A DNA stretch of 64,000 nt from Diplosphaera chodatii (lineage: Eukaryota; Chlorophyta; Trebouxiophyceae; Prasiolales; Stichococcaceae): positions 372,001-436,000 of the forward strand of contig JAALGY010000011.1 in the NCBI GenBank assembly GCA_032358165.1, written 5' to 3'. Positions 1 through 64,000 of this stretch are shown one piece after another. Made by a program: the position numbers and the translations under genes. Under the pieces are notes generated by a model. That model did no database searches. It was not told the origin of the DNA and worked only from the letters and a program-made list of their open reading frames with translations. Numbering within the stretch: position 1 is the first letter of the stretch; each line of letters begins with the position of its first letter.

Positions 1-612
1 TAGGAGGCGCCTCATATGGGTACTGCCCTGGGGCACAGTCAGATGCCACGGCAGTGCAGTGTTCCATCTTCTTACATTGCGGCTTGGAGGCTTGCATCTC
101 TTTGGGGGGCTGCCGCATGGTGCAGATCGAGGCTGATAATTGCTAGAAGGCGGTGAAGTTTGTGCGTTTGGTTTGAACTCTTTGCTAGAAGTATACGCAA
201 ATCTCGTCTTTCTGGGTGACTGAGGAGACGTGCATCAGTGTGTGCTGACATGAGGCCTCTGGATCTGCTCGAAGGTTGTCAGCTCGGATGCATATGGTGA
301 TCTTTTCAGCGGCTGAGCACTGTGATCTGGTGTAACACTACAACGACGACTGAGCGTTTCCAAAACACAACAGCAACCAATAAGAAATGCTGCAACTGCA
401 CAAAGGCATGCAGCCACAGTGTACAAGGGTGTGCACCTAGGGCATAAACACCATGTGGATGGTGCTATATCAACAGCCTGATGAACGGTTCAGCATGAGC
501 CACTTGCATGTCGTGTGGCATGCCCTGACAATTTGCTGCGCTGCCACTGTGTTCTGGTGCGATCACAAGTCTCACCAGAATCTCAGGGCCGTTAGTGGCA
601 ATGGCCCTGGAC
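1..612. other. 3' flank of the Gln-rich gene, no gene seen
   Basis: No coding exon with codon bias like the neighbouring genes was seen here. The stretch lies downstream of the minus-strand Gln-rich gene and probably contains its 3' UTR. Confidence 0.4.
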
Positions 613-1057
613 TTATAATCTGTAATGAGGCACGCCGTTGGACAGACTAGCAGCTCCATTTTGCAGCTGCTGGGCTGCAGCTGGCCGTGACGCCTGCGGC
701 TGTACTGCGGCAGCTGCTGGCCCGGACATTGCCTGCACCCCAGGCATCTGTGTGCTGCTCGGCCACGACACTCCTGCACCAGGTGCCGGGCTGCTGAACG
801 GCTGGTGCGCTTGCTTCGTGTTTTGCTGCCAGCGCTGCTGCATCTGCATCTGCAACTGCAGGTGCTGCCGCTGCTGAAAGGCTGCCTCCTGCTGCCTCAG
901 CAGCTGCTGCCGCTGCACCTCTGCCTCCTGCTGCCTGATCAGGTGCTGCCGCTGCATCATCTGCTGCTGCTGCAGCATCGCCTGCTGCTGCTGCAGCGCT
1001 GCCTGCTGCCTCTGCAGCTGCTGGTGCAGGTCATTTTGAGGCTGCCGTGACAAATGG

Positions 1058-1094
<37 letters not shown>

Positions 1095-2255
1095 GCCATG
1101 CCAGGTTGACCCTGTCAAGCGATGGCGGCAGAGCACTGCTGCCAATGCCGGGCAGCGGCGCCTGCTGCTGATGCTGTTGTAGCCTGGCTGCCAGCCCTGC
1201 ATGTGCATCAGCAGCCGCGGCAGGCGCTTTGGCGTTTGATGCACCCTGCACAGCATCTGGCACTGCAGATCAGCCCTGTGATTGAGGGGGGAGAAGAGAT
1301 CTGTGGGTAGATACAGGAGTCCTTTAGGTACCCCTACTAGATCGTACCATGCCGACAGTTCATCAGGCAAGTGGTCCTGTGCAAGGAGCTAAGTGCATGG
1401 GTCAGAAACACCGAATGAGTAACATACCAGGTGCTGCGCTGAAGGTGAGGCAGAGTAGGAGGGCAGCCGCTGCAGCATTGGCTGCTGCTGAGGCGCCACC
1501 GCTGCCAGATGGCGGGGCGTCGGCAGCAGCCCTGCAGCGGCGGCAGCTGCCGACGACTGCTGCACCCCAGCGGCTGCCGCCCGCTGCTGCGCTGCCGCCG
1601 CCGCCGCTGCGATCGCTGCGGCCGTCGGTGGTAATGCGCCAGACGGCCCCCGCTGCAGGGCTGCTGCGGAAGTCTGCACACGAGTCGCCACCGGCGGCGG
1701 GGCCGGCGGCAGCAGGCCCAGGCTGCGGGCCGCTGCAGCTGCGGAGAATGGCGTCTTCTGCGGGGTTGCAAGTTGTGGCGCAGGTGAAGTGGGTGCCGCT
1801 GCAGCTGCAGAGGGCTTTGGCAGTGATGAGGCTGCGAGCTCGGCGGGCGAGAACGTGAGCGCAACGGCCGCCAGGTTCTCGTATGCCTCGGCAGCGAGCA
1901 CAGCCTCACGTGGCAGCGGCTGCGCCCCTCGCTGCCGGCTCAAGTCTGTGGCAGGTGTGCATGCTTTGTTCGCATCATCAAACCGGCGCTCTTGTGAACG
2001 GCAGGGGTCAGCACACGCGATCGCCACACAGGGAGGCCATGTAGCGTCTGTTGACTCAGCATGGCTCGCATGTGAGCCTCCCAAATGCGCGGCGCATGCA
2101 TGCAACGAATGCATGTGGTGCTCAACAGAGTGATCTCGGCAGGCGCACTCACGGACGAGGGTGTGTATGATGGTGGCGTTGCGGGCGAGCAGCGCCTCTG
2201 TGGCCTCGTCCACCTGCTCGTCAGTCGGTGGGGATGCCTCCCCAGCGGCGTCCAT
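613..2255 (-). CDS. Gln/Ala-rich protein, possible SS18/GIF-like co-activator
   Basis: Three exons are proposed, 5' to 3': 2255-2153, 1945-1428 and 1245-613. The donors are GTGAGT and GTATGT, the acceptors end in CAG, and the phases agree (1, then 0). The start is the ATG of MDAAGEASPPTDEQ; an ATG at 2279 is an alternative. Exons 1-2 give a short helical segment containing ARNATIIHTLV and later YENLAAVA. Its spacing matches the SNH domain of SS18 and plant GIF proteins (ENxxLIxxIL, then NLxYLAxIA), but few residues are identical. The rest is Ala-rich, then strongly Gln-rich, with an 11-Gln run at about 1060-1092. SS18/GIF proteins are nuclear co-activators that combine an SNH domain with a Gln-rich tail, which fits this architecture. 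The family call is inference; the exon structure is firmer. The gene is divergent from the coiled-coil gene at 3398. Confidence 0.55.
1058..1093. repeat. CTG/CAG trinucleotide repeat coding for polyglutamine
   Basis: About twelve uninterrupted TGC/CTG units read as Gln codons on the minus strand, inside the last exon of the Gln-rich gene. The surrounding 300 bp are also rich in CTG, so replication slippage may make this tract length-variable. Confidence 0.9.
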
Positions 2256-3397
2256 GCCATGCAAATCTCCCACAGGCACTCACATCTTGATCAGGCGACA
2301 TGCTGTCATGTCCAAGTCACATCGTGCCAGGCTGCAGAGCTGTGTTCCACTGGCTGCTGGTGCTTACAGGTTCCCAACGTTGCAAAATTGTGAACTGTAA
2401 AGTTGATCGGCCTCGTTCAAATTATTGCAGCTGGCTTGATCGATTGGCAGCGACGCTTCGGGTATGCAGCAGGTTCTGCATGTTCCCTCGGATGAACGTA
2501 GCTTATGCAAGTGTTGTCTCCGCAGCAGACTGCAGGCGGTGCCTGCCATCGTGCCATGGAGCCGAGTGTGCAGAGGTGAGCTACCGTGATCAGGTTCCCG
2601 CACGGGACGCTATGCGCGACCAGGCAAAGAGGTTGTCGCAGCAGCGGCGCCGAGGCACAGGCGACCGCGTGAGCGCTGCTGACCTCCGCTGCAACCTGCA
2701 TTCAGGGTCGCCATTGTTGCGCACCGCTGTCGCCAGCTGAGCACTTGCATCTACTATAGATTGCAACCCCGTTGCCAGTGTCAGGCCTCGGATCGAGACA
2801 AAACCCATGTGCTGTCTGCTGAGCAGCGTACCAGGGTCAAAACTTATTTGCTGACCGCCCAGGTACGATGCCACGATCATCATAGCAGCTCTGGGCACCA
2901 TATAGGCACTACTCAAGCTTGGTCACGGTTCTGCACCTTGGTGCCGCCTTGCTTGATGCTGAGCGAGCTTGCAGCTTTGATCCGCATGCTGTGCATTGCA
3001 CAGCACCATATAGAGTGCAAGCATCAAGGCTTTGGGGACATGCTCGCTGTCCTGCTACCGGTTGCGATCTCACTTCGCACGCATGGTCCTGCTTCGCTCG
3101 AGCCTGCTTTGTGCCCAGTGACAGGCGACCGCTGAGTTATTACGCAGCTACACGCCTGGGTATTGGCATACTTTCACCTTCGGGATACATTTTCACAGGG
3201 CGCATCGGCACCCCAGCAGCCTATTCACAGCCAGCAGCAGCGCTGCCGAGAGGAGGCGTCACGGATACTGGCGGATCCTCGCTCTACAGGGGCGTCTGAG
3301 CCGCCTCCCGAGCTGGGAGCAGCACACTGCTGCTGCAGCACCACGCATGAAGCAGCGCTGTACGATGTTTGGCAGTCCCTGAGGCAGCCGGCTCTGC
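2256..3397. other. Divergent intergenic region
   Basis: This 1.1-kb stretch separates the start of the minus-strand Gln-rich gene from the proposed start of the plus-strand coiled-coil gene. It should hold both promoters. I saw no convincing coding exon and no clear promoter motif. Confidence 0.4.
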
Positions 3398-6300
3398 ATG
3401 GCAGAGGACGACGAGCCTGCGGCGGTAAGCCTCTGGCTACGCCGTTGACATTGTTGACCACATCAGGGACAGCAGGCCACCACGTGTTTCAACCCCGCGC
3501 CACAGGCACCGGCATGGTGGAGCCGGACCCAAACTCAGAGCTGACAGCTCTTCTTGCTGCTCGTAGGGCCATGGGCAGCCCGCGGCAGGGTCCACAGCCG
3601 AGGCTGCCTCAGCAAAGGGCGAAGAGCAGCAGGAGGGTACAGCACAGGCACCTGACGGCAGCATCATCCCCAGCAGCAGCTCGGCCATGCACAATGGCAC
3701 AGCAGGAGGTGATGGCGGCGGCGGCGACACCAGCAACACAAGCGGGGGCATGAATGGCACACAGGTCAGCAGCGGCAGCGGGAAGGACCACGAGCAGCAG
3801 GTCGGCGCTGAGCATGAGGCGCTGGCGGCCAAGCTCAACGCTCTCGGCGGGCTGGTCGCTGAATATGGCGTCGTCCTGCCTCAGGCATGCACCTTTGCGA
3901 GTGACCGGACAGCTGCCTGCTTGTGCCTCAGAGCACACCCACCAAGCACATGTCACGCTGAGCATGATGTGCGCTGTATTGGTAAGGTGCTCGAGGTTAC
4001 ATGTACCACTCTCGCACTCTTGCCAATATCATATGATGTTGCATTGCAGTCGGACGCTGACGCGCTGCGGGACGCCTTCAACTCGGTCGCCGGCGAGGCG
4101 GACCGGGCTGCCAGCCAGGTGCCCCGCCCTGCAGTGCAGCCTTGCTTGCCCGATGTCCATGTCCCATGACACGCTTTGCATCCCGCTTCACACGCCATGC
4201 TTCCGGGTTCGAAGCTCGCCACAGCAGCTGTCTCCACGTGCGTCCACAGGCCTCCGGCATGGCCGTGCTGCTGAACGATGCGGTGGACCAGGCGGAGCGG
4301 CTGGCGGGGGAGAACAAGGAGCTGCGCCGCAAGCAGGAGGACGCCGTGCTGGACAAGTGCGCTCGCAGCTGTCAGGCTTGCTATGCCTCGTCCCGTGCTG
4401 CCATGTCTGAAGCTGGCGCCGAGGCTGGCCTAGACCTCGAGCTTGTCTGCAAGCAGAGACTACAGTGCTGTGCGCTCGACGCCCGTTGTGAAGGCCACTG
4501 CAGAGCTGAGGCACCCATAAAACGCCTAGCTGCTGCACCAGACAGGCTGACAAAATAGCCCCGAGCAGTGCGCAGGAAGCTCAAACTGGTGCAGAAGGAG
4601 ACGGTCTCTACAAACACACCTAAACTTTTGCCTGCAGGCAGCTGAAGGCGGCGCAGAAGGAGACGGAGAAGCTGCAGGCGGCGGGGGACGCGTACAAGCG
4701 CGAGCTGCTGCAGCAGAAGCTGTCCGACACGGAGTGGGCGCTGGCCCGGGAGCAGGACCGCGCCAAGGATGCCGAGTCCGACAGCGCGGGTGCCTACTTC
4801 CTGCTTCCTTGAGCAGGCTTGTGGCACCATGAGTGGCGCGGGCGGCGTGCTGCAGAATAGCAGGAGCGGCAGGCGGGCAGCTGTAGTCTGGCACAGAATG
4901 GCACTGCTTAGCCTGACATGCTCACTATCAAGTGCAGTTGAACGAGTTCTGCTTTTCAGTCATCAGACGGCCGACATCAGTCCGCAGGAAAAGCACTGTT
5001 CCGCCTTGCTGGCTTTAACAGCTCAGCTGACGGTCCTTTTGTTCCCCTGCGCCACAGCGCTGACGATCCAGGTGAAGGAGCTCAAGATGCAGCTCAAGGC
5101 GGCGGGCGGTGCGCCCGAGTCCACGCTGCTGCAGATGGACGGGTCCGACGCGCCGATGTCGGCCAAGGAGCGGGAGGAGCTGGCGGTGGTGCTGACGGCG
5201 GGGGAGGGCGACCGGCGCACCGTCGACGCCCAGGTGGGGGGTGCTCGAGGGGTCTGGGGGGTCTTTTGTGGGGTCTGCAAGATGATCTGGTGGAGATGTT
5301 AGGGTTGGAAAAAGGTGGTGGTGAAGGGCAACCGGTGCCCCATCAAAGCCGTAGGTGGGTGTTCAGGGATGAGCACCCTTGACCGGGGCACAGATGCAAG
5401 CAAGTTCCTGCGCGTGCACCTCTGCACGGATGCGTGACTGCTTTTGGCGCTGCAAATCCTGCAGCTGCTGTCTTTCGCGCTGCGCCTCATGTGGGCTGTC
5501 TGCACGGTCTGCAGGTGCTGGTGCGGGTGGTGAAGGGGCTGCGGGACACGGCCGTCCTGGAGCAGCACCTCAAGCAGACGCTGCAGGTGTGGCCGGCCGT
5601 ACCCAAATTCCTTAACCCTAAACCCATTGCCCGACAGCTCAAGTACAGGGCGGTCGTGTTGCAACTCACAACAACGGTCAGTGGCTGCAATCGATGGTGC
5701 CAGCCATGCATCTGATGACCTCAGCTGGTCATCAGTGGCGCGGTGTGTCTCGACCGATTGCAGCATGGTATATATGAGACCATGTGCTCAATACCATCAA
5801 GCATATCAAGGTTGTATGTGTATGTCGTGTCCAATGCTGAAACTCAAAGAGGACCAGCCACAAGCACAGCCCGGTCCAGAGGCACGTCAGCATCTGAGCG
5901 CACGATCCGGTCTTCTCCCCATCTCACCCCGATGCGTCAGCTCCTTTTCGCAGGAGAAGGAGCGGCTGGCGCAGAATGTGGACGAGCTCAACGACATCGT
6001 GTTCAGCAAGACGTTCAAGGCGCCGTCCGCCTGGGCCGACCGCGAGCGCAAGTACAAGATGGAGGCGCGCGATTGGGGCCTCGAGGTGCAAAGTCCTTGA
6101 AGATGTAATGAAAATATAATATCACATAAACCCTACATTTGTGTAACAATGTTGCCACGACCGTGGCCTCATACCGCGCTCATTGCGCCTGATATACGCT
6201 ACCGAAACCTAGCACTATCTTCGTGCAGTCAGTTTCGTGTTGTTGTCTGTGACACTTTTGAGCCTGTGGCTACTCATGCACAGGCGAAGAAGCTGCAGGT

Positions 6301-9300
6301 CAGCATCGACAAGCTGCGCCTGGAGAACAAGCGGTACCGCGAGACCAACCGCACCGCCGAGTTTGAGGCTGCCGTGGCTGTGCTGCAGAAGCAGGTCTGT
6401 CGGAAATATGCTTTGGAAAACAAACATGCTCGTGTCTCTGCAGCTGAGCTCAGCGAAGCCAAGAGGCTCACCGTGTCCTCCTCACTTCATGGGGTGTGCT
6501 GTGCATCACAGTCTAATGGATCATGCCAGTGGCCCAGTTTGCCATGTGCGCATTGCCGCAGGTGTCGACTGCCAATGCCGCCAAGGTGGCGGCACAGCAG
6601 GAGGCGCACGAGCTGCGGCTGAAGATGCGCGAGACCGACGGCGAGTTCACTTCGGACGGCAAGCGGTGCGCGACAGGCTACTGTCCCTGGGTTTGGCCGC
6701 CCAGAAGTGCTTCCGATGGTCACTATGCTCTAGGGTGTTCTTGTTGCATATCTGCCAGACATCATGCAGGTAGCAGCTTTGCACGTAGGGTGCAACATGT
6801 GAGCGCAGGCCCTTGCCTTGTGCAGTGACAACACGCGCCACCGTCCGTGACGCGAGTAGCTGCACACCAGCACTCTCTGTGAAACGCAGGGCCCCGTACC
6901 GATCGCCCTTCCGCAGCACGGTGACAGAAATCACCAAGATCGAGGCGCGGCAGCCGTCAGGAGGCATCCCCGAGGACGCCGCTGCCTCGCCAGCCGGCAC
7001 GCCGCCCACCAGCGAGCCGCTGCCGCCCGTCTCGGAGGTTGGCGCGACCATAAAGGGCCTGGAGCGCGCCGGCATAGGTGGGGCTCCTACACGTCCGACT
7101 GGCCCCCAGCGGAAGTTGCACCCGCAGGCTGCTAGGCTTCCGCTGATGCTGTGTGCATCAGTTGCACTGCCCATGTGGTGCAAGGACTAGCATGGCGCCA
7201 GCAGCATGCTCCGAGCAGAAGGCAGCTGCCTGTCTGTGGGCTCGATTATGAGCGCACTGCAGGAGTTGCACGTCGCTCTGAGATGCTGCTGGCAGTCGTG
7301 ACTAGCATATGGGCTCATCTGTGTCTGTAGTGATAGACTGAGTCAGGCCAACATGCAGACATGGCACCAGTATGTTCCACACACCATGTATGCTCAAGGG
7401 TGCGGACATCGAATCACCGCAGGCACCAAGGCGCCCAAGACCTTCCAGCCGGGGCGCACGCGCATCAGCCGCGGGGGCCCGCCCCTCGCCTCGCCCCTCG
7501 TGTCCGGCAGCTCGGGCGGCTCCCAGGACTGGGGCGGCGACGCGCCGCCGGAGTGGGCGGCCAGTGACGCCAGGCGGCCAGCCGACGGCGCTCCCCCCGG
7601 CCGCCGCCGGTCCAGCGCGCCAGGTGACGTGTGGAACTGCAATGTTCAGTGGCACGTGCCGTGCTCGTAGCCAATTGCAGGCGCAGAGCCAGACAACCCG
7701 CCAACCCATGTATGCACGGTAAGCTTCGGGTGGCGGTGTCAATCCTTGACGGGTGGTGCTGAAACCGGGTTATGGGTGCAGGTGCGGACTTCACAGCAGC
7801 GCTGGGTGCTGCACAGCAGAGCTCGGCGGCCGGCGGCGAGGACTTCCGGCGCGCCAGCACGGGCGGGGCTCCAGACAGCGCGGCAGCCTCCGGCGCCGGT
7901 GCCTCGCCAGAACGCGCAGCGGAGGTGCCTGCACAGGTTGGTTGGCCACGAAACAAGGATCCTGTATGGGTTGCGTGCTCCAGTGTTATGCTGCTTCATG
8001 TATCTGCTGTGTTCTGTCGTGTTTTGTTCGTACAATGCTGTGTCAACGCTGCTGCCTGTGTTCAGCAGGCAGCAGAGCCCGCGGCAGGAGATGCAGCAGC
8101 GGCGGCAGCAGTCGCCCCGGGCTCCAATGCCGTCTGGCACGGCCTGGGTGGTGACGACGGCGCAGCAGCAGCCGGCCCCAGTGCAGCCGTTGGTGGTAGC
8201 AGAAAAGCAGCCTCAGGCGCTGGGGCACCAGCGGCGGCAGCAGCAGCAGCAGCAGCAACAGGAACTTCCAGCCCTTTCACCCGCACGGCAGGGGCAGACG
8301 CGGCAGCCGCCGGCACTGCTCCAGGGGGCGCCGCCCCCAGTCGCGGCACATCTGCGGATGCGGAGCATGCTGCCATCTCGGCGGCGGAGCGGGAAACCAT
8401 GTACCGCATGTACAGCCACCATGTCGAGGTGTGGCCCACCCCCTGCCGAAGACCGCTATGAGTATCGATCTGGCACTTCCTGGCGAGATGCTCCCACCAG
8501 CTGTCAAGCCCAACCCAGACAGTCAGGGTTTAGGGTTTAGGGTCAGACCCCAGGCCTTCCAGGCATGACTGCAGGTTGCCAAACCTGCACCAGGGAGTGC
8601 ATCACGCTGGTGTGCCCGCCCAACATAAGCGTGAGCGCTGAAATAATTTTCTCTTTGGCTGCACCACAGGCGGAGGATGTGGGCGCGCTCAAGTACCGGG
8701 CCGCCGAGCTGTCCAGCCGCCTGGAGATGATGCAGGCGCAGCTGTCCAAGGTGGGTGCCTTGCCACACCGGCGCAGCCACATACCGAAGCCTCGCGGTCC
8801 ATGCACACCTTCGTCCCTTCACTGGGTGCTCTCTGATGAAGCACGTTGCACATGTCGATGAGCTATCTCAGCAGCAGCGCATGGTGTCTGAGCACTGATG
8901 GGTGTTGGTGGCAGGCGGCGCTCACGGCGGAGCGCGCCGACGAGGACAAGGCCAAGCTCGAGGCGGAGCTGGCCGCCGCGCTCACGACAGCCTCGACGCC
9001 GCCGGAACAGACGGTGGGTAGTGGCTCTGCCACACAAGCGTTGCCACTTGCACCGCATCAGATGCTCCAGGTTTACGGCCGCAGAAATGCTCTTGCAATG
9101 AGGCGTCGATGACTAGGTCTTCACCAGACAGGGTTATGTGGCACGACAGTCATCTGTCACAGCGTAGCAGTAGGGTGCACTCATCTTTGACTGTTTCGAC
9201 TCTGACTTCGTTGCGTTTCCCCTCCTGCAGCAGCTGGACGCGATGCAGGGGCGGCTGCAGGAGCTGGGCCGGCGGCAGGGGGCGCGGGAGGAGGAGGCCG

Positions 9301-11188
9301 CCCGGCGGCTGCGGGACGCCGAGGAGCGGCTCAAGGCCTCCAGCGCCGCGCTGCAGGCCGCCCACGTGGACCACCAGGTGAAGGCTGGGTACTGATGCAG
9401 GTTACGAGGGCCGTCCGTGCATGGCCACTGGCTGCGGGCTGCAGCTGGACCGCAGGCCGTCAGGTCTGATGCAGTGTTGCATGCCGATGACTACCAAATC
9501 GGCTGCCACCAAACCAGCAGCCATGACCTCCTGTGATTCTGTGTTACAAGTGAATGACTGCGAACATGCCCTCTGTTTCATGTCAGGCATCTGAGAGGCG
9601 CATGCGGCGGCTAGAGAAGCAGCTGGCCACGCTGTCGGCGGCGCTGGGACCGGCGGCGGCTGCCGCTCTAGAGTCGGCAGAGACCAGCTCTGGCGCATCA
9701 GGTGCTGGCTTCCGCAGGAGATCGCACACGGTCAGAGTGCTCCACATGTCATGCTCACAGAGTCACCTTGGGCGTCCTGATGGGTACCTTGTCCACTCGG
9801 GGGGGCATCATTGTTGACAGTGGCCTGCGTGCTGCAGGGTCGTCAGGCGGCACGCCCAGGCGTGAAGGCAGCGCTCCGGAGGAGGCACCGCGCCTTGGCA
9901 GCGGCGGCGCAGCCGCTGTAGCCGGCACAGAGGCAGCAGGTGTGCACTTTGCTCCTCGGACACAGACCACCTTGCAGGCCAGCGCACGTGAGCCAGGCTC
10001 CACCCACCCATGGCGCCTATTGGCACTGTCAACCTGCTGACATGCATGCCGCCTCCACATCCACAGTTTTAGCAGCACCATGCAGCGCGCTCATGATGCC
10101 GTAAACTGGAGCTGCATGCGCAGCGCAGTGCGCCACATGCGTATGGCCTGCACGCTTGTTGAGCCAGAGTGCACACGGACACGCAGACGGGTCCGGGCGG
10201 CGCGGGTGGGGGTGGGGCGACGTGGGGGGCCTGTCCGAGGAGACGCTGGAGGCGGTGCGGCTGCGGGACGAGAACGAGCTGCTGATGGACAACCTCGTGC
10301 GCTCCAAGCTGGAGATGGCGGAGACGCAGAGTGAGCGGCGCTTTGGCATTCGCCAAACTGTTGCTTCATCGGATACCCCAACCAGAGCTGCAGCCCGGAG
10401 CGGAAGCTGCAGTGTTGGCCTCAGCCGCTGTCACCATGTTGGTGGCATCTGCTGTGCAGGCTTGAGGGACAGCACACTTCGCAGCTCGGGACTAACAGCT
10501 GTCCTATGACAGTCATGTCCTGTGGCAGGCATCACGTTCTCCTGGTGGGGCATCGAAGCGCGCCATCTTGCACTCACTTGCAGGCGACTATGTGAAAACG
10601 AAGCGCGCGCTGATCCGCGCCGTCGAGAAGCAGGCGGAGATGTCAGAAAAGATGGACCTGCTGAAGGCGGAGCTGGAGGCCCTGGACCGAAGCGGCGGCG
10701 GCGACGGCTCAGTGGCTGGCACCACCGCATCGCACAGCGTCGGCGGCTTCAGCGCCGGCGGCTTTGGTGCAGGTCAGATCCCATCTGTTGTGATTGTTTT
10801 TGAGAGTGCTTCTCACCGCCTCACTGCTCACCGGTGGGCCAAAGTCCCAGCTGCTTGGGTTAGGCCTGTGAAGGCAGAGCTGCGGGGCTGGCCAGAGTGC
10901 ACTTCTGACCGATAACTTTGCTGTCAGCTGTTATCGTAGATCTTCAGACTTTGTGTTCCTTGTCTGCATGTCCGCAGAACCCCAAGGGCATGATCGTTTG
11001 CAGGCGTGGGCACCTTCACCAGCACGCTGCGGGACCGGCTGTCGGACGCGCTGGGCGGCAGCCCCGCGAGGGCGATAGAGGCCGCCAAACCACCGGACGC
11101 CGCCAAGTCGCCGGTCGATGTAGCCAGGCCAGCAGGTGCAGCGAGGCATCCAGAATCCGAGACGGTTCGGGGTAGCAGTGGACCTTGA
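3398..11188 (+). CDS. Large coiled-coil protein, 22 exons, function unknown
   Basis: Exons: 3398-3424, 3567-3884, 4050-4118, 4250-4356, 4638-4789, 5058-5233, 5515-5586, 5954-6085, 6284-6394, 6562-6665, 6890-7077, 7423-7623, 7782-7936, 8066-8428, 8670-8750, 8915-9013, 9231-9377, 9587-9701, 9838-9939, 10187-10330, 10584-10772 and 11004-11188. All junction phases agree and the sum is 3237 nt, or 1078 aa. Exon 2 appears to use a GC donor (CAG/GCATGC). The start gives MAEDDEPAA. Residues about 65-420 are long charged heptad-rich helix (RLAGENKELRRKQED, KLQAAGDAYKRELLQQKL) with a distinctive block FKAPSAWADRERKYKMEARD coded at 5954-6085. A low-complexity Ala/Gly/Pro/Ser linker covers exons 11-14, coiled coil resumes in exons 15-18 and 20-21, and the tail is disordered. 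No catalytic or membrane motif was seen. The protein looks structural (scaffold, centrosomal/basal-body or vesicle-tether type), but I do not recognise the family. Confidence 0.8.
8523..8543. repeat. Short telomere-like TTTAGGG repeat in an intron
   Basis: About two and a half TTTAGGG/GGGTTTA units lie in intron 14 of the coiled-coil gene. This is the plant and green-algal telomere heptamer. Shorter matches occur near 5610 and 57575, also in introns. Confidence 0.6.
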
Positions 11189-11911
11189 GGAGTCTGGCAG
11201 GTGCCTGGGCTAGTAGGCAGTAGACAGTGACAGCTTAGCAATTGCTCAGTACGAGCTCGTAAGCCCTTGAGGCCGTCATCAGCGGCATCTTGCAGAGCAC
11301 CCGTTTGCTCAAATAACACGTGTTCGCAAGGTTGTGATTGTTGATTTCTGGCCAGCACTCGCATGCAGTGAAGCTGCTGGCTGCCATGATTCGTCGCATT
11401 AGGCGTCAAGAACTGAAGGCAGAAGCTCCACAGGCGTTGCTTACATCTGGCACCAGATCCATGGCTGCATGGCGGCCAAAAGCATAAAGCAAGTCGTGAA
11501 GCTGTTGTACAATCTCGATAGAGCACTCTCTGCCTGAATACGTGCCAGTTCACCAACATGAGCAGCACCTTCAGTGTTGCAATACGCCAGTAGCATGTAC
11601 AGGTCATCTTACCATGTATAAGGCAGTGGGCAAGTCGACATGCGTGACATCACAGCATTGTAACGTCTTCAGAGCCACAGCAATATCGCACCAACATGCA
11701 CCTCGCAGTTGCGATGAGCTCTTGCTCTGCCCACATGTGTAAGACTATGCAAAGTGGCTGGCATCCTATGACTAGTACCAGATAGGTGGCAGTACAATGC
11801 CTGAAGAGTGACGCACCAAGTGACTCGGAAGGAAAACTCACTTTGGTCTGTCCCATGCCCTAGACAAAGGTGCCACCTCGTCAGACCTTTCCCAGGAAGA
11901 ACACGGATGTA
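11189..11911. other. Convergent intergenic region, nothing recognised
   Basis: This lies between the 3' end of the plus-strand coiled-coil gene and the 3' end of the leftmost minus-strand F-box unit. It should hold both 3' UTRs. No coding or repeat structure was recognised. Confidence 0.4.
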
Positions 11912-14452
11912 TCAAATGATGGCACGGCCGCACTGGTCTGTGGAGCAGTGCTCCCGCGTCTCGTCAAAGACGCCGCGGGGCGCGCCGCTCAGCTGCCACC
12001 GCACGCGCGGCACAGCGCGCTGCACCTCCATCAGGTCGTCCGCCAACTGGGGACTCAATTCGTCGTGTGGTATCTCGTACACCAGGCGCTGCAGGCTGGC
12101 GCAGCGCTGCAGATCCTCAATCAGCTTGCCCGGCTGGACCCTGCCCCCCAAAAAAAACCTGCTTGTGCCTGCTCTGCTTGGTGACATTGTGGGTGCATGT
12201 CATCGCCTCATGAACATGCCACTGTCCTTCAAGAAGCAGGGAAGGTATGTCAGGACAAGGTGCCAAGCAGTAGAGCGTGCCTTGTTCTGCAGGTGCTGTG
12301 GCTGAGGTCGAGGGTGATGAGCTGCGGCATGGCCTCAGCCACAAATGCAAGGATGGGCAGGCCAACATCCCCACACTGCAACCGCAGCTCCGTCACTTGC
12401 TGCAACACCTTGCAGGCTGGCAGCTGCTGCACATCGCACGCACGAAAGTACAGCTGCCGCAGCTCAGTGCAGCTGCCAAGGCCTGCGCAGCACATTTGCA
12501 TAGCATGGGTCATCTTGAGTAAGCATGAAAGAGCACACCAACTCGTCAAATGACACAAAGCATGTGCTTTGCAGCACGTACCTTTCAGAAACTCGCTGCA
12601 CCGAGCTTCAGTGGAGCCAGGACACTTGGAAAACCGTAGCCTGCACCAGGCCAGCAAATACAGTGACGCTGCCTTACTGGGAAACCCTAAATCTATACAA
12701 GCGGGCGGCACTGCTGGGTCTATGCGCAGGCTTGGCAGCACAGCACAATCGAGCATTTTCTTGGCAGGTACAAAGCACCTGCTCAGCTGGCGCATGGAAC
12801 TCACAAAAGCGAGGTCATTGGCCATGAGGCGAGTGTCCCTCAGTGTAAGATCCCGCACGCCTGCAAATGCCTGGACGGCTGTGCCTGTGAGCGCATTTAC
12901 AGCCGCGGGCTGAGGAAACCCATCGCTGTCGAGGTGTTGTAACCCAGGCCCGGCAGCAGCGGCAGCCATTTGCCATCTTTGTTGAGTCGATGAGTGCGAT
13001 TCTGACTGAGCAGAGCAATACAAGTCAACTCTGTCAACACCGAGATCCCATCTGTCAGGCATGCTGACAGGACATGCTGCAGCCGCAGGCTTGCCAACCG
13101 CTGCAGCGCTGTGATGCCGTCTGACAGCCCACCTGCAGCACACGGCTGCTGGCATCAATGCAGCCGTCAGCGAACAGTTTTCGAAATTCGATCAGGGACG
13201 TGGTGCCCACACTGACATGTGAACATGCGTTCTGGAAACTGCTCAATGCCCACCCCAGTCTAGCACGTTCTGGTCACCGCCCAGATCGAAGACTGCCAGG
13301 CTTGTGAGCTGGGTGCAGGTGTACAGTGCATCTGGAATGCCGACCTTGCTGCCCGTGATCTTTGACGGATACTCTGGCCGCGCCGTCACGCCCAGCGAGC
13401 ATGCCTTTGAGTCAAAACAACCATGTAGAAGCAATCAGGCTTTGCCATCTTTGCAACGTATTCTGTGGTTCCTGACAGCCGTGGCTCATCACGAGCAGTA
13501 TCAGAGTACTCAAACTGCCTGCGGAGTATGGCACCTGCAGAGCCGGTAGCGAGGAGAACAGGCTGTTCAGGTCGCCAGCGGTGACCGGTGGCCTCACGCC
13601 ATGGAGGTGCAGCTTCGTCAGCCCGCCCAGGAGCTTCACGTGGCTCTGCACCAGACAAACTGCAGTCCTGAGGAGGCTAGAAGTGTGCCGTGACACCATG
13701 TGTGCCTGGGACTTTGGCAAGCAGATGCAGGTCAGCTGGCGCATGCTGCAGTGTGCTTCTCACCAGGCTGCTGCTTGCGATTGATAGGTTGTCGGGTAGC
13801 TGCACACGCAACTCTACCAGCGCTGGTGCCGTTGCAAAAGCCATGAGAAGCTCTTTGAATTTGCCATCGACCATCCGATGTGCTGCTGTGACATCTTGCA
13901 CCTCGCCCTGCCAGCAATAGCACATGCTGAGGAAGCAGACATGCAGCCCCGGCTGCTTCGGCACCGCCCAATGCTGTGCACGAATGCAGCGTGCATGCAT
14001 TGCGATGCAACACATTTGGTTTTCACCAACCTCAAGTTGTAGAGCACGGGCGGTGCGGCTGCGTGACGTCAGCCAGTGCAGGCCATGCAGACCGACGCTG
14101 CTGCCATTCTCAGGGGCTACAGGGTTTGACAGCTGCTTGCGTGGGTATTCTGCGGCAGCCCACATGTTGGGGTGCCGCAGCAGCTTGTTCCATGCTGTAC
14201 AGACCCCTGCAGCCCTTATCCTACAAGACAAATCGCATGGCTGATGATATGTGAAATGACAGCAGGATATCATCTGCCTTGCAATGCTGCATGGCTGGTG
14301 GCACCATGCAATGTTAACGAGCAAAGTCACCGTTGCCCCTGCGGTATCAGCAGCAATATGCGGGCCAGCAAGTCGTCGCCCAGCTCCTGAATGCCAACAG
14401 GCTGGCGGGTCGGGGTGGCGTTGGCATTCTTGGCACGAGTGGATCGGACCAT
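11912..14452 (-). pseudogene. F-box/LRR unit U1, damaged copy
   Basis: The first exon encodes MVRSTRAKNANATPTRQPVG followed by an F-box core (IQELGDDLLARILLLIPQGQ), and all ten family exons can be found down to the stop after CGRAII at 11912. Three faults are visible. Exon 6 changes frame in the Ala-rich segment near 12960: its upstream half runs into a TAA near 12896, while the C-terminal half (GLQHLDSDG, then VNALTG) lies in another frame. Intron 6 has shrunk to 24 nt, a multiple of three, so exons 6 and 7 read through as ALTG-TAVQAFA-GVRDLTLRD. The exon 9 donor position lacks a good GT; the nearest in-phase candidate is a poor GTCCTG. U1 is therefore probably a pseudogene, or a gene with a shortened product ending in exon 6. 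Confidence 0.7.
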
Positions 14453-14849
14453 TGCAACTGAACTAAAGCGGGCCGGGTCTTCTCGCCTGCTCAGGAGGCC
14501 AGCTCGTAAGCAATCGTGTCTCTGTTGTATGCATACGTCGTCTTATAATAAAATGATATTATGACGCCTAATGCGGCCTTGCCTCCAAAGGCAGCTTGGT
14601 GACATGCTGTGTCAAGCATCGTTCTGAACATCCTCAACATGCCCAACTGTCGCCAGTGCTTCCTTCACATTGCTAGCAGTCTGATGCTGATTCGTTGCAC
14701 CAGCAGGAAGGTCAGCTCGTTGCAGAACCTTATAGCATGTGGATGGGCATCTGCAGGAAGAGCACCAGGCCAGCCGGCATGACGGCTACAGGGTAGGTGC
14801 AGGTATCCGCCGCATGGAAAGTGTCAGGACACTGGGGTGTGTGCAAGCA

Positions 14850-17530
14850 TTACACCACACTGTATTCTCTAGTGCACCACCTCCGCGTCTCATTGAAGCA
14901 TTCCTGAGGAGACAGGCCCAGCTGCCAGTGCACGCGAGGAACAGCGCGCTGCACCTTCATCAGGGTATCCTCTGCAATCCTGCGTTCTTCCTTGTCTTGT
15001 GGCAGCTCGTACACCACCTGCTGCAGGCCGACACAGCGCTGCAGAGCTGCAACCAGCTCGCTGGGGACGATCCTGTGCAGTGCACATCCACTGATGTTGC
15101 GACATGTACACATGCATGACGTGATATCAGCACAACATCGTACATGCATGCTTGATCACCACTGCTTGTGGGCGCAGGAGTGAGCAGGGTTTAGGCTTCC
15201 CCAACTGATAGCTGTGAAAGCCCACCTCAGGTTGCTGTGACTCAGGTTAAGGGTGACGAGCTGTGGCATCGCCTCGGCCACGAAGGGAAGAATGGCCCAA
15301 CACCGGCTTTCCCGCAATCGCAGCACGGTCACCTGCTGCAAAACCTGCAGGCCGACAGATCGTCCACCCAGCAGTTCGTGATGTGCAGCTGCCGCAGCTG
15401 GCTGCAGCTGCTCAACCCTGCGCAGCACAGCAGTAGCAGGTTCCTCGTGCAGGGCAGGCATGCGTGGCCTCAGACTCCTGGCAGCTCTGAGCCAAAGCTG
15501 CACGCACCTTTGAGGATCTCGCCATCACACATGTCGAAGCGCAGCCTGCATGGGATCAGCAGTAGTAAGACTGCAAGTGACCAGCCAGCTGACCCAAGAT
15601 GAGATGGTTGGCAAAAGGCGCCCGGTGAACCAGGTGCGCCGAATCAACTGTGTTCAAAGAGCAGCAAGCATAGCCCAGATGCCCCGAGACTGCACCTGGT
15701 CAGGTGGCGCATGGTGCCCAATGTTGCTAAATCTGCCAAACCAACAAACATTCATCGCAGTGTCAGATCCTGGATGCCTGCAAGCATCAGCAAGGATAAT
15801 TGCCAAGGTGGTTGCCTGCAGGCTCCTCTGCCGTGCTTCGCCTGGACTGCACATCAGCCACATGCAAACTTGCCCCAATCCGAGGACCTGTCAGAGTTGT
15901 CAGTACCTGTGAGCGCTTCCAAAGCAGGTGACGGGACATTTCCATCCACATCAAGCTGGCGCAACCCTGTCAGCGCAGCTGCAGCGGCTGCCAGCAATGG
16001 CAGCTCCGATGTCTGATGGTAAACATGGCTCTGCAGACCGATCGAGGTCAGGTTGACCTCGGTTGGTCAGCGCTGACACCCCATCTATCAGCTGGGCGGT
16101 CAGAACATTTTGCAGACGCAGACGTGCCAGCCGCTGCAGTGCTGTGATGCCATCTGACAGCCCACCTGCACCGAAATCATTCACTACATCCAACCTCACG
16201 CTTCCTGATGGTCAAGGTGATCCGGCATTTGTGAAGGGGTGGTCCTCTGTCAGTAGCAGGCGCTTGTTCAGGGGATTCCGGCATGTAGATCAGAGAGAGC
16301 TGCATAGAGCTCACCCCAGTCCAGGCAGTTCAGGTCACTGTCCAAATCGTAGACGGCCAGGCTCGTGAGCTGTGTGCAGGTGTACAGTGCCGTGGGTGCG
16401 CCCAGCTTGGCGGGAGGATTGAGGTCCGAACATGATCGCAATCCTGGCACTCCATCCATGCCCAGCGAGCACGCCTGGTCGTCACAACACCAATCAGTCG
16501 GATCTCCTGCTGCACGTGATGACCCTTGCCATTCATCAGAGCAATGCGCAACTAGGAGTCCACTGGCAGTACTGCTGAGTCGGCTGCACCACCTGCAGAG
16601 CCGGCAGCGCTGAAAACAGGCTGTTCAGAGCGTCAGCCGTCACAGGCGGGCACACGCCATGAAGGTGCAGCTGCGCAGGCCCGCCCAGCAGCTTCAGGTG
16701 GAACTGCAGAGGAAATCTCTCCCTTAGAAGCCTCAAGACATTCCAAGACAGCAGCTTGGGAACGATGCGTTGTCAGCGTCCATCAAATGATGCTCTGGTC
16801 AGCCACTGCTCATCACACTATGTAGCGTGGAGACCTACCAGGCTTGTCCCAGTGACTGCCAGATGGTCGGGCAGCTGCACATGCAGGTCCACCAGCGCAT
16901 GTGCTGCAAAGGCCAGCAGCAGTGTCTGGAGTCTGTCATCAATCATCCGTTTCGGATGGTCCACCTCCTGCACTGGACCCTGCAATGACGGAAACTCGGG
17001 TGATTGCAAAGTGGTGTTGACCAGAGCTCATGACATTGCTCTTCTGGGTACGCATTGAAGTACATTGTGCTGGGCAGTGACTCCTAGAGGGTGTGCTAGG
17101 GGGTAGTGCAGGTCGTGCCTGTAAACCTCCGGAGCACAAACCTTGATCCGCAGCGACCGTGTGGCGCGGCAGCGGGCGGTCAGCCAGTGCAAGGCATCCA
17201 CGCCGATGTTGCAGTGAGCCCAAGGGCGTGCTGTGTGCGACAGCTGGCTGCGTGGGAACTCGACCACAGTCCACATGTCAGGGCGACGCAGCAGCTGGTC
17301 CCAGGCCTTGCACACCTCTGCCGCCCTGAGTCTGCGGGGGCAACACAGCGCTGAGGTGTCAATTCTTTTGGTCACAAACCTGATCCAGATTCACAAGGCT
17401 ACTGGTGTGGTCGCACAGCATGCTGCATTGTTGTCACCGTTTCCCTTGCGGAACCAGCAGCAGTATGCGGCCCAGCAGGTCATCGCCCAGCTGCTGGATG
17501 CCGGCAGGCACACGACATGCCCGTTGATCT
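14850..17530 (-). pseudogene. F-box/LRR unit U2, pseudogene with at least three lesions
   Basis: The family exons are recognisable from the F-box (GIQQLGDDLLGRILLLVPQG, near 17440-17500) through the RLRAAEVCKAW exon, the LRR exons and the C-terminal exon ending REYSVV at 14850. Exon 6 carries a 10-bp insertion after SALTN near 16060-16070 that shifts the frame before TSIGL. Exon 7 has an in-frame TGA at 15752-15754 where other copies have Asp (DLTLR-stop-M). Exon 9 lacks one base in the SACRVLQQV codons near 15345, which puts the rest of that LRR out of frame. No in-frame ATG was found close upstream of the F-box. Independent lesions in three exons make this a clear pseudogene. Confidence 0.85.
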
Positions 17531-18297
17531 GCAGGAGATGCTGCATCGGTGTGACTGGCCTGGTTCACTGCAGAGGCAGATACTCGGGACGAAGGCACAT
17601 ATGCCCAGGGATCCCACAGGTCGACTGACCGCCAGGCAGTCAGCTCATTTGCCAGGTGATAACCAACAAAGCCAGTTCTATGTGCAATCTTCAGGCAGCG
17701 GTTTGACCTCCTGGCTTTGCTGAGGCGGCAAGCTGTGCATTAGAAGTGACAAATGCTGACGTGACACTGCTGACGCCGACACAAGTGCTCACGTGTGTTG
17801 GCTTTGGTTCGTTGGGATCAGCGGTGGGAAGTGCAATCGCTAGATCCAGGCTGCTCGTTATAGCCACGAAGTGACTGCGCAGCACGCTGCTGGCGGCGCA
17901 TCAAGTGGCGCCCACACCCGTGGCAGCTTGCAGCGGGGAAGAGCGGGGCAGGTACTGCAGTCGTGCAGTGGACCATGGATAAAAGCACACAACATGCACA
18001 TTTGACGAGGTATGGCATGCTCTTCTCAGCATTCTGTTGCGCCCATCAAACCCCCGACTCAATCAACGGAAGCTACTGCTGCTAAAGCAGGCTCAATCTG
18101 GCATCGCACACCTGGTCAACAACCCAACATGCTCTGATACCGGTTCAACCCAATTGAGAGAAGGGTGACAAAGTCGGACTCGAGCAACCCAGCAAGCAGG
18201 CAGGCTGGCCTCAGCAGTCGGAGGGGCCTAGTCAGTGCTGCTGGGGTTCGCTGGTGGGTGCGCATGTGACCGCCTCACACAGCGTGCATGTGTGCCT
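17531..18297. other. Spacer between F-box units U2 and U3
   Basis: This holds the presumed upstream region of U2 and the 3' region of U3. No exon or mobile-element structure was recognised. Confidence 0.4.
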
Positions 18298-21187
18298 TCA
18301 CCAGTTGTAAATGCGACCACACTCATCCTGGGCGCAGTACTGCCGCGCCTCGTTGAAGCAGTCGCGGGGCGCGCGGCCCAGGTGCCACTGGACGTGCGGC
18401 ACACAGCGCTGCACCTCCATCAGGTTCCCCGCCTCGTCGGCAGACCACTGGTCGCCGGCGGGCGTCTCGCACCACACGTGCCGCAGGCTGCCGCAGGACC
18501 GCAACGCTTCGATCAGCACGCTGGGCGCTGTGCGTCCGGCCTGCTGCCGCCACCACCGCCGCTGCATGTAGCTGTGTCCAGGGAGCAGCCTGTGCATTGG
18601 GCAGAGGCATGATGTTAGCTGATGCATGTGCTCAGGGGAGCTGATGCCCATGAAGTCAGAAGCAATGTACAGCGCAGCCAGTGCATGCTGTGGCTGCAGG
18701 CTGTGCACGTCAAGGTTGTGCAGGAGCATGGCACGCGTCTCAGAAACCATAGGTAGCATTCGATCTCACGGATATGAGGGTCCGCCTAGAACAGATAGAT
18801 CCTGGCCCATCTGACTTCGTTGAGGCTGACGTCAAGGATCTTAAGCTGCGGCATGTGCGCGGCCACGAATCTGAGGATGGGCACGCCGAACCAGTTGGAC
18901 CGAAGCCGCAGCTCCGTCACCTTTCGCAGGACCCTGCACGCGGACAGCTTGTCCACGCCGCAGTTGGTGATGTGCAGCTGCCGCAGCCGGCTGCAGCCAT
19001 CCAGCCCTGCGCAGCAGTTGCACTGCACTATTGCACGCCAAGCCACACGCGCTCGTGTAGTGCTCTGTATGCAATGCGAACAGCAACAGTCAGCATGACA
19101 TTGCTCAGCTTCTTCTTGAGGCGGTTGCAGCGTTACGGTTCACATACCGCTCAGAAGCTTGCCGCCTGCTAGACCATTGCAAGCAGAAAGCCGCAACCTG
19201 CATGTGATCCGCCATGTCAAGGGTGCCTACTGCCGTGCAGCCAGGTTTGGCATGACAGGGCTGAGACCATGCTTCGCATATCAGAGGACAACTACCAAGT
19301 CAGATGCTTCAGCAAGTGGAACCCCGTACAGCTGCAATGCACCTGCTCAAGTGACGCATGGCGCCCAGTTTCACCATGTCTTCTTGGACGAGGTCAAAGT
19401 ATCGCAGCGTCAGGTCGCGAAGGCCTGCAAATGTCAGCATGACATGTGAGATTCCGCTCTACCTGCATGTCCCAGCATTTGCCATACCTTCGGCTGACAT
19501 GGCATCTAGCTTTGATTCTGCATCTGCTTGCGCCCCCACTGGGGTACTAGAAGATGTGTGCCTGTTAGCGCCCCCACGGCAGGCGGCAGGTTGGAGCCGC
19601 CAACATCCAGCTGTTGTAGACCAGTCAGTGCAGCTGCGGCGGCTGGCAGCAGCGGTGGCCAGCCATCATTGTCCACATTACCGTCGTAGTCCTCGCTGTG
19701 CAGTCCGATCGACGTGAGGTTGGTCAACGCTGAAATCGCGCCCGTCAGTGGCGCTGTCAAGACATTCTGCAGGCGCAGACATGCCAGTCGCTGCAGGGCT
19801 GTGATGCCATCTGTCAGCCCACCTGCACCAAAGACCAGCTTATGCCCCATAGCTCACAGGCCATCGTCATGCAATGCAACCAAGAGAACCGGCGGCATGA
19901 CGCCAGTCTACAAGGTGCAGTCGGTTGAGGCATGCAAGGATGGGTCGCGCAGCCTCACCCCAATCCAGGTGGTTTTGGTCACCATCCAGATCAAACACTG
20001 CCAGGCTCGTGAGCCGCGTGCAAGTATACATTGCTGTCGGGATGCCAGCCTTGTAGCCAATCTCTGATGATAACACTGGTCGTGCAGTCACACCCAGCGA
20101 GCACGTCTACACAGCAAAATCAGAAAGCTCATGTGAGCCCAGCACGGTGTGCTAGGTCTGGGTCCAGGTCATGATGCAGCGTCAAGCGAGATACGAGCAG
20201 AAGTCCGCATGCCAGCAGATATGCAGGCATAGTATTAGGCAGCTTTGGCACCTGCAGAGCCGGCAGCGCAAAGAACAAGGCATTCAATTGAACAACCGTC
20301 ACTGGCGGGCTGACACCGTGAACGTGCAGGTTTGTAAGCGTACTCAATAGCTTCAGATGTAACTGCAGCGACGACAGCGAAAGGTCACTGGTAAGAAGCT
20401 GTCAAGCATCATGCATAACACGGTAGGTCACACACAGGCGTATGTGGACTGGGTATGTCAACAGGTGCAGTGTGAACGCAGACAAGTACCAGGCTGCTGC
20501 TGCCAATCGCCAGCTTGTCTGGCAGATGCACATGCAGCTCTACCAAGGCAGGTGCCGATGCAAAGGCCAGCAGCAGCGTCTGAAGCTTGCCGTCCACCAT
20601 GCGCCTTGTGCCTGCTTGATCCTGCAGCATACCCTGCAGCCAGACAGCTCTAGTGTTGCCGCTTTCTAGAGTACAAGCGCATATCCATCATCCCTGTTGT
20701 GTACCCCTTGTGCACACCAGCACTGAAGACCGCAGCATTGTGTGCTGGGATCCACCTGAATCCGCAGGGTGCGTGTGGTGCGGTGGCGCGTCAACCAGTG
20801 CAGGTGATCCAGCCCAATTGTGCTGTCGTTGTACATGTTATACGGAAATAACAGCTCTCTTCGCGGGTAATCCACGGTGGTCCACATGTCGGGGCGCCGC
20901 AGCAGCTGGATCCATGCCTTGCAGACCTCTGCAGCCCTGACCCTGTGGCGGGGCACCCAAAAGGAGAGGCGGTCAGGCACAAGCAAGCTGCAGGCCAGTC
21001 CGCAGCACGGCAGAGTCACTGGACTGGATTCAGATCATCCTGTCACGGAAGGTCACCGTTGTCCTTGCGGAATCAGCAGCAGCACACGGCCCAGCAGGTC
21101 ATCGCTCAGCTGCTGGATGCCAACGACTGCATGACGGGCCCGTCGATGGACACGAGCCATTGCATCTACATGGTTGGACCGACTCAT
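18298..21187 (-). CDS. F-box/LRR protein U3, splice donor of exon 9 lost
   Basis: Exons 5' to 3': 21187-21057, 20942-20756, 20633-20490, 20362-20252, 20106-19959, 19822-19562, 19424-19343, 19197-19148, 19006-18811 and 18589-18298. Phases agree and would give 533 aa. The first exon carries MSRSNHVDAMARVHRR and the F-box core IQQLSDDLLGRVLLLIPQGQ. Later exons encode the F-box C-terminal part (RAAEVCKAWIQLLRRPDMW) and two LRR blocks. The exon 6 donor is GC (ACAG/GCACAC). At the end of exon 9 the expected GT is AT (GTCAG/ATGGGC). If that site is dead, the frame reads through to ARIYLF and a stop, removing the last exon, whose segment here is also longer than in other copies (TAPSVLIEALRSCGSLRHVW). 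The transcript may be truncated but functional in its first nine exons. F-box proteins hand substrates to SCF ubiquitin ligases; the LRRs would bind substrate. Confidence 0.7.
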
Positions 21188-21442
21188 TGCGAAGGCTTCG
21201 CAACCGTGGTGCCTCAAATGCCGATAGATCCCACAAGCCGGCTGACGAGAGAATGAGCGATCAGTGTTGCACAACGTCGTGTGATGACCGGTGCCCACAA
21301 ACGAACTCTCTGTGCCAACTTCACCAAGCCAGCGATTTGCAGCCTCGACTGAGACCGACAGTGCGACGCAGCACCGCTGAGGGACCTCTGCATGATCTCC
21401 GACACCTGGTGATGCAATGCTGACTCGCCCTAGCCCGCTGGC

Positions 21443-21451
21443 CACATGGCG
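21443..21451. other. 9-bp target-site duplication, left copy
   Basis: CACATGGCG immediately precedes the left end of the foldback element and is repeated at 27673-27681. Nine-base duplications are typical of Mutator-like (MULE) insertions. Confidence 0.85.
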
Positions 21452-22682
21452 AGCTCAGGCACGCATGTGAGTTACCTGCATTCGGCAACTTTGAGGCAGC
21501 AAAGTTGCTTTATAGCAGTAACTCTGTAAAGGGGCAACACGCTAGGAGCAACTCTGGGTTGCCTTATGCAGTCAACTACCAGTTGCCTCCAACACCACGA
21601 AAGGACTTCGTCAAAAACGGCAAGTGCGGCCAGCACAGACGCCTTCATCATGCGCTGTGGCTTGCAAACTGCTCCTCGACTTGTTGCTGTCCTTCCTGCA
21701 AGCGGCCGCGCCTCTCCAAGCAGCCTGCGCGCAGGCATGTGCCCTGGGCACTCACCTGTGTACGTCATCCCAGCCACGGCTACGGTCGTGCGCACGGGCT
21801 ATGCCCCAACTCACTGAAGGTGCTTCAGATGCAGGTCCTGCCTGTGCCTTCGGTAGGCGGATCGCATGCTCCCTCGTGCTGCATATCAGCGTTGAGCTGT
21901 GAAGGGTCAGCAGGCTTGCAGAAGGAGCAGTTGCCGCATGCAGGCAACTGTCAGTTGCCTTCCGCACTTGACGGGCCCGCAACCTTGCGGCAACCGCAGT
22001 TGCCGTATGCAGGCAACCGTCAGTTGCCTCCGCACTCGGAGCTTCAGCACGCTCGCGGCAACTGCGGTTGCCGCATACAGGCAACTGTCAGTTGCCCTTT
22101 GCACAGGAGGCAAACCTGACGTTGCTCAAAACGCTAAGTGCGGCAGCCACAGACGCCCGCATCATGCGCTGCCACTTGCAGATTGCTCTCTGAGACCTTG
22201 TCGACCTTCCTGCAAGCGGCCGCGCCTCTCCAAGCAGCCTGCGCGCAGGCATGAGCCCTGGGCACTCACCTATATACATCGGCCCAGCCACGGCTACAGC
22301 CGTGCTCACGGGCCATGCCCCAGAGTATCGAAGGTGGTTTGTGTGCATGTCCTGCCTGTGCCTTCATTTGGCGCATCGCATGCCCCGTCGCTCTGCAATC
22401 CCAGGTTTGCTTGTTGGAGCCTGTGCGCATGCATGTCGGTGCACGGCCCCAGAGAAACGGCTGTTGGGGCGCCAGCAGGCTGGGACAAGTCTGCTTGGCA
22501 TGCTGACTGCATAGAGATCGCCGGCGACCGTATGCAGACACCCTGGAGGCCGTGCCAGAGAATGGGGTGCTCGATCCAGACACCATGCAGTGATGCACCC
22601 ACAAGCCGCCAGGCCCAGGGGCCGCAGCGACCGAGCAGCAGTGGCACTAGCCTGAAGATGTAGCATCAGCGGATGCAGCAGG
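21452..22682. repeat. Left inverted arm of the MULE-like element
   Basis: The arm contains several nested small palindromes built on GGCAACTG and CAGTTGCC, between about 21930 and 22100. It also contains two diverged copies of a longer internal unit, marked by GCAAGCGGCCGCGCCTCTCC at about 21700 and 22213. Open frames in this arm reappear reversed in the other arm and are not taken as genes. Confidence 0.85.
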
Positions 22683-25600
22683 CGCAGCTGGGCAGCTCAC
22701 CACGATGCACTTGCTTACGGTGCTGCGTGCACCCAGCAATCTAGCAGGTGCCATTTCGCCCGCTGTATGCGAAGCGTTGTCAGCGCTGAGATCACAAGCA
22801 AGGTCTGTATCGCCCTGAGATCAGCCCTGGAAGACTGGGGAAACGACAATGCAAGCAGGTGACAGGCGCTGTGCACTGACAGCGTATGCTGCAGCCATTG
22901 CAAAACTGGCTTCCTCAGACTCCCACTATCTGTGGCCAGTCAGGCCCCGCAAAGCACTCTAAAGGTGCGTGATCTGCATCGATGTGCAGCTGAAGCTGCC
23001 TGCCATGCTCGCATTTAGCCGTGTTACAATGTTTGTGGCCCGAGCATCTGATGCCAAAGCAGTGTCACTAAGCAGAGGGACATGCCCTTGCAGGCTGCAC
23101 TATAGCCCCGAGTACCTGCCGCATAAGAGCGTTGCCAGCATATGGATGTGCCGCTGCAAGCTGCAGTATAGACGCCTGCAGGAAGCTCCTTTACCAGCAG
23201 CCTGGGCTACAGCATGGAGGCAGGAGCGGCGTGTGTGCACAACGTCGACAATCGTTGCTCCAGTACTGGGATCTATCATAAAGTGCCTCTGCAACAAGGC
23301 TGTCATAAGCAGGGCACTGCCAGACCTTAAAGCAGCTGTGCAGCATGCCCAGAGTCTGGTGCTGATGGCTGGTTGCCTTGTTGCATTGCCTCATGTACAG
23401 TATATTACAGTTGCCATCTGCGCAGCTGCAGTGCTCCTGTGCCCTTAACAAGCGACAGCAACCAACGTGTGCACTAATATAACAGGCTGTCACACATTGT
23501 GCATCATAGTGACACTCAGTCATGCCCAGCATGCAACACAACGCACTCCCGTCTGCACTCGATGCATCATGGTTTCAGGCCATCATATGGCTCCTCATGT
23601 GTTGATCTGCCGCCCCGCACAGCCATGTGCTTGCACAGCCCCACTGCATCGCAGGTGGATCATGAGATGTCAAGCGGGATGAGCTACCAACACCTCCTGC
23701 ACTCAAGCACCGTGAAAGTTGAGCATGCCCTGACAGACGAAACTGTCTGAAGTAGCCACCTGCAGGGCCAGCATCGGTGCATGCTGTGGGTTGACCAGCC
23801 ATGCGGGCCTATCTTCGTAATCTGCAGAGCAACATCAACACTGTTGTCACGCACATAAGCGTGCACAAAGTGAGGAGAGACTATGCGATACGCGTCATTA
23901 GCGCTCACCTCAGCAGAGGGCAATGTCTCACAGACCATTTGCACCCTTATGCAGAGCAAGTGCAATATCACATCCATCAATGGTACGAGTCCCGAGTGTC
24001 TGGATAGCTGTTCAAAAATCACTGCCGACAACGCCTCCTGATATGCATTGGTGGGCGCGTCATCAACCCTGTCAATAGTCAGCAAAGCGTTGATGACCAA
24101 TCATGACCTGTTGCTGAGTTCACGAACAGTCATATGCAGGCCCACGACAGTTGTATGTGGGCTGCCACAAGCTGGAAGAAGGTGCTCACTTCCTGCATCA
24201 CCAGTCACCTCATGGGCGGTGTATGTCTAGGGCAGGTTGCTGAGCACTGCGTCTTGCACTGCAGAAGTGGGAGCTGAAATTCCAGGCTGATACTGTAGGT
24301 GGGCGGGTGGCACTACCTTGACAATGAGCCTGCAGCACACAAGGAGCGCATCAGCTTCACAGTAGCAAGACATCGCCCCATGACTCCATGCTCGACTCGC
24401 TGTGAAGCGCCCGGTGACACAGAGTACACAGCCATACAATGCATGAGAAACATGGTGCCCTACAGTTGCCGGGGCAACTCGTCCATCCACAAGATCTGCA
24501 GAACAATTGGTATAGTGATTCCCGCTGCTGTCAGTGCCATGTGCACCCACCAAGCTTGCATTCTCTGCTGCCACACTAGTGGAGCATTGGTCTGAGGCGA
24601 TGGTCAGTGAGCGGTGTCTCGAAACCTGCACGATCGTGACGGCAGCAAGTTTTGTCCTAGCTTTTGGAGTTCATCTTCCATCCGTGCCTTTCTGCAAACA
24701 GCACAGAGTCCATGGGGGCAATACAAACGTGCTCAAGGTGCGGTGCGTGTGAGTTCAGGCTGTCACACGCTCTCACATGTACATAGGCCGTTACCAGCAG
24801 CAGAGGCCATGTAGGTGGACTGCGTTCAGTGATGCGCTGCGCCCTGACGGCCCACCACCGCTTGCCAGGGATGCCAGGGACAGTTGCCGCATTGCTGCCG
24901 CCATGTGCACTCTCCATGCATCTGCAGCAGAACGAGGTGTCTTCCTGATACAGGTACGTGGGTGTTCAGTGCTCCATCTGCAGTAGCGACCACCTCAGCG
25001 TAAACCAGACAAATATATGCAGACACTGCAAACCCACTGTATGTTCCTATTGACCATGTGCATGCATGTTGCGCACCACATGTCAACCAGCCCTGCTTGG
25101 TGGAAACTGTGCTGGCTCGTCAAGTCGAAGAGAACATCTGGCTCCACTTGTCGGTTGCACCACCCCAAATCTGGATGTGCTGGCAACCAAGCCGCCGAGC
25201 AGGAATGCTGCACTGAGCGGCGGGTGCGTGGACTTCCTGTGCAACATATGAGTCAGTATCACTGCGAGCCCATCTGGAGACCCCATGGCGCTCTATTGAG
25301 ATATCAACGAACGCTGTGCTGCAGTGACATAGCATGCAGCCACACGATATAACAGACAGCGCAGCACGCAACACCACCTAGTGGATGTGATGCACAGCTG
25401 TGCAGCATAGCATCTCCGGGGCGGCACGAAGTCCTCCAGCAATGCCTGTACCATCCTCATGCCTGCCATGTTTGGTGCAGGTGCTGCATGATGAACAGGG
25501 TGACCGATCTACCGATCTACAGCTGTGACTTCACTGGTGGTGAAGCACTTCCAACTGCGCATGATGGGCCCCGGCGGCAGGCTGAGCACCTGCCATCTTT

Positions 25601-26442
25601 GGGTGCTGACAATCTTCAACCATGTTCGTACAAGTCACTTGATGAGCATTGCTGGCTTCCTGTGTCCGGAAGAAGAGAGATGCACGGGAGGCAGTTCGCA
25701 CACGATCACACGCAGGATGCCACATGATATACCCGCAGTAAGAGGGTTTACGAGACACCTGCAAGGCCGCCGAATAAGGCAGACTGTGAACATCATCTCA
25801 GCTTGTGTGGTGGCATTACTGTTCTGCGCAGCTGTAGGGTCAACCATTCACGACGTGCATTGCTGGTCACAATATGTATCCATGCATGCTGTGCTGCAGA
25901 CTGAACGGTCGAACCACGCATGCGACCATGGTGACATAAAGGTATCTTCACAAGTGCCAAAACGTGGCGATGTGGGGTGAGACCTTCACATCCTGACAGT
26001 GTTAAATGCTCACAGCTTCGTATGTGGCTGCAGCATGCACATGTTCTGCCACCTGGTCATCAGCATGGCCTGTTACAAGCTGTTCGCTGGCACCCAGCAG
26101 GCCAGAACTGCAAACCTTGTGCTAGCACTTGAACTGGGCTGGCTGCCCACGGGTGCCAGTGCCATGAAGCAGCCTCTGATCTTCGTTTGAGCAGCCATCC
26201 CAGCAAATTCTGCCGGCCCATGCATGCCGCCGTGGCACACGTTGCTCCCTTCAGCATTCCTTGCGTTTCGTCATGTCTCCTCCAGGTCAGCTGAGCCCTT
26301 CCCTGTAATGGTATAGCAATACGTCGGTAGAGGTCATTGGTTTGACTGCAGGTGCAGCAGCTGTGCATCGCCGGTCATGACACCTGAAAGGCTGTGCAGA
26401 TTGATGCCGCCTCATCTCATCCTGGGTAGCCACTTTGATGCC
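22683..26442. other. Unique loop of the foldback element
   Basis: This 3.8-kb segment lies between the two arms. Open frames reach about 160 codons (for example 22969-23448 plus and 23684-24100 minus). None shows a transposase signature, a zinc finger or codon bias like the host genes. It may be a decayed transposase region or captured host DNA; I cannot decide. Confidence 0.5.
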
Positions 26443-27672
26443 CCTGCTGCATCCGCTGATGCTACATCCTCAGGCTAGTGCCACTGCTGCTCGGTCGCTG
26501 CGGCCCCTGGGCCTGGCGGCTTGTGGGTGCATCACTGCATGGTGTCTGGATCGAGCACCCCATTCTCTGGCACGGCCTCCAGGGTGTCTGCATACGGTCG
26601 CCGGCGATCTCTATGCAGTCAGCATGCCAAGCAGACTTGTCCCAGCCTGCTGGCGCCCCAACAGCCGTTTCTCTGGGGCCGTGCACCGACATGCATGCGC
26701 ACAGGCTCCAACAAGCAAACCTGGGATTGCAGAGCGACGGGGCATGCGATGCGCCAAATGAAGGCACAGGCAGGACATGCACACAAACACCTTCGATACT
26801 CTGGGGCATGGCCCGTGAGCACGGCTGTAGCCGTGGCTGGGCCGATGTACATAGGTGAGTGCCCAGGGCTCATGCCTGCGCGCAGGCTGCTTGGAGAGGC
26901 GCGGCCGCTTGCAGGAAGGTCGACAAGGTCTCAGAGAGCAATCTGCAAGTGGCAGCGCGTGATGCGGGCGTCTGTGGCTGCCGCACTTAGCGTTTTGAGC
27001 AACGTCAGGTTTGCCTCCTGTGCAAAGGGCAACTGACAGTTGCCTGTATGCGGCAACCGCAGTTGCCGCGAGCGTGCTGAAGCTCCGAGTGCGGAGGCAA
27101 CTGACGGTTGCCTGCATACGGCAACTGCGGTTGCCGCAAAGTTGCGGGCCGGTCAAGTGCGGAAGGCAACTGACAGTTGCCTGCATGCGGCAACTGCTCC
27201 TTCTGCAAGCCTGCTGACCCTTCACAGCTCAACGCTGATATGCAGCACGAGGGAGCATGCGATCCGCCTACCGAAGGCACAGGCAGGACCTGCATCTGAA
27301 GCACCTTCAGTGAGTTGGGGCATAGCCCGTGCGCACGACCGTAGCCGTGGCTGGGATGATGTACACAGGTGAGTGCCCAGGGCACATGCCTGCGCGCAGG
27401 CTGCTTGGAGAGGCGCGGCCGCTTGCAGGAAGGACAGCAACAACTCGAGGAGCAGTTTGCAAGCGGCAGCGCATGATGAAGGCGTCTGTGCTGGCCGCAC
27501 TTGCCGTTTTTGACGAAGTCCTTTCGTGGTGTTGGAGGCAACTGGTAGTTGACTGCATAAGGCAACCCAGAGTTGCTCCTAGCGTGTTGCCCCTTTACAG
27601 AGTTACTGCTATAAAGCAACTTTGCTGCCTCAAAGTTGCCGAATGCAGGTAACTCACATGCGTGCCTGAGCT
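26443..27672. repeat. Right inverted arm of the MULE-like element
   Basis: This is the reverse complement of the left arm with few differences, for example AACTTTGCGG against AACCTTGCGG. It ends in GCGTGCCTGAGCT and is followed at once by the second CACATGGCG. Confidence 0.85.
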
Positions 27673-27681
27673 CACATGGCG
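27673..27681. other. 9-bp target-site duplication, right copy
   Basis: CACATGGCG directly follows the right end of the foldback element and is identical to 21443-21451. Confidence 0.85.
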
Positions 27682-28062
27682 GCATCGGCAGCGGAATACA
27701 TTGATGCTGACTACCGGTAGGTGCCTCAGGTGTTGCAAGAGGGAATGGCAAATAATGAACCGTGCATTGACATACATTGTAGTGAAAGGTATGCAAACAC
27801 TACTTGATCAAGCGGTGGCAACTCACGCTTCGGTCCTCCGCACCAGGCTAGCAGCACTGCATGTAGCGCATGTTGCATCACTAGCATCTGAGAGCAAGCT
27901 TGAGCCCCTTACAGACACTCCCTGTTCACCAAACATGACAGCACGTGTGGAAGCTGGCCAGCTGTTATGAGCAGCAGCCCAGAGGCTCACCAACCCTCCT
28001 CGGTCTGGAGGTGGGTTGACTTCACACTGCAGTCTGGCCACCATAGCTTACAGAGACCGCTT
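27682..28062. other. Spacer 3' of F-box unit U4
   Basis: This lies between the foldback element and the stop of U4, and is the probable 3' region of U4. Nothing else was recognised. Confidence 0.4.
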
Positions 28063-30649
28063 TCACCACTCGTCAAAATGATCACTCCATGCGCCGTGCA
28101 TGTACCAGTACACGCGCGGCACAGCACGCTGCACCTCCAGCAGGGCGTCTGCCGTTTGTGAGGACAGCTGCTGGTCGGACGGCAGTTCGCACCACAGGTG
28201 CCGCAGGCTGACGCAGCGCTGCAGGGCGTCGATGACCTCGCTGGGTTCGATCGCCAGCCTGCACAGACAGACCCCATGTCTGGGGTTGGACACGCTGAAC
28301 GAGATGATAGCTCAGTTGATGGTCACAGCATGGTCAGGACAACCTGGTGTCAGCAGCTGGTTCGCCCAACAGTCGACAGTGGGCGCACTGCAGGCTGCTG
28401 CGGCTCAGGTCGAGCGTGACGAGCTGCGGCATGGCCTCAGCCACCAGCGAAAGGATAGACATGCCGACTTTGTTGTCTTGCAGCCGCAAATGCGTCAGCT
28501 GTCGCAAGACGCTGCAGGCCGACAAGTGCTCCACACCGCAACTGCTGATGTGCAGCTGCCGCAGGGCCTTGCAGACATCCAGCCCTGCGCACCATAACAC
28601 GGTGCAATGCACTCTTGCAAGGCGCCTGCGCACACTCTACAACACGCGCAAAATGCCCTCTGGGTGGAACAAGTTGGAGATGCAGCACACACACCTTGCA
28701 AAATGTTACCATGCTGAAAGCTGCCACCAACACCGCACAGGCGCAGCCTACGGGCAACAGTTCCAGGCGCAATCTTGCACGATTGCCATGTCTGTACGAC
28801 TAATCAACACCATGTTGCACAGGAGTCACAGGCTACGCCCAGATGGGTTTGCCCACAGATGCAGACAGCATGGGACGCACCTGGTCAGCTGGCGCATAGC
28901 ACTCAGCTTTGCCAAATCTGCAGTCGTGACGTCCATGTCTCGCAGCATCAGATCGTGAATGCCTGCACGAAGCAACGAGGCGACACGTGCCACTCGAGGC
29001 CATATGCAGCCAGCACCGCCACGCCTCGCTTGGCTCACATGTCAACACAAGCTGTAGATTGCTGGGGTTCTGTTGTTACATTGCATGCCTGTGAGTGCTT
29101 CCAGAGCAGGCGGCAGGAAGCGGGCATCGATGTCCAACTGCTTGAGTCCAGTCAGTGCGGCTGTGACGGCCGGCAGCAGCGGCGATGAGAAGCCATTCTC
29201 GCCGTAAAATTTGCTATGCAGACCGAGGGAGGTCAAGTTTGTCAAAGCTGAGACCGCAGCAGTCAACGTTGCTGACACCACAGTCTGGAGGCGCAGCTTC
29301 TCCAGTCGCTGCAGGGCTGTGATGCCGTCTGACAGCCCACCTGTACCATACAACCATGGTGATTGCGATGGCAGAAGCATGGCTAAGACCTGCGTGCAGT
29401 GCCGGGCTGGTGCAACATCTGCAGGTCCACCTACATGGCCGACCTGTGACTGCTCACCCCAGTCCATGCATGGCTCGTCAATCCAGTCATAGACCTCGAG
29501 GCTGGTCAGCCGTGTGCAGCTGTACAATGCTGTCGGGATGCCAGCCTTGCTGTCGGTGCGCTCCTCTCCTCGTGCGGTTGTGTCCAATAAGCATGCCTTG
29601 CAGGAGACACAAGGGAATCAGATGGGGCCTGCCAGGTCAACATGACGAAGCCTTGAGATCCTTTCTTTTCTTTCACGCCTGTGACACATGCGCAGAGAAA
29701 GCTTCGGCCACAAAGCACCAGAGTGGATCACAGTAGTTGTGCAATACCTGCAGCGCTGGCAGCGACGAGAACAGATCATCCAAGACTCTGGTTGCCATTG
29801 GCGGGATGACACCGTATATGTGCAGCTTTGTGAGCCCAGTCAGCAGCTTGACATGACACTGCAGGGCATCATGACTATGGTCGAAGTGTGCACGCCCTGC
29901 TATGGCATGAACACCAGGGCATATTTTTCAGCAAGACAACATCAGCAGGGGTCCTGGCCAGATGGATGCATGCGTATGGCGTGGACACTCACCAGGCTAC
30001 TGCTATACATTGCCAAGTTTCTGTCCAGCTGCAAGTGCAGCTCGACCAGCGCCGGTGCTGCTGCAAAGGCCAGCATCAGCGTTTGGACTTTCCTGTCAAT
30101 CATCCGCATCGGCAAGCTGGCGTCGTATTTTCCGCCCTGCAACCATGAAGGTCGTAGTACACTGTGTATGCATCGACCTCGTGGATGTTTCTACGCGGAT
30201 GCTCATGCACGACTGCAATGGAATGCACAAGATCAATGTTGCCCATCGCTCATTGAGAACCTGAATGTGCAGAGTGCGTGTGCCGCGGCTCCGTGACGTG
30301 AGCCAGGACAAGGCGTCCAGACTGACGGTCTCGTCATTCTCGGGTTGTGCAGGTTGTTCTAGCTGCCTGCGAGGGTACTCCACAGTGGTCCACATGTCGG
30401 GGCGCCGCAGCAGCTGACACCATGCCCTGCACACCTCTGCCGCCCTCAGCCTGCGCGTACAGCACAGAGTCGGTGACGCAGATGCGGCACAACGCTGCAT
30501 TCAGTGGCCCACATGAGGCAAAGTGTTGCTCTAACTGCGGCTGCATGATCGGCATTGCAGCAATGTCACCTTTGTCCCTGTGGGATGAGCAGCAACACAT
30601 GGCCCAGCAAATCATCGCCCAGCTGCTGAATGCCAACAGATCGTTGCAT
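28063..30649 (-). CDS. F-box/LRR protein U4, intact, 480 aa
   Basis: Exons 5' to 3': 30649-30570, 30450-30261, 30136-29993, 29858-29748, 29596-29458, 29340-29089, 28962-28881, 28747-28695, 28584-28389 and 28258-28063. Phases agree throughout and the sum is 1443 nt. The protein starts MQRSVGIQQLGDDLLGHVLL. The F-box spans exons 1-2 (LIPQGQR, then LRAAEVCRAWCQLLRRPDMW). Exons 3-5 carry LVELHLQL and the TSLEVYDW strand, exon 6 a Leu-rich block (GITALQRLEKLRLQTVV to LPPALEALTG), exon 7 DLMLRDMDVTTADLAKLSAM, and exon 9 LRQLHISSCGVEHLSACSVL. The start is the nearest in-frame ATG to the F-box. The exon 6 donor is GC (ACAG/GCATGC), the only non-GT donor. This is the cleanest template for the family. 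By family knowledge it should bind SKP1 through the F-box and a substrate through its LRRs; the substrate is unknown. Confidence 0.85.
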
Positions 30650-31498
30650 CGCAGGGTCTTGCCGTTATGCAGGGCCGACTGTTGCCACTGCTGCTGCTGT
30701 TACTGCTGCACAAATGTCCCACTCCAAGGCCAGCCGAGCTCAGCAATAGTTGAGCCTTTGCCCACAAAGGTCGCAGACCATTCATCAATTGGCAGGTAGC
30801 GAAGCAGATGTCGTCTGGCCTGCAGGCCTTTTAAGCCACAGCCTGCGCCTGACTGTCATCAGACATGCTGTACGGGTGGATGGATGACTGATGACGATCT
30901 GTCATGCTGGTTAGGCACCCTGAGGTGTTTTGACTGTTAGAATTTCACCTGTGATGTGTTACATGAGCGTCAGTGCGTCAGACGTAGGGAGTTCCAGGCT
31001 GCCAGCTGATCTCTGACAGTCTGTGGACAAACGCACTACCGGTAGCAGATGATTCAAGAGCAGCAGTGGCAGAGTTCAGAAATTGCAGCGGGCAATGGAC
31101 CATTGACTATGCGTGGACACATACACATGCAGCAGGGAGTAGATCAGGCGGCATGTCATCATCATTACTGCAAAAGTGCAGCAATCAAATGTCAATTTCA
31201 GACCTCAGTCGAAGGTTATACTGCACCGCAGCATCACCTAGGTAATGTGGGTGAACAGCGGCGGCATCCAGTATGACCGCAAATTGGAAACATGAAGTGC
31301 GTCAATACAAAGTAGCACCCTAGGCAGGCTGACGTGGGCAGCTGGCCCATAAAGGTGCATGCAGTTGAATGTAGCAACCGTCAATTTGACGCAAGAGTGG
31401 CATTGGGCCATCGCATCTCAAGACAGTGTTCTTCGCCCAAGCTCTGCTGACGGGTGAGCTTCCCCATGCAGTCTGCCCAGGCACGTAGCTTGCAACTA
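30650..31498. other. Spacer between units U4 and U5
   Basis: This is the presumed promoter region of U4 and 3' region of U5. A stretch just upstream of 31499 resembles 38350-38424 downstream of U7 (shared AGCTCTGCTGA and neighbouring blocks). No gene was seen. Confidence 0.45.
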
Positions 31499-34173
31499 TC
31501 AGATCATCGGGTTGAATTTAAGAAGGAGTGTGTCTGCTTCATTCAGGTGCCAGCGCACGCGGGGCACGGCACGCTGCACCTCCATCAGGCTGGCCGCCAG
31601 GTGAGACGACACATGACTCTGGCATGTGCCGCACCACACATGTTGCAAGCTGATGCAGCGCTGCAGATCATCGACCAGTCCGGCGGACATGCTTGCCCAT
31701 CTGCAGAGGGCATTCTGGAGCATGTCTCAGGGTTGGGGCGTGCTGACAAGTGAGGTGCTTTTTATGTGTACAGCAAATGATGAAAGGCAATTGAGTGCTG
31801 CCGAAATGTCTACATGGCCGCCGCACCGGTCGTGGACGCGGTCGTGGACGCTGCCACTCAGGTCGAGGGTGACGAGCTGCGGCATGTTTTCGGCCACAAA
31901 GGCGAGGATGGAAATGTCGAGTGCGTATTCCTGCTGTACCCCTAGAACTGTCACTTGCTGCAATATTCTGCAGGGCGACAACCTCTCCACACAGCAGCCG
32001 TCCAAGTGCAACTCTTGCAGTGCCCTGCATCCGTCCAGACCTGTGCAGCAGCAAATGGTGCATATGTACATACATTTGAAGCGCGCTGCGTGGTTCTACA
32101 AAGCTCAAATGGTAAATGCAGCACACCTTGCAGGACCTTGCCATGCTGGAAGTCGCCACTGAAGTCGGATAAGCGCAGCCTACACCAGCAGTTGCAAGGA
32201 ACGCTCATGTGGGCGTCAACCGTGTTTGCGGCAGAAACCTACAACAGCTTGCAGGGCAGTTGCAGCTGTGCCCAGACAGGAGGATCAACAGCAGAGGGCA
32301 CGTCTGCAATTGCATGTAGCATGTGCAAGTACACCTGGTGAGGTGGTGCATGGCGCTCAACATTGCCAAATCCGTCGCCGAGACTTGCATATTTTGCAGT
32401 GTCAGATCGTGTGTGCCTGCGGACATCCCGCAAGGCTGTGTCAATCACCCAGTTACGTGCAGACAGCGCATCCTTTACTCGCCTGGCTTGCACCTCAGGG
32501 GACTAAGATGCCCCTGTCTGGGCGAGCTCAAGCACACGCACCTGTTAGGGCCACCAGAACTGGCGGCAAATGACGTCCATCAATATTCAGTTGCTGTAAT
32601 CCAGTCAGCACAGCTGCGGCAGCCGGCAGTGGCGACAAGTAGGCACCTCCACGACGGCGATCATCATAGAAAGTGTGGAAATCGCCGTACAGACCCAGTG
32701 ACGTCAACTCAGTGAGTGCTGAGACCGCATTTGTTAAAGTGTCTGTGATGACATTCTGCAACCGCAGCCGCTTCAACCGCTGCAATGCTGTGATACCGTG
32801 TGACAGCCCACCTGCACCGCACTCAAATGACATTTTGCAACAAGCAAGCAACAAAGGTGCATGGCTGCACTTGTTTGTCATGCTTGTCATATACGGATAT
32901 GGGGTCCGCTTTGCGCACAGGGTCATTCATGTGTCCCAGGAGATCATGGAGACTCACCCCAGTCCATACAGTGGGCACGATTAGGCTCATAGATCTCAAG
33001 GCTGGTCAGCTGTATGCAGGTGTACAGCGCTGTTGGCATGCCAGCCTCGCTTTCGAAGTCGTCCTCGTTTGCAAGCAGGCTCAGGAAGCACGCCTGAAGA
33101 TACCACATCAAGTGAGCCAGCTTGGTTTTTTCTAGATCAAAATCGGAAATCTTCCTCTGACACATGCCCAGAGGATGCGTTGCGTCAAGCATCCGAGGCT
33201 GAAGATCAACGCTGGTGTACCCTCAGCGACGGCAGCGCACTGAATACGCTGTTCAGCATACTCGTCCTCACTGGCGGACCAACACCATACATGCGCAGCT
33301 GCGTCAGTCCGCCTAGCAGCTTGACATGAGGCTGCAGCGCAACATGACAAAGGTGAAAAGCGCAAGTCATGCATGGCATGAACAATTGGGCATGCTCTTA
33401 AGAAGAGCATCAGCTGGTTCGCGCCCTGTTCAGCTGCATGCAGAGTCGGGTGTGGACACTCACCACGCTTTTACTGGACAGCACAAGGCTCTGTTCCAGC
33501 CACACGTGCAGCTCGACCAGCGCGGGTGCTGCTGCAAAGGCCAGCATTAGCGCCTGGAACTGGCCATCTACTAGCGGCATGTCTGGATAAACGGGTCCTT
33601 CCATGGTACCCTGCGACCAAGACCTTGCGCTGTCCCTGATGTGAAACAGCAGCCACGGCTGCCTCTCTGCGTAGGCTCACGCAGGAGTGCAGTGGCAAGC
33701 TCAAAGGCTACTGCGTCAATGGGCCACCTGAAACCAAAGAGAACGGGTGGCGCGGCTGCGTGACGTGAGCCAGTGCTGGGCGTCCAGACTCATGGTGTCG
33801 TCTGTCTCATGGTGTGTTGAGCTTTCTAGCCGCCTGCGGGGGTACTCCACGGTGGTCCACATGTCGGGGCGCCGTAGTAGCTGACACCAGGCTTTGCACA
33901 CTTCTGCTGCCCTGAGCCTGCGCGATTGATACACGAGGACCGAGCCTATTTTCGTGCACGCTGCATGATGTCCCAAATGAATCACATTCTTGCAGGACTA
34001 CGGCCAGTTGGCGGCATCACAGAATGTTACCGTTGTCCCTGCGGGACCAGCAGAAGTATGCGGCTCAGCAGATCATCGCCCAGCTGATGGATGCCCGTAG
34101 ACTGCCCCATGGCACCGTACTGCTGTTGCGCAGGGCTTGCTTCTGGTGCTGGTGCTTGACCTAAGGATGCCAT
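31499..34173 (-). CDS. F-box/LRR protein U5, intact, 515 aa
   Basis: Exons 5' to 3': 34173-34031, 33917-33728, 33610-33464, 33331-33221, 33093-32958, 32811-32542, 32416-32335, 32179-32127, 32040-31827 and 31700-31499. All phases agree and every donor is GT. The ATG giving MASLGQAPAPEAS was chosen because U7 begins with the matching MECLGQASAATEG; an upstream ATG at 34245 is open too. Exon 6 carries an enlarged loop between its two Leu-rich strands, rich in Asp, Arg and Tyr (FHTFYDDRRRGGAY), absent from the other copies. Exon 9 replaces the usual ending with SGSVHDRVHDR by using a donor further downstream. U5 is most similar to U7, including flanking DNA, so the pair probably arose by a recent block duplication. 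Confidence 0.83.
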
Positions 34174-34931
34174 GACACGGCCAGCTAGACGAGCCTGCTC
34201 CGAAACAGTCGCAGATCGACCAACGAGGACTGCTGGACAGCGCACTGGTGTGCAACACTGTAATTATGGGGTATTATTTTGCCTCGCCAGCTTGAGCCTT
34301 GCTGTGAAGATGCTGTACGAAAGATGTTCCAAGTCATGGTGACGTGTGGCTGACTAGACACCATACTTGGGCTGGTCACGTCTGACTCCAGGGCTCTGCT
34401 CGTCAGACGCTACATAAGCATCACATATGGAGAGTGTCGGGTCGCCAGCTGATCCTGGTGTGCGAGAACAGCTCTGGCAGGTCATGCAAGCAGCACATGC
34501 AGCAGTGGTCTCAGCGGAAGAGCGGCAGAGTGCATATGGACTGCTGATATTCAATTTGCAACCATAGGACGGTGGACTGGTCAGTAACTATCGCGTTGTT
34601 GGTGAGGTCCCCACTCACACACTCAGATCTCATCACTCTAGACCAGCGTCTGCCAGATGCAGAAAGGATCGCAACCCGATTTTGGCGTCTCGCCATCCAG
34701 CATTCCTGACCAACAGCATGTGGTCAGCAACAGCAGATGTGCCCAACCAGCAGGTCAGCGTTTGTGCACCGTCACATCCAATCAACACTTGCTGGACGTA
34801 GGCAGGGCGTCCGCCGCGGATGCATGGCAGCTGGGGCACTTTGTGAGGGCACTACTGCTCCAGCCCACTACTGCTCTGCCTCACTAACGCTCTAGCCCAC
34901 TACTGCTCTAGCCCACTACTGCTCCAGCCCA
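34174..34931. other. Spacer between units U5 and U6
   Basis: The part near 34300-34345 resembles DNA upstream of U7 (41255-41312). Near its left-array neighbour U6 the spacer ends in a short tandem repeat. No coding exon was seen. Confidence 0.45.
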
Positions 34932-34940
34932 CTACTGCTG
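34851..34940. repeat. Short tandem repeat of CCCACTACTGCTC
   Basis: About five imperfect units of a 15-18-bp motif (CCCACTACTGCTCYAG) run up to and slightly into the last codons of U6. The repeat supplies the Gln-Gln-stop at the U6 C-terminus. Confidence 0.75.
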
Positions 34941-37638
34941 CACCTCATCGAAGCCGTCGCTGGGCGCGCCCCTCAGATGCCACCGCACGTGCGGCACGGC
35001 GCACTGCACCTCCAGCAGGGTGTCTGCCGTCCTGGGCCACGGCTCGCTGTCTGGCCGCTCGCACCAGAGGTGCCGCAGGCTGACGCAGCCCCGCAGGGCC
35101 GGTATCACCTCGTTCGGCACGATCCTGCAGGACGCAACCCAACGCACGGTCGGTGCAGCAGCAGCTCTCTGCTTGGGAAACACTAGCGCCCACATTGAGG
35201 TGCGGGAGCACAGGCCGACTTTCTGTCACAAGGTCATCAGAGGGTTCAGGGTTTCAGCCCACAGGAAATCGTTGTGGCTGAGGTCGAGGATGACGAGGCG
35301 CGGCATGGCCACAGCGACAAATGCCAGGGGGGGCGTTCCCAGCCAATTGTGACGCAGCCGGAGCTCCGTCAGCTGCCCGAAAACCCTACAGTGCGACAGC
35401 TCCGCCACGCCGCAGTCGGTGATGTGCAGTTGCCGAAGTGCATCGAAGCCGTCCAGTCCTGCGCAGCAGATCAACACACAAGATACGTTTGCAGGACAAC
35501 TGCACACAGCTGCACCATTCTCTGAGAGGCACACACCTATGGGCAGCACACACACCTATGAGGATCTTGCCGTGCCTGAACTTGCCTTCACAGGCCGAAA
35601 AGTGCAGCCTGCGTCGGGTCAGCAGTTCATGGTAGGACACCTGCTGACCAGCAGATTTCTGCGAGCAAGTTGCTGCGGCCTTTTTGCAACAGGTCGGTGG
35701 CCATATGGAGGCACCAGCAGCTGCAATTCAACCCCTGAGATGCACCTGCTCAGCTGGCGCATGGTGGTCAGCATTGCAAGAGCAGCTGGTGTGAGCTTCA
35801 TATCCCGCAGCATCAGCTCGTGCATGCCTGCGAGCCGCGGCAAGGGTGAGCGAGCGTGTTGTGCAGCTGCATGCATGCCTGGCTGCTGCTGCCTCAGCTA
35901 GCCTGGACGTCAGCCAGCCTCACCCTGTCCCGCGAGCCGGAGCCTCAACACTGCATGCGCACCTGTGAGCGCCGCCACAGCAGGCGGCAGGCTGGGCGTA
36001 TCGATGTCCAGCTGACGCAACCCCGTCAGCGCAGCCACAGTAGCTGGCAGCAGCGGCGGGTCGGGTTCAGTGCAAAAATCCTCGCTGTAAAGGCCCAGCG
36101 ACGTCAGGCTGGTCAGCGCTGAGATCGCATCTGTCAGGGGTGCCGTCACAACATTCTGCAGGCGCAGCCGCGCCAACCGCTGCAGCGCTGTAATGCTGCT
36201 GCACAGCCCACCTGCACATGCACCGTGGAAAACCTGACACCTGTGGGCGACCGTCTGCAAGTGCGCACATGTTGCGGGACATCGTGTCAGCTGCAGGGAA
36301 CAAGTGTCCATCTGTGCATGGCACATTATTTAATTGAAAAGCATGAGGACGCACCCCAGTCAACGCATGCATCCCCGTTTGTGTCAAGCACTTCCAAGCT
36401 CGTCAGCTGTGTGCAGCTGAACAGTGCTGGCGGGATGCTAGCCTTGTTGGGCACATGATTTGTGTTTGGTCGTGCACTCAACCCCAGGGAGCATGCCTGT
36501 TCAGCAGAGCACAATGGAGCACATTAGGGAATGTCGAATCCAAGAAGGTCGTGGCCGAGATGCACAGCCCAAATGCATCACTGCCACTAAGCAGCACAAC
36601 CTGCAAACGGTTGCTGCGGCACCTGCAGAGCTGGCAGCGCCAAGAACAGGCGGTTGAGCGTGTCGGTTGTAACAGGTGGGCTGATGCCGTGGATGTGCAG
36701 CCTGATGAGCCCACCCAGCAGCTTCACGTGCAACTGCAAGAAGCGACACACCTTGAGCAGCTCTCAGCGCTTTGGCAGCTTACAGCTCCCCTGCACCAGC
36801 TAGTGCGTGTTGCGCACAAACAGTCATGGACAGAGGTGATGATGGCCAGCCGATGGACTAGCATGCGATGTTGCAACCCACCAGCCATTTACTGTCAATC
36901 GACAGGTTGACGGGCAACTCTACATGCAGTTCTGCGAGCGCAGGTGCTGCTGCAAATGCCAGCAACAGCGTCTGCAGCTTGCCATCGATGACTCGGTCCT
37001 GTAATATTTCCTCCTCTTCCGGCACCGCACCCTGCAACAACAGGCACCTGTGGTTGCCACAGCGCAACAGAGCGCATGCCAGCTGTCCCTCCAGCACCCA
37101 GGTCTGCTCTTGCTCTCGCTCGCACACTGCAACTGTGCACGACCCATCCACTGTTCTGCAGCTGCCAATGTAGCTGCAGGTCTGCAGCTGCCAATGTACA
37201 CACCTCAATCCGCAGTGACTGTTGGGCACAGCGGCGTGATGTCAGCCAGTGCAGGGCATGAACTCCAACCGTGCCGTCGCTCTCAGGTTCTTGAGGGTAT
37301 GACAGCTGAACGCGAGGGTAATACACAGTCGCCCACATGTCGGGGCGCTGCAGCAGCTGGTTCCATGCCTTGCAGACCTCTGCAGCCCTGAGCCTGAGCA
37401 AGCACCACAGGGCTGCTGAAGTGGGCGGCACGCAGGCTGGTAGGCTGTGCACCTCAACAACTTTGGAAGGGCCACAGGTGCTATCATGCAAGCATGCTTA
37501 CCGTTTTCCCTGCGGGATCAGCAGCAACACATGGCGCAGCAGATCGTCGCCCAGCTGCTGGATGCCGGCAGCCCGTTGTGCCGGAGGGGGTGTTGCCGCA
37601 ATCGCAGCATTTGAACGCCTGGAGCTGGCCAGTTTCAT
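34932..37638 (-). CDS. F-box/LRR protein U6, intact, 500 aa
   Basis: Exons 5' to 3': 37638-37502, 37393-37204, 37031-36882, 36733-36623, 36496-36355, 36211-35963, 35827-35746, 35608-35556, 35458-35263 and 35124-34932. All phases agree and all donors are GT. The start MKLASSRRSNAAIAATPPP is a basic, disordered leader before IQQLGDDLLRHVLLLIPQGK. Exon 3 has an acidic insert (VPEEEEILQDR) not seen in other copies. Exons 6, 7 and 9 carry the Leu-rich units (RLARLRLQNVVTAPL, ELMLRDMKLTPAALAML, LRQLHITDCGVAEL). The last exon reads IVPNEVIPALRGCVSLRHLW and ends FDEVQQ. Same architecture as U4, with the most diverged exon 2 tail (TSRRCAQQSLRIE). Confidence 0.83.
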
Positions 37639-38424
37639 CAGTTTCAGGAGCTCTACGTGTCATAACCCAGCTGCATAGGCCAGCTGATCAGAAATGGGGT
37701 CCAACTTGCGGCGCGACGCAACAGATGTATGTGTGCTTGCGTAGAGCTTCTGTGACAGCGACCGCAGTCTGCCAACAGCTTTATCTGCTCACGCTGAAGA
37801 CGAGGCTGCAGACAATTGGCTGATCACAACATTCACACCGCCAGCATGATGCTGATCATGTGGTCGCCCCGACAGCAGCTGTGACCATCGAGCACGAAGC
37901 CATAGCTGGTAGTTCAAGCTAAGGAGGCGGTCTGGGATTAGCAGATTGGTCGATTGCCACTTTGCCAGTCGTCAGCTGTGGCGCTGTCGGCATGCACTGC
38001 TGAATCTGCCGGGGGGTGGGTTGGTGAGGACGTGAGGACCAGTGCTCCTGTATGTCGAACACATGCAACAGCAGAGTGGCTCAGGTGGCTTGTCAACATC
38101 ATTATCTGGTCGACGTGCCGTACATCATGATCATACCTCAGTGTGTGTACTTTTACAATGCATGCACTCCAGCATCAAGCAGGCAGATGAAAGCCGTGCA
38201 TGGCGGCGCCCAATCTGACCGCAGATAGGTTCAGCAACCAAGCAAAGTGCATCAGAGCCACAAAACCACAGCAGGAGACTGATGTGTGCAACTGGACCTG
38301 ACTCCCGGTTGCATCTGAGCAAGGCACACTAACTGATGTCACCATAGTGACGGCCTTTGCCCAAGCTCTGCTGAGGGGTGTGCTTCACCAAGCAAGCTGG
38401 CCATCTGCGCACAGCAGCTTGCGA
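37639..38424. other. Spacer between units U6 and U7
   Basis: No exon was found. The last 80 bp before U7 resemble the DNA downstream of U5, in line with a U5/U7 block duplication. Confidence 0.45.
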
Positions 38425-41092
38425 TCAGCAGGGTTCCAGCGGATTGACGTCAAGAGGGTCCGGCCCAAAAACCGCTTCGTTCAGGTGCCAGCGCACGCGC
38501 GGCACGGCACGCTGCACCTCGAACAAGTCGTCCACCGTCTGAGAAGACAAGCGATCCCCAGAACTGCCGCACCACACATGTCGCAAGCTCATGCAGCGCT
38601 GCAGATCTTCAGCCAGATTGGTGGGCACTGCCCATCTGCGAGGTCAGGTCAAAGCATGTCTCAGGGCTGGGGCGTGCTGACATTCACAGCGGGGTGCTGT
38701 GAATGCATAACAATGAATTGCAAGGCGCAGAGTGCTGACACATGTCTGTTGTGCCGCACCCGTCATCGCTGTAGCTGCGACTCAGGTCGAGAGTGACGAG
38801 CTGCGGCATGGATGCGGCCACAAAGGCAAAGATAGCCATGCTAACCCCGACCCATTCATTTAAATGCAGAGCTGTCACTTGTTGCAGAGTTCTGCAGGCC
38901 GACAACTGCTTCACACCACAGCCGCCCAAGTGCAACTCCTGCAATGCTGTGCATCCGTCTAGACCTGCACGGCAACAACAAAATGCAACACACTCGTGCA
39001 AGGTGCTGCACACATCTCCGACACGACTACTGTATGGTTGAAGGATGGCACGGACCGCAAATGAAGCTCACACCTTGCAGGAGCTTGCCATGCTGGAAGC
39101 CGCCAGCATCAGGGGCCTTGGAGTTCGTTACTGAAGACAAGTGCAGCCTGTACCAGCAGTCGCAGGAATCACCCTTGAAATCAGCCACGTTCGTGGGGCA
39201 GGCCAACACCAGATTGCAGAGCAAAGACAGGTATGCCTAGACAGAAGCACTGACGACACATGCTAACACAGGGCAATTGCAGACAGTTGGGGTTCACCTG
39301 GTCAGCTGCTGCATGGCACTCAACTTCGCCAGGTCTGCCACCAGGACATCCATGTCACGCAGCGTCAGGACACGTATGCCTGCAGACACGAAGCAATGCC
39401 GCATGTGCCACTCGTTCGTATGCAGACAGTGCCTATTGAACTCAGGTATCCCAATTTGCTGCTGCCTGGCTTAGGCTCAGGCATGCACACCTATCAGAGC
39501 CTCCACAGCAGATGGCAGATGGCATCCATTAATGTCCAGTTCCTGTAAGCCAGTCAGCGCAGCTGCAGCAGCTGGCAGCGGCGGCAAAACGCCAGGATCA
39601 CTGTACCATATGCTGTACAGACCGATTGAAGTCAAGTTAGCAAGTGCCGAAATTTCGACCGTCAACGTTCTTGATGTAACATGCTGCAGGCGCAGCTGCT
39701 TCAGTTGCTGCAGTGCTGTGATGCCGTCTGACAGCCCACCTGCGCCGCACCAAACCACCTCCTTGCAACAAATACACATGGCTGCACCCATTCGTCAGAT
39801 TAGGATGTGGGTCCTGGCTGCTTCAACATGCACAGGTCTGTACCCATGTCCCAAGAGATCGCAGGACAGCTCACCCCAGTCCATACAGTCCCCAAAATAG
39901 TGCTCATAGATCTCGAGGCTCGTCAGTTGTGTGCAGGCGTACAGCGCTGTTGGCACGCCAGCCTTGCTTTCAGGTTCTTCATTGTACGCTGTCATGGTTA
40001 GCATGCATGCCTTGCAAGGAACATCACACGTATCAGCTTGGGTGTTCCGTGTCAACATCAGACAGTTTTCCTTTGAATTGATGTTTCGCCCTCAAGCATA
40101 CTAGGACATTGCTGTACCCGCAGTGCTGGCAGCGCTGCAAATAGGCCATTCAGCATACTCGTCGTCATTGGTGGGACGACACCATACAATCTCAGCTGCG
40201 TCAGCCCGCCCAACAGCTTGACGTGAGACTGCAGCGTAGCGTGGCAAAGGTGAAATGGGTGTGTGTGTGTGTGTGTGTCATGCTATGGCATCAGCGTTTG
40301 AGCATGGTGATGACTGAGCATGTTTCGTTTCGGGCCCTTCAAGCGGAATGCAAAGTCCGGGTGGAGCTCACCACGGTACTGCTGAAGATATCTAAGCGCC
40401 GTTGCAGATGCACGTGCAGCTCTACCAGCGCCGGCGCTGCTGCAAAGGCCAGCATTAGCATCTGGAACTGGCCGTCAACCCGTTCGGCCGGGGAACGTCC
40501 AACCTCTCTGTCCCCCTGTCCCTGCACACAAGACCACGCGTTTTGCAGATCTGAGCAAACAGTTGGATCTGTGGCTGTTCCTTCCACGTAAGCTCATGCA
40601 GGCAAGCAATGGGATGCGCATTAGTTACCACATCCAACCAACAACCTGAAACCACAGAGCACGAGTGGCGCGGCTGCGTGACGTAAGCCAGTGCCGGGCG
40701 TCCAGGTCAATGTTGTCGTCTTTCTCAAGGTCCGTAGGGTGCTCTAGCCGCCTGCGGGGGTACTCCACGGTGGTCCACATGTCGGGGCGCCGCAGCAGCT
40801 GCTTCCATGCCTTGCACACTTCCGCTGCTCTGAGCCTGCGCGGTAAGCTTCGAGGGGCTGAAGCTGACTCCTTTGATGCTGCAGGATTGTCCCAGATGCA
40901 TCACGACCTTGCAGGACCGCGGATGTTTGGGCGGCACCATAAAGTTTACCTCTGTCCCTGCGGGATCAGCAACAGTATGCGGCACAACAGGTCATTGCCC
41001 AGCTGCTGGATGCCCATGGACCGTGCCATGGCACCGTGTTGCTGTTGCGCAGGCCCTTCTGTTGCTGCTGATGCTTGACCTAAACATTCCAT
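38425..41092 (-). CDS. F-box/LRR protein U7, intact, 516 aa
   Basis: Exons 5' to 3': 41092-40950, 40835-40646, 40521-40372, 40228-40118, 40010-39875, 39739-39491, 39379-39298, 39147-39074, 38964-38760 and 38635-38425. Phases agree and all donors are GT. The start gives MECLGQASAATEGPAQQQHG before IQQLGNDLLCRILLLIPQGQ. Exon 8 is 21 nt longer than in most copies (SSVTNSKAPDAGGFQHG). Exon 4 ends AALPALR and the following intron holds a GT dinucleotide tract near 40259. The C-terminal exon reads LAEDLQRCMSLRHVWC and ends LDVNPLEPC. The protein resembles U5 along its length. Confidence 0.83.
40259..40278. repeat. GT microsatellite in an intron of U7
   Basis: Nine to ten uninterrupted GT units lie between exons 3 and 4 of U7. 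Confidence 0.85.
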
Positions 41093-41339
41093 CACCTGGC
41101 CAACCGAGTGCAGTACACGAGCCTGCGCCAAAAGAGTTGTAGATCACACAACAAAGACTGCTGGGCAGGGCAGCGCAGTGAATCTGCAGGGCGTGCATTC
41201 CTGGAGTTTCACCCTGCCTCCCCAGCAGCTCGAGCGTTGAGCCTCCTTTGTCAACAGTGAAGATGTTGTACGGAGATTCCGCAAGCTGGTGACGTGTTGC
41301 TGACTAGGCGCCTCGGTGGGCCAACATTGGGAGAGTCAG

Positions 41340-42807
41340 CAGGCGGTGCTGTCAAAACATCCCGCAGGTGCAGCCGTGCCAGTCGTTGCAGCGCTGTGAT
41401 GCCGTCTGACATGTCCCCTGCACCACACAAGCGCAGCTGCTTGCAGCAGCATCTCGATGCATGCGTCGAATTTCTCATCATGCAAACGGCGCATGCTATC
41501 GGATGAAGCGAATTGGAACATCATCACCTACACTTTCACCTCAACACACTCCAACAGAGCAGAGACACTCACCCCAGTCCATGCACTGCTCTTCGTCGGC
41601 ATCGTATATTTCCAGGCGCGTCAGCTGTGTGCAGGTGTACAGCGCGGGAGGGACGCCAGCCAGCTCTTCGCCACCATTGCCTTCATGTGCGAACATGCTC
41701 ACCGCGCATGCCTTCAACAGGAACACCACGTGAGCCTGTCAGGGTGTGCCGAGTGCTGCATTGGAATGCCTTGAGCTGACCACCTGGTGCAATGTTTACA
41801 ACCAGCAGACCACACGACTGCACCCTCAATGCTGTAAAGACCTGCAGCACCTGCAGAGCTGGCAGTGCCGATAACAGGCTGTCGAGGGCATCGGTTGTGA
41901 CTGGCGGGCTGATACCGTTGAGCTCCAAGTTTGTCAACCCAGCCAGCAGGCCTACATGACACTGCAGCAGCACACCCACTGTCAGGTGCAGCCTGCTTTC
42001 TGCCATGCGTTAGTCCAGCATGGAATGCTGTACAAGCGTGCATCAGCGCAATCGTGGGCAGTCAACCTCCAACAGGTACAGGAGTAGCGTGTAGTGAACG
42101 CTCACCAAGCTGTTACCCGCAATTCTCAGCTGGCCGGGCAGATACAATCGTAAGTCCACTAGCACAGATGCTGCTGCAAAGGCCAGCATCAGCATCTGAA
42201 ACTTGCCATCAATATAGCGCTGTCTAGCACTGGCATCGTGTTCCCCACCCTGCAGCCACAGAAATGCATTGAACCCCCTGCCATACAGCGCTCAGCAAGC
42301 GGCAGCTCACGGTGTGGCGATGCTGGCACGGATCATGCCGCAAAGCACACGTGACAGCTCTCAACGCGCGTCCGGGCTACCTGAACCTGCAGCGATTGTG
42401 TGGCGCGGCTGCGTGACGTCAGCCAGCGCAGGATGTGCACATCAATTTTGGAATCGATGCCGGTGAGCAGATCATCCGCCAGCTGCTTGGGTGGGTATAC
42501 CACGGTAGTCCACATGTCGGGGCGCCGCAGCAGCTGGTTCCATGCCCTGCACACCTCCGCCGCCCTGAGCCTGCGCCAGCACCACACAGCTGACGAGTGA
42601 TTGACGAACAGGCCACAGGCTGTGCTACAGCATTTACAAGCGTGGCATCACGGGTGCACTAGGCCGAGGTTCCCACCTTTGTCCCTGTGGGATCAGCAGC
42701 AGCACGCGGCCCAGCAGGTCGTTGCCGAGCTGCTGGATGCCGGCGCACTTCTGTGCTGGGCTGGTGGCCGCAGGAGCTGCTGTTCTTGCACGCTTGGGTC
42801 GTGCCAT
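41340..42807 (-). pseudogene. F-box/LRR unit U8, truncated at the 3' end
   Basis: The start MARPKRARTAAPAATSPAQK and the F-box IQQLGNDLLGRVLLLIPQGQ are intact, and exons 2-5 are present (RLRAAEVCRAWNQLLRRPDM; FQMLMLAFAAA; LTNLELNGISPPVTT; VPPALYTCTQLTRLEIYD). Exon 6 begins normally (MSDGITALQRLARLHLRDVL) but homology stops after TAPPAD near 41340, and exons 7-10 are absent. The sequence beyond the break matches DNA upstream of U5, so the 5' flank of U7 was joined directly to the middle of U8. It could still make a protein of F-box plus half the LRR region, but it is better read as a truncated copy. Confidence 0.75.
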
Positions 42808-43868
42808 CGCCTTTTCAGCCAGCTGTTGTACAGCCTTGGCGGCGAGCAAAACGGGCGGAGCAGGTACCGACGTGTTTCAGCTGCGGCACAATACTGGCGC
42901 ACTGATGATAGCCTAGCTGCTTGGCCGACAGCTCTGATGTGGGCACTGTCAACGAGACTGCAGGCTACTCGCTGCTGCTGTATATCTGAATGCGCACATG
43001 ATGCTGACTGGCCGGTTCAAGATGCACAGGTTCGTCACTGTGATCTGGCTGCGATCACCACAAAGGTTACTTGACCACAGAGGATGGGTGGCGCCCTAGC
43101 TGATAGTGCAAGTGTGGGACGTGAGGTAGACAGCGGACCTTGATTCTGAACTGTTGAAAGTTGAAAGTACGACGCAAAGCGCCTCGATTAGGAGGAACTG
43201 CACGGTGAGACGATGAGCACGGACATGTCCAAATTTGGATGCAATGCCCACATGCTGCAGGGTGTGCTGACGAGAACTGAGGCAGTGGTGTTCCATTGTG
43301 CACCTAGGAAGCCATTGCATGTCTCTAGCTGTTGTCTCTATTTCTCAATTGGTGAAAGTCACGTCGTGAACAGTCGTGAACACACTTCTGCATCGTGCCA
43401 ACCACTGACAAGCGTGGCACCGAACCCAGAGGGCAACCGAAAGAACTCGAAGACCGGAATGTGGAGGTTTTTCACGGGCACGGGCAAGTGCCTGACGCTA
43501 GCCTCGAAAATCACCTAGGTAGGTCCGTGCAGCCCAGCACAGGACTGCAGCGGACGTGCATGCGAGTCGGACTGTCGGGCTGACGCACGGTACGTGATTC
43601 GCGTTCCATTCTTAGGTTGTAGGGCCGCGAGCGGGCGACTTGCTCGTTACATTCCGGTCTTAAACACTGTGCAGCATTGCCCTTCAGGGTAGCAGACTAG
43701 CTGTTTGACAGGGGCATTTGGCTCCTCCATGCGCGTGGAGAGTAGAATCCAACGTAGAATCCAACAACACCACCCACTTGCCTTGGTACTCAGAAGGGCC
43801 TCCACTCAGCTCCAGTGGGCGGATACAATATGCAGCCTGGCCACGGAAGCTTGCGAACCCTACATCCA
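42808..43868. other. Spacer between units U8 and U9
   Basis: This 1.06-kb stretch has no recognisable exon. It contains a 12-bp direct duplication (GTAGAATCCAAC twice) near 43742. It is the presumed upstream region of U8 and 3' region of U9. Confidence 0.4.
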
Positions 43869-45013
43869 TCAGTCGTCCTCAAACTCATCGCCCGGCGGCC
43901 GGCGCAGGTGCCAGTGCACGCGCGGCACTGCGCGCTGCACCTCCATCAGGTCGTCCGTCACTTGGTGAGGTAGGCACTTGCGGGGCCGGCACCACAGATG
44001 CCGCAGGCTGATGCAGCTCCGCAAGGCTCCAATCAGCTCGTTGGGCACTACCATTGTTCTGCACAAGCAAAACCCGGCACATCTGGTGGCGTGCCAGCTC
44101 ATAACAGTGCAAACGTCATCAAGTTGACAGGGCGCTGAACACACACAATCAGTCTGCAACAGGCTACCCCAGACCAATGGCGCTCAGGTCAAGAGTGACG
44201 AGCTGCGGCATGGCCTCCGCCACAAATGTAAGGATGGACATGCCAACCCCCTCCCATTGCAAACGCAGCTCTGTCAGTCGTCGCAAAGCCCTGCATGCCA
44301 ACCACTGTTCCACGCCGCAGCCGCTCAACCGTGAAAACCGCAACTGCTGCAATGCCGTACATCCGTCCAGACCTGCGCAACAACAGCAAGGTGCACAGCG
44401 AGCTTACGACATGCATGCTTGCACATCCGCAAGACGCCTGTATGTTTGTTGCTGGAAAAGCTTTGCGGATCCAGCACAAACCTTTAAGAACCTCGCCATG
44501 CTGAAAGTCATCATCCACATCGCATAAGCGCAGTCTACACCAGGAGTTTGATATGCAAACTTGCATATTAGGTATGTTCATAGGACTGACTAGTGCCGTG
44601 TTGTAAAAGAGTGACAAGCTGTGTCCAGAGCAAAGGATTGACGATCGCAAACAGCATGTGGGCATGCACCTGCTTAGGTGGGGCATACCACTCAACTTCG
44701 CCATATCTGACAGCGTGATGTCCATTTCTCGCAGCGTCAGATCGTGTAGGCCTACACACAACAATTCGCATATGCGACTCCAGCCATGTGCAAGCAGCAC
44801 CTATCATGCCTCACCTAGCTCACGTGTCAACAGACTGAATTCAAATGCCTCTTCAAAGTTCTTCTCGGTTATTGCACACCTGTCAGCGCCGCCAGAGTAG
44901 ACGGCACACGGCCATCAATGTCCAATTGCTTCAGCTTGGTCAGCGCAGCTGCAGCGGCTGGTAGCAACGTGGCCCTACGGTGATCACTGTACAGACCGAT
45001 GGAGGTCAAGCTT
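43869..45013 (-). pseudogene. F-box/LRR unit U9, 3' half-gene left of the inversion
   Basis: Only the 3' half of exon 6 (from SLTSIGLYSDHRR to LAALTG, about 45013-44880) and exons 7-10 are present on this strand. Exon 7 reads DLTLREMDITLSDMAKLSGM, exon 8 DVDDDFQHGEVLKG, exon 9 LDGCTALQQLRFSRLSGCGV, and exon 10 VVPNELIGALRSCISLRHLW ending GDEFEDD. Splice sites are good, including the phase-2 donor of exon 9 (GG/GTAGCC). The half-gene stops exactly at AAGCTT at 45008-45013. Its missing 5' half fits U11 on the plus strand, in frame at the same codons. I therefore read U9 plus U11 as one gene split by inversion. Confidence 0.8.
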
Positions 45014-45029
45014 GACCTCCATCGGTCTG
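44992..45029. repeat. 38-bp perfect palindrome at the head-to-head junction
   Basis: The half CAGACCGATGGAGGTCAAG is followed directly by its reverse complement; the centre is AAGCTT at 45008-45013. Each arm is the start of an exon 6 3' half (LTSIGL codons), one on each strand. Confidence 0.95.
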
Positions 45030-45964
45030 AAGGGCGGCTGCTCGTACCCTCAGATCGGCATTTCCTCGCCGCTGCCTGCCGCTGCAGCTGGGTTAACTGG
45101 GTTGAAGGAACTGGACGTCGATGGGTGTCGCGTGCCGCCTGCTTTGGAGGCGCTCACAGGTGTGCTTCGGATAAGCAAAGTCACAAGGGGCAACTTGCAG
45201 TGATTGTGTTGATTTACTAGCCCGGCGAGGCTTGGGCGGCGTTGCTTTGCACATGGTCAGCGTGGCAACACGCAACGGTGTTTTGTGCAGGCCTACACAC
45301 ATTGACTCTGCGAGAGGTGGAATTCATGCCGGCGGATGTGGCAAAGTTCAGTGCCATGCGCCACCTGACCAGGTGCATGCCCACATGCTGGTCGCATTTG
45401 TTGGTACATCTTGTCTGGGCACATCTGCCACACTTTTGTAAGTGGTGCTGATAGGTCCTCTGCATATGGCCAGTGTGCAAGCATGCTTCCTGAAACTGCT
45501 GGTGCAGGCTGTGCTTGTACGAAGTCAGAGGGAGCTTTCAGCAACGGGACGAAGAGTTCCTTCACATTTCCATCCCTGCGGTCGTGGCCGACACCATGCC
45601 ACAGCTTGTCGACCTCGACATCAGCGACAACAACTGGAGGTGGGCCACTGCAGTGTACTTGTCGCAGAATCAGCAACGGCCAGTAGCCTTTCTGGTGTTG
45701 CTGTGACAATCGGCCGCGCTGTCTTTCGGCCAGCACGCCTCCATCTCAAACGTGCAGCGGTTTGCACTGTGCAGGTCGACCGTCCCGGCCAGCGAAGTGA
45801 TTGAAATACTGCGGCGCTTCGTCAGCCTGCGGCACATGTGGTGCACCAGAATGATTTTTCAGGAGGCGGACGGCCTGATGGAGGTGCAGCGCGCCGTGCC
45901 ACACGTGCGGTGGTGCGGAGGCAGCTTGCCGGGCGTCGACTTCGACCAAGGAGACCGAGGATAG
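45008..45964 (+). pseudogene. F-box/LRR unit U10, 3' half-gene right of the first junction
   Basis: Read on the plus strand: exon 6 3' half (45008-45159, SLTSIGLKGGCSYPQ to LEALTG), exon 7 (45291-45372, TLTLREVEFMPADVAKFSAM), a fused exon 8/9 (45508-45639) and exon 10 (45775-45964, VPASEVIEILRRFVSLRHMW ending DFDQGDRG). Exon 8 (EVRGSFQQ) runs straight, in frame, into the last third of exon 9 (ISIPAVVADTMPQLVDLDIS). Intron 8 and the LDGCTALRQL part of exon 9 are therefore deleted. Its 5' half matches U12 on the minus strand. Confidence 0.78.
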
Positions 45965-47243
45965 AGGTCGTACTTGCAAATGACCGTGGCCAGGCTGCTG
46001 TGCGGGATCCGCTTGCAGCCGCTCCTTCCCAGTGCGTGGCTGCTCTAGATGGATAGTTTGCCGAGTCAGCTAGCTGCATGAACGAATCAGCTGTCCTCTT
46101 CAGCCTGCCAGCTACTCTGAGTTGATGCGGCTGTAGACGATTTATATGGGTGGCACCTTGATCGGTCGACCGCATGTAGCTGGCGTGCATGCACGACAAT
46201 GGTAGTTGTGTTCGTACTTGATCACACTGACGAGATCGCGTCCGCTCCCTTGGTCAAATGGGCACCACTGCTGTGCGGACTTGCTTTCCAGCCCATGAAG
46301 ACACACGCTCGACTGGCGTGGCACCTCACACGCAGGCCATGCGCTATGATGCACTGCAAAAAAAAGTGTGTATTTCTAGGGGTAGTCAAAGCACCAGTTA
46401 GTTAAAGAAGAGCTGTTTAATCACCCCTAGTATATGCATAACCGCTTGGCTCCCAATAGCTTGGCGCCTACCGTACACTGTGCTGTGGCACAGTGTCCTG
46501 CGCCACGCCCTGCAAATTTGGATTGCACAACCATGCGCATGCTGTCAAGCATGCTTTCGCTCTGGTGATTGCTCACTCGTTGCCTGGAAATGCCACTGTG
46601 CACGTCCGTGGACATGGTGAATTGCAGCCAAGCTGTTGCCCACCGCACCCCACACGTTAATGCCGCTACACCATGCGGCCATGCTTAGAATGTCTGCAAG
46701 CAGCAGGACGTGCAACTCGGCCCCCTGCTCTCCTGTCTTGAAAGCCTGGAAGCCCACGGCACGACCTTGATCTACCGTGTAACGTTGGCAGAGGTCAGGA
46801 TTGTGACCTGCTGATGGTCGTGGCCACTCGGCATGGCCTGCGGCGTGGTGCATCACCCGCGAGTGCTGCTCAAGCGCGCGGTTGCTGCACGCGGCACAAC
46901 AGTATGCTGCGTTGCCTGGTGGATTGCGCGCAGGTTGGAGAATGGAGATAGCTCACAGCTGATCATGCGATTGTGCAAATTCGATGCACGTGCCGCATGT
47001 GCATTGAGCATTGCAGCACGAGGTGTGGCGAGTGAAGCATTGATGCCTTGCCTTCAATGCACAAACGCATATGTGTGATATAGCTTATGATGTATGAAGT
47101 GTGGCGTTGAACGTCCATGCAAGGCGGGGCGGCTAGCTGTCAGTGTGCAGGAACACATGATCTGTGGCACCACAGCGGGCGTGTAGGATAACAGCTCCCC
47201 CGTCAACTGGAGCTTTGGACCCGGTGTGGTGCACAGCTTTGCA
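45965..47243. other. Spacer inside the inverted segment
   Basis: No coding exon was seen. It lies between the 3' end of U10 and the ATG of U11. After un-flipping the segment it would sit between the stop of one array gene and the start of the next, like other array spacers. A weak inverted pair (CTAGGGGT near 46375, ACCCCTAG near 46425) is present. Confidence 0.4.
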
Positions 47244-48009
47244 ATGGTGCGATCCAAGCGAGCAAAGCCAGCAATTGTGGCAGAACCGAGCTCGGCGCAA
47301 CAGTCCGCAGGCATCCAGCAGCTGAGCGATGACCTGCTGGGCCGCGTGCTGCTGCTCATCCCGCAAGGACAACGGTGAACGTCTTCGACCATCACCTCTG
47401 GCTATGCCGGTGACCACTGCACTCCATCGATCAACTTCCAGCCTGATGCGCTCCCATTCAGTTTTCAAGTCCTGCGGTGTTTGCAACAGGCTCAGGTCTG
47501 CGGAGGTGTGCAAGGCATGGAACAGGCTGCTGTGGCGCGCCGACATGTGGGCGGTCATGGAGTGCCCGTTCAAGCAGCTGGCAAGCCGCGTGAGCTCACC
47601 GCATGGCAGCAGCGTCGGCGTGGATGCCCTGCACTGGATCACAACTCGCTGCCGCGCCACGAAAGTGCTGCGGATTGAGGTTGGGCCGACGCACAGCTAT
47701 CAAACCTGTACGCTGCTGCAGATGTGCACAGGGTTACATGCGTGTCCAGATACTCAGCCGTCTGGGGTTCTCAGGGTTCTCATGGTTGCAGGGGACGGGT
47801 CTGCAGCACACCGATTCGATTGATGGCGAGCTCCAGAAGCTGCTCTTGGCTTTTGCAGCGGCGCCTGCGCTGGCTGAGCTGTCGGTGGCGTTCCCTGACC
47901 ATGCAACCATGTCCTGCGAAAGCCTGGTGGGCGCAGATGTTGTCTACTCTGTCTTCATGTTCTCACCAGTGCCGGCGCTCTAAAGCGCTTGCATGAGGCC
48001 ATGCAAGTT

Positions 48010-48012
48010 GTA
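48010..48012. other. 3-bp target-site duplication GTA, left copy
   Basis: GTA directly precedes the CACTA terminus and recurs at 49288-49290 after the right terminus. Three-base duplications are the rule for CACTA elements. Confidence 0.75.
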
Positions 48013-49287
48013 CACTACTGGATTTGACCCCCTCGTCCGTGCACGGAATCACCGCGGAACACCCCCATTTTGACTGCGTTCCGTGCCGCCAGGCTGCCAT
48101 GCACGATGATGGTTCCTCGGACGTTCCGTGCTGCGCCCCCACTGGAGTTGCTACGTTCAGCGGCCGTTCAGTGGGGTTCCGCGTCGTTCCGCACTGACGT
48201 TTCCGTTCCCCCGGAACGCAACAGTCTTGCAAGCGTTCCGCTTCACACGGAACTGCGGGCGGAACGGCAGCGCTGCCACGAGGAACGTTGGCAAGGAACG
48301 CACGGTGCATGTGCATACTACGGTGCATACTACGGTGCATGTGCAGCCCGTCACGCGGCCCATTTTGCGGCGCTTTGCCGGTGGTCCATGCACATGATCG
48401 TTGGTGGACAATGCCAGTCGTTGAGAGCCAAGGAAGCCATGTGCAGGACTTTGAATCTGGCTGTTACGGTTGCATTGTCACGCTGCATGGGTGCAGTGCC
48501 GCGCACGGCCCGTTGCGGCGCCCAAGCACTTCACAATGCACAGACATAGCACAGGCTAGAGTGTGCAGCAGGCCGATGCAGCCCTGCCAAATCTGGGGGC
48601 AGAGTATGCGCAATGTTGTCAGCTGCAACCGCCAACCGTTAACGGTATGTCCGGGTCAAACAGACATAGCCGCAGGCAGCGCTGCTTGCATCAGCCTACC
48701 GCTTAGGCAACACAAAGATGTAAGCCGATGCAAGCAGCGTTGCCTGCGGCTATGTCTGTTTGGCCGGGGCAGTTGGGCGACCTGTGACAACGCGGCGCCC
48801 TACGCACGCACATGGTGCTCGCCTACACCGAGAGCGCTTGCATTACAGTTCGAGAAGGTCGCTGCCGGTGACTGACTAGCCTTGCTCGCGCTGCAACGCG
48901 CTCTGTGTTCAGCAGATCAGCACGCGATGTGCTGAGCTTCAAATCGCTAAGTGCTCAACAGGCAGGTTTGTAAGTGATAGGCAATAGCTGCAGTGGCAGA
49001 GCCTTTCAATGCGTGGCAAAGGCACGCGGAACGCTCCTGCACAGGACCGTTCCGCGTGCGAGGACTGCAAGGAACGCTCCTGCGTAGGAGTGTTCCGTGT
49101 TTCCCACCAGCGTTCCGCGACAGTTCCGTATGCATGACCAGTTCCGCACGGAACTCACCACTTCAACACGGAATGACCACGGAAGGCTCGTTCCGCATGC
49201 TTGCGTTCCGCCCATGCGGAATGCAGTGCGGAACGCTAACTGACTGCCACGGAACGACCGCGGACGAGGGGGTCAAATCCAGTAGTG
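48013..49287. mobile_element. Non-autonomous CACTA (EnSpm-type) element, 1.28 kb
   Basis: The ends are perfect 27-bp inverted repeats beginning CACTACTGGATTTGACCCCC. The first five bases, CACTA, are the hallmark of the superfamily, and a 3-bp GTA duplication flanks the element. Subterminal regions (about 48035-48300 and 49020-49260) are packed with GTTCCG/CGGAAC motifs in both orientations, as expected for transposase-binding subterminal repeats. No transposase frame is present. It lies in intron 3 of U11, within the inverted segment. Confidence 0.88.
48657..48762. repeat. Long hairpin inside the CACTA element
   Basis: 36-bp arms starting CAAACAGACATAGCCGCAGG at 48657-48692 and reversed at 48727-48762 differ at one position. 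The 34-bp loop extends the pairing imperfectly. Confidence 0.85.
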
Positions 49288-49290
49288 GTA
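49288..49290. other. 3-bp target-site duplication GTA, right copy
   Basis: This follows the terminus CCAGTAGTG and matches 48010-48012. Confidence 0.75.
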
Positions 49291-49930
49291 TCGTGACAGG
49301 GAGTGGATGTAATCGGCATCCTCTGATGCAGTACCACGTTAAGCTGCTGGGTGGCCTCACGAAGCTGGAGATACAGGGAATTAGGAGCCTGCCAGTAACC
49401 AATGCCCGGAATGGCATGTTCTCAGCGCTGCCACGGTTACAGGTGCAGCAGGCTTGCCTTGAGAGTCTTGGGACGACTTGAGGCCGAAAACTTCCTGTTT
49501 CAAAGTCCCAATTGCGGCTCTGTTGGTGCTCACGTGCCAAATGTCGGTCACCACCGCCTGTTTTGCTGTCTTCGATGCCAGGCATGCAAGCTGGACATAA
49601 GTGCTAACTCGGAGGGACCCAAACAAGTTGGCGTACCAACAGCGCTGTATGGCTGCTCACAGCTGACGAGTCTTGTGATTTACGATCGAGATGGCAGCCA
49701 TTGCATGGACTGGGGTGAGTCATCCTCCATCCTCTCGGACATGCAGAAGAGTCTGCTGAAGTGTCTACAGATGACAGGCAGGTCTCGGCCATGATGGCAT
49801 TACTCAGAGAGGCATGCAACTTGCATGCAGGTGGGCTGTCGCAAGGCATCACAGCATTGCAGAGACTGGCACACCTGCGCCTGCAGAATGTTCTGTCAGA
49901 ACCGCTGACGTGCGCAGCCTCAACACTTTC

Positions 49931-51420
49931 AAGCTTGTCAGTGCTGACACAAAGCACGTCAGCGGCTGAGACAAAACATTCTGCAAGCGCAGCTGCTTCA
50001 GTCGCTGCAATGCTGTGATGCCCTCTGACATCCCACCTGCATCACAGGGGCGTGACATTCTGATGAGCTGTGTCATGGCCAACACCTGCCTCTCTTGTGT
50101 AGATGTAGGCTCCGTGTGGCGCAGCAATTGCAAAATTCGTTTGCATATCCGACACACTGGAGGAACACTCACCCCATTTCATAACATGATTGCCGTGATG
50201 GTCGTATATTACCAGGCTCGTCAGCTGTGTGCAGCTGTACAGCGCTGTTGGCATGTCAGCACCTCGTATATGCCCATGATACTCCATGTCTGAGTTCATG
50301 TCCAGCCGGCAGGCCTGGCAACAGAGACAGTATAAGCGGTGGCAACACGCGGCAGTGAACATGAAGTGTGCTCCATGTAACATCTGAAGCATGGAGCCTT
50401 TAGGCCCCAATGCGTCCAGGGTTGTCACAGCAACCGTGCTGTACCTGCAGCCTTGGCAGCGCTGAGAATATGCCATTGTAGACGTTGCTTGTGTTCGGCG
50501 GGCTGATGCCCGTTAGATCCAGTTTCGTGAGGCCACTCAGCAGCTTGACATGATACTGCACGATAGAATGTCAATGTGCATTTACTTTGACGGATATATC
50601 ATGAATCTACTACGGCCTCATGCAAGCACTTTGTAGGATCGGCAAGAGAGCAGGCAGCAGCCGCACCCACCAGGCTATCGCAGGACATGTTTGCGTCGTC
50701 GGGTAGCCATATCGACAGTTCCGCAAGCGCAGGCGCCGCTGCAAAGACCACGAGCAGCTTCTGGAGCGCGCCATTGTACGTGTCGTGCTGCAGCGAGGGC
50801 GCCTGCAGCATAGAACCTTGTGAACCCTGTCCGAGCCGGCCACACACGCATCCTGTGCAGGTCTGCAGCAGGGCACAACCTTGACAATCCGTGCGTTTGC
50901 CCAACCTCAATCCGCAGCACTTTTGTGGCGCGGCAGCGAGGCACGAGCCACTGTATGGCACCCACGCCAACGCTGTTGCCATGCTCTGAGCGGTCCGCCA
51001 CGTCCGTGAGTGGGCAGTCAATGACCTCCCACATGTCGGGGCGCCGCAGCAGCCGATCCCATGCCTTGCACACCTCCGCACACCTGAGCCTGTGGCAACC
51101 ATCGCACTGCTGCCGACGTGGGTGGACCATGCGGGTGGACCACCAGGGTGCAGGGATTTCAAGGTGCGGTGCTCATTGTGGCTGGGAGTGGTAAAAGCAC
51201 GTGGCTATCAGCAAGGCGCCGCAGCAGAGTGCGCGACCATGCAACAACACCTTTCGCCTTGCGGGATCAGCAGCAGCAGAAGGCGCAGCAGGTCGCTGCT
51301 CAGATCCTGAATGCTGGCAGACATTTGCGCTGGGCTCGGTCCTGCTCGAGCTGCTGTCTTTGCATGCTTGGAGCGCCCCGCTTCAGGTTTGTCTTTCAGG
51401 GCTTGAGCATCGGACGCCAT
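49931..51420 (-). pseudogene. F-box/LRR unit U12, 5' half-gene right of the second junction
   Basis: The minus-strand start at 51420 gives MASDAQALKDKPEAGRSKHA and the F-box core IQDLSSDLLRLLLLLIPQGE (51420-51251). Exon 2 is 51089-50906 (RLRCAEVCKAWDRLLRRPDM). Exon 3 reads LQKLLVVFAAAPALAELSIW, exon 4 HVKLLSGLTKLDLTGI, exon 5 MPTALYSCTQLTSLVIYDHH, and the 5' half of exon 6 GMSEGITALQRLKQLRLQNV ending at SALTSL. The frame is open to AAGCTT at 49931-49936. The matching 3' half is U10. The leader and F-box are the most diverged of the array, and with U11 they form a subgroup (shared LPRLQ, KVLRIE, CDSL/CESL). Confidence 0.8.
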
Positions 51421-52150
51421 GATTACATGTAGGCAGACGCCTTGTGTCTGCGGTGCGGCGCAAAAGATCAAGTCACAGTTGCAGTGCTTGGTATGACAGC
51501 CAGCCTGCCTGCACGCAGATCAGGCCTTTAACAAGCACGTGTGCTACCTGTTGGGGATCACGAATCACAATTGCACAATAGATACTGGCTGCACCTTCTG
51601 CGCAGGGGATACTAAGTTCAACTTAGTATCCCCTGTTCTGCGCCTGCTCAGATGTGGCACGTGCTTGGCTGGACAAGTTCATGGCATGTCGCCATCCGAA
51701 GGGGCAGATGCGTGGTGCACTTGTGTGTGGCAGCACACTGAGGACTCCAGAAGTTGAATGCAGCTGGATCAGCGGACCAGCGCAAAAGCAACTGGCTGTC
51801 TGCAGGCAGTGCAGATTAGAATTGCCTGGGAACTTCGATCGAACCTCTGCTGATATTTGCCGTGACACCTCATCTTGAGCACGACTTCTTGTGAGGTATC
51901 GATGGTGACGAGGCTGGCCGTCAGCTGCTGATACGGCCCATCTACTTGGGGACCAGCCTCAGCCACTGGCGCACCGCAGCTGCACGGTTCTGGTGTCGAA
52001 CCGCCTGCAGCAGCCGTGATGACGCAGCCGGTACAAGCAGAGCCTGGCCTGCTGACGTCTCGGTGAGCTGTTCGCCTGCATGTTGCTTCGGACGACAAGC
52101 ATGCAGGGTGGTCCGTGCAGCGGCATTACCCGCACAATGAGGTGCCAGAC
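51421..52150. other. Spacer between the F-box array and ADA2
   Basis: This separates the divergent starts of U12 and the ADA2 gene, so it should hold both promoters. It contains a perfect 33-bp hairpin at 51603-51635. No exon was recognised. Confidence 0.45.
51603..51635. repeat. Perfect 33-bp hairpin, 1-nt loop
   Basis: CAGGGGATACTAAGTT, one C, then the exact reverse complement of the first 16 bases. It is AT-richer than its surroundings and sits between two divergent genes. Confidence 0.9.
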
Positions 52151-55100
52151 ATGCCATCAAAGGCAGCAGTCAGTCGCTACGTCTGTCGGACATGCAGTCT
52201 GAAGCGGCGGCGCGTGGCGCAGGACAGCCTGCTGCCGCGCAGTGATGGCGCCAAGCGGTAAGAAAGCTGCAAAGTGAGAAGCCGTTGAAAGCAGAAACTA
52301 GTGTGGTGTGGTGGTGATCAGCAACTATGGCAGCTGTGCACTGTCACGACTTGATGCAATTGGATGAGCATAAAAGTATAGTCGTTGCTGTTGTCACTGA
52401 CAAAGTTTGAGGTTGCTCTGTCGCCTGCAGGGCGCTGTACCACTGCAACTACTGCCAGCGGGACATCAGCGCGGGCGTGCGCATCAAGTGCGCCGTGTGC
52501 CGCGACTTCGACCTGTGCCTCGGCTGCTTCGCCGCAGGTGTGCCACCATGCCCCGCGGCTTCACAGCAGGGTGGAGACCCTTGCAGCACAACACACTTGC
52601 CAGCTTGAGGCCACACCGCAGCATGCTGCAGCAGTCTGCAGCACTCCAGGGATTCTGACTTTCATTTAGCAACACTTTGCCCGGCGAGTGCAGGGGCGGA
52701 GGTGACGCCGCACAAGGCGCACCATGCCTACCGGGTGGTCGAGGAGATGTCCTTCCCGCTCAACCACCCCGACTGGGGGGTGAGTCCTTATCTCACGCCA
52801 AACCATCCTCCTTGCAACATCCACTGTGAAGGACACGCTTCTGCATATGCTGCTGTACACTCGACCGAGCCAGCCAGAAGCAGGCGAGAGTACACACATA
52901 CGCGCATGCAGGCAGCGAGCACGCCTGCTGTGCAGCGCCAGCCAGCCGGCCACCCTTGCCTCTCAACGCAGGCCGACGAGGAGCTGCTGCTGCTGGAGGC
53001 GCTGGACATGTACGGCCTGGGCAACTGGGGCGCGGTGGGGGAGCACGTGAACCGGGGGGCCGCGGAGTGCGCGGCGCACTACGAGCGCATCTACCTGCAG
53101 TCGCCGGTCTTCCCGGAGCCCACGCCGGCGCCCGAAATGGCCGGGGTGAGCGCCATCTGCCCGAAAATACTGCTCACACACAGCATTCAGCCTCCAAACG
53201 CTCAGATGTCTAGTGCAGCTCACCCTGATCCGGCTCAGCATGCAGGGCTTTTTTTCCTGGTGATGTATGACACTCCTGCTGCAGATTGACCCGGCAGCCT
53301 GGATCCGGGAGAGGCAGCGCGTGCGGCAGGAACCTGACCAGCAGCAGCCAGCAGCTGCCACACACCCGAAAGCAGACACAGGCGCAGCTAATACCGACGG
53401 CACAGCTGTTCAGGCCGGGGCTGCGGCAATGCCGCAGCAGAGCTCAGCCGTCGCAGTGCAGGACGGCGATGCTGGGCCAGCAGCAGGCAGTTCACCATCA
53501 CAGGGTGGGGCAAACGGCGTCAGTGCTGTCAAGGTGGAGCCGCCTGCACAGCCAAAGGCGGAGCCAGATGCACCCACGAACACAGCAGACGCGGCCATGG
53601 CAGCTGCTGAAGTCGTCTCAGCTCCCAGCAGGCCTGGTGGGAGTGGGAGTGGCCTGGTTGTGGCAGCAGGCGGGGATGCAGGCGCCACCCAGCAGGAGGC
53701 AGTGAAGCAGGAGGACGACAGCAGACAGCGGGTGCGTGCAACGATAGAATTCACGACTGCGATGATGCAACCAAGTTGCTGCAAATCACAATCTGTGCCC
53801 AGCAACATGACATGAGCACATGCAGCGGCACTGTGTTGCCGCCGTCATCGGCCAAACTTCCGCCTTTGCACTGAGTATGACACCACCTGGTGTCTGAATT
53901 TGCAGCCTGGCAGCTCAAAGGACACCCGCGCTCCCGCGGACACAGCGCCGCACGGTGCCAACACGCCGGCGCAGGCGGCGGCGGTGCTCGCAAAGCTGGA
54001 GGGCGGCGGGGCGCCTGCAGGTGAGATATTCCCTTGCGTGCCACTACATCGAATCCAGTGTCATGGACCAAGCATGGGTAGGTCGTTCACTGTGGCTGTG
54101 CAGCCCACAAGCTGCGAGCACAGGTCTTCTGATGCTCCAGATGTTCCAGATCAAGTGCTCTCATATCTGGGTAGCAAGCAGCACAGGCCAGCAGGGCAGC
54201 CTGATGGCAGCAGCACCAGGCACATGTCATGTATACACTTGAAACTTCCAACAAAGTCTGCGCATCGCATCGTCCAGTCGACTGGCCTGCCCATGCGACA
54301 GAGGCTCCAGGGGGTACGGAACCTGACAGCGGGACCGCCGCACCTGCAAACGCAATGGCACAGCCAGATCCTGCTGCAGCAGCGGCAACGGCGGCGACAG
54401 GGGCGGCAGCACCAGATCAGAATGGAGCGCAGGCAGCAGCGCCGTGTAACACAGGGGCTCGCACAACCCCAGGTGATTCCTGAGACTGTTGTGCCGTCTG
54501 CCAAAACAAGATATCATGCCTTCACATGCACATGCACGTCAGTTGCTGGGCGTCTCAAATGTGACATGACCTTGCCACAGCAACATGCAGAAGGCAACAT
54601 TCCCTTGGGAGAACTGGATTCATCTGGCGCTGCAGTGACACCAGACGCCCGCGCATCCAAGCGCCGCCGTGTGGAAGCAGTGGAAGGTCCCGACGCCGCA
54701 GCCACGGACGCTCCTGGCGGCGCTTCTCCTCCCCGCACGCCCATCCCAGGTGCATAAGTGACCTCGTGTCATATCCTGACACCATCATCTACATGGCAGA
54801 AGTGCTGAAGACCCGGACCAGCCACCAGAAGTGGAGTTAATGGCATGCCGAGCGATCGCCTGGAGTCTGGGCTGCAGCTGCAATTGTACTGGGGCAGAGT
54901 CCCTCTTAGGACTCTGTGCAAACCTTGTTCCTTCGTCGTTGGCCTTGCATCACGCCGTTTCCCCTGCTGCAGGCGCCAAAACAGCAGGCTCGGCGGGCGC
55001 CAAAGCCAAGGCGAAGGAGGATGCAGGAGGCGTCGGCAGGAAGCAGGAAGGCGGGCGAAGGCCGGAAGGAGCGGCGGCGGGGGGTGCCAGCCCTAAGCCT

Positions 55101-58100
55101 GTTCATGCCGAGCTGGGCGGCCTGCGCATGGGCGGCGGTGGCGGCGGCAACAGCAGCAAAGGTCCGTGGTTGTCCACAACCCTCTCACTCTGTGTACAGG
55201 CTACCAGCTGAATGCAGTGACACTCTTCTGGCAGCCCCAGAACTGGTCGCATGGTTGCCGCGATTGAGCTGCCGATTCTGCCGCAGCCGAGTGGCTCTAT
55301 AGAAGCAGATAGACATAGACAGGTAAGCAAGCGCTCAGGCTTCTTGCGTGTGCGCGCACCACATTGATCAGTGGATGCTGCCAGTCGCCGCAGCTCGTCC
55401 AGCAAAGTGCAGTGCTTGTCATCTCGGCCCAGCTTGCATCTGAATCCAGTGGTTCATGGCGCCTGCTGGTACGGCAGGCTGGGCGGCTGACGGGACGCAG
55501 GGCGGCGGTGGCGCAACCGCCTCAGAGAGACAGGGCGCGCAGGGCGGCGGCATGGCCAAAGCCAAGGTGAGGCTGCTGCTCCTGATGGTCACAAGCGCCT
55601 CACTGTCCCCTCGAAGCCGAAAATCAGGGCTCAGCCCGCTGTGTGCAAGGTGTTGCCCAAGGTGGTTGCATTGTGTCAGAAGTGCATGTGTACCTTGCCA
55701 TGCCGTTAGCCCTGAGGGTTGCAACACTGTCGGCAGCTCGGGGCCAGCCACATGCTGACGCACCCACTCATATGGGACACAACAGGCCAGCGTGCTGCCA
55801 GACCTGACGGGCTTCCACGCCAAGCGCCTGGAGTTCGAGCCGGAGTACGACGCCGAGGCCGAGGCGCTGCTGGCGGACCTCGAGCTCAGGTCCGAGACCA
55901 GCAGATTTGGGTCTCGGAACCAGCAGTGGAGATGCAAGCTGCCGATGCGGCCTGGTGGCTTGGCCTGCCAGTACAGCTGTCTCCGAGACAGGCACATCCG
56001 TGTGAACTCTCACCCATGCTGGAGCAACTGGCAAGCGGACACTGTCCGTACACAGGGAGGCGGACACCGCGGCGGAGGTGGCGGCAAAGCTCACGCTGAT
56101 CGCCATCTACAACGAGCGCCTGACGGAGCGGCGGCGGCGGCGCGAGTTCATCCAGCACCACGGCCTCCTTGACGTCAAGCCCCAGCAGGTGCCATTACAA
56201 GAGGTGGTTTCAAATATCAACGGAGGGTTTGTGTAGAGGAGGCAGGACGTCCGTTCCATTCAGCACCATGGCCTCTTGGACAGTCGAGCCTCAGCACATG
56301 ACTTGGGGCTGTGCTCCTAACCTGCCAAGCAGAGTGTGAAACCTGCAACCGCTCAACATGCAACACATGCACACGACTGGCTCACAGTCATCAAGAGTGG
56401 CCTTGGCTCGAGACCACACGGCAGTCTGCTGCACAGCCTGCTGCAGCAGACTTGCTGTGCTGCCACCAGTGTCTAATGCCACCCTCAACAGAGTAGTGGC
56501 AGAATTAAGTACATTGGGATCAAACTAGTTGGGTGCACACTCTTCCCATAAACCATCAAGCCGAAGCAAGCATCCTGATACACTGCGTGTACATAATGCG
56601 TGTGCAATTGTGGCACAGCAGCGGGTGGTCGGCAGGGGGGAAAGCAGTGTATGTACCCATGCATCAGCCATATATCCTGCATCGTGAACCCTACCGCTGC
56701 TCGCACACAGGCGGCGGAGCGGCGGTGGACGGCGGTGGAGAAGGAGGTGCACGCGAAGGCCCGCGCCTTTGCCCGTTACATGGAGCCCGGAGCCCACAAC
56801 GCGCTGGCCGACGGCCTGGTGCTGGAGCAGCGCCTGCGCGGCCGCATCCACGTGAGTGGGTCGTCAGCCAAGACGCACAGGCTGCTGCTGAATTAACCTC
56901 CTGCGGGGTTGCATGCACATGAGCCCCAACTGCAGTGAACCTGCCCCGCAGTGCATGCGCCAGACCGCAGAGGTGAGGCCAGTGCTGCAGGTGCCGCTGA
57001 CGCAGCACCTGCAATCTGCATGCCCCTGCTGTCTGGCATCCTTGCCGTGCGGGAACGAAAGCGTGCTGTGGAGTCAAACGCGCCGCAGGGCGCAGCAGCC
57101 ACGAGTGTGTCTCCGTTGTGAACCCTTCCGTGATTGAATTGAATGTACATGCTTGAATGTACATGTTGCAAGTGTTGTTGCACTGCACTGCAGGAGCTTA
57201 AGGAGCTGCGGCTGGCGGGGGTGCGCACCTTTGCGGACGCCGAGCAGCACGAGGCGGAGCAGCGGCGGGGCGGCCAGGGTTTAGCCGCCGCCGCCCGCCC
57301 CGCCACCAGCGACCAGGTGCTGTTCAAAGTAGACCATCAACAGGTATCTTTTCAACGCTGTTCTGACATGCATGGAACACGAAGCGGGGAGCAGCTGGGC
57401 GGCCGGCACATGCTACTGGAGTCACGGGTATGGAGCCCGTGGCTCCTGCAGTGTGGCTCCGCCTGGCTGCTCCAGTAAACACCGCCATGAAATTGTGTGC
57501 AAGCCCACTTTGTCTTGCTGTCGCTGGCAGCATCGACGTGAGCTTACTGACCCCTGCTGCTGGGCGATGGGAATCCTAACCCCTAAACCCTTGCTGTCAT
57601 CTGCCGCAGCAGCTACGGCCGTGGGCGGCGCCGCCGCCAAATGCACAGCTGCCGGCGGGGGCGGCGTCGCTGGCGTTCGCGCCCCCCGGCGGCCCCCCTG
57701 CAGCGGACTCCCGCAGCCTGGCGGCCTCGCTGGCAGCGGGGCGGGGGCGCCGCGGCGTGCAGCTGGACATCACCAACCTGCCGGGGCTCGAGGCGCTCAC
57801 CGCCAAGGTGGGCCCTCCCTCAGATTCTCGCAGAATTCTTGATCCGCACCCTGCTGTCGATGTGATGTTAGATCCATCGCCTGCTGGCAGGAGGCAGTGC
57901 GGTTGTTAGCGTGGTGCTCAGATGAGGGAAGCAACAGTTGCAGCTGCGCTTTGAAGCCCTGCCGGAGACGCCAAGACGCCATGTGTGACAGTAGGTTTGT
58001 TGCAGTTCGCCGTGCAACACTCCCAACCATCACAGGCTACAGCCGCAGTATAGCACCCATGTCCAGAAAGCGCGCTCCGCACCTGATCACTCTCTGCTTC

Positions 58101-58908
58101 CAACTTCCAGGAGCGGGAGCTGGCGGCAGGGTCGCGGCTGCTGCCGCCGCAGGTGCTCAACATGACGGCGGGGCTGCTGCGGGAGGCCGGCCGCCGCGGC
58201 TACGTGTCCAAGGCCGAGGTGCGGGAGTGACCCTGCACAGCCGTCTGCATGTGGCTGCTATTCTTCAACATGGGAGGAGCTCTGGCCGTGTGTGCCTCTT
58301 ACGCGCAAGTTTTCAAGCGGCTCTGAGTCCGTGTACGCTGCAGTTCCTGGCATTATCTGAGAGTGGCTGAAGCACAACCTGCTGTGCATCGTCACAGCTG
58401 CGGAACTCTCCGGTGCTGTGATGTAGCCAACCAGTGTGCTGCAGCCAGCCAACCAGCCAGACGCACGACCTGCCCAGGAGGAGCAACCCCTCACATCGGA
58501 TCACAAAGAATGCATCTGCAGGCGCGGCCGTTCTTCCGGCTGGAGGGGGCGCGCACGCTGCGCCTGCTGGACGTGCTCGCGAACGCGGGGTGGCTGCAGA
58601 CCGCGCCGCCGCCGACGCCAGAGTCCCCGCCGGGTGGGTCCCGCCTGCTGCCTGCCTGGTCATGGCAGCGGTCCAGCAGGACTGGTGGCTGAATGAGTTA
58701 CACTGCCACCGCATCGGACCGCCTGGCGGAATGTGTTCCGCAGCATTGCGCGCAGTGCCAGAGCAAGATACGTGTGCACACGTCGTGGTCTATGCACTGC
58801 GCAGGTCCCGCCAGCCCTCCTGCAGACGGCGGCAACACCGCAGGCGCTCAGAAAACGGCGCCCGTGCTGGCGACGCCAGCAGGGGCCGCGATGATGCCCT
58901 CTACTTGA
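52151..58908 (+). CDS. ADA2: Transcriptional adaptor ADA2 (ZZ, SANT, SWIRM)
   Basis: Exons: 52151-52257, 52431-52537, 52694-52779, 52972-53145, 53285-53731, 53906-54020, 54302-54472, 54636-54749, 54973-55161, 55478-55566, 55786-55889, 56056-56188, 56711-56851, 57194-57316, 57610-57807, 58111-58218, 58522-58633 and 58805-58908. Phases agree and give 873 aa. Exon 14 could instead end at 57343, adding nine codons in frame. Residues about 36-85 form a ZZ zinc finger (YHCNYCQRDISAGVRIKCAV, then CRDFDLCLGCF) followed by VTPHKAHHAYRVVEEMSFPL. A SANT domain follows at about 100-145 (ADEEXLLLEALDMYGLGNWG with X=L). Exons 11-13 match the conserved ADA2 middle (FHAKRLEFEPEYDAEAEALL; IYNERLTERRRRREFIQHHG), and exons 15-17 match the C-terminal SWIRM (QLDITNLPG; LPPQVLNMTAGLL). 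ADA2 links GCN5 acetyltransferase to nucleosomes in SAGA-type complexes. Residues about 158-533 are a long Ala/Pro/Gln/Gly-rich disordered insert with a basic patch (ASKRRRV). Plant ADA2 proteins are roughly 480-560 aa, so this insert explains the extra size. Confidence 0.95.
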
Positions 58909-58972
58909 GATGTATAGCGCAGTCTGTGGTTTCGTCAGGTTTATTTTGGGGTCCCGGCCACTGCTTGCCCTA

Positions 58973-59405
58973 CCGTACCCATCAGCAACAAGTCCGGATT
59001 AATAATTCTCAAGAGGGTGCGGACTGGCCCAATCCGCACCCAAAATAGGAATTTTGCCCGGTGCGGATTGTGAGTAAACAATTCGGAATCGGGTGCGGGT
59101 TGGGTGCAGAAAATCAAATTTCGCCTAAAATCAGGTTCCAGGCTGGAATCCCGCTAGAAAGTTTTCGTGCGGCGGTGCAGATAGCTCAAACTGCATCATA
59201 GACAGCCTCCTGAACGATATCATGCCTCAGCAGATACAGCAGGATCGCATTCAGTGCCACACAGCACAGCTGCGGAATGCATCTGTAGAATTGTCGTGTG
59301 GGTGCGGAAAAGCATAGAAAACTTAAAATTTGCTGCGGATTTGTGCGGAATAGCCCAAATCAATTGCAATTAAGGAGGTCGCGGACTTGATGCTGATGGG
59401 TACGG
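58973..59405. mobile_element. MITE, 0.43 kb, inverted ends flanked by TA
   Basis: The left end CCGTACCCATCAGCAACAAG and the right end are inverted repeats with a single mismatch over about 22 bp, and TA flanks both. The interior is clearly AT-richer than the host DNA and full of GTGCGGA/TCCGCAC motifs in both directions. No open frame was found. A TA duplication suggests a Tc1/mariner-related (Stowaway-like) origin; because the ends themselves read TACCGTA/TACGGTA, the exact boundary could shift by a few bases. Confidence 0.75.
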
Positions 59406-60254
59406 TATGTGTCAGCAGGCTATGCTGGTCGATTCTTCAGGTATTGGTGCCCTCGCCCTTGCCAGTGCAGCATGTCTATCATCTGGAAAGCAGGGGCTCG
59501 CAAACTGCACCATAGCAGTGGCGCGACACAGATATCAAATGAATTTCCTACCAAATGACGCTGCAGGCTATCAGCATATGCACAACGCACAACGACCAGC
59601 AATCATGCCACAGAGGCTCGGCCGATCAGCTGCGCATGCAGATCTTCATCTGAATCTCGACCTCGGTTCAAACCTCCGGAGTCTGCGAAGCAAGTCAGCT
59701 GTCAGAGCGAGCTGCGCGAGACATCGCAGCTGGACCTGACAACCCCTTTTGCCGCTCAGGTGATCTGGCAGCGTTGTAGCTGTCTGTATAAACATTTGCA
59801 CCCTGGCAACCATCCTGCGATGTGGAGGGTGATGGCCACGTTGTGCCGCACAGAACATCATCAGCGCGACTGCAAGCGCGTTCTTTTGCTTCAGAGCTAT
59901 ATTAGTGTACATGTGGGTCGGCTGCTATATGCTATGCGCTGCCTGAACCTGTTTGTCGGCTGCTGAGTCACACACGAACGAGGCGTGACTCACACCGTCT
60001 CCGGTCCCGTTTGTGGCGCTCAGCGACAGTTTTGAGCTTCGCAGTACTATCTTCAACTTACAAAGTGGTTTTGGCAGCAGCATCCCGGACTCTTGCCGCG
60101 AGCCGATGAGGGCTTATCATAGCATCTATCCAGGCTGTGGCCAGCGCAGTCATTGCCACAGGCAGCCATCCAGTATGCTCGGTACGGCTGCAGCGGTTGA
60201 CACTCCTCTAGGTATCTGTGTGATGCAGGCTCGGGTGTCTTGTAGGTGGTCGCA
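59406..60254. other. Spacer upstream of the matrix-protein gene
   Basis: Open frames here (for example 59407-59739) lack splice support and codon bias. It probably contains the promoter of the gene starting at 60255. Confidence 0.4.
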
Positions 60255-63200
60255 ATGCTGCGCAGCCGGCGGTGTGACCCACCGCCTGCTGCCAGGCGCG
60301 CAGCATCGTCGCGCATTGGCTTGACCGTTTGGAAGCTGACGGTCCTGCTGGTCACACTCAGCGGCCTGCACGCCGCAGAAGCGGCAGGTGAATTCAAACT
60401 GCTTTGTGCGCAGTACAGCACTTTGCTGCCCGTGGAACTGCTACTATACTTGGCATTGCACTGCAGTCAGTGTTCACGATCCTCATGTGGGCTACTACTT
60501 CCGGTGGTAACTGAGCTCCTGCTCTGTGTCGCCCGCAGTTGCTGGTCCAGGGCGGCAGCCTGGGCCCGGAAACACGGTCGTGCCATGCCCCAAGGGCACC
60601 GCCAAGCGAGGCAGCGGCAACTTTGCCTGCACAAAGTGAGTCTTTGCGCAGCCTGAGTGAACGTACGAATACTACATCAGTGCATACGTGATCGCTACCA
60701 GCACCAGCGAGACACGGATGGCATGCCAAAACTGCGCAATTCGTACTGCATGTGCCACATCTTCAATTACAGGTGCAATGGCAATGCTGACGGTGGCGAG
60801 CGCTTCCAGCCCAGAACCGGGGCAACGGCCTGTGCAGTCTGCCACGGCAAAGTGACTGACGCGGCGCGCACCCGCTGCATCGCCGGCCCGGGCTACCAGC
60901 CGGGGCCTGACGGCATTCCACAGGTTTTCTCTCACTGCTATTGATGTCCCTGGCATGATCAACCTCACATATGTATCTTGTTATGCGCGTTCTGCTGCGC
61001 TTCACACGGTGCTTCTGTGCAGCGCAAGGATGTGAAGCTGTATGTCTGTATGTTATTCTGAGCATCAGCTGCTTGCTTGACGGTGGCATTGTTGATTGCA
61101 GCCATGCCCACCGGGCCTGGCCAAAGCCGGGCCGGGGACCTTCAACTGCCAGCCCTGCGACCGCGTTGTGAACGGCAACAGCTACTTCACCCCCTTCACG
61201 GCCTCCACCCGATGCTACGAGTGCCCTGCAGAAGGCACAGTCCCTGGAGACTACGCCTCCTGCACCCCAGGGTCAGTGACACCATGTCCTATACTTATCT
61301 CTGACCGTTGCTGATATCGATCACTTCACTTTACTCGTAAGGCCATCAATATGTATTGCATACCCATCCTATGAATGAAGCAGCACATGTTCTTCAAGCA
61401 CAAGTCAGACAGCTGTGCCCATGGCCAACCTCAAACCTGCTGCCACCCACCCTCTGCACAGCAAATGAGACATGGTGCTGCGCTTGATTTAAGCAAGTCA
61501 TTAAGCAAGTCTCTCTGCTGCATGCAGACCGGGCTACCAGCCTGGACCCAACAAACTGCCAGTCCCGTGCGCCAAGGGCACCGTGAAGGGCGGCGTCGGC
61601 AGCTACAGGTGTGCATAGGCCTGGCACTTGATGTTGCTGCCGCACGCTATCCATCAGCAAGCATCTGCGCTGGCGCACATAAAGTTGTCATGGGTTGGCA
61701 GTCGGCCGATGTTCGGGCTTTGGTACCAAACGTGCTGCTACAACCCTTGGCAGACTGCTTCCTCTGTCGAATGGCAGTGCAGGTCTTTTGCTAGTGCGCC
61801 ACTGTGACTGTTTCTGTGCGTGCTACACCTGCAGGTGCATCCCCTGCAACGGCGATGGAGCCCGCGGCTGGCCGCGCTATGGCCCTGACGAGGCGGGCAC
61901 TGCCTGCCTGGAGTGCTCCGGAGTTCCCAACGGCGGCAGTGTGATCAATGGCCGCTCCACCTGCATCCCCGGCCCAGGTATGTACCTGCAGCACTGTCGT
62001 GTATGGGTGTTCTGCAACATCAGCAGCTGTATGTCATCTGTCATGACCATACGGCAACAGCAGCGGGCAACACATCTGCCGCTGGAATCCCAGCTACAGA
62101 CAGTGCTGTAACCAGCTCACTGCGCTGAAGCGGCAGCCACACCTGTATGCTCTTTGGTCGCCAGTACCACAGAAATGACGTGTGCAACTTCTCACCAGGC
62201 TACCAGCCGAGTGAGCCTCTTGGCCGGACGGTGGCCTGTGAGCCCGGCAGCGCTAAAGCGGGCACCGGCACCTACCTGTGAGTGCAACCTCGCTCTGGAC
62301 CTCCTTCCCTCTTTGTTGACCGTCACCAAATTGGCAGCCGCACCAGCATGGGAAGCATGCCACATGTCACCGCCTATAGTTGATAAATATGCAGATGTTG
62401 CTGATGGACCTGAAAGATCAACCTGGTCCTGTGCACCCAGGTGCGGTGACTGTGACGGGTTAGGTCCCAATGGTGGCTAGCGGTACCAGCCAGGCGCAAA
62501 TGCCACCGAGTGCCTGGAGTGGTGCGCACTTACTGCCTTCGCTTCTGCCAGCCCTCCGGCATAATCGTGAATGTGCATGATGGGCAACCGAAAGAATGCG
62601 GCTCAGACCTTGCATCGCTTGTGGCACTTCATGGCCAGCACATCAGACTGAACGAAAGGCAGATGTGCTTCCTGCAGCCCACCTGGCGGCTCTGTGAATG
62701 AAGACCGCACTGTTTGCAGTAAGTCCATACACCCTGCGTTCAAGGTGTCATGTGCTGTCAGGTTTCTGTACTGCACAGACCATGTGCAGTTGACATGGTG
62801 CCCTCATGGTGTAGTGCTTTGCAGCTGCGGTCACCAACACCCTGCTGGGTGGCACTCAGCAGGTGCCAACGATGACTTTGTGCTGCACTGTTGCAGCGCC
62901 ACCATCACCGCCTCCGCCGCCGCCCCCGCCACCACCACCACCACCGGAAGTCAGGTACCATTGACCTGCTGCTCAACTGGTAGACCTACCCAGTGCAGTC
63001 CACACCCTGGTGCTGCCTGTGCCCTGAGGAGCTGCCGCTTGGTGCTTGCATGTTCAGCCAGCTGGCAAGCTCATGGCGTTGTGTGACGTAATTCATTGCA
63101 GACGTTTGATGTGCAGCTGGGTGTCATCTTGCAATAGCGCAAACACTGGCTGTGCTTTTGTTTTGGCAAGGCTTCTGCTCATGACTCCACACAGTCGAAC

Positions 63201-63928
63201 ATGGTGCCTCGGGTCGCAACCGACATGCATCCCACTGCTCTTGCATGCAGCCTGCTTACTGACAGTGACAGTGCCCTAACATTTTTCTGGGTGCCTCTGG
63301 CTGCAGTCCATCGCCACCATTCCTGGCTAGCCCGCCGCCGGAGTCCCCAAGCCCACCACCACCTGTGTCCCCGAGCCCAGCGCCCCCGCCACAAATGTCG
63401 CCGCCATTCCCGCCATCGCCAAGCCCGCCACAAATGTCGCCGCCGTTCCCACCATCGCCAAGCCCAGCGCCTCCGCCGCAACTGTCGCCGCCATTTCCGC
63501 CATCGCCAAGCCCGATGCCGCCACCGCCACTACTGTCACCGCCGTTCCCACCATCGCCCAGCCCAATGCCGCCACCGCCGCTCATGTCACCACCATTCCC
63601 GCCATCGCCAAGCCCGCCGCCGCCGCCGCTCATGTCACCGCCATTCCCACCGTCGCCGAGCCCGATGCCGCCCCCGCCACAACTGTCACCACCACCCCCG
63701 CCACCGCCGAGCCTGACGCCGCCGCCGCCATACATGTCGCCGCCGTTCCCGCTGTCGCCGAGCCCGCCGCCCCCGCCGCAGTTGCCGCCGCCGCTTTCAT
63801 CTCCGCCGCTCTCATCTCCCAGCCCGCCGCCGCCAAAGTCCACTAGTCCGCCACCTGAGACCCCGAGTCCGCCGCCAGATGCGCCGCCGCCGCCTGATGG
63901 GGGTGGTATACCAGGGGGGGACCCATGA
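60255..63928 (+). CDS. Secreted Cys-rich (ephrin-receptor-like) and Pro-rich protein, internal TAG
   Basis: Exons: 60255-60387, 60539-60635, 60773-60923, 61102-61271, 61528-61608, 61835-61977, 62199-62277, 62441-62521, 62678-62718, 62897-62954 and 63307-63928. Phases agree and give 551 codons. Residues 1-44 are a signal peptide (basic start, then LTVWKLTVLLVTLSGLHAAE). Exons 2-9 are repeated Cys modules of the GCC2/GCC3 ephrin-receptor-like kind (PGYQPGP, VPCPKGTAKRGSGNFACTKC, PCPPGLAKAGPGTFNCQPC, TACLECSGVPNGG). Exon 10 and the long last exon are hydroxyproline-type repeats (PPFPPSPSPXPPPP), as in algal cell-wall and pherophorin-like proteins. Codon 298 in exon 8 is TAG (62478-62480), between GPNGG and RYQPGANATECLE. 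The reading frame and all later splice phases continue correctly past it. This means a recent nonsense mutation, a sequence error, or a shorter product without the Pro-rich tail. Acts outside the cell by inference. Confidence 0.78.
63365..63925 (+). repeat. Degenerate Pro-rich coding repeat
   Basis: About a dozen imperfect units of SPPFPPSPSP, SPxPPPP and PPLMSPPFPP type are encoded in tandem at the C-terminus of the matrix-type protein. The antisense Gly-rich open frame across this region is a mirror of the repeat. Confidence 0.85.
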
Positions 63929-64000
63929 CCGCACGGTATGAGCCGCGCCTCGCAACATTGAAGGTGTTGATCATATGCATCAGGTGCAATCACCATGTAC
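63929..64000. other. 3' flank to window end
   Basis: Downstream sequence of the Pro-rich gene. No poly(A) signal such as the algal TGTAA was found in these 72 bases, so the transcript end lies beyond the window. Confidence 0.4.

Follow-up and report, generated by a model that had tools for sequence, protein, structure and literature searches.

A reversed 4.9-kb segment between two AAGCTT sites in a tandem F-box/LRR gene array, probably a recent inversion between paralogs

Introduction

Why should an array of tandem F-box/LRR genes that faces one way contain a short stretch that faces the other, with a gene cut at each end? The window analysed here, a 64-kb stretch (C9:372001-436000) of an 85.6-Mb assembly of 55 contigs, carries array genes on the minus strand at 12-51 kb, and plus-strand exons between 45.0 and 49.9 kb. 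An earlier note on this DNA had proposed that the segment 45008-49936 was inverted between two AAGCTT sites at the same codons, and that flipping it back would turn four half-genes into two genes. It left open whether such an inversion occurred in the genome or in a clone or assembly. The presumed plastid contig (C55) contains a 475-aa frame for the RuBisCO large subunit, indicating that the organism is photosynthetic; it is inferred to belong to the green lineage.

Results

Exon orientation switches within genes at two places in the window

A ten-exon F-box/LRR model was taken from the intact paralog 30649-28066 (minus strand) and its exons were placed on the window by tblastn. The resulting map showed a reversal of exons within a gene at two places only, 45008-45013 and 49931-49936. 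At the first, two exon-6 3' halves (U9 and U10) diverge back to back; at the second, two exon-6 5' halves (U11 and U12) converge. The strand switch occurs at the same exon 6 codons on both sides. The exon map thus agrees with the proposed reversed segment, the parts of which are as follows.

45008-49936: inverted segment of 4,929 bases including both AAGCTT sites, equivalent by sequence to a complete HindIII fragment, delimited by exon orientation, exon-6 continuity and the lack of an internal AAGCTT
45007-45014: left junction CAAGCTTG, in the middle of a perfect palindrome of 38 bp (44992-45029)
49930-49937: right junction CAAGCTTG, an 8-bp perfect palindrome
43869-45013, minus strand: U9, 3' half of gene B, from the end of exon 6 to exon 10 and the stop
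45008-45964, plus strand: U10, 3' half of gene A, from the end of exon 6 to exon 10 and the stop
45965-47243: intergenic spacer inside the inverted segment, between the U10 stop and the U11 ATG
47244-49936, plus strand: U11, 5' half of gene B, with exons 1-2 (F-box-like sequence) through the first part of exon 6
48013-49287: CACTA-like non-autonomous element in intron 3 of U11, with 27-bp perfect terminal inverted repeats starting CACTA
49931-51324, minus strand: U12, 5' half of gene A, from the ATG through the first part of exon 6

A third gene, running from 42753 to about 41347, was mapped as a 5' partial copy ending in exon 6, so the array does contain partial copies; neither an AAGCTT end nor a reversed partner was seen for it. 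U10 lacks intron 8 as well as the beginning of exon 9 and has kept its frame; this missing piece may be older or may represent the first decay after the split. The transposable element in U11, the superfamily of which we take to be CACTA-like, is flanked by a 3-bp target duplication (GTA) identified by eye and lies clear of both junctions. It looks young from its sequence, its first 318 bases being 100% identical at two other genomic places (C15:2630689 and C9:33870).

Reversing the segment restores two complete exons 6

The segment 45008-49936 was reversed in a script, giving gene A (U12+U10) and gene B (U11+U9). As assembled, the exon-6 matches scored 43.9 (U9), 53.9 (U10), 47.4 (U11) and 51.2 bits (U12). 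After reversal, U12+U10 scored 96.7 bits and U11+U9 82.8 bits, each spanning model residues 1-85; four half-exons became two full exons with no base gained or lost. As the earlier note had expected, the spacer 45965-47243 then separated a stop from a start. In a DNA alignment of 15 exon-6 sequences (built without gene b4, the partial gene 42753-41347 and the more distant subfamilies), the restored junction aligned without gaps to 11 of the 13 other rows, and the remaining two, w16 and a1, had their own insertions at this position.

The restored exons read in frame, which the earlier note had used as an argument for its pairing of halves. This part of its reasoning did not hold: both junctions lie at the same codon, so U12+U9 and U11+U10 are also in frame, and the frame can neither single out the pairing U12-U10/U11-U9 nor exclude an inverted insertion. 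That pairing, and a simple inversion, are preferred on parsimony, since two breaks suffice and no donor is needed. The geometry, the junctions and the gene restoration described in the note all stood.

The domain scan covered the intact paralog and the joined gene B. The paralog matched the PF00646 F-box (23.1 bits, cut-off 20.5) and LRR_4 (34.1 bits, cut-off 27). The joined gene B protein scored 18.0 bits for PF00646, under the cut-off of 20.5, and 38.5 bits for LRR_R13L1-DRL21, over the cut-off of 27. Protein database queries returned no homolog of joined gene B at E <= 0.001 among 7,994 candidates scored from a list of limited length, and nothing at E <= 0.01 for residues 1-150 of the intact paralog (1,569 candidates).

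The junction palindrome is in register in both genes and is a HindIII site

The window contains 12 AAGCTT sites against 13.47 expected, a number that is not unusual. Two of them lie at 45008-45013 and 49931-49936, and none was found between them, in agreement with the earlier note. Among the 15 aligned exon-6 sequences, only genes A and B have AAGCTT at the junction position. The shared palindrome proved to be slightly longer than reported, 8 bp (CAAGCTTG); at the left junction it reaches 38 bp because genes A and B share 23 bases from there on.

Palindromes common to A and B in register were counted on one MAFFT alignment of the two genes. Those of 6 bp numbered 12, with 9 distinct sequences among them; 4 were found at a length of 8 bp and a single one at 10 bp, which was not used as a junction. 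AAGCTT is the only one of the 9 sequences absent inside the segment; of all 64 six-base palindromes, 30 are absent there. A short inverted match, CAAGCTTG, is present at both junctions. Inverted matches anywhere between A and B amount to 198 8-mer, 17 10-mer and 2 12-mer position pairs. Since longer inverted matches exist in A and B, match length does not explain the choice of site. It is accounted for by register together with self-complementary ends, or by HindIII.

Genes A and B were probably both whole until lately

The 5' halves of A and B differ by dS 0.47 with dN/dS 0.48 (230 codons), and the 3' halves by dS 0.58 with dN/dS 0.51 (139 codons). In nine other paralog pairs, of which four involve A or B, dN/dS was 0.26-0.56. 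The exons of A and B that were compared contain no stop codon. Exon 8 was left out of the 3' tree and of the dN/dS count; for both analyses, exon 6 of gene A was cut three codons before the junction, which assigned three codons of U12 to the 3' half. Judged from these substitution patterns, A and B were probably under constraint through most of their separate history and both whole until lately. Constraint at a dS of about 0.5 and the lack of stops in the compared exons indicate that the split is young, or else an artefact.

Trees of 16 genes placed the 5' halves U11 and U12 as sisters (100/100). The 3' halves U9 and U10 were not grouped, in a part of the 16-gene tree that is poorly resolved. 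The sister pairs w29-b3, w32-b2 and w36-b1 were the same in both half-gene trees. Sister 5' halves with ungrouped 3' halves suggest that A and B were probably already mosaics when the flip took place. Such a pattern would be expected from unequal exchange near exon 6 at some earlier time, and it neither proves nor excludes an inverted insertion. With the 3' halves failing to group, the half-gene trees do not assign 5' halves to 3' halves.

Orientation changes and HindIII sites across 196 kb

Across the 196 kb mapped around the arrays, seven orientation changes were found, all of them in the first 136 kb; the other 60 kb had none. The junctions described here account for two of the seven, and the remaining five are intergenic. 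This superfamily thus switches orientation repeatedly on C9.

The same 196 kb contain 36 HindIII sites (27 + 9), 12 of which lie between neighbouring exon matches less than 1.5 kb apart, where a change of orientation can be judged. Orientation was unchanged at 10 of these 12, and the other two are the junctions. No flipped HindIII fragment besides 45008-49936 was thus detected at the 12 judgeable sites, a small sample of an 85.6-Mb assembly.

Discussion

We propose that the sequenced strain underwent a recent, base-conservative inversion of 4.9 kb between self-complementary palindromes of directly repeated paralogs. We consider this reading probable, though well short of certain. Tandem paralogs A and B would have had the same 8-bp palindrome, CAAGCTTG, at matching exon 6 codons. 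This sequence is its own reverse complement and thus serves simultaneously as direct repeat and inverted repeat, so that ends formed at both sites could rejoin crosswise. Similarity may have kept the two paralogs together, the palindrome may have been the place of staggered breaks or of strand exchange, and end joining would have sealed both sides. Both F-box/LRR proteins would consequently be lost or truncated: U11 and U12 would keep the start and F-box exons followed by antisense sequence, and U9 and U10 would be deprived of their own start and F-box exons.

Several observations count against this inversion. The junction word is a HindIII site and the segment a complete HindIII fragment; the 8-bp match is not the best on offer in A and B; and microhomology end joining seldom conserves bases perfectly. 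The piece missing from U10 could be the early decay of an older split.

The main rival explanation is a HindIII fragment rejoined the wrong way round in a clone or in a ligation library, or flipped during assembly, in which case the genome has two intact genes. It is the rival that survives best, and we regard it as rather unlikely. Such a flip would account for AAGCTT at both ends and none inside, and for the fact that, of the 9 in-register palindrome sequences of A and B (at 12 places), AAGCTT alone is missing from the segment. A palindromic 4-base overhang permits perfect re-ligation either way, so a scar of zero bases is expected. The compared exons without stops fit it as well. Against this stand the unchanged orientation at the 10 other judgeable HindIII sites and the position of the junctions: in-register sites in paralogous exons would be a coincidence under random flipping but are expected from an inversion guided by paralogs. 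Among the window's other ten HindIII sites, judged for exons and not introns, only one (20583, exon 3) falls well inside an exon match.

The character of the assembly also speaks against cloning. The 196 kb are free of N, 20 sampled contigs span 36 kb to 3.56 Mb, and telomere repeats (AAACCCT) were found at 2 of the 20 sampled contig starts; one sampled start was all N, which may reflect masking or a gap. Two of the sampled contigs have lengths of exactly 1,790,000 (C9) and 2,727,500 bases, a hint of later scaffold editing. Apart from these contigs, 20 stretches of the assembly were fetched, of which the analysis covered 14 and left out the six on C9:760-800 kb and C31. Multi-megabase contigs, telomeric starts and the lack of N suggest uncloned long reads. 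A filled-in Hi-C junction at HindIII reads AAGCTAGCTT, not AAGCTT, and the junctions have AAGCTT. AAGCTAGCTT was absent from the window; it occurs at 41 genomic places against 14 for a reversed control pattern, 13 of the 41 in C55, and nothing is drawn from these counts. Our literature search found no paper on HindIII assembly errors, nor one on palindrome inversions in paralogs. On balance, we lean towards a real inversion.

Alternatively, a gene U12+U9 could have been interrupted at AAGCTT by an inverted (re)insertion of reversed U10-spacer-U11 from another array gene pair, for example as a circle excised via direct repeats. U12+U9 and U11+U10 read in frame equally well, and the sister 5' halves with ungrouped 3' halves make an exchange at or near exon 6 possible in this lineage. 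We nevertheless hold this to be improbable: three breaks would be required instead of two, and no donor copy was seen. A 221-base U11 probe matched only itself (100%) and U12 (81%) in the assembly, and an exon-6 protein search of the assembly with a paralog as query (60 matches) revealed no further close copy.

The least credible reading is that U9-U12 arose long ago, either as independent partial copies or through a fold-back inverted duplication. In its favour, the array has one such partial copy (42753-41347), and PMC3907307 gives a precedent for inverted duplication via a fold-back mechanism in the human genome. Free-standing halves at a dS of about 0.5, however, should bear stops and frameshifts, the exons compared for A and B have no stop, and at both ends the halves abut in register with single-base precision. 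Independent partial copies are thus unlikely to explain U9-U12.

If the inversion is real, it represents a clean and young case of a tandem array losing two genes in one conservative event, in which a palindrome makes direct repeats behave as inverted ones, and adds one more orientation switch for the superfamily on one chromosome. If it is an artefact, the assembly misrepresents two genes as four fragments, and the combination of an in-register AAGCTT, a full HindIII fragment and no lost base offers a simple check for other assemblies. More speculatively, and with little expectation that it will prove right, in-register palindromes in direct tandem paralogs might be natural inversion sites. 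Topoisomerase II might cut with a stagger that leaves palindromic 4-base ends; self-complementary 4-base staggered ends made by this enzyme, for instance, or by an endonuclease cutting AGCT or AAGCTT in vivo, might be rejoined crosswise during pairing. Conserved LRR codons would then let F-box arrays flip as well as expand, and both orientations would possibly coexist in culture.

Comparison with known systems

The locus resembles the fast-evolving tandem F-box clusters of plants in that its F-box genes stand in tandem and carry a repeat domain at the C terminus. In land plants, according to PMC3719486, which concerns other F-box subfamilies, unstable F-box genes tend to cluster and to evolve fast. 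The genes described here differ in being of the LRR type, in a photosynthetic organism, and in having no homolog in the two protein-database queries.

A HindIII fragment flipped during cloning or ligation would have an identical expected sequence outcome. Unlike such a case, the assembly looks uncloned and no other orientation change was seen at the 12 judgeable HindIII sites.

Similarly to FoSTeS/MMBIR events and to small inversions formed by microhomology or non-homologous joining, the junctions carry a short self-complementary match and the original order is without large inverted repeats. FoSTeS junctions are given two to five nucleotides of microhomology in PMC2583991; here, both ends lie in register within paralogs, at an 8-bp palindrome, and no base is lost.

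The use of paralogous sequence at the same position is shared with non-allelic homologous recombination (NAHR). Under NAHR, as outlined in PMC2583991, direct repeats lead to deletion or duplication, and inversion requires inverted repeats. Long inverted repeats were not found at the segment ends in the restored order of the exon map. In that order A and B are direct repeats and the palindrome alone is inverted, so that ordinary NAHR between them would be insufficient to flip the segment.

Insertions at the codons of the inversion junctions

Both junctions of the inversion fall at the same exon-6 codons, and insertions were found at this position in other paralogs of the F-box/LRR family. A partial copy also ends inside this exon (C9, contig JAALGY010000011.1).

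Window 16166-15905 (-): paralog with a frame-shifting 10-base insertion in exon 6
C9:322331-322425: intron-like insertion in another paralog, 82% A+T over the 95 bases taken
Window 42753-41347 (-): 5' partial family copy ending inside exon 6

Exon 7 of the paralog with the 10-base insertion contains a stop. The intron-like insertion possibly has GC-AG ends, and no second copy of it was found in the 196 kb of mapped C9 stretches checked. The partial copy is not followed by a 3' half directly downstream.

Mobile element-like sequences and a neighbouring reading frame

Window 48013-49287: non-autonomous, CACTA-like transposon in intron 3 of U11, the plus-strand 5' half gene; 27-bp perfect TIRs and a 3-bp TSD (GTA, read by eye)
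Window 21451-27673: element of about 6.2 kb between two array genes; its ends form inverted repeats of 1.24 kb that are 99.1% alike
Window 52609-53286 (+): just outside the array, an ORF containing a Myb-like DNA-binding domain

The first 318 bases of the CACTA-like element have 96-100% matches at six places in the genome, its own copy included. Inverted pairs resembling the 6.2-kb element lie at C9:95632-102058 and, on another contig, C19:313030-319253, with half-length matches (88-90%) on other contigs; two ORFs in its ends gave no Pfam match. The Myb-like domain scored 28.0 bits (cut-off 24.4), and an ADA2 ZZ match in the same frame was weak, below cut-off.

A plus-strand array with sister genes

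C9:580516-596369 (+): second array

The first three genes of this array are sisters of the minus-strand window genes w36, w32 and w29, in identical order. Exons 6 to 10 of the second, b2, are nearly contiguous (C9:585193-585960), introns 6-9 apparently having been lost, whereas its sister w32 retains them; this contrast suggests cDNA-mediated 3' intron loss.
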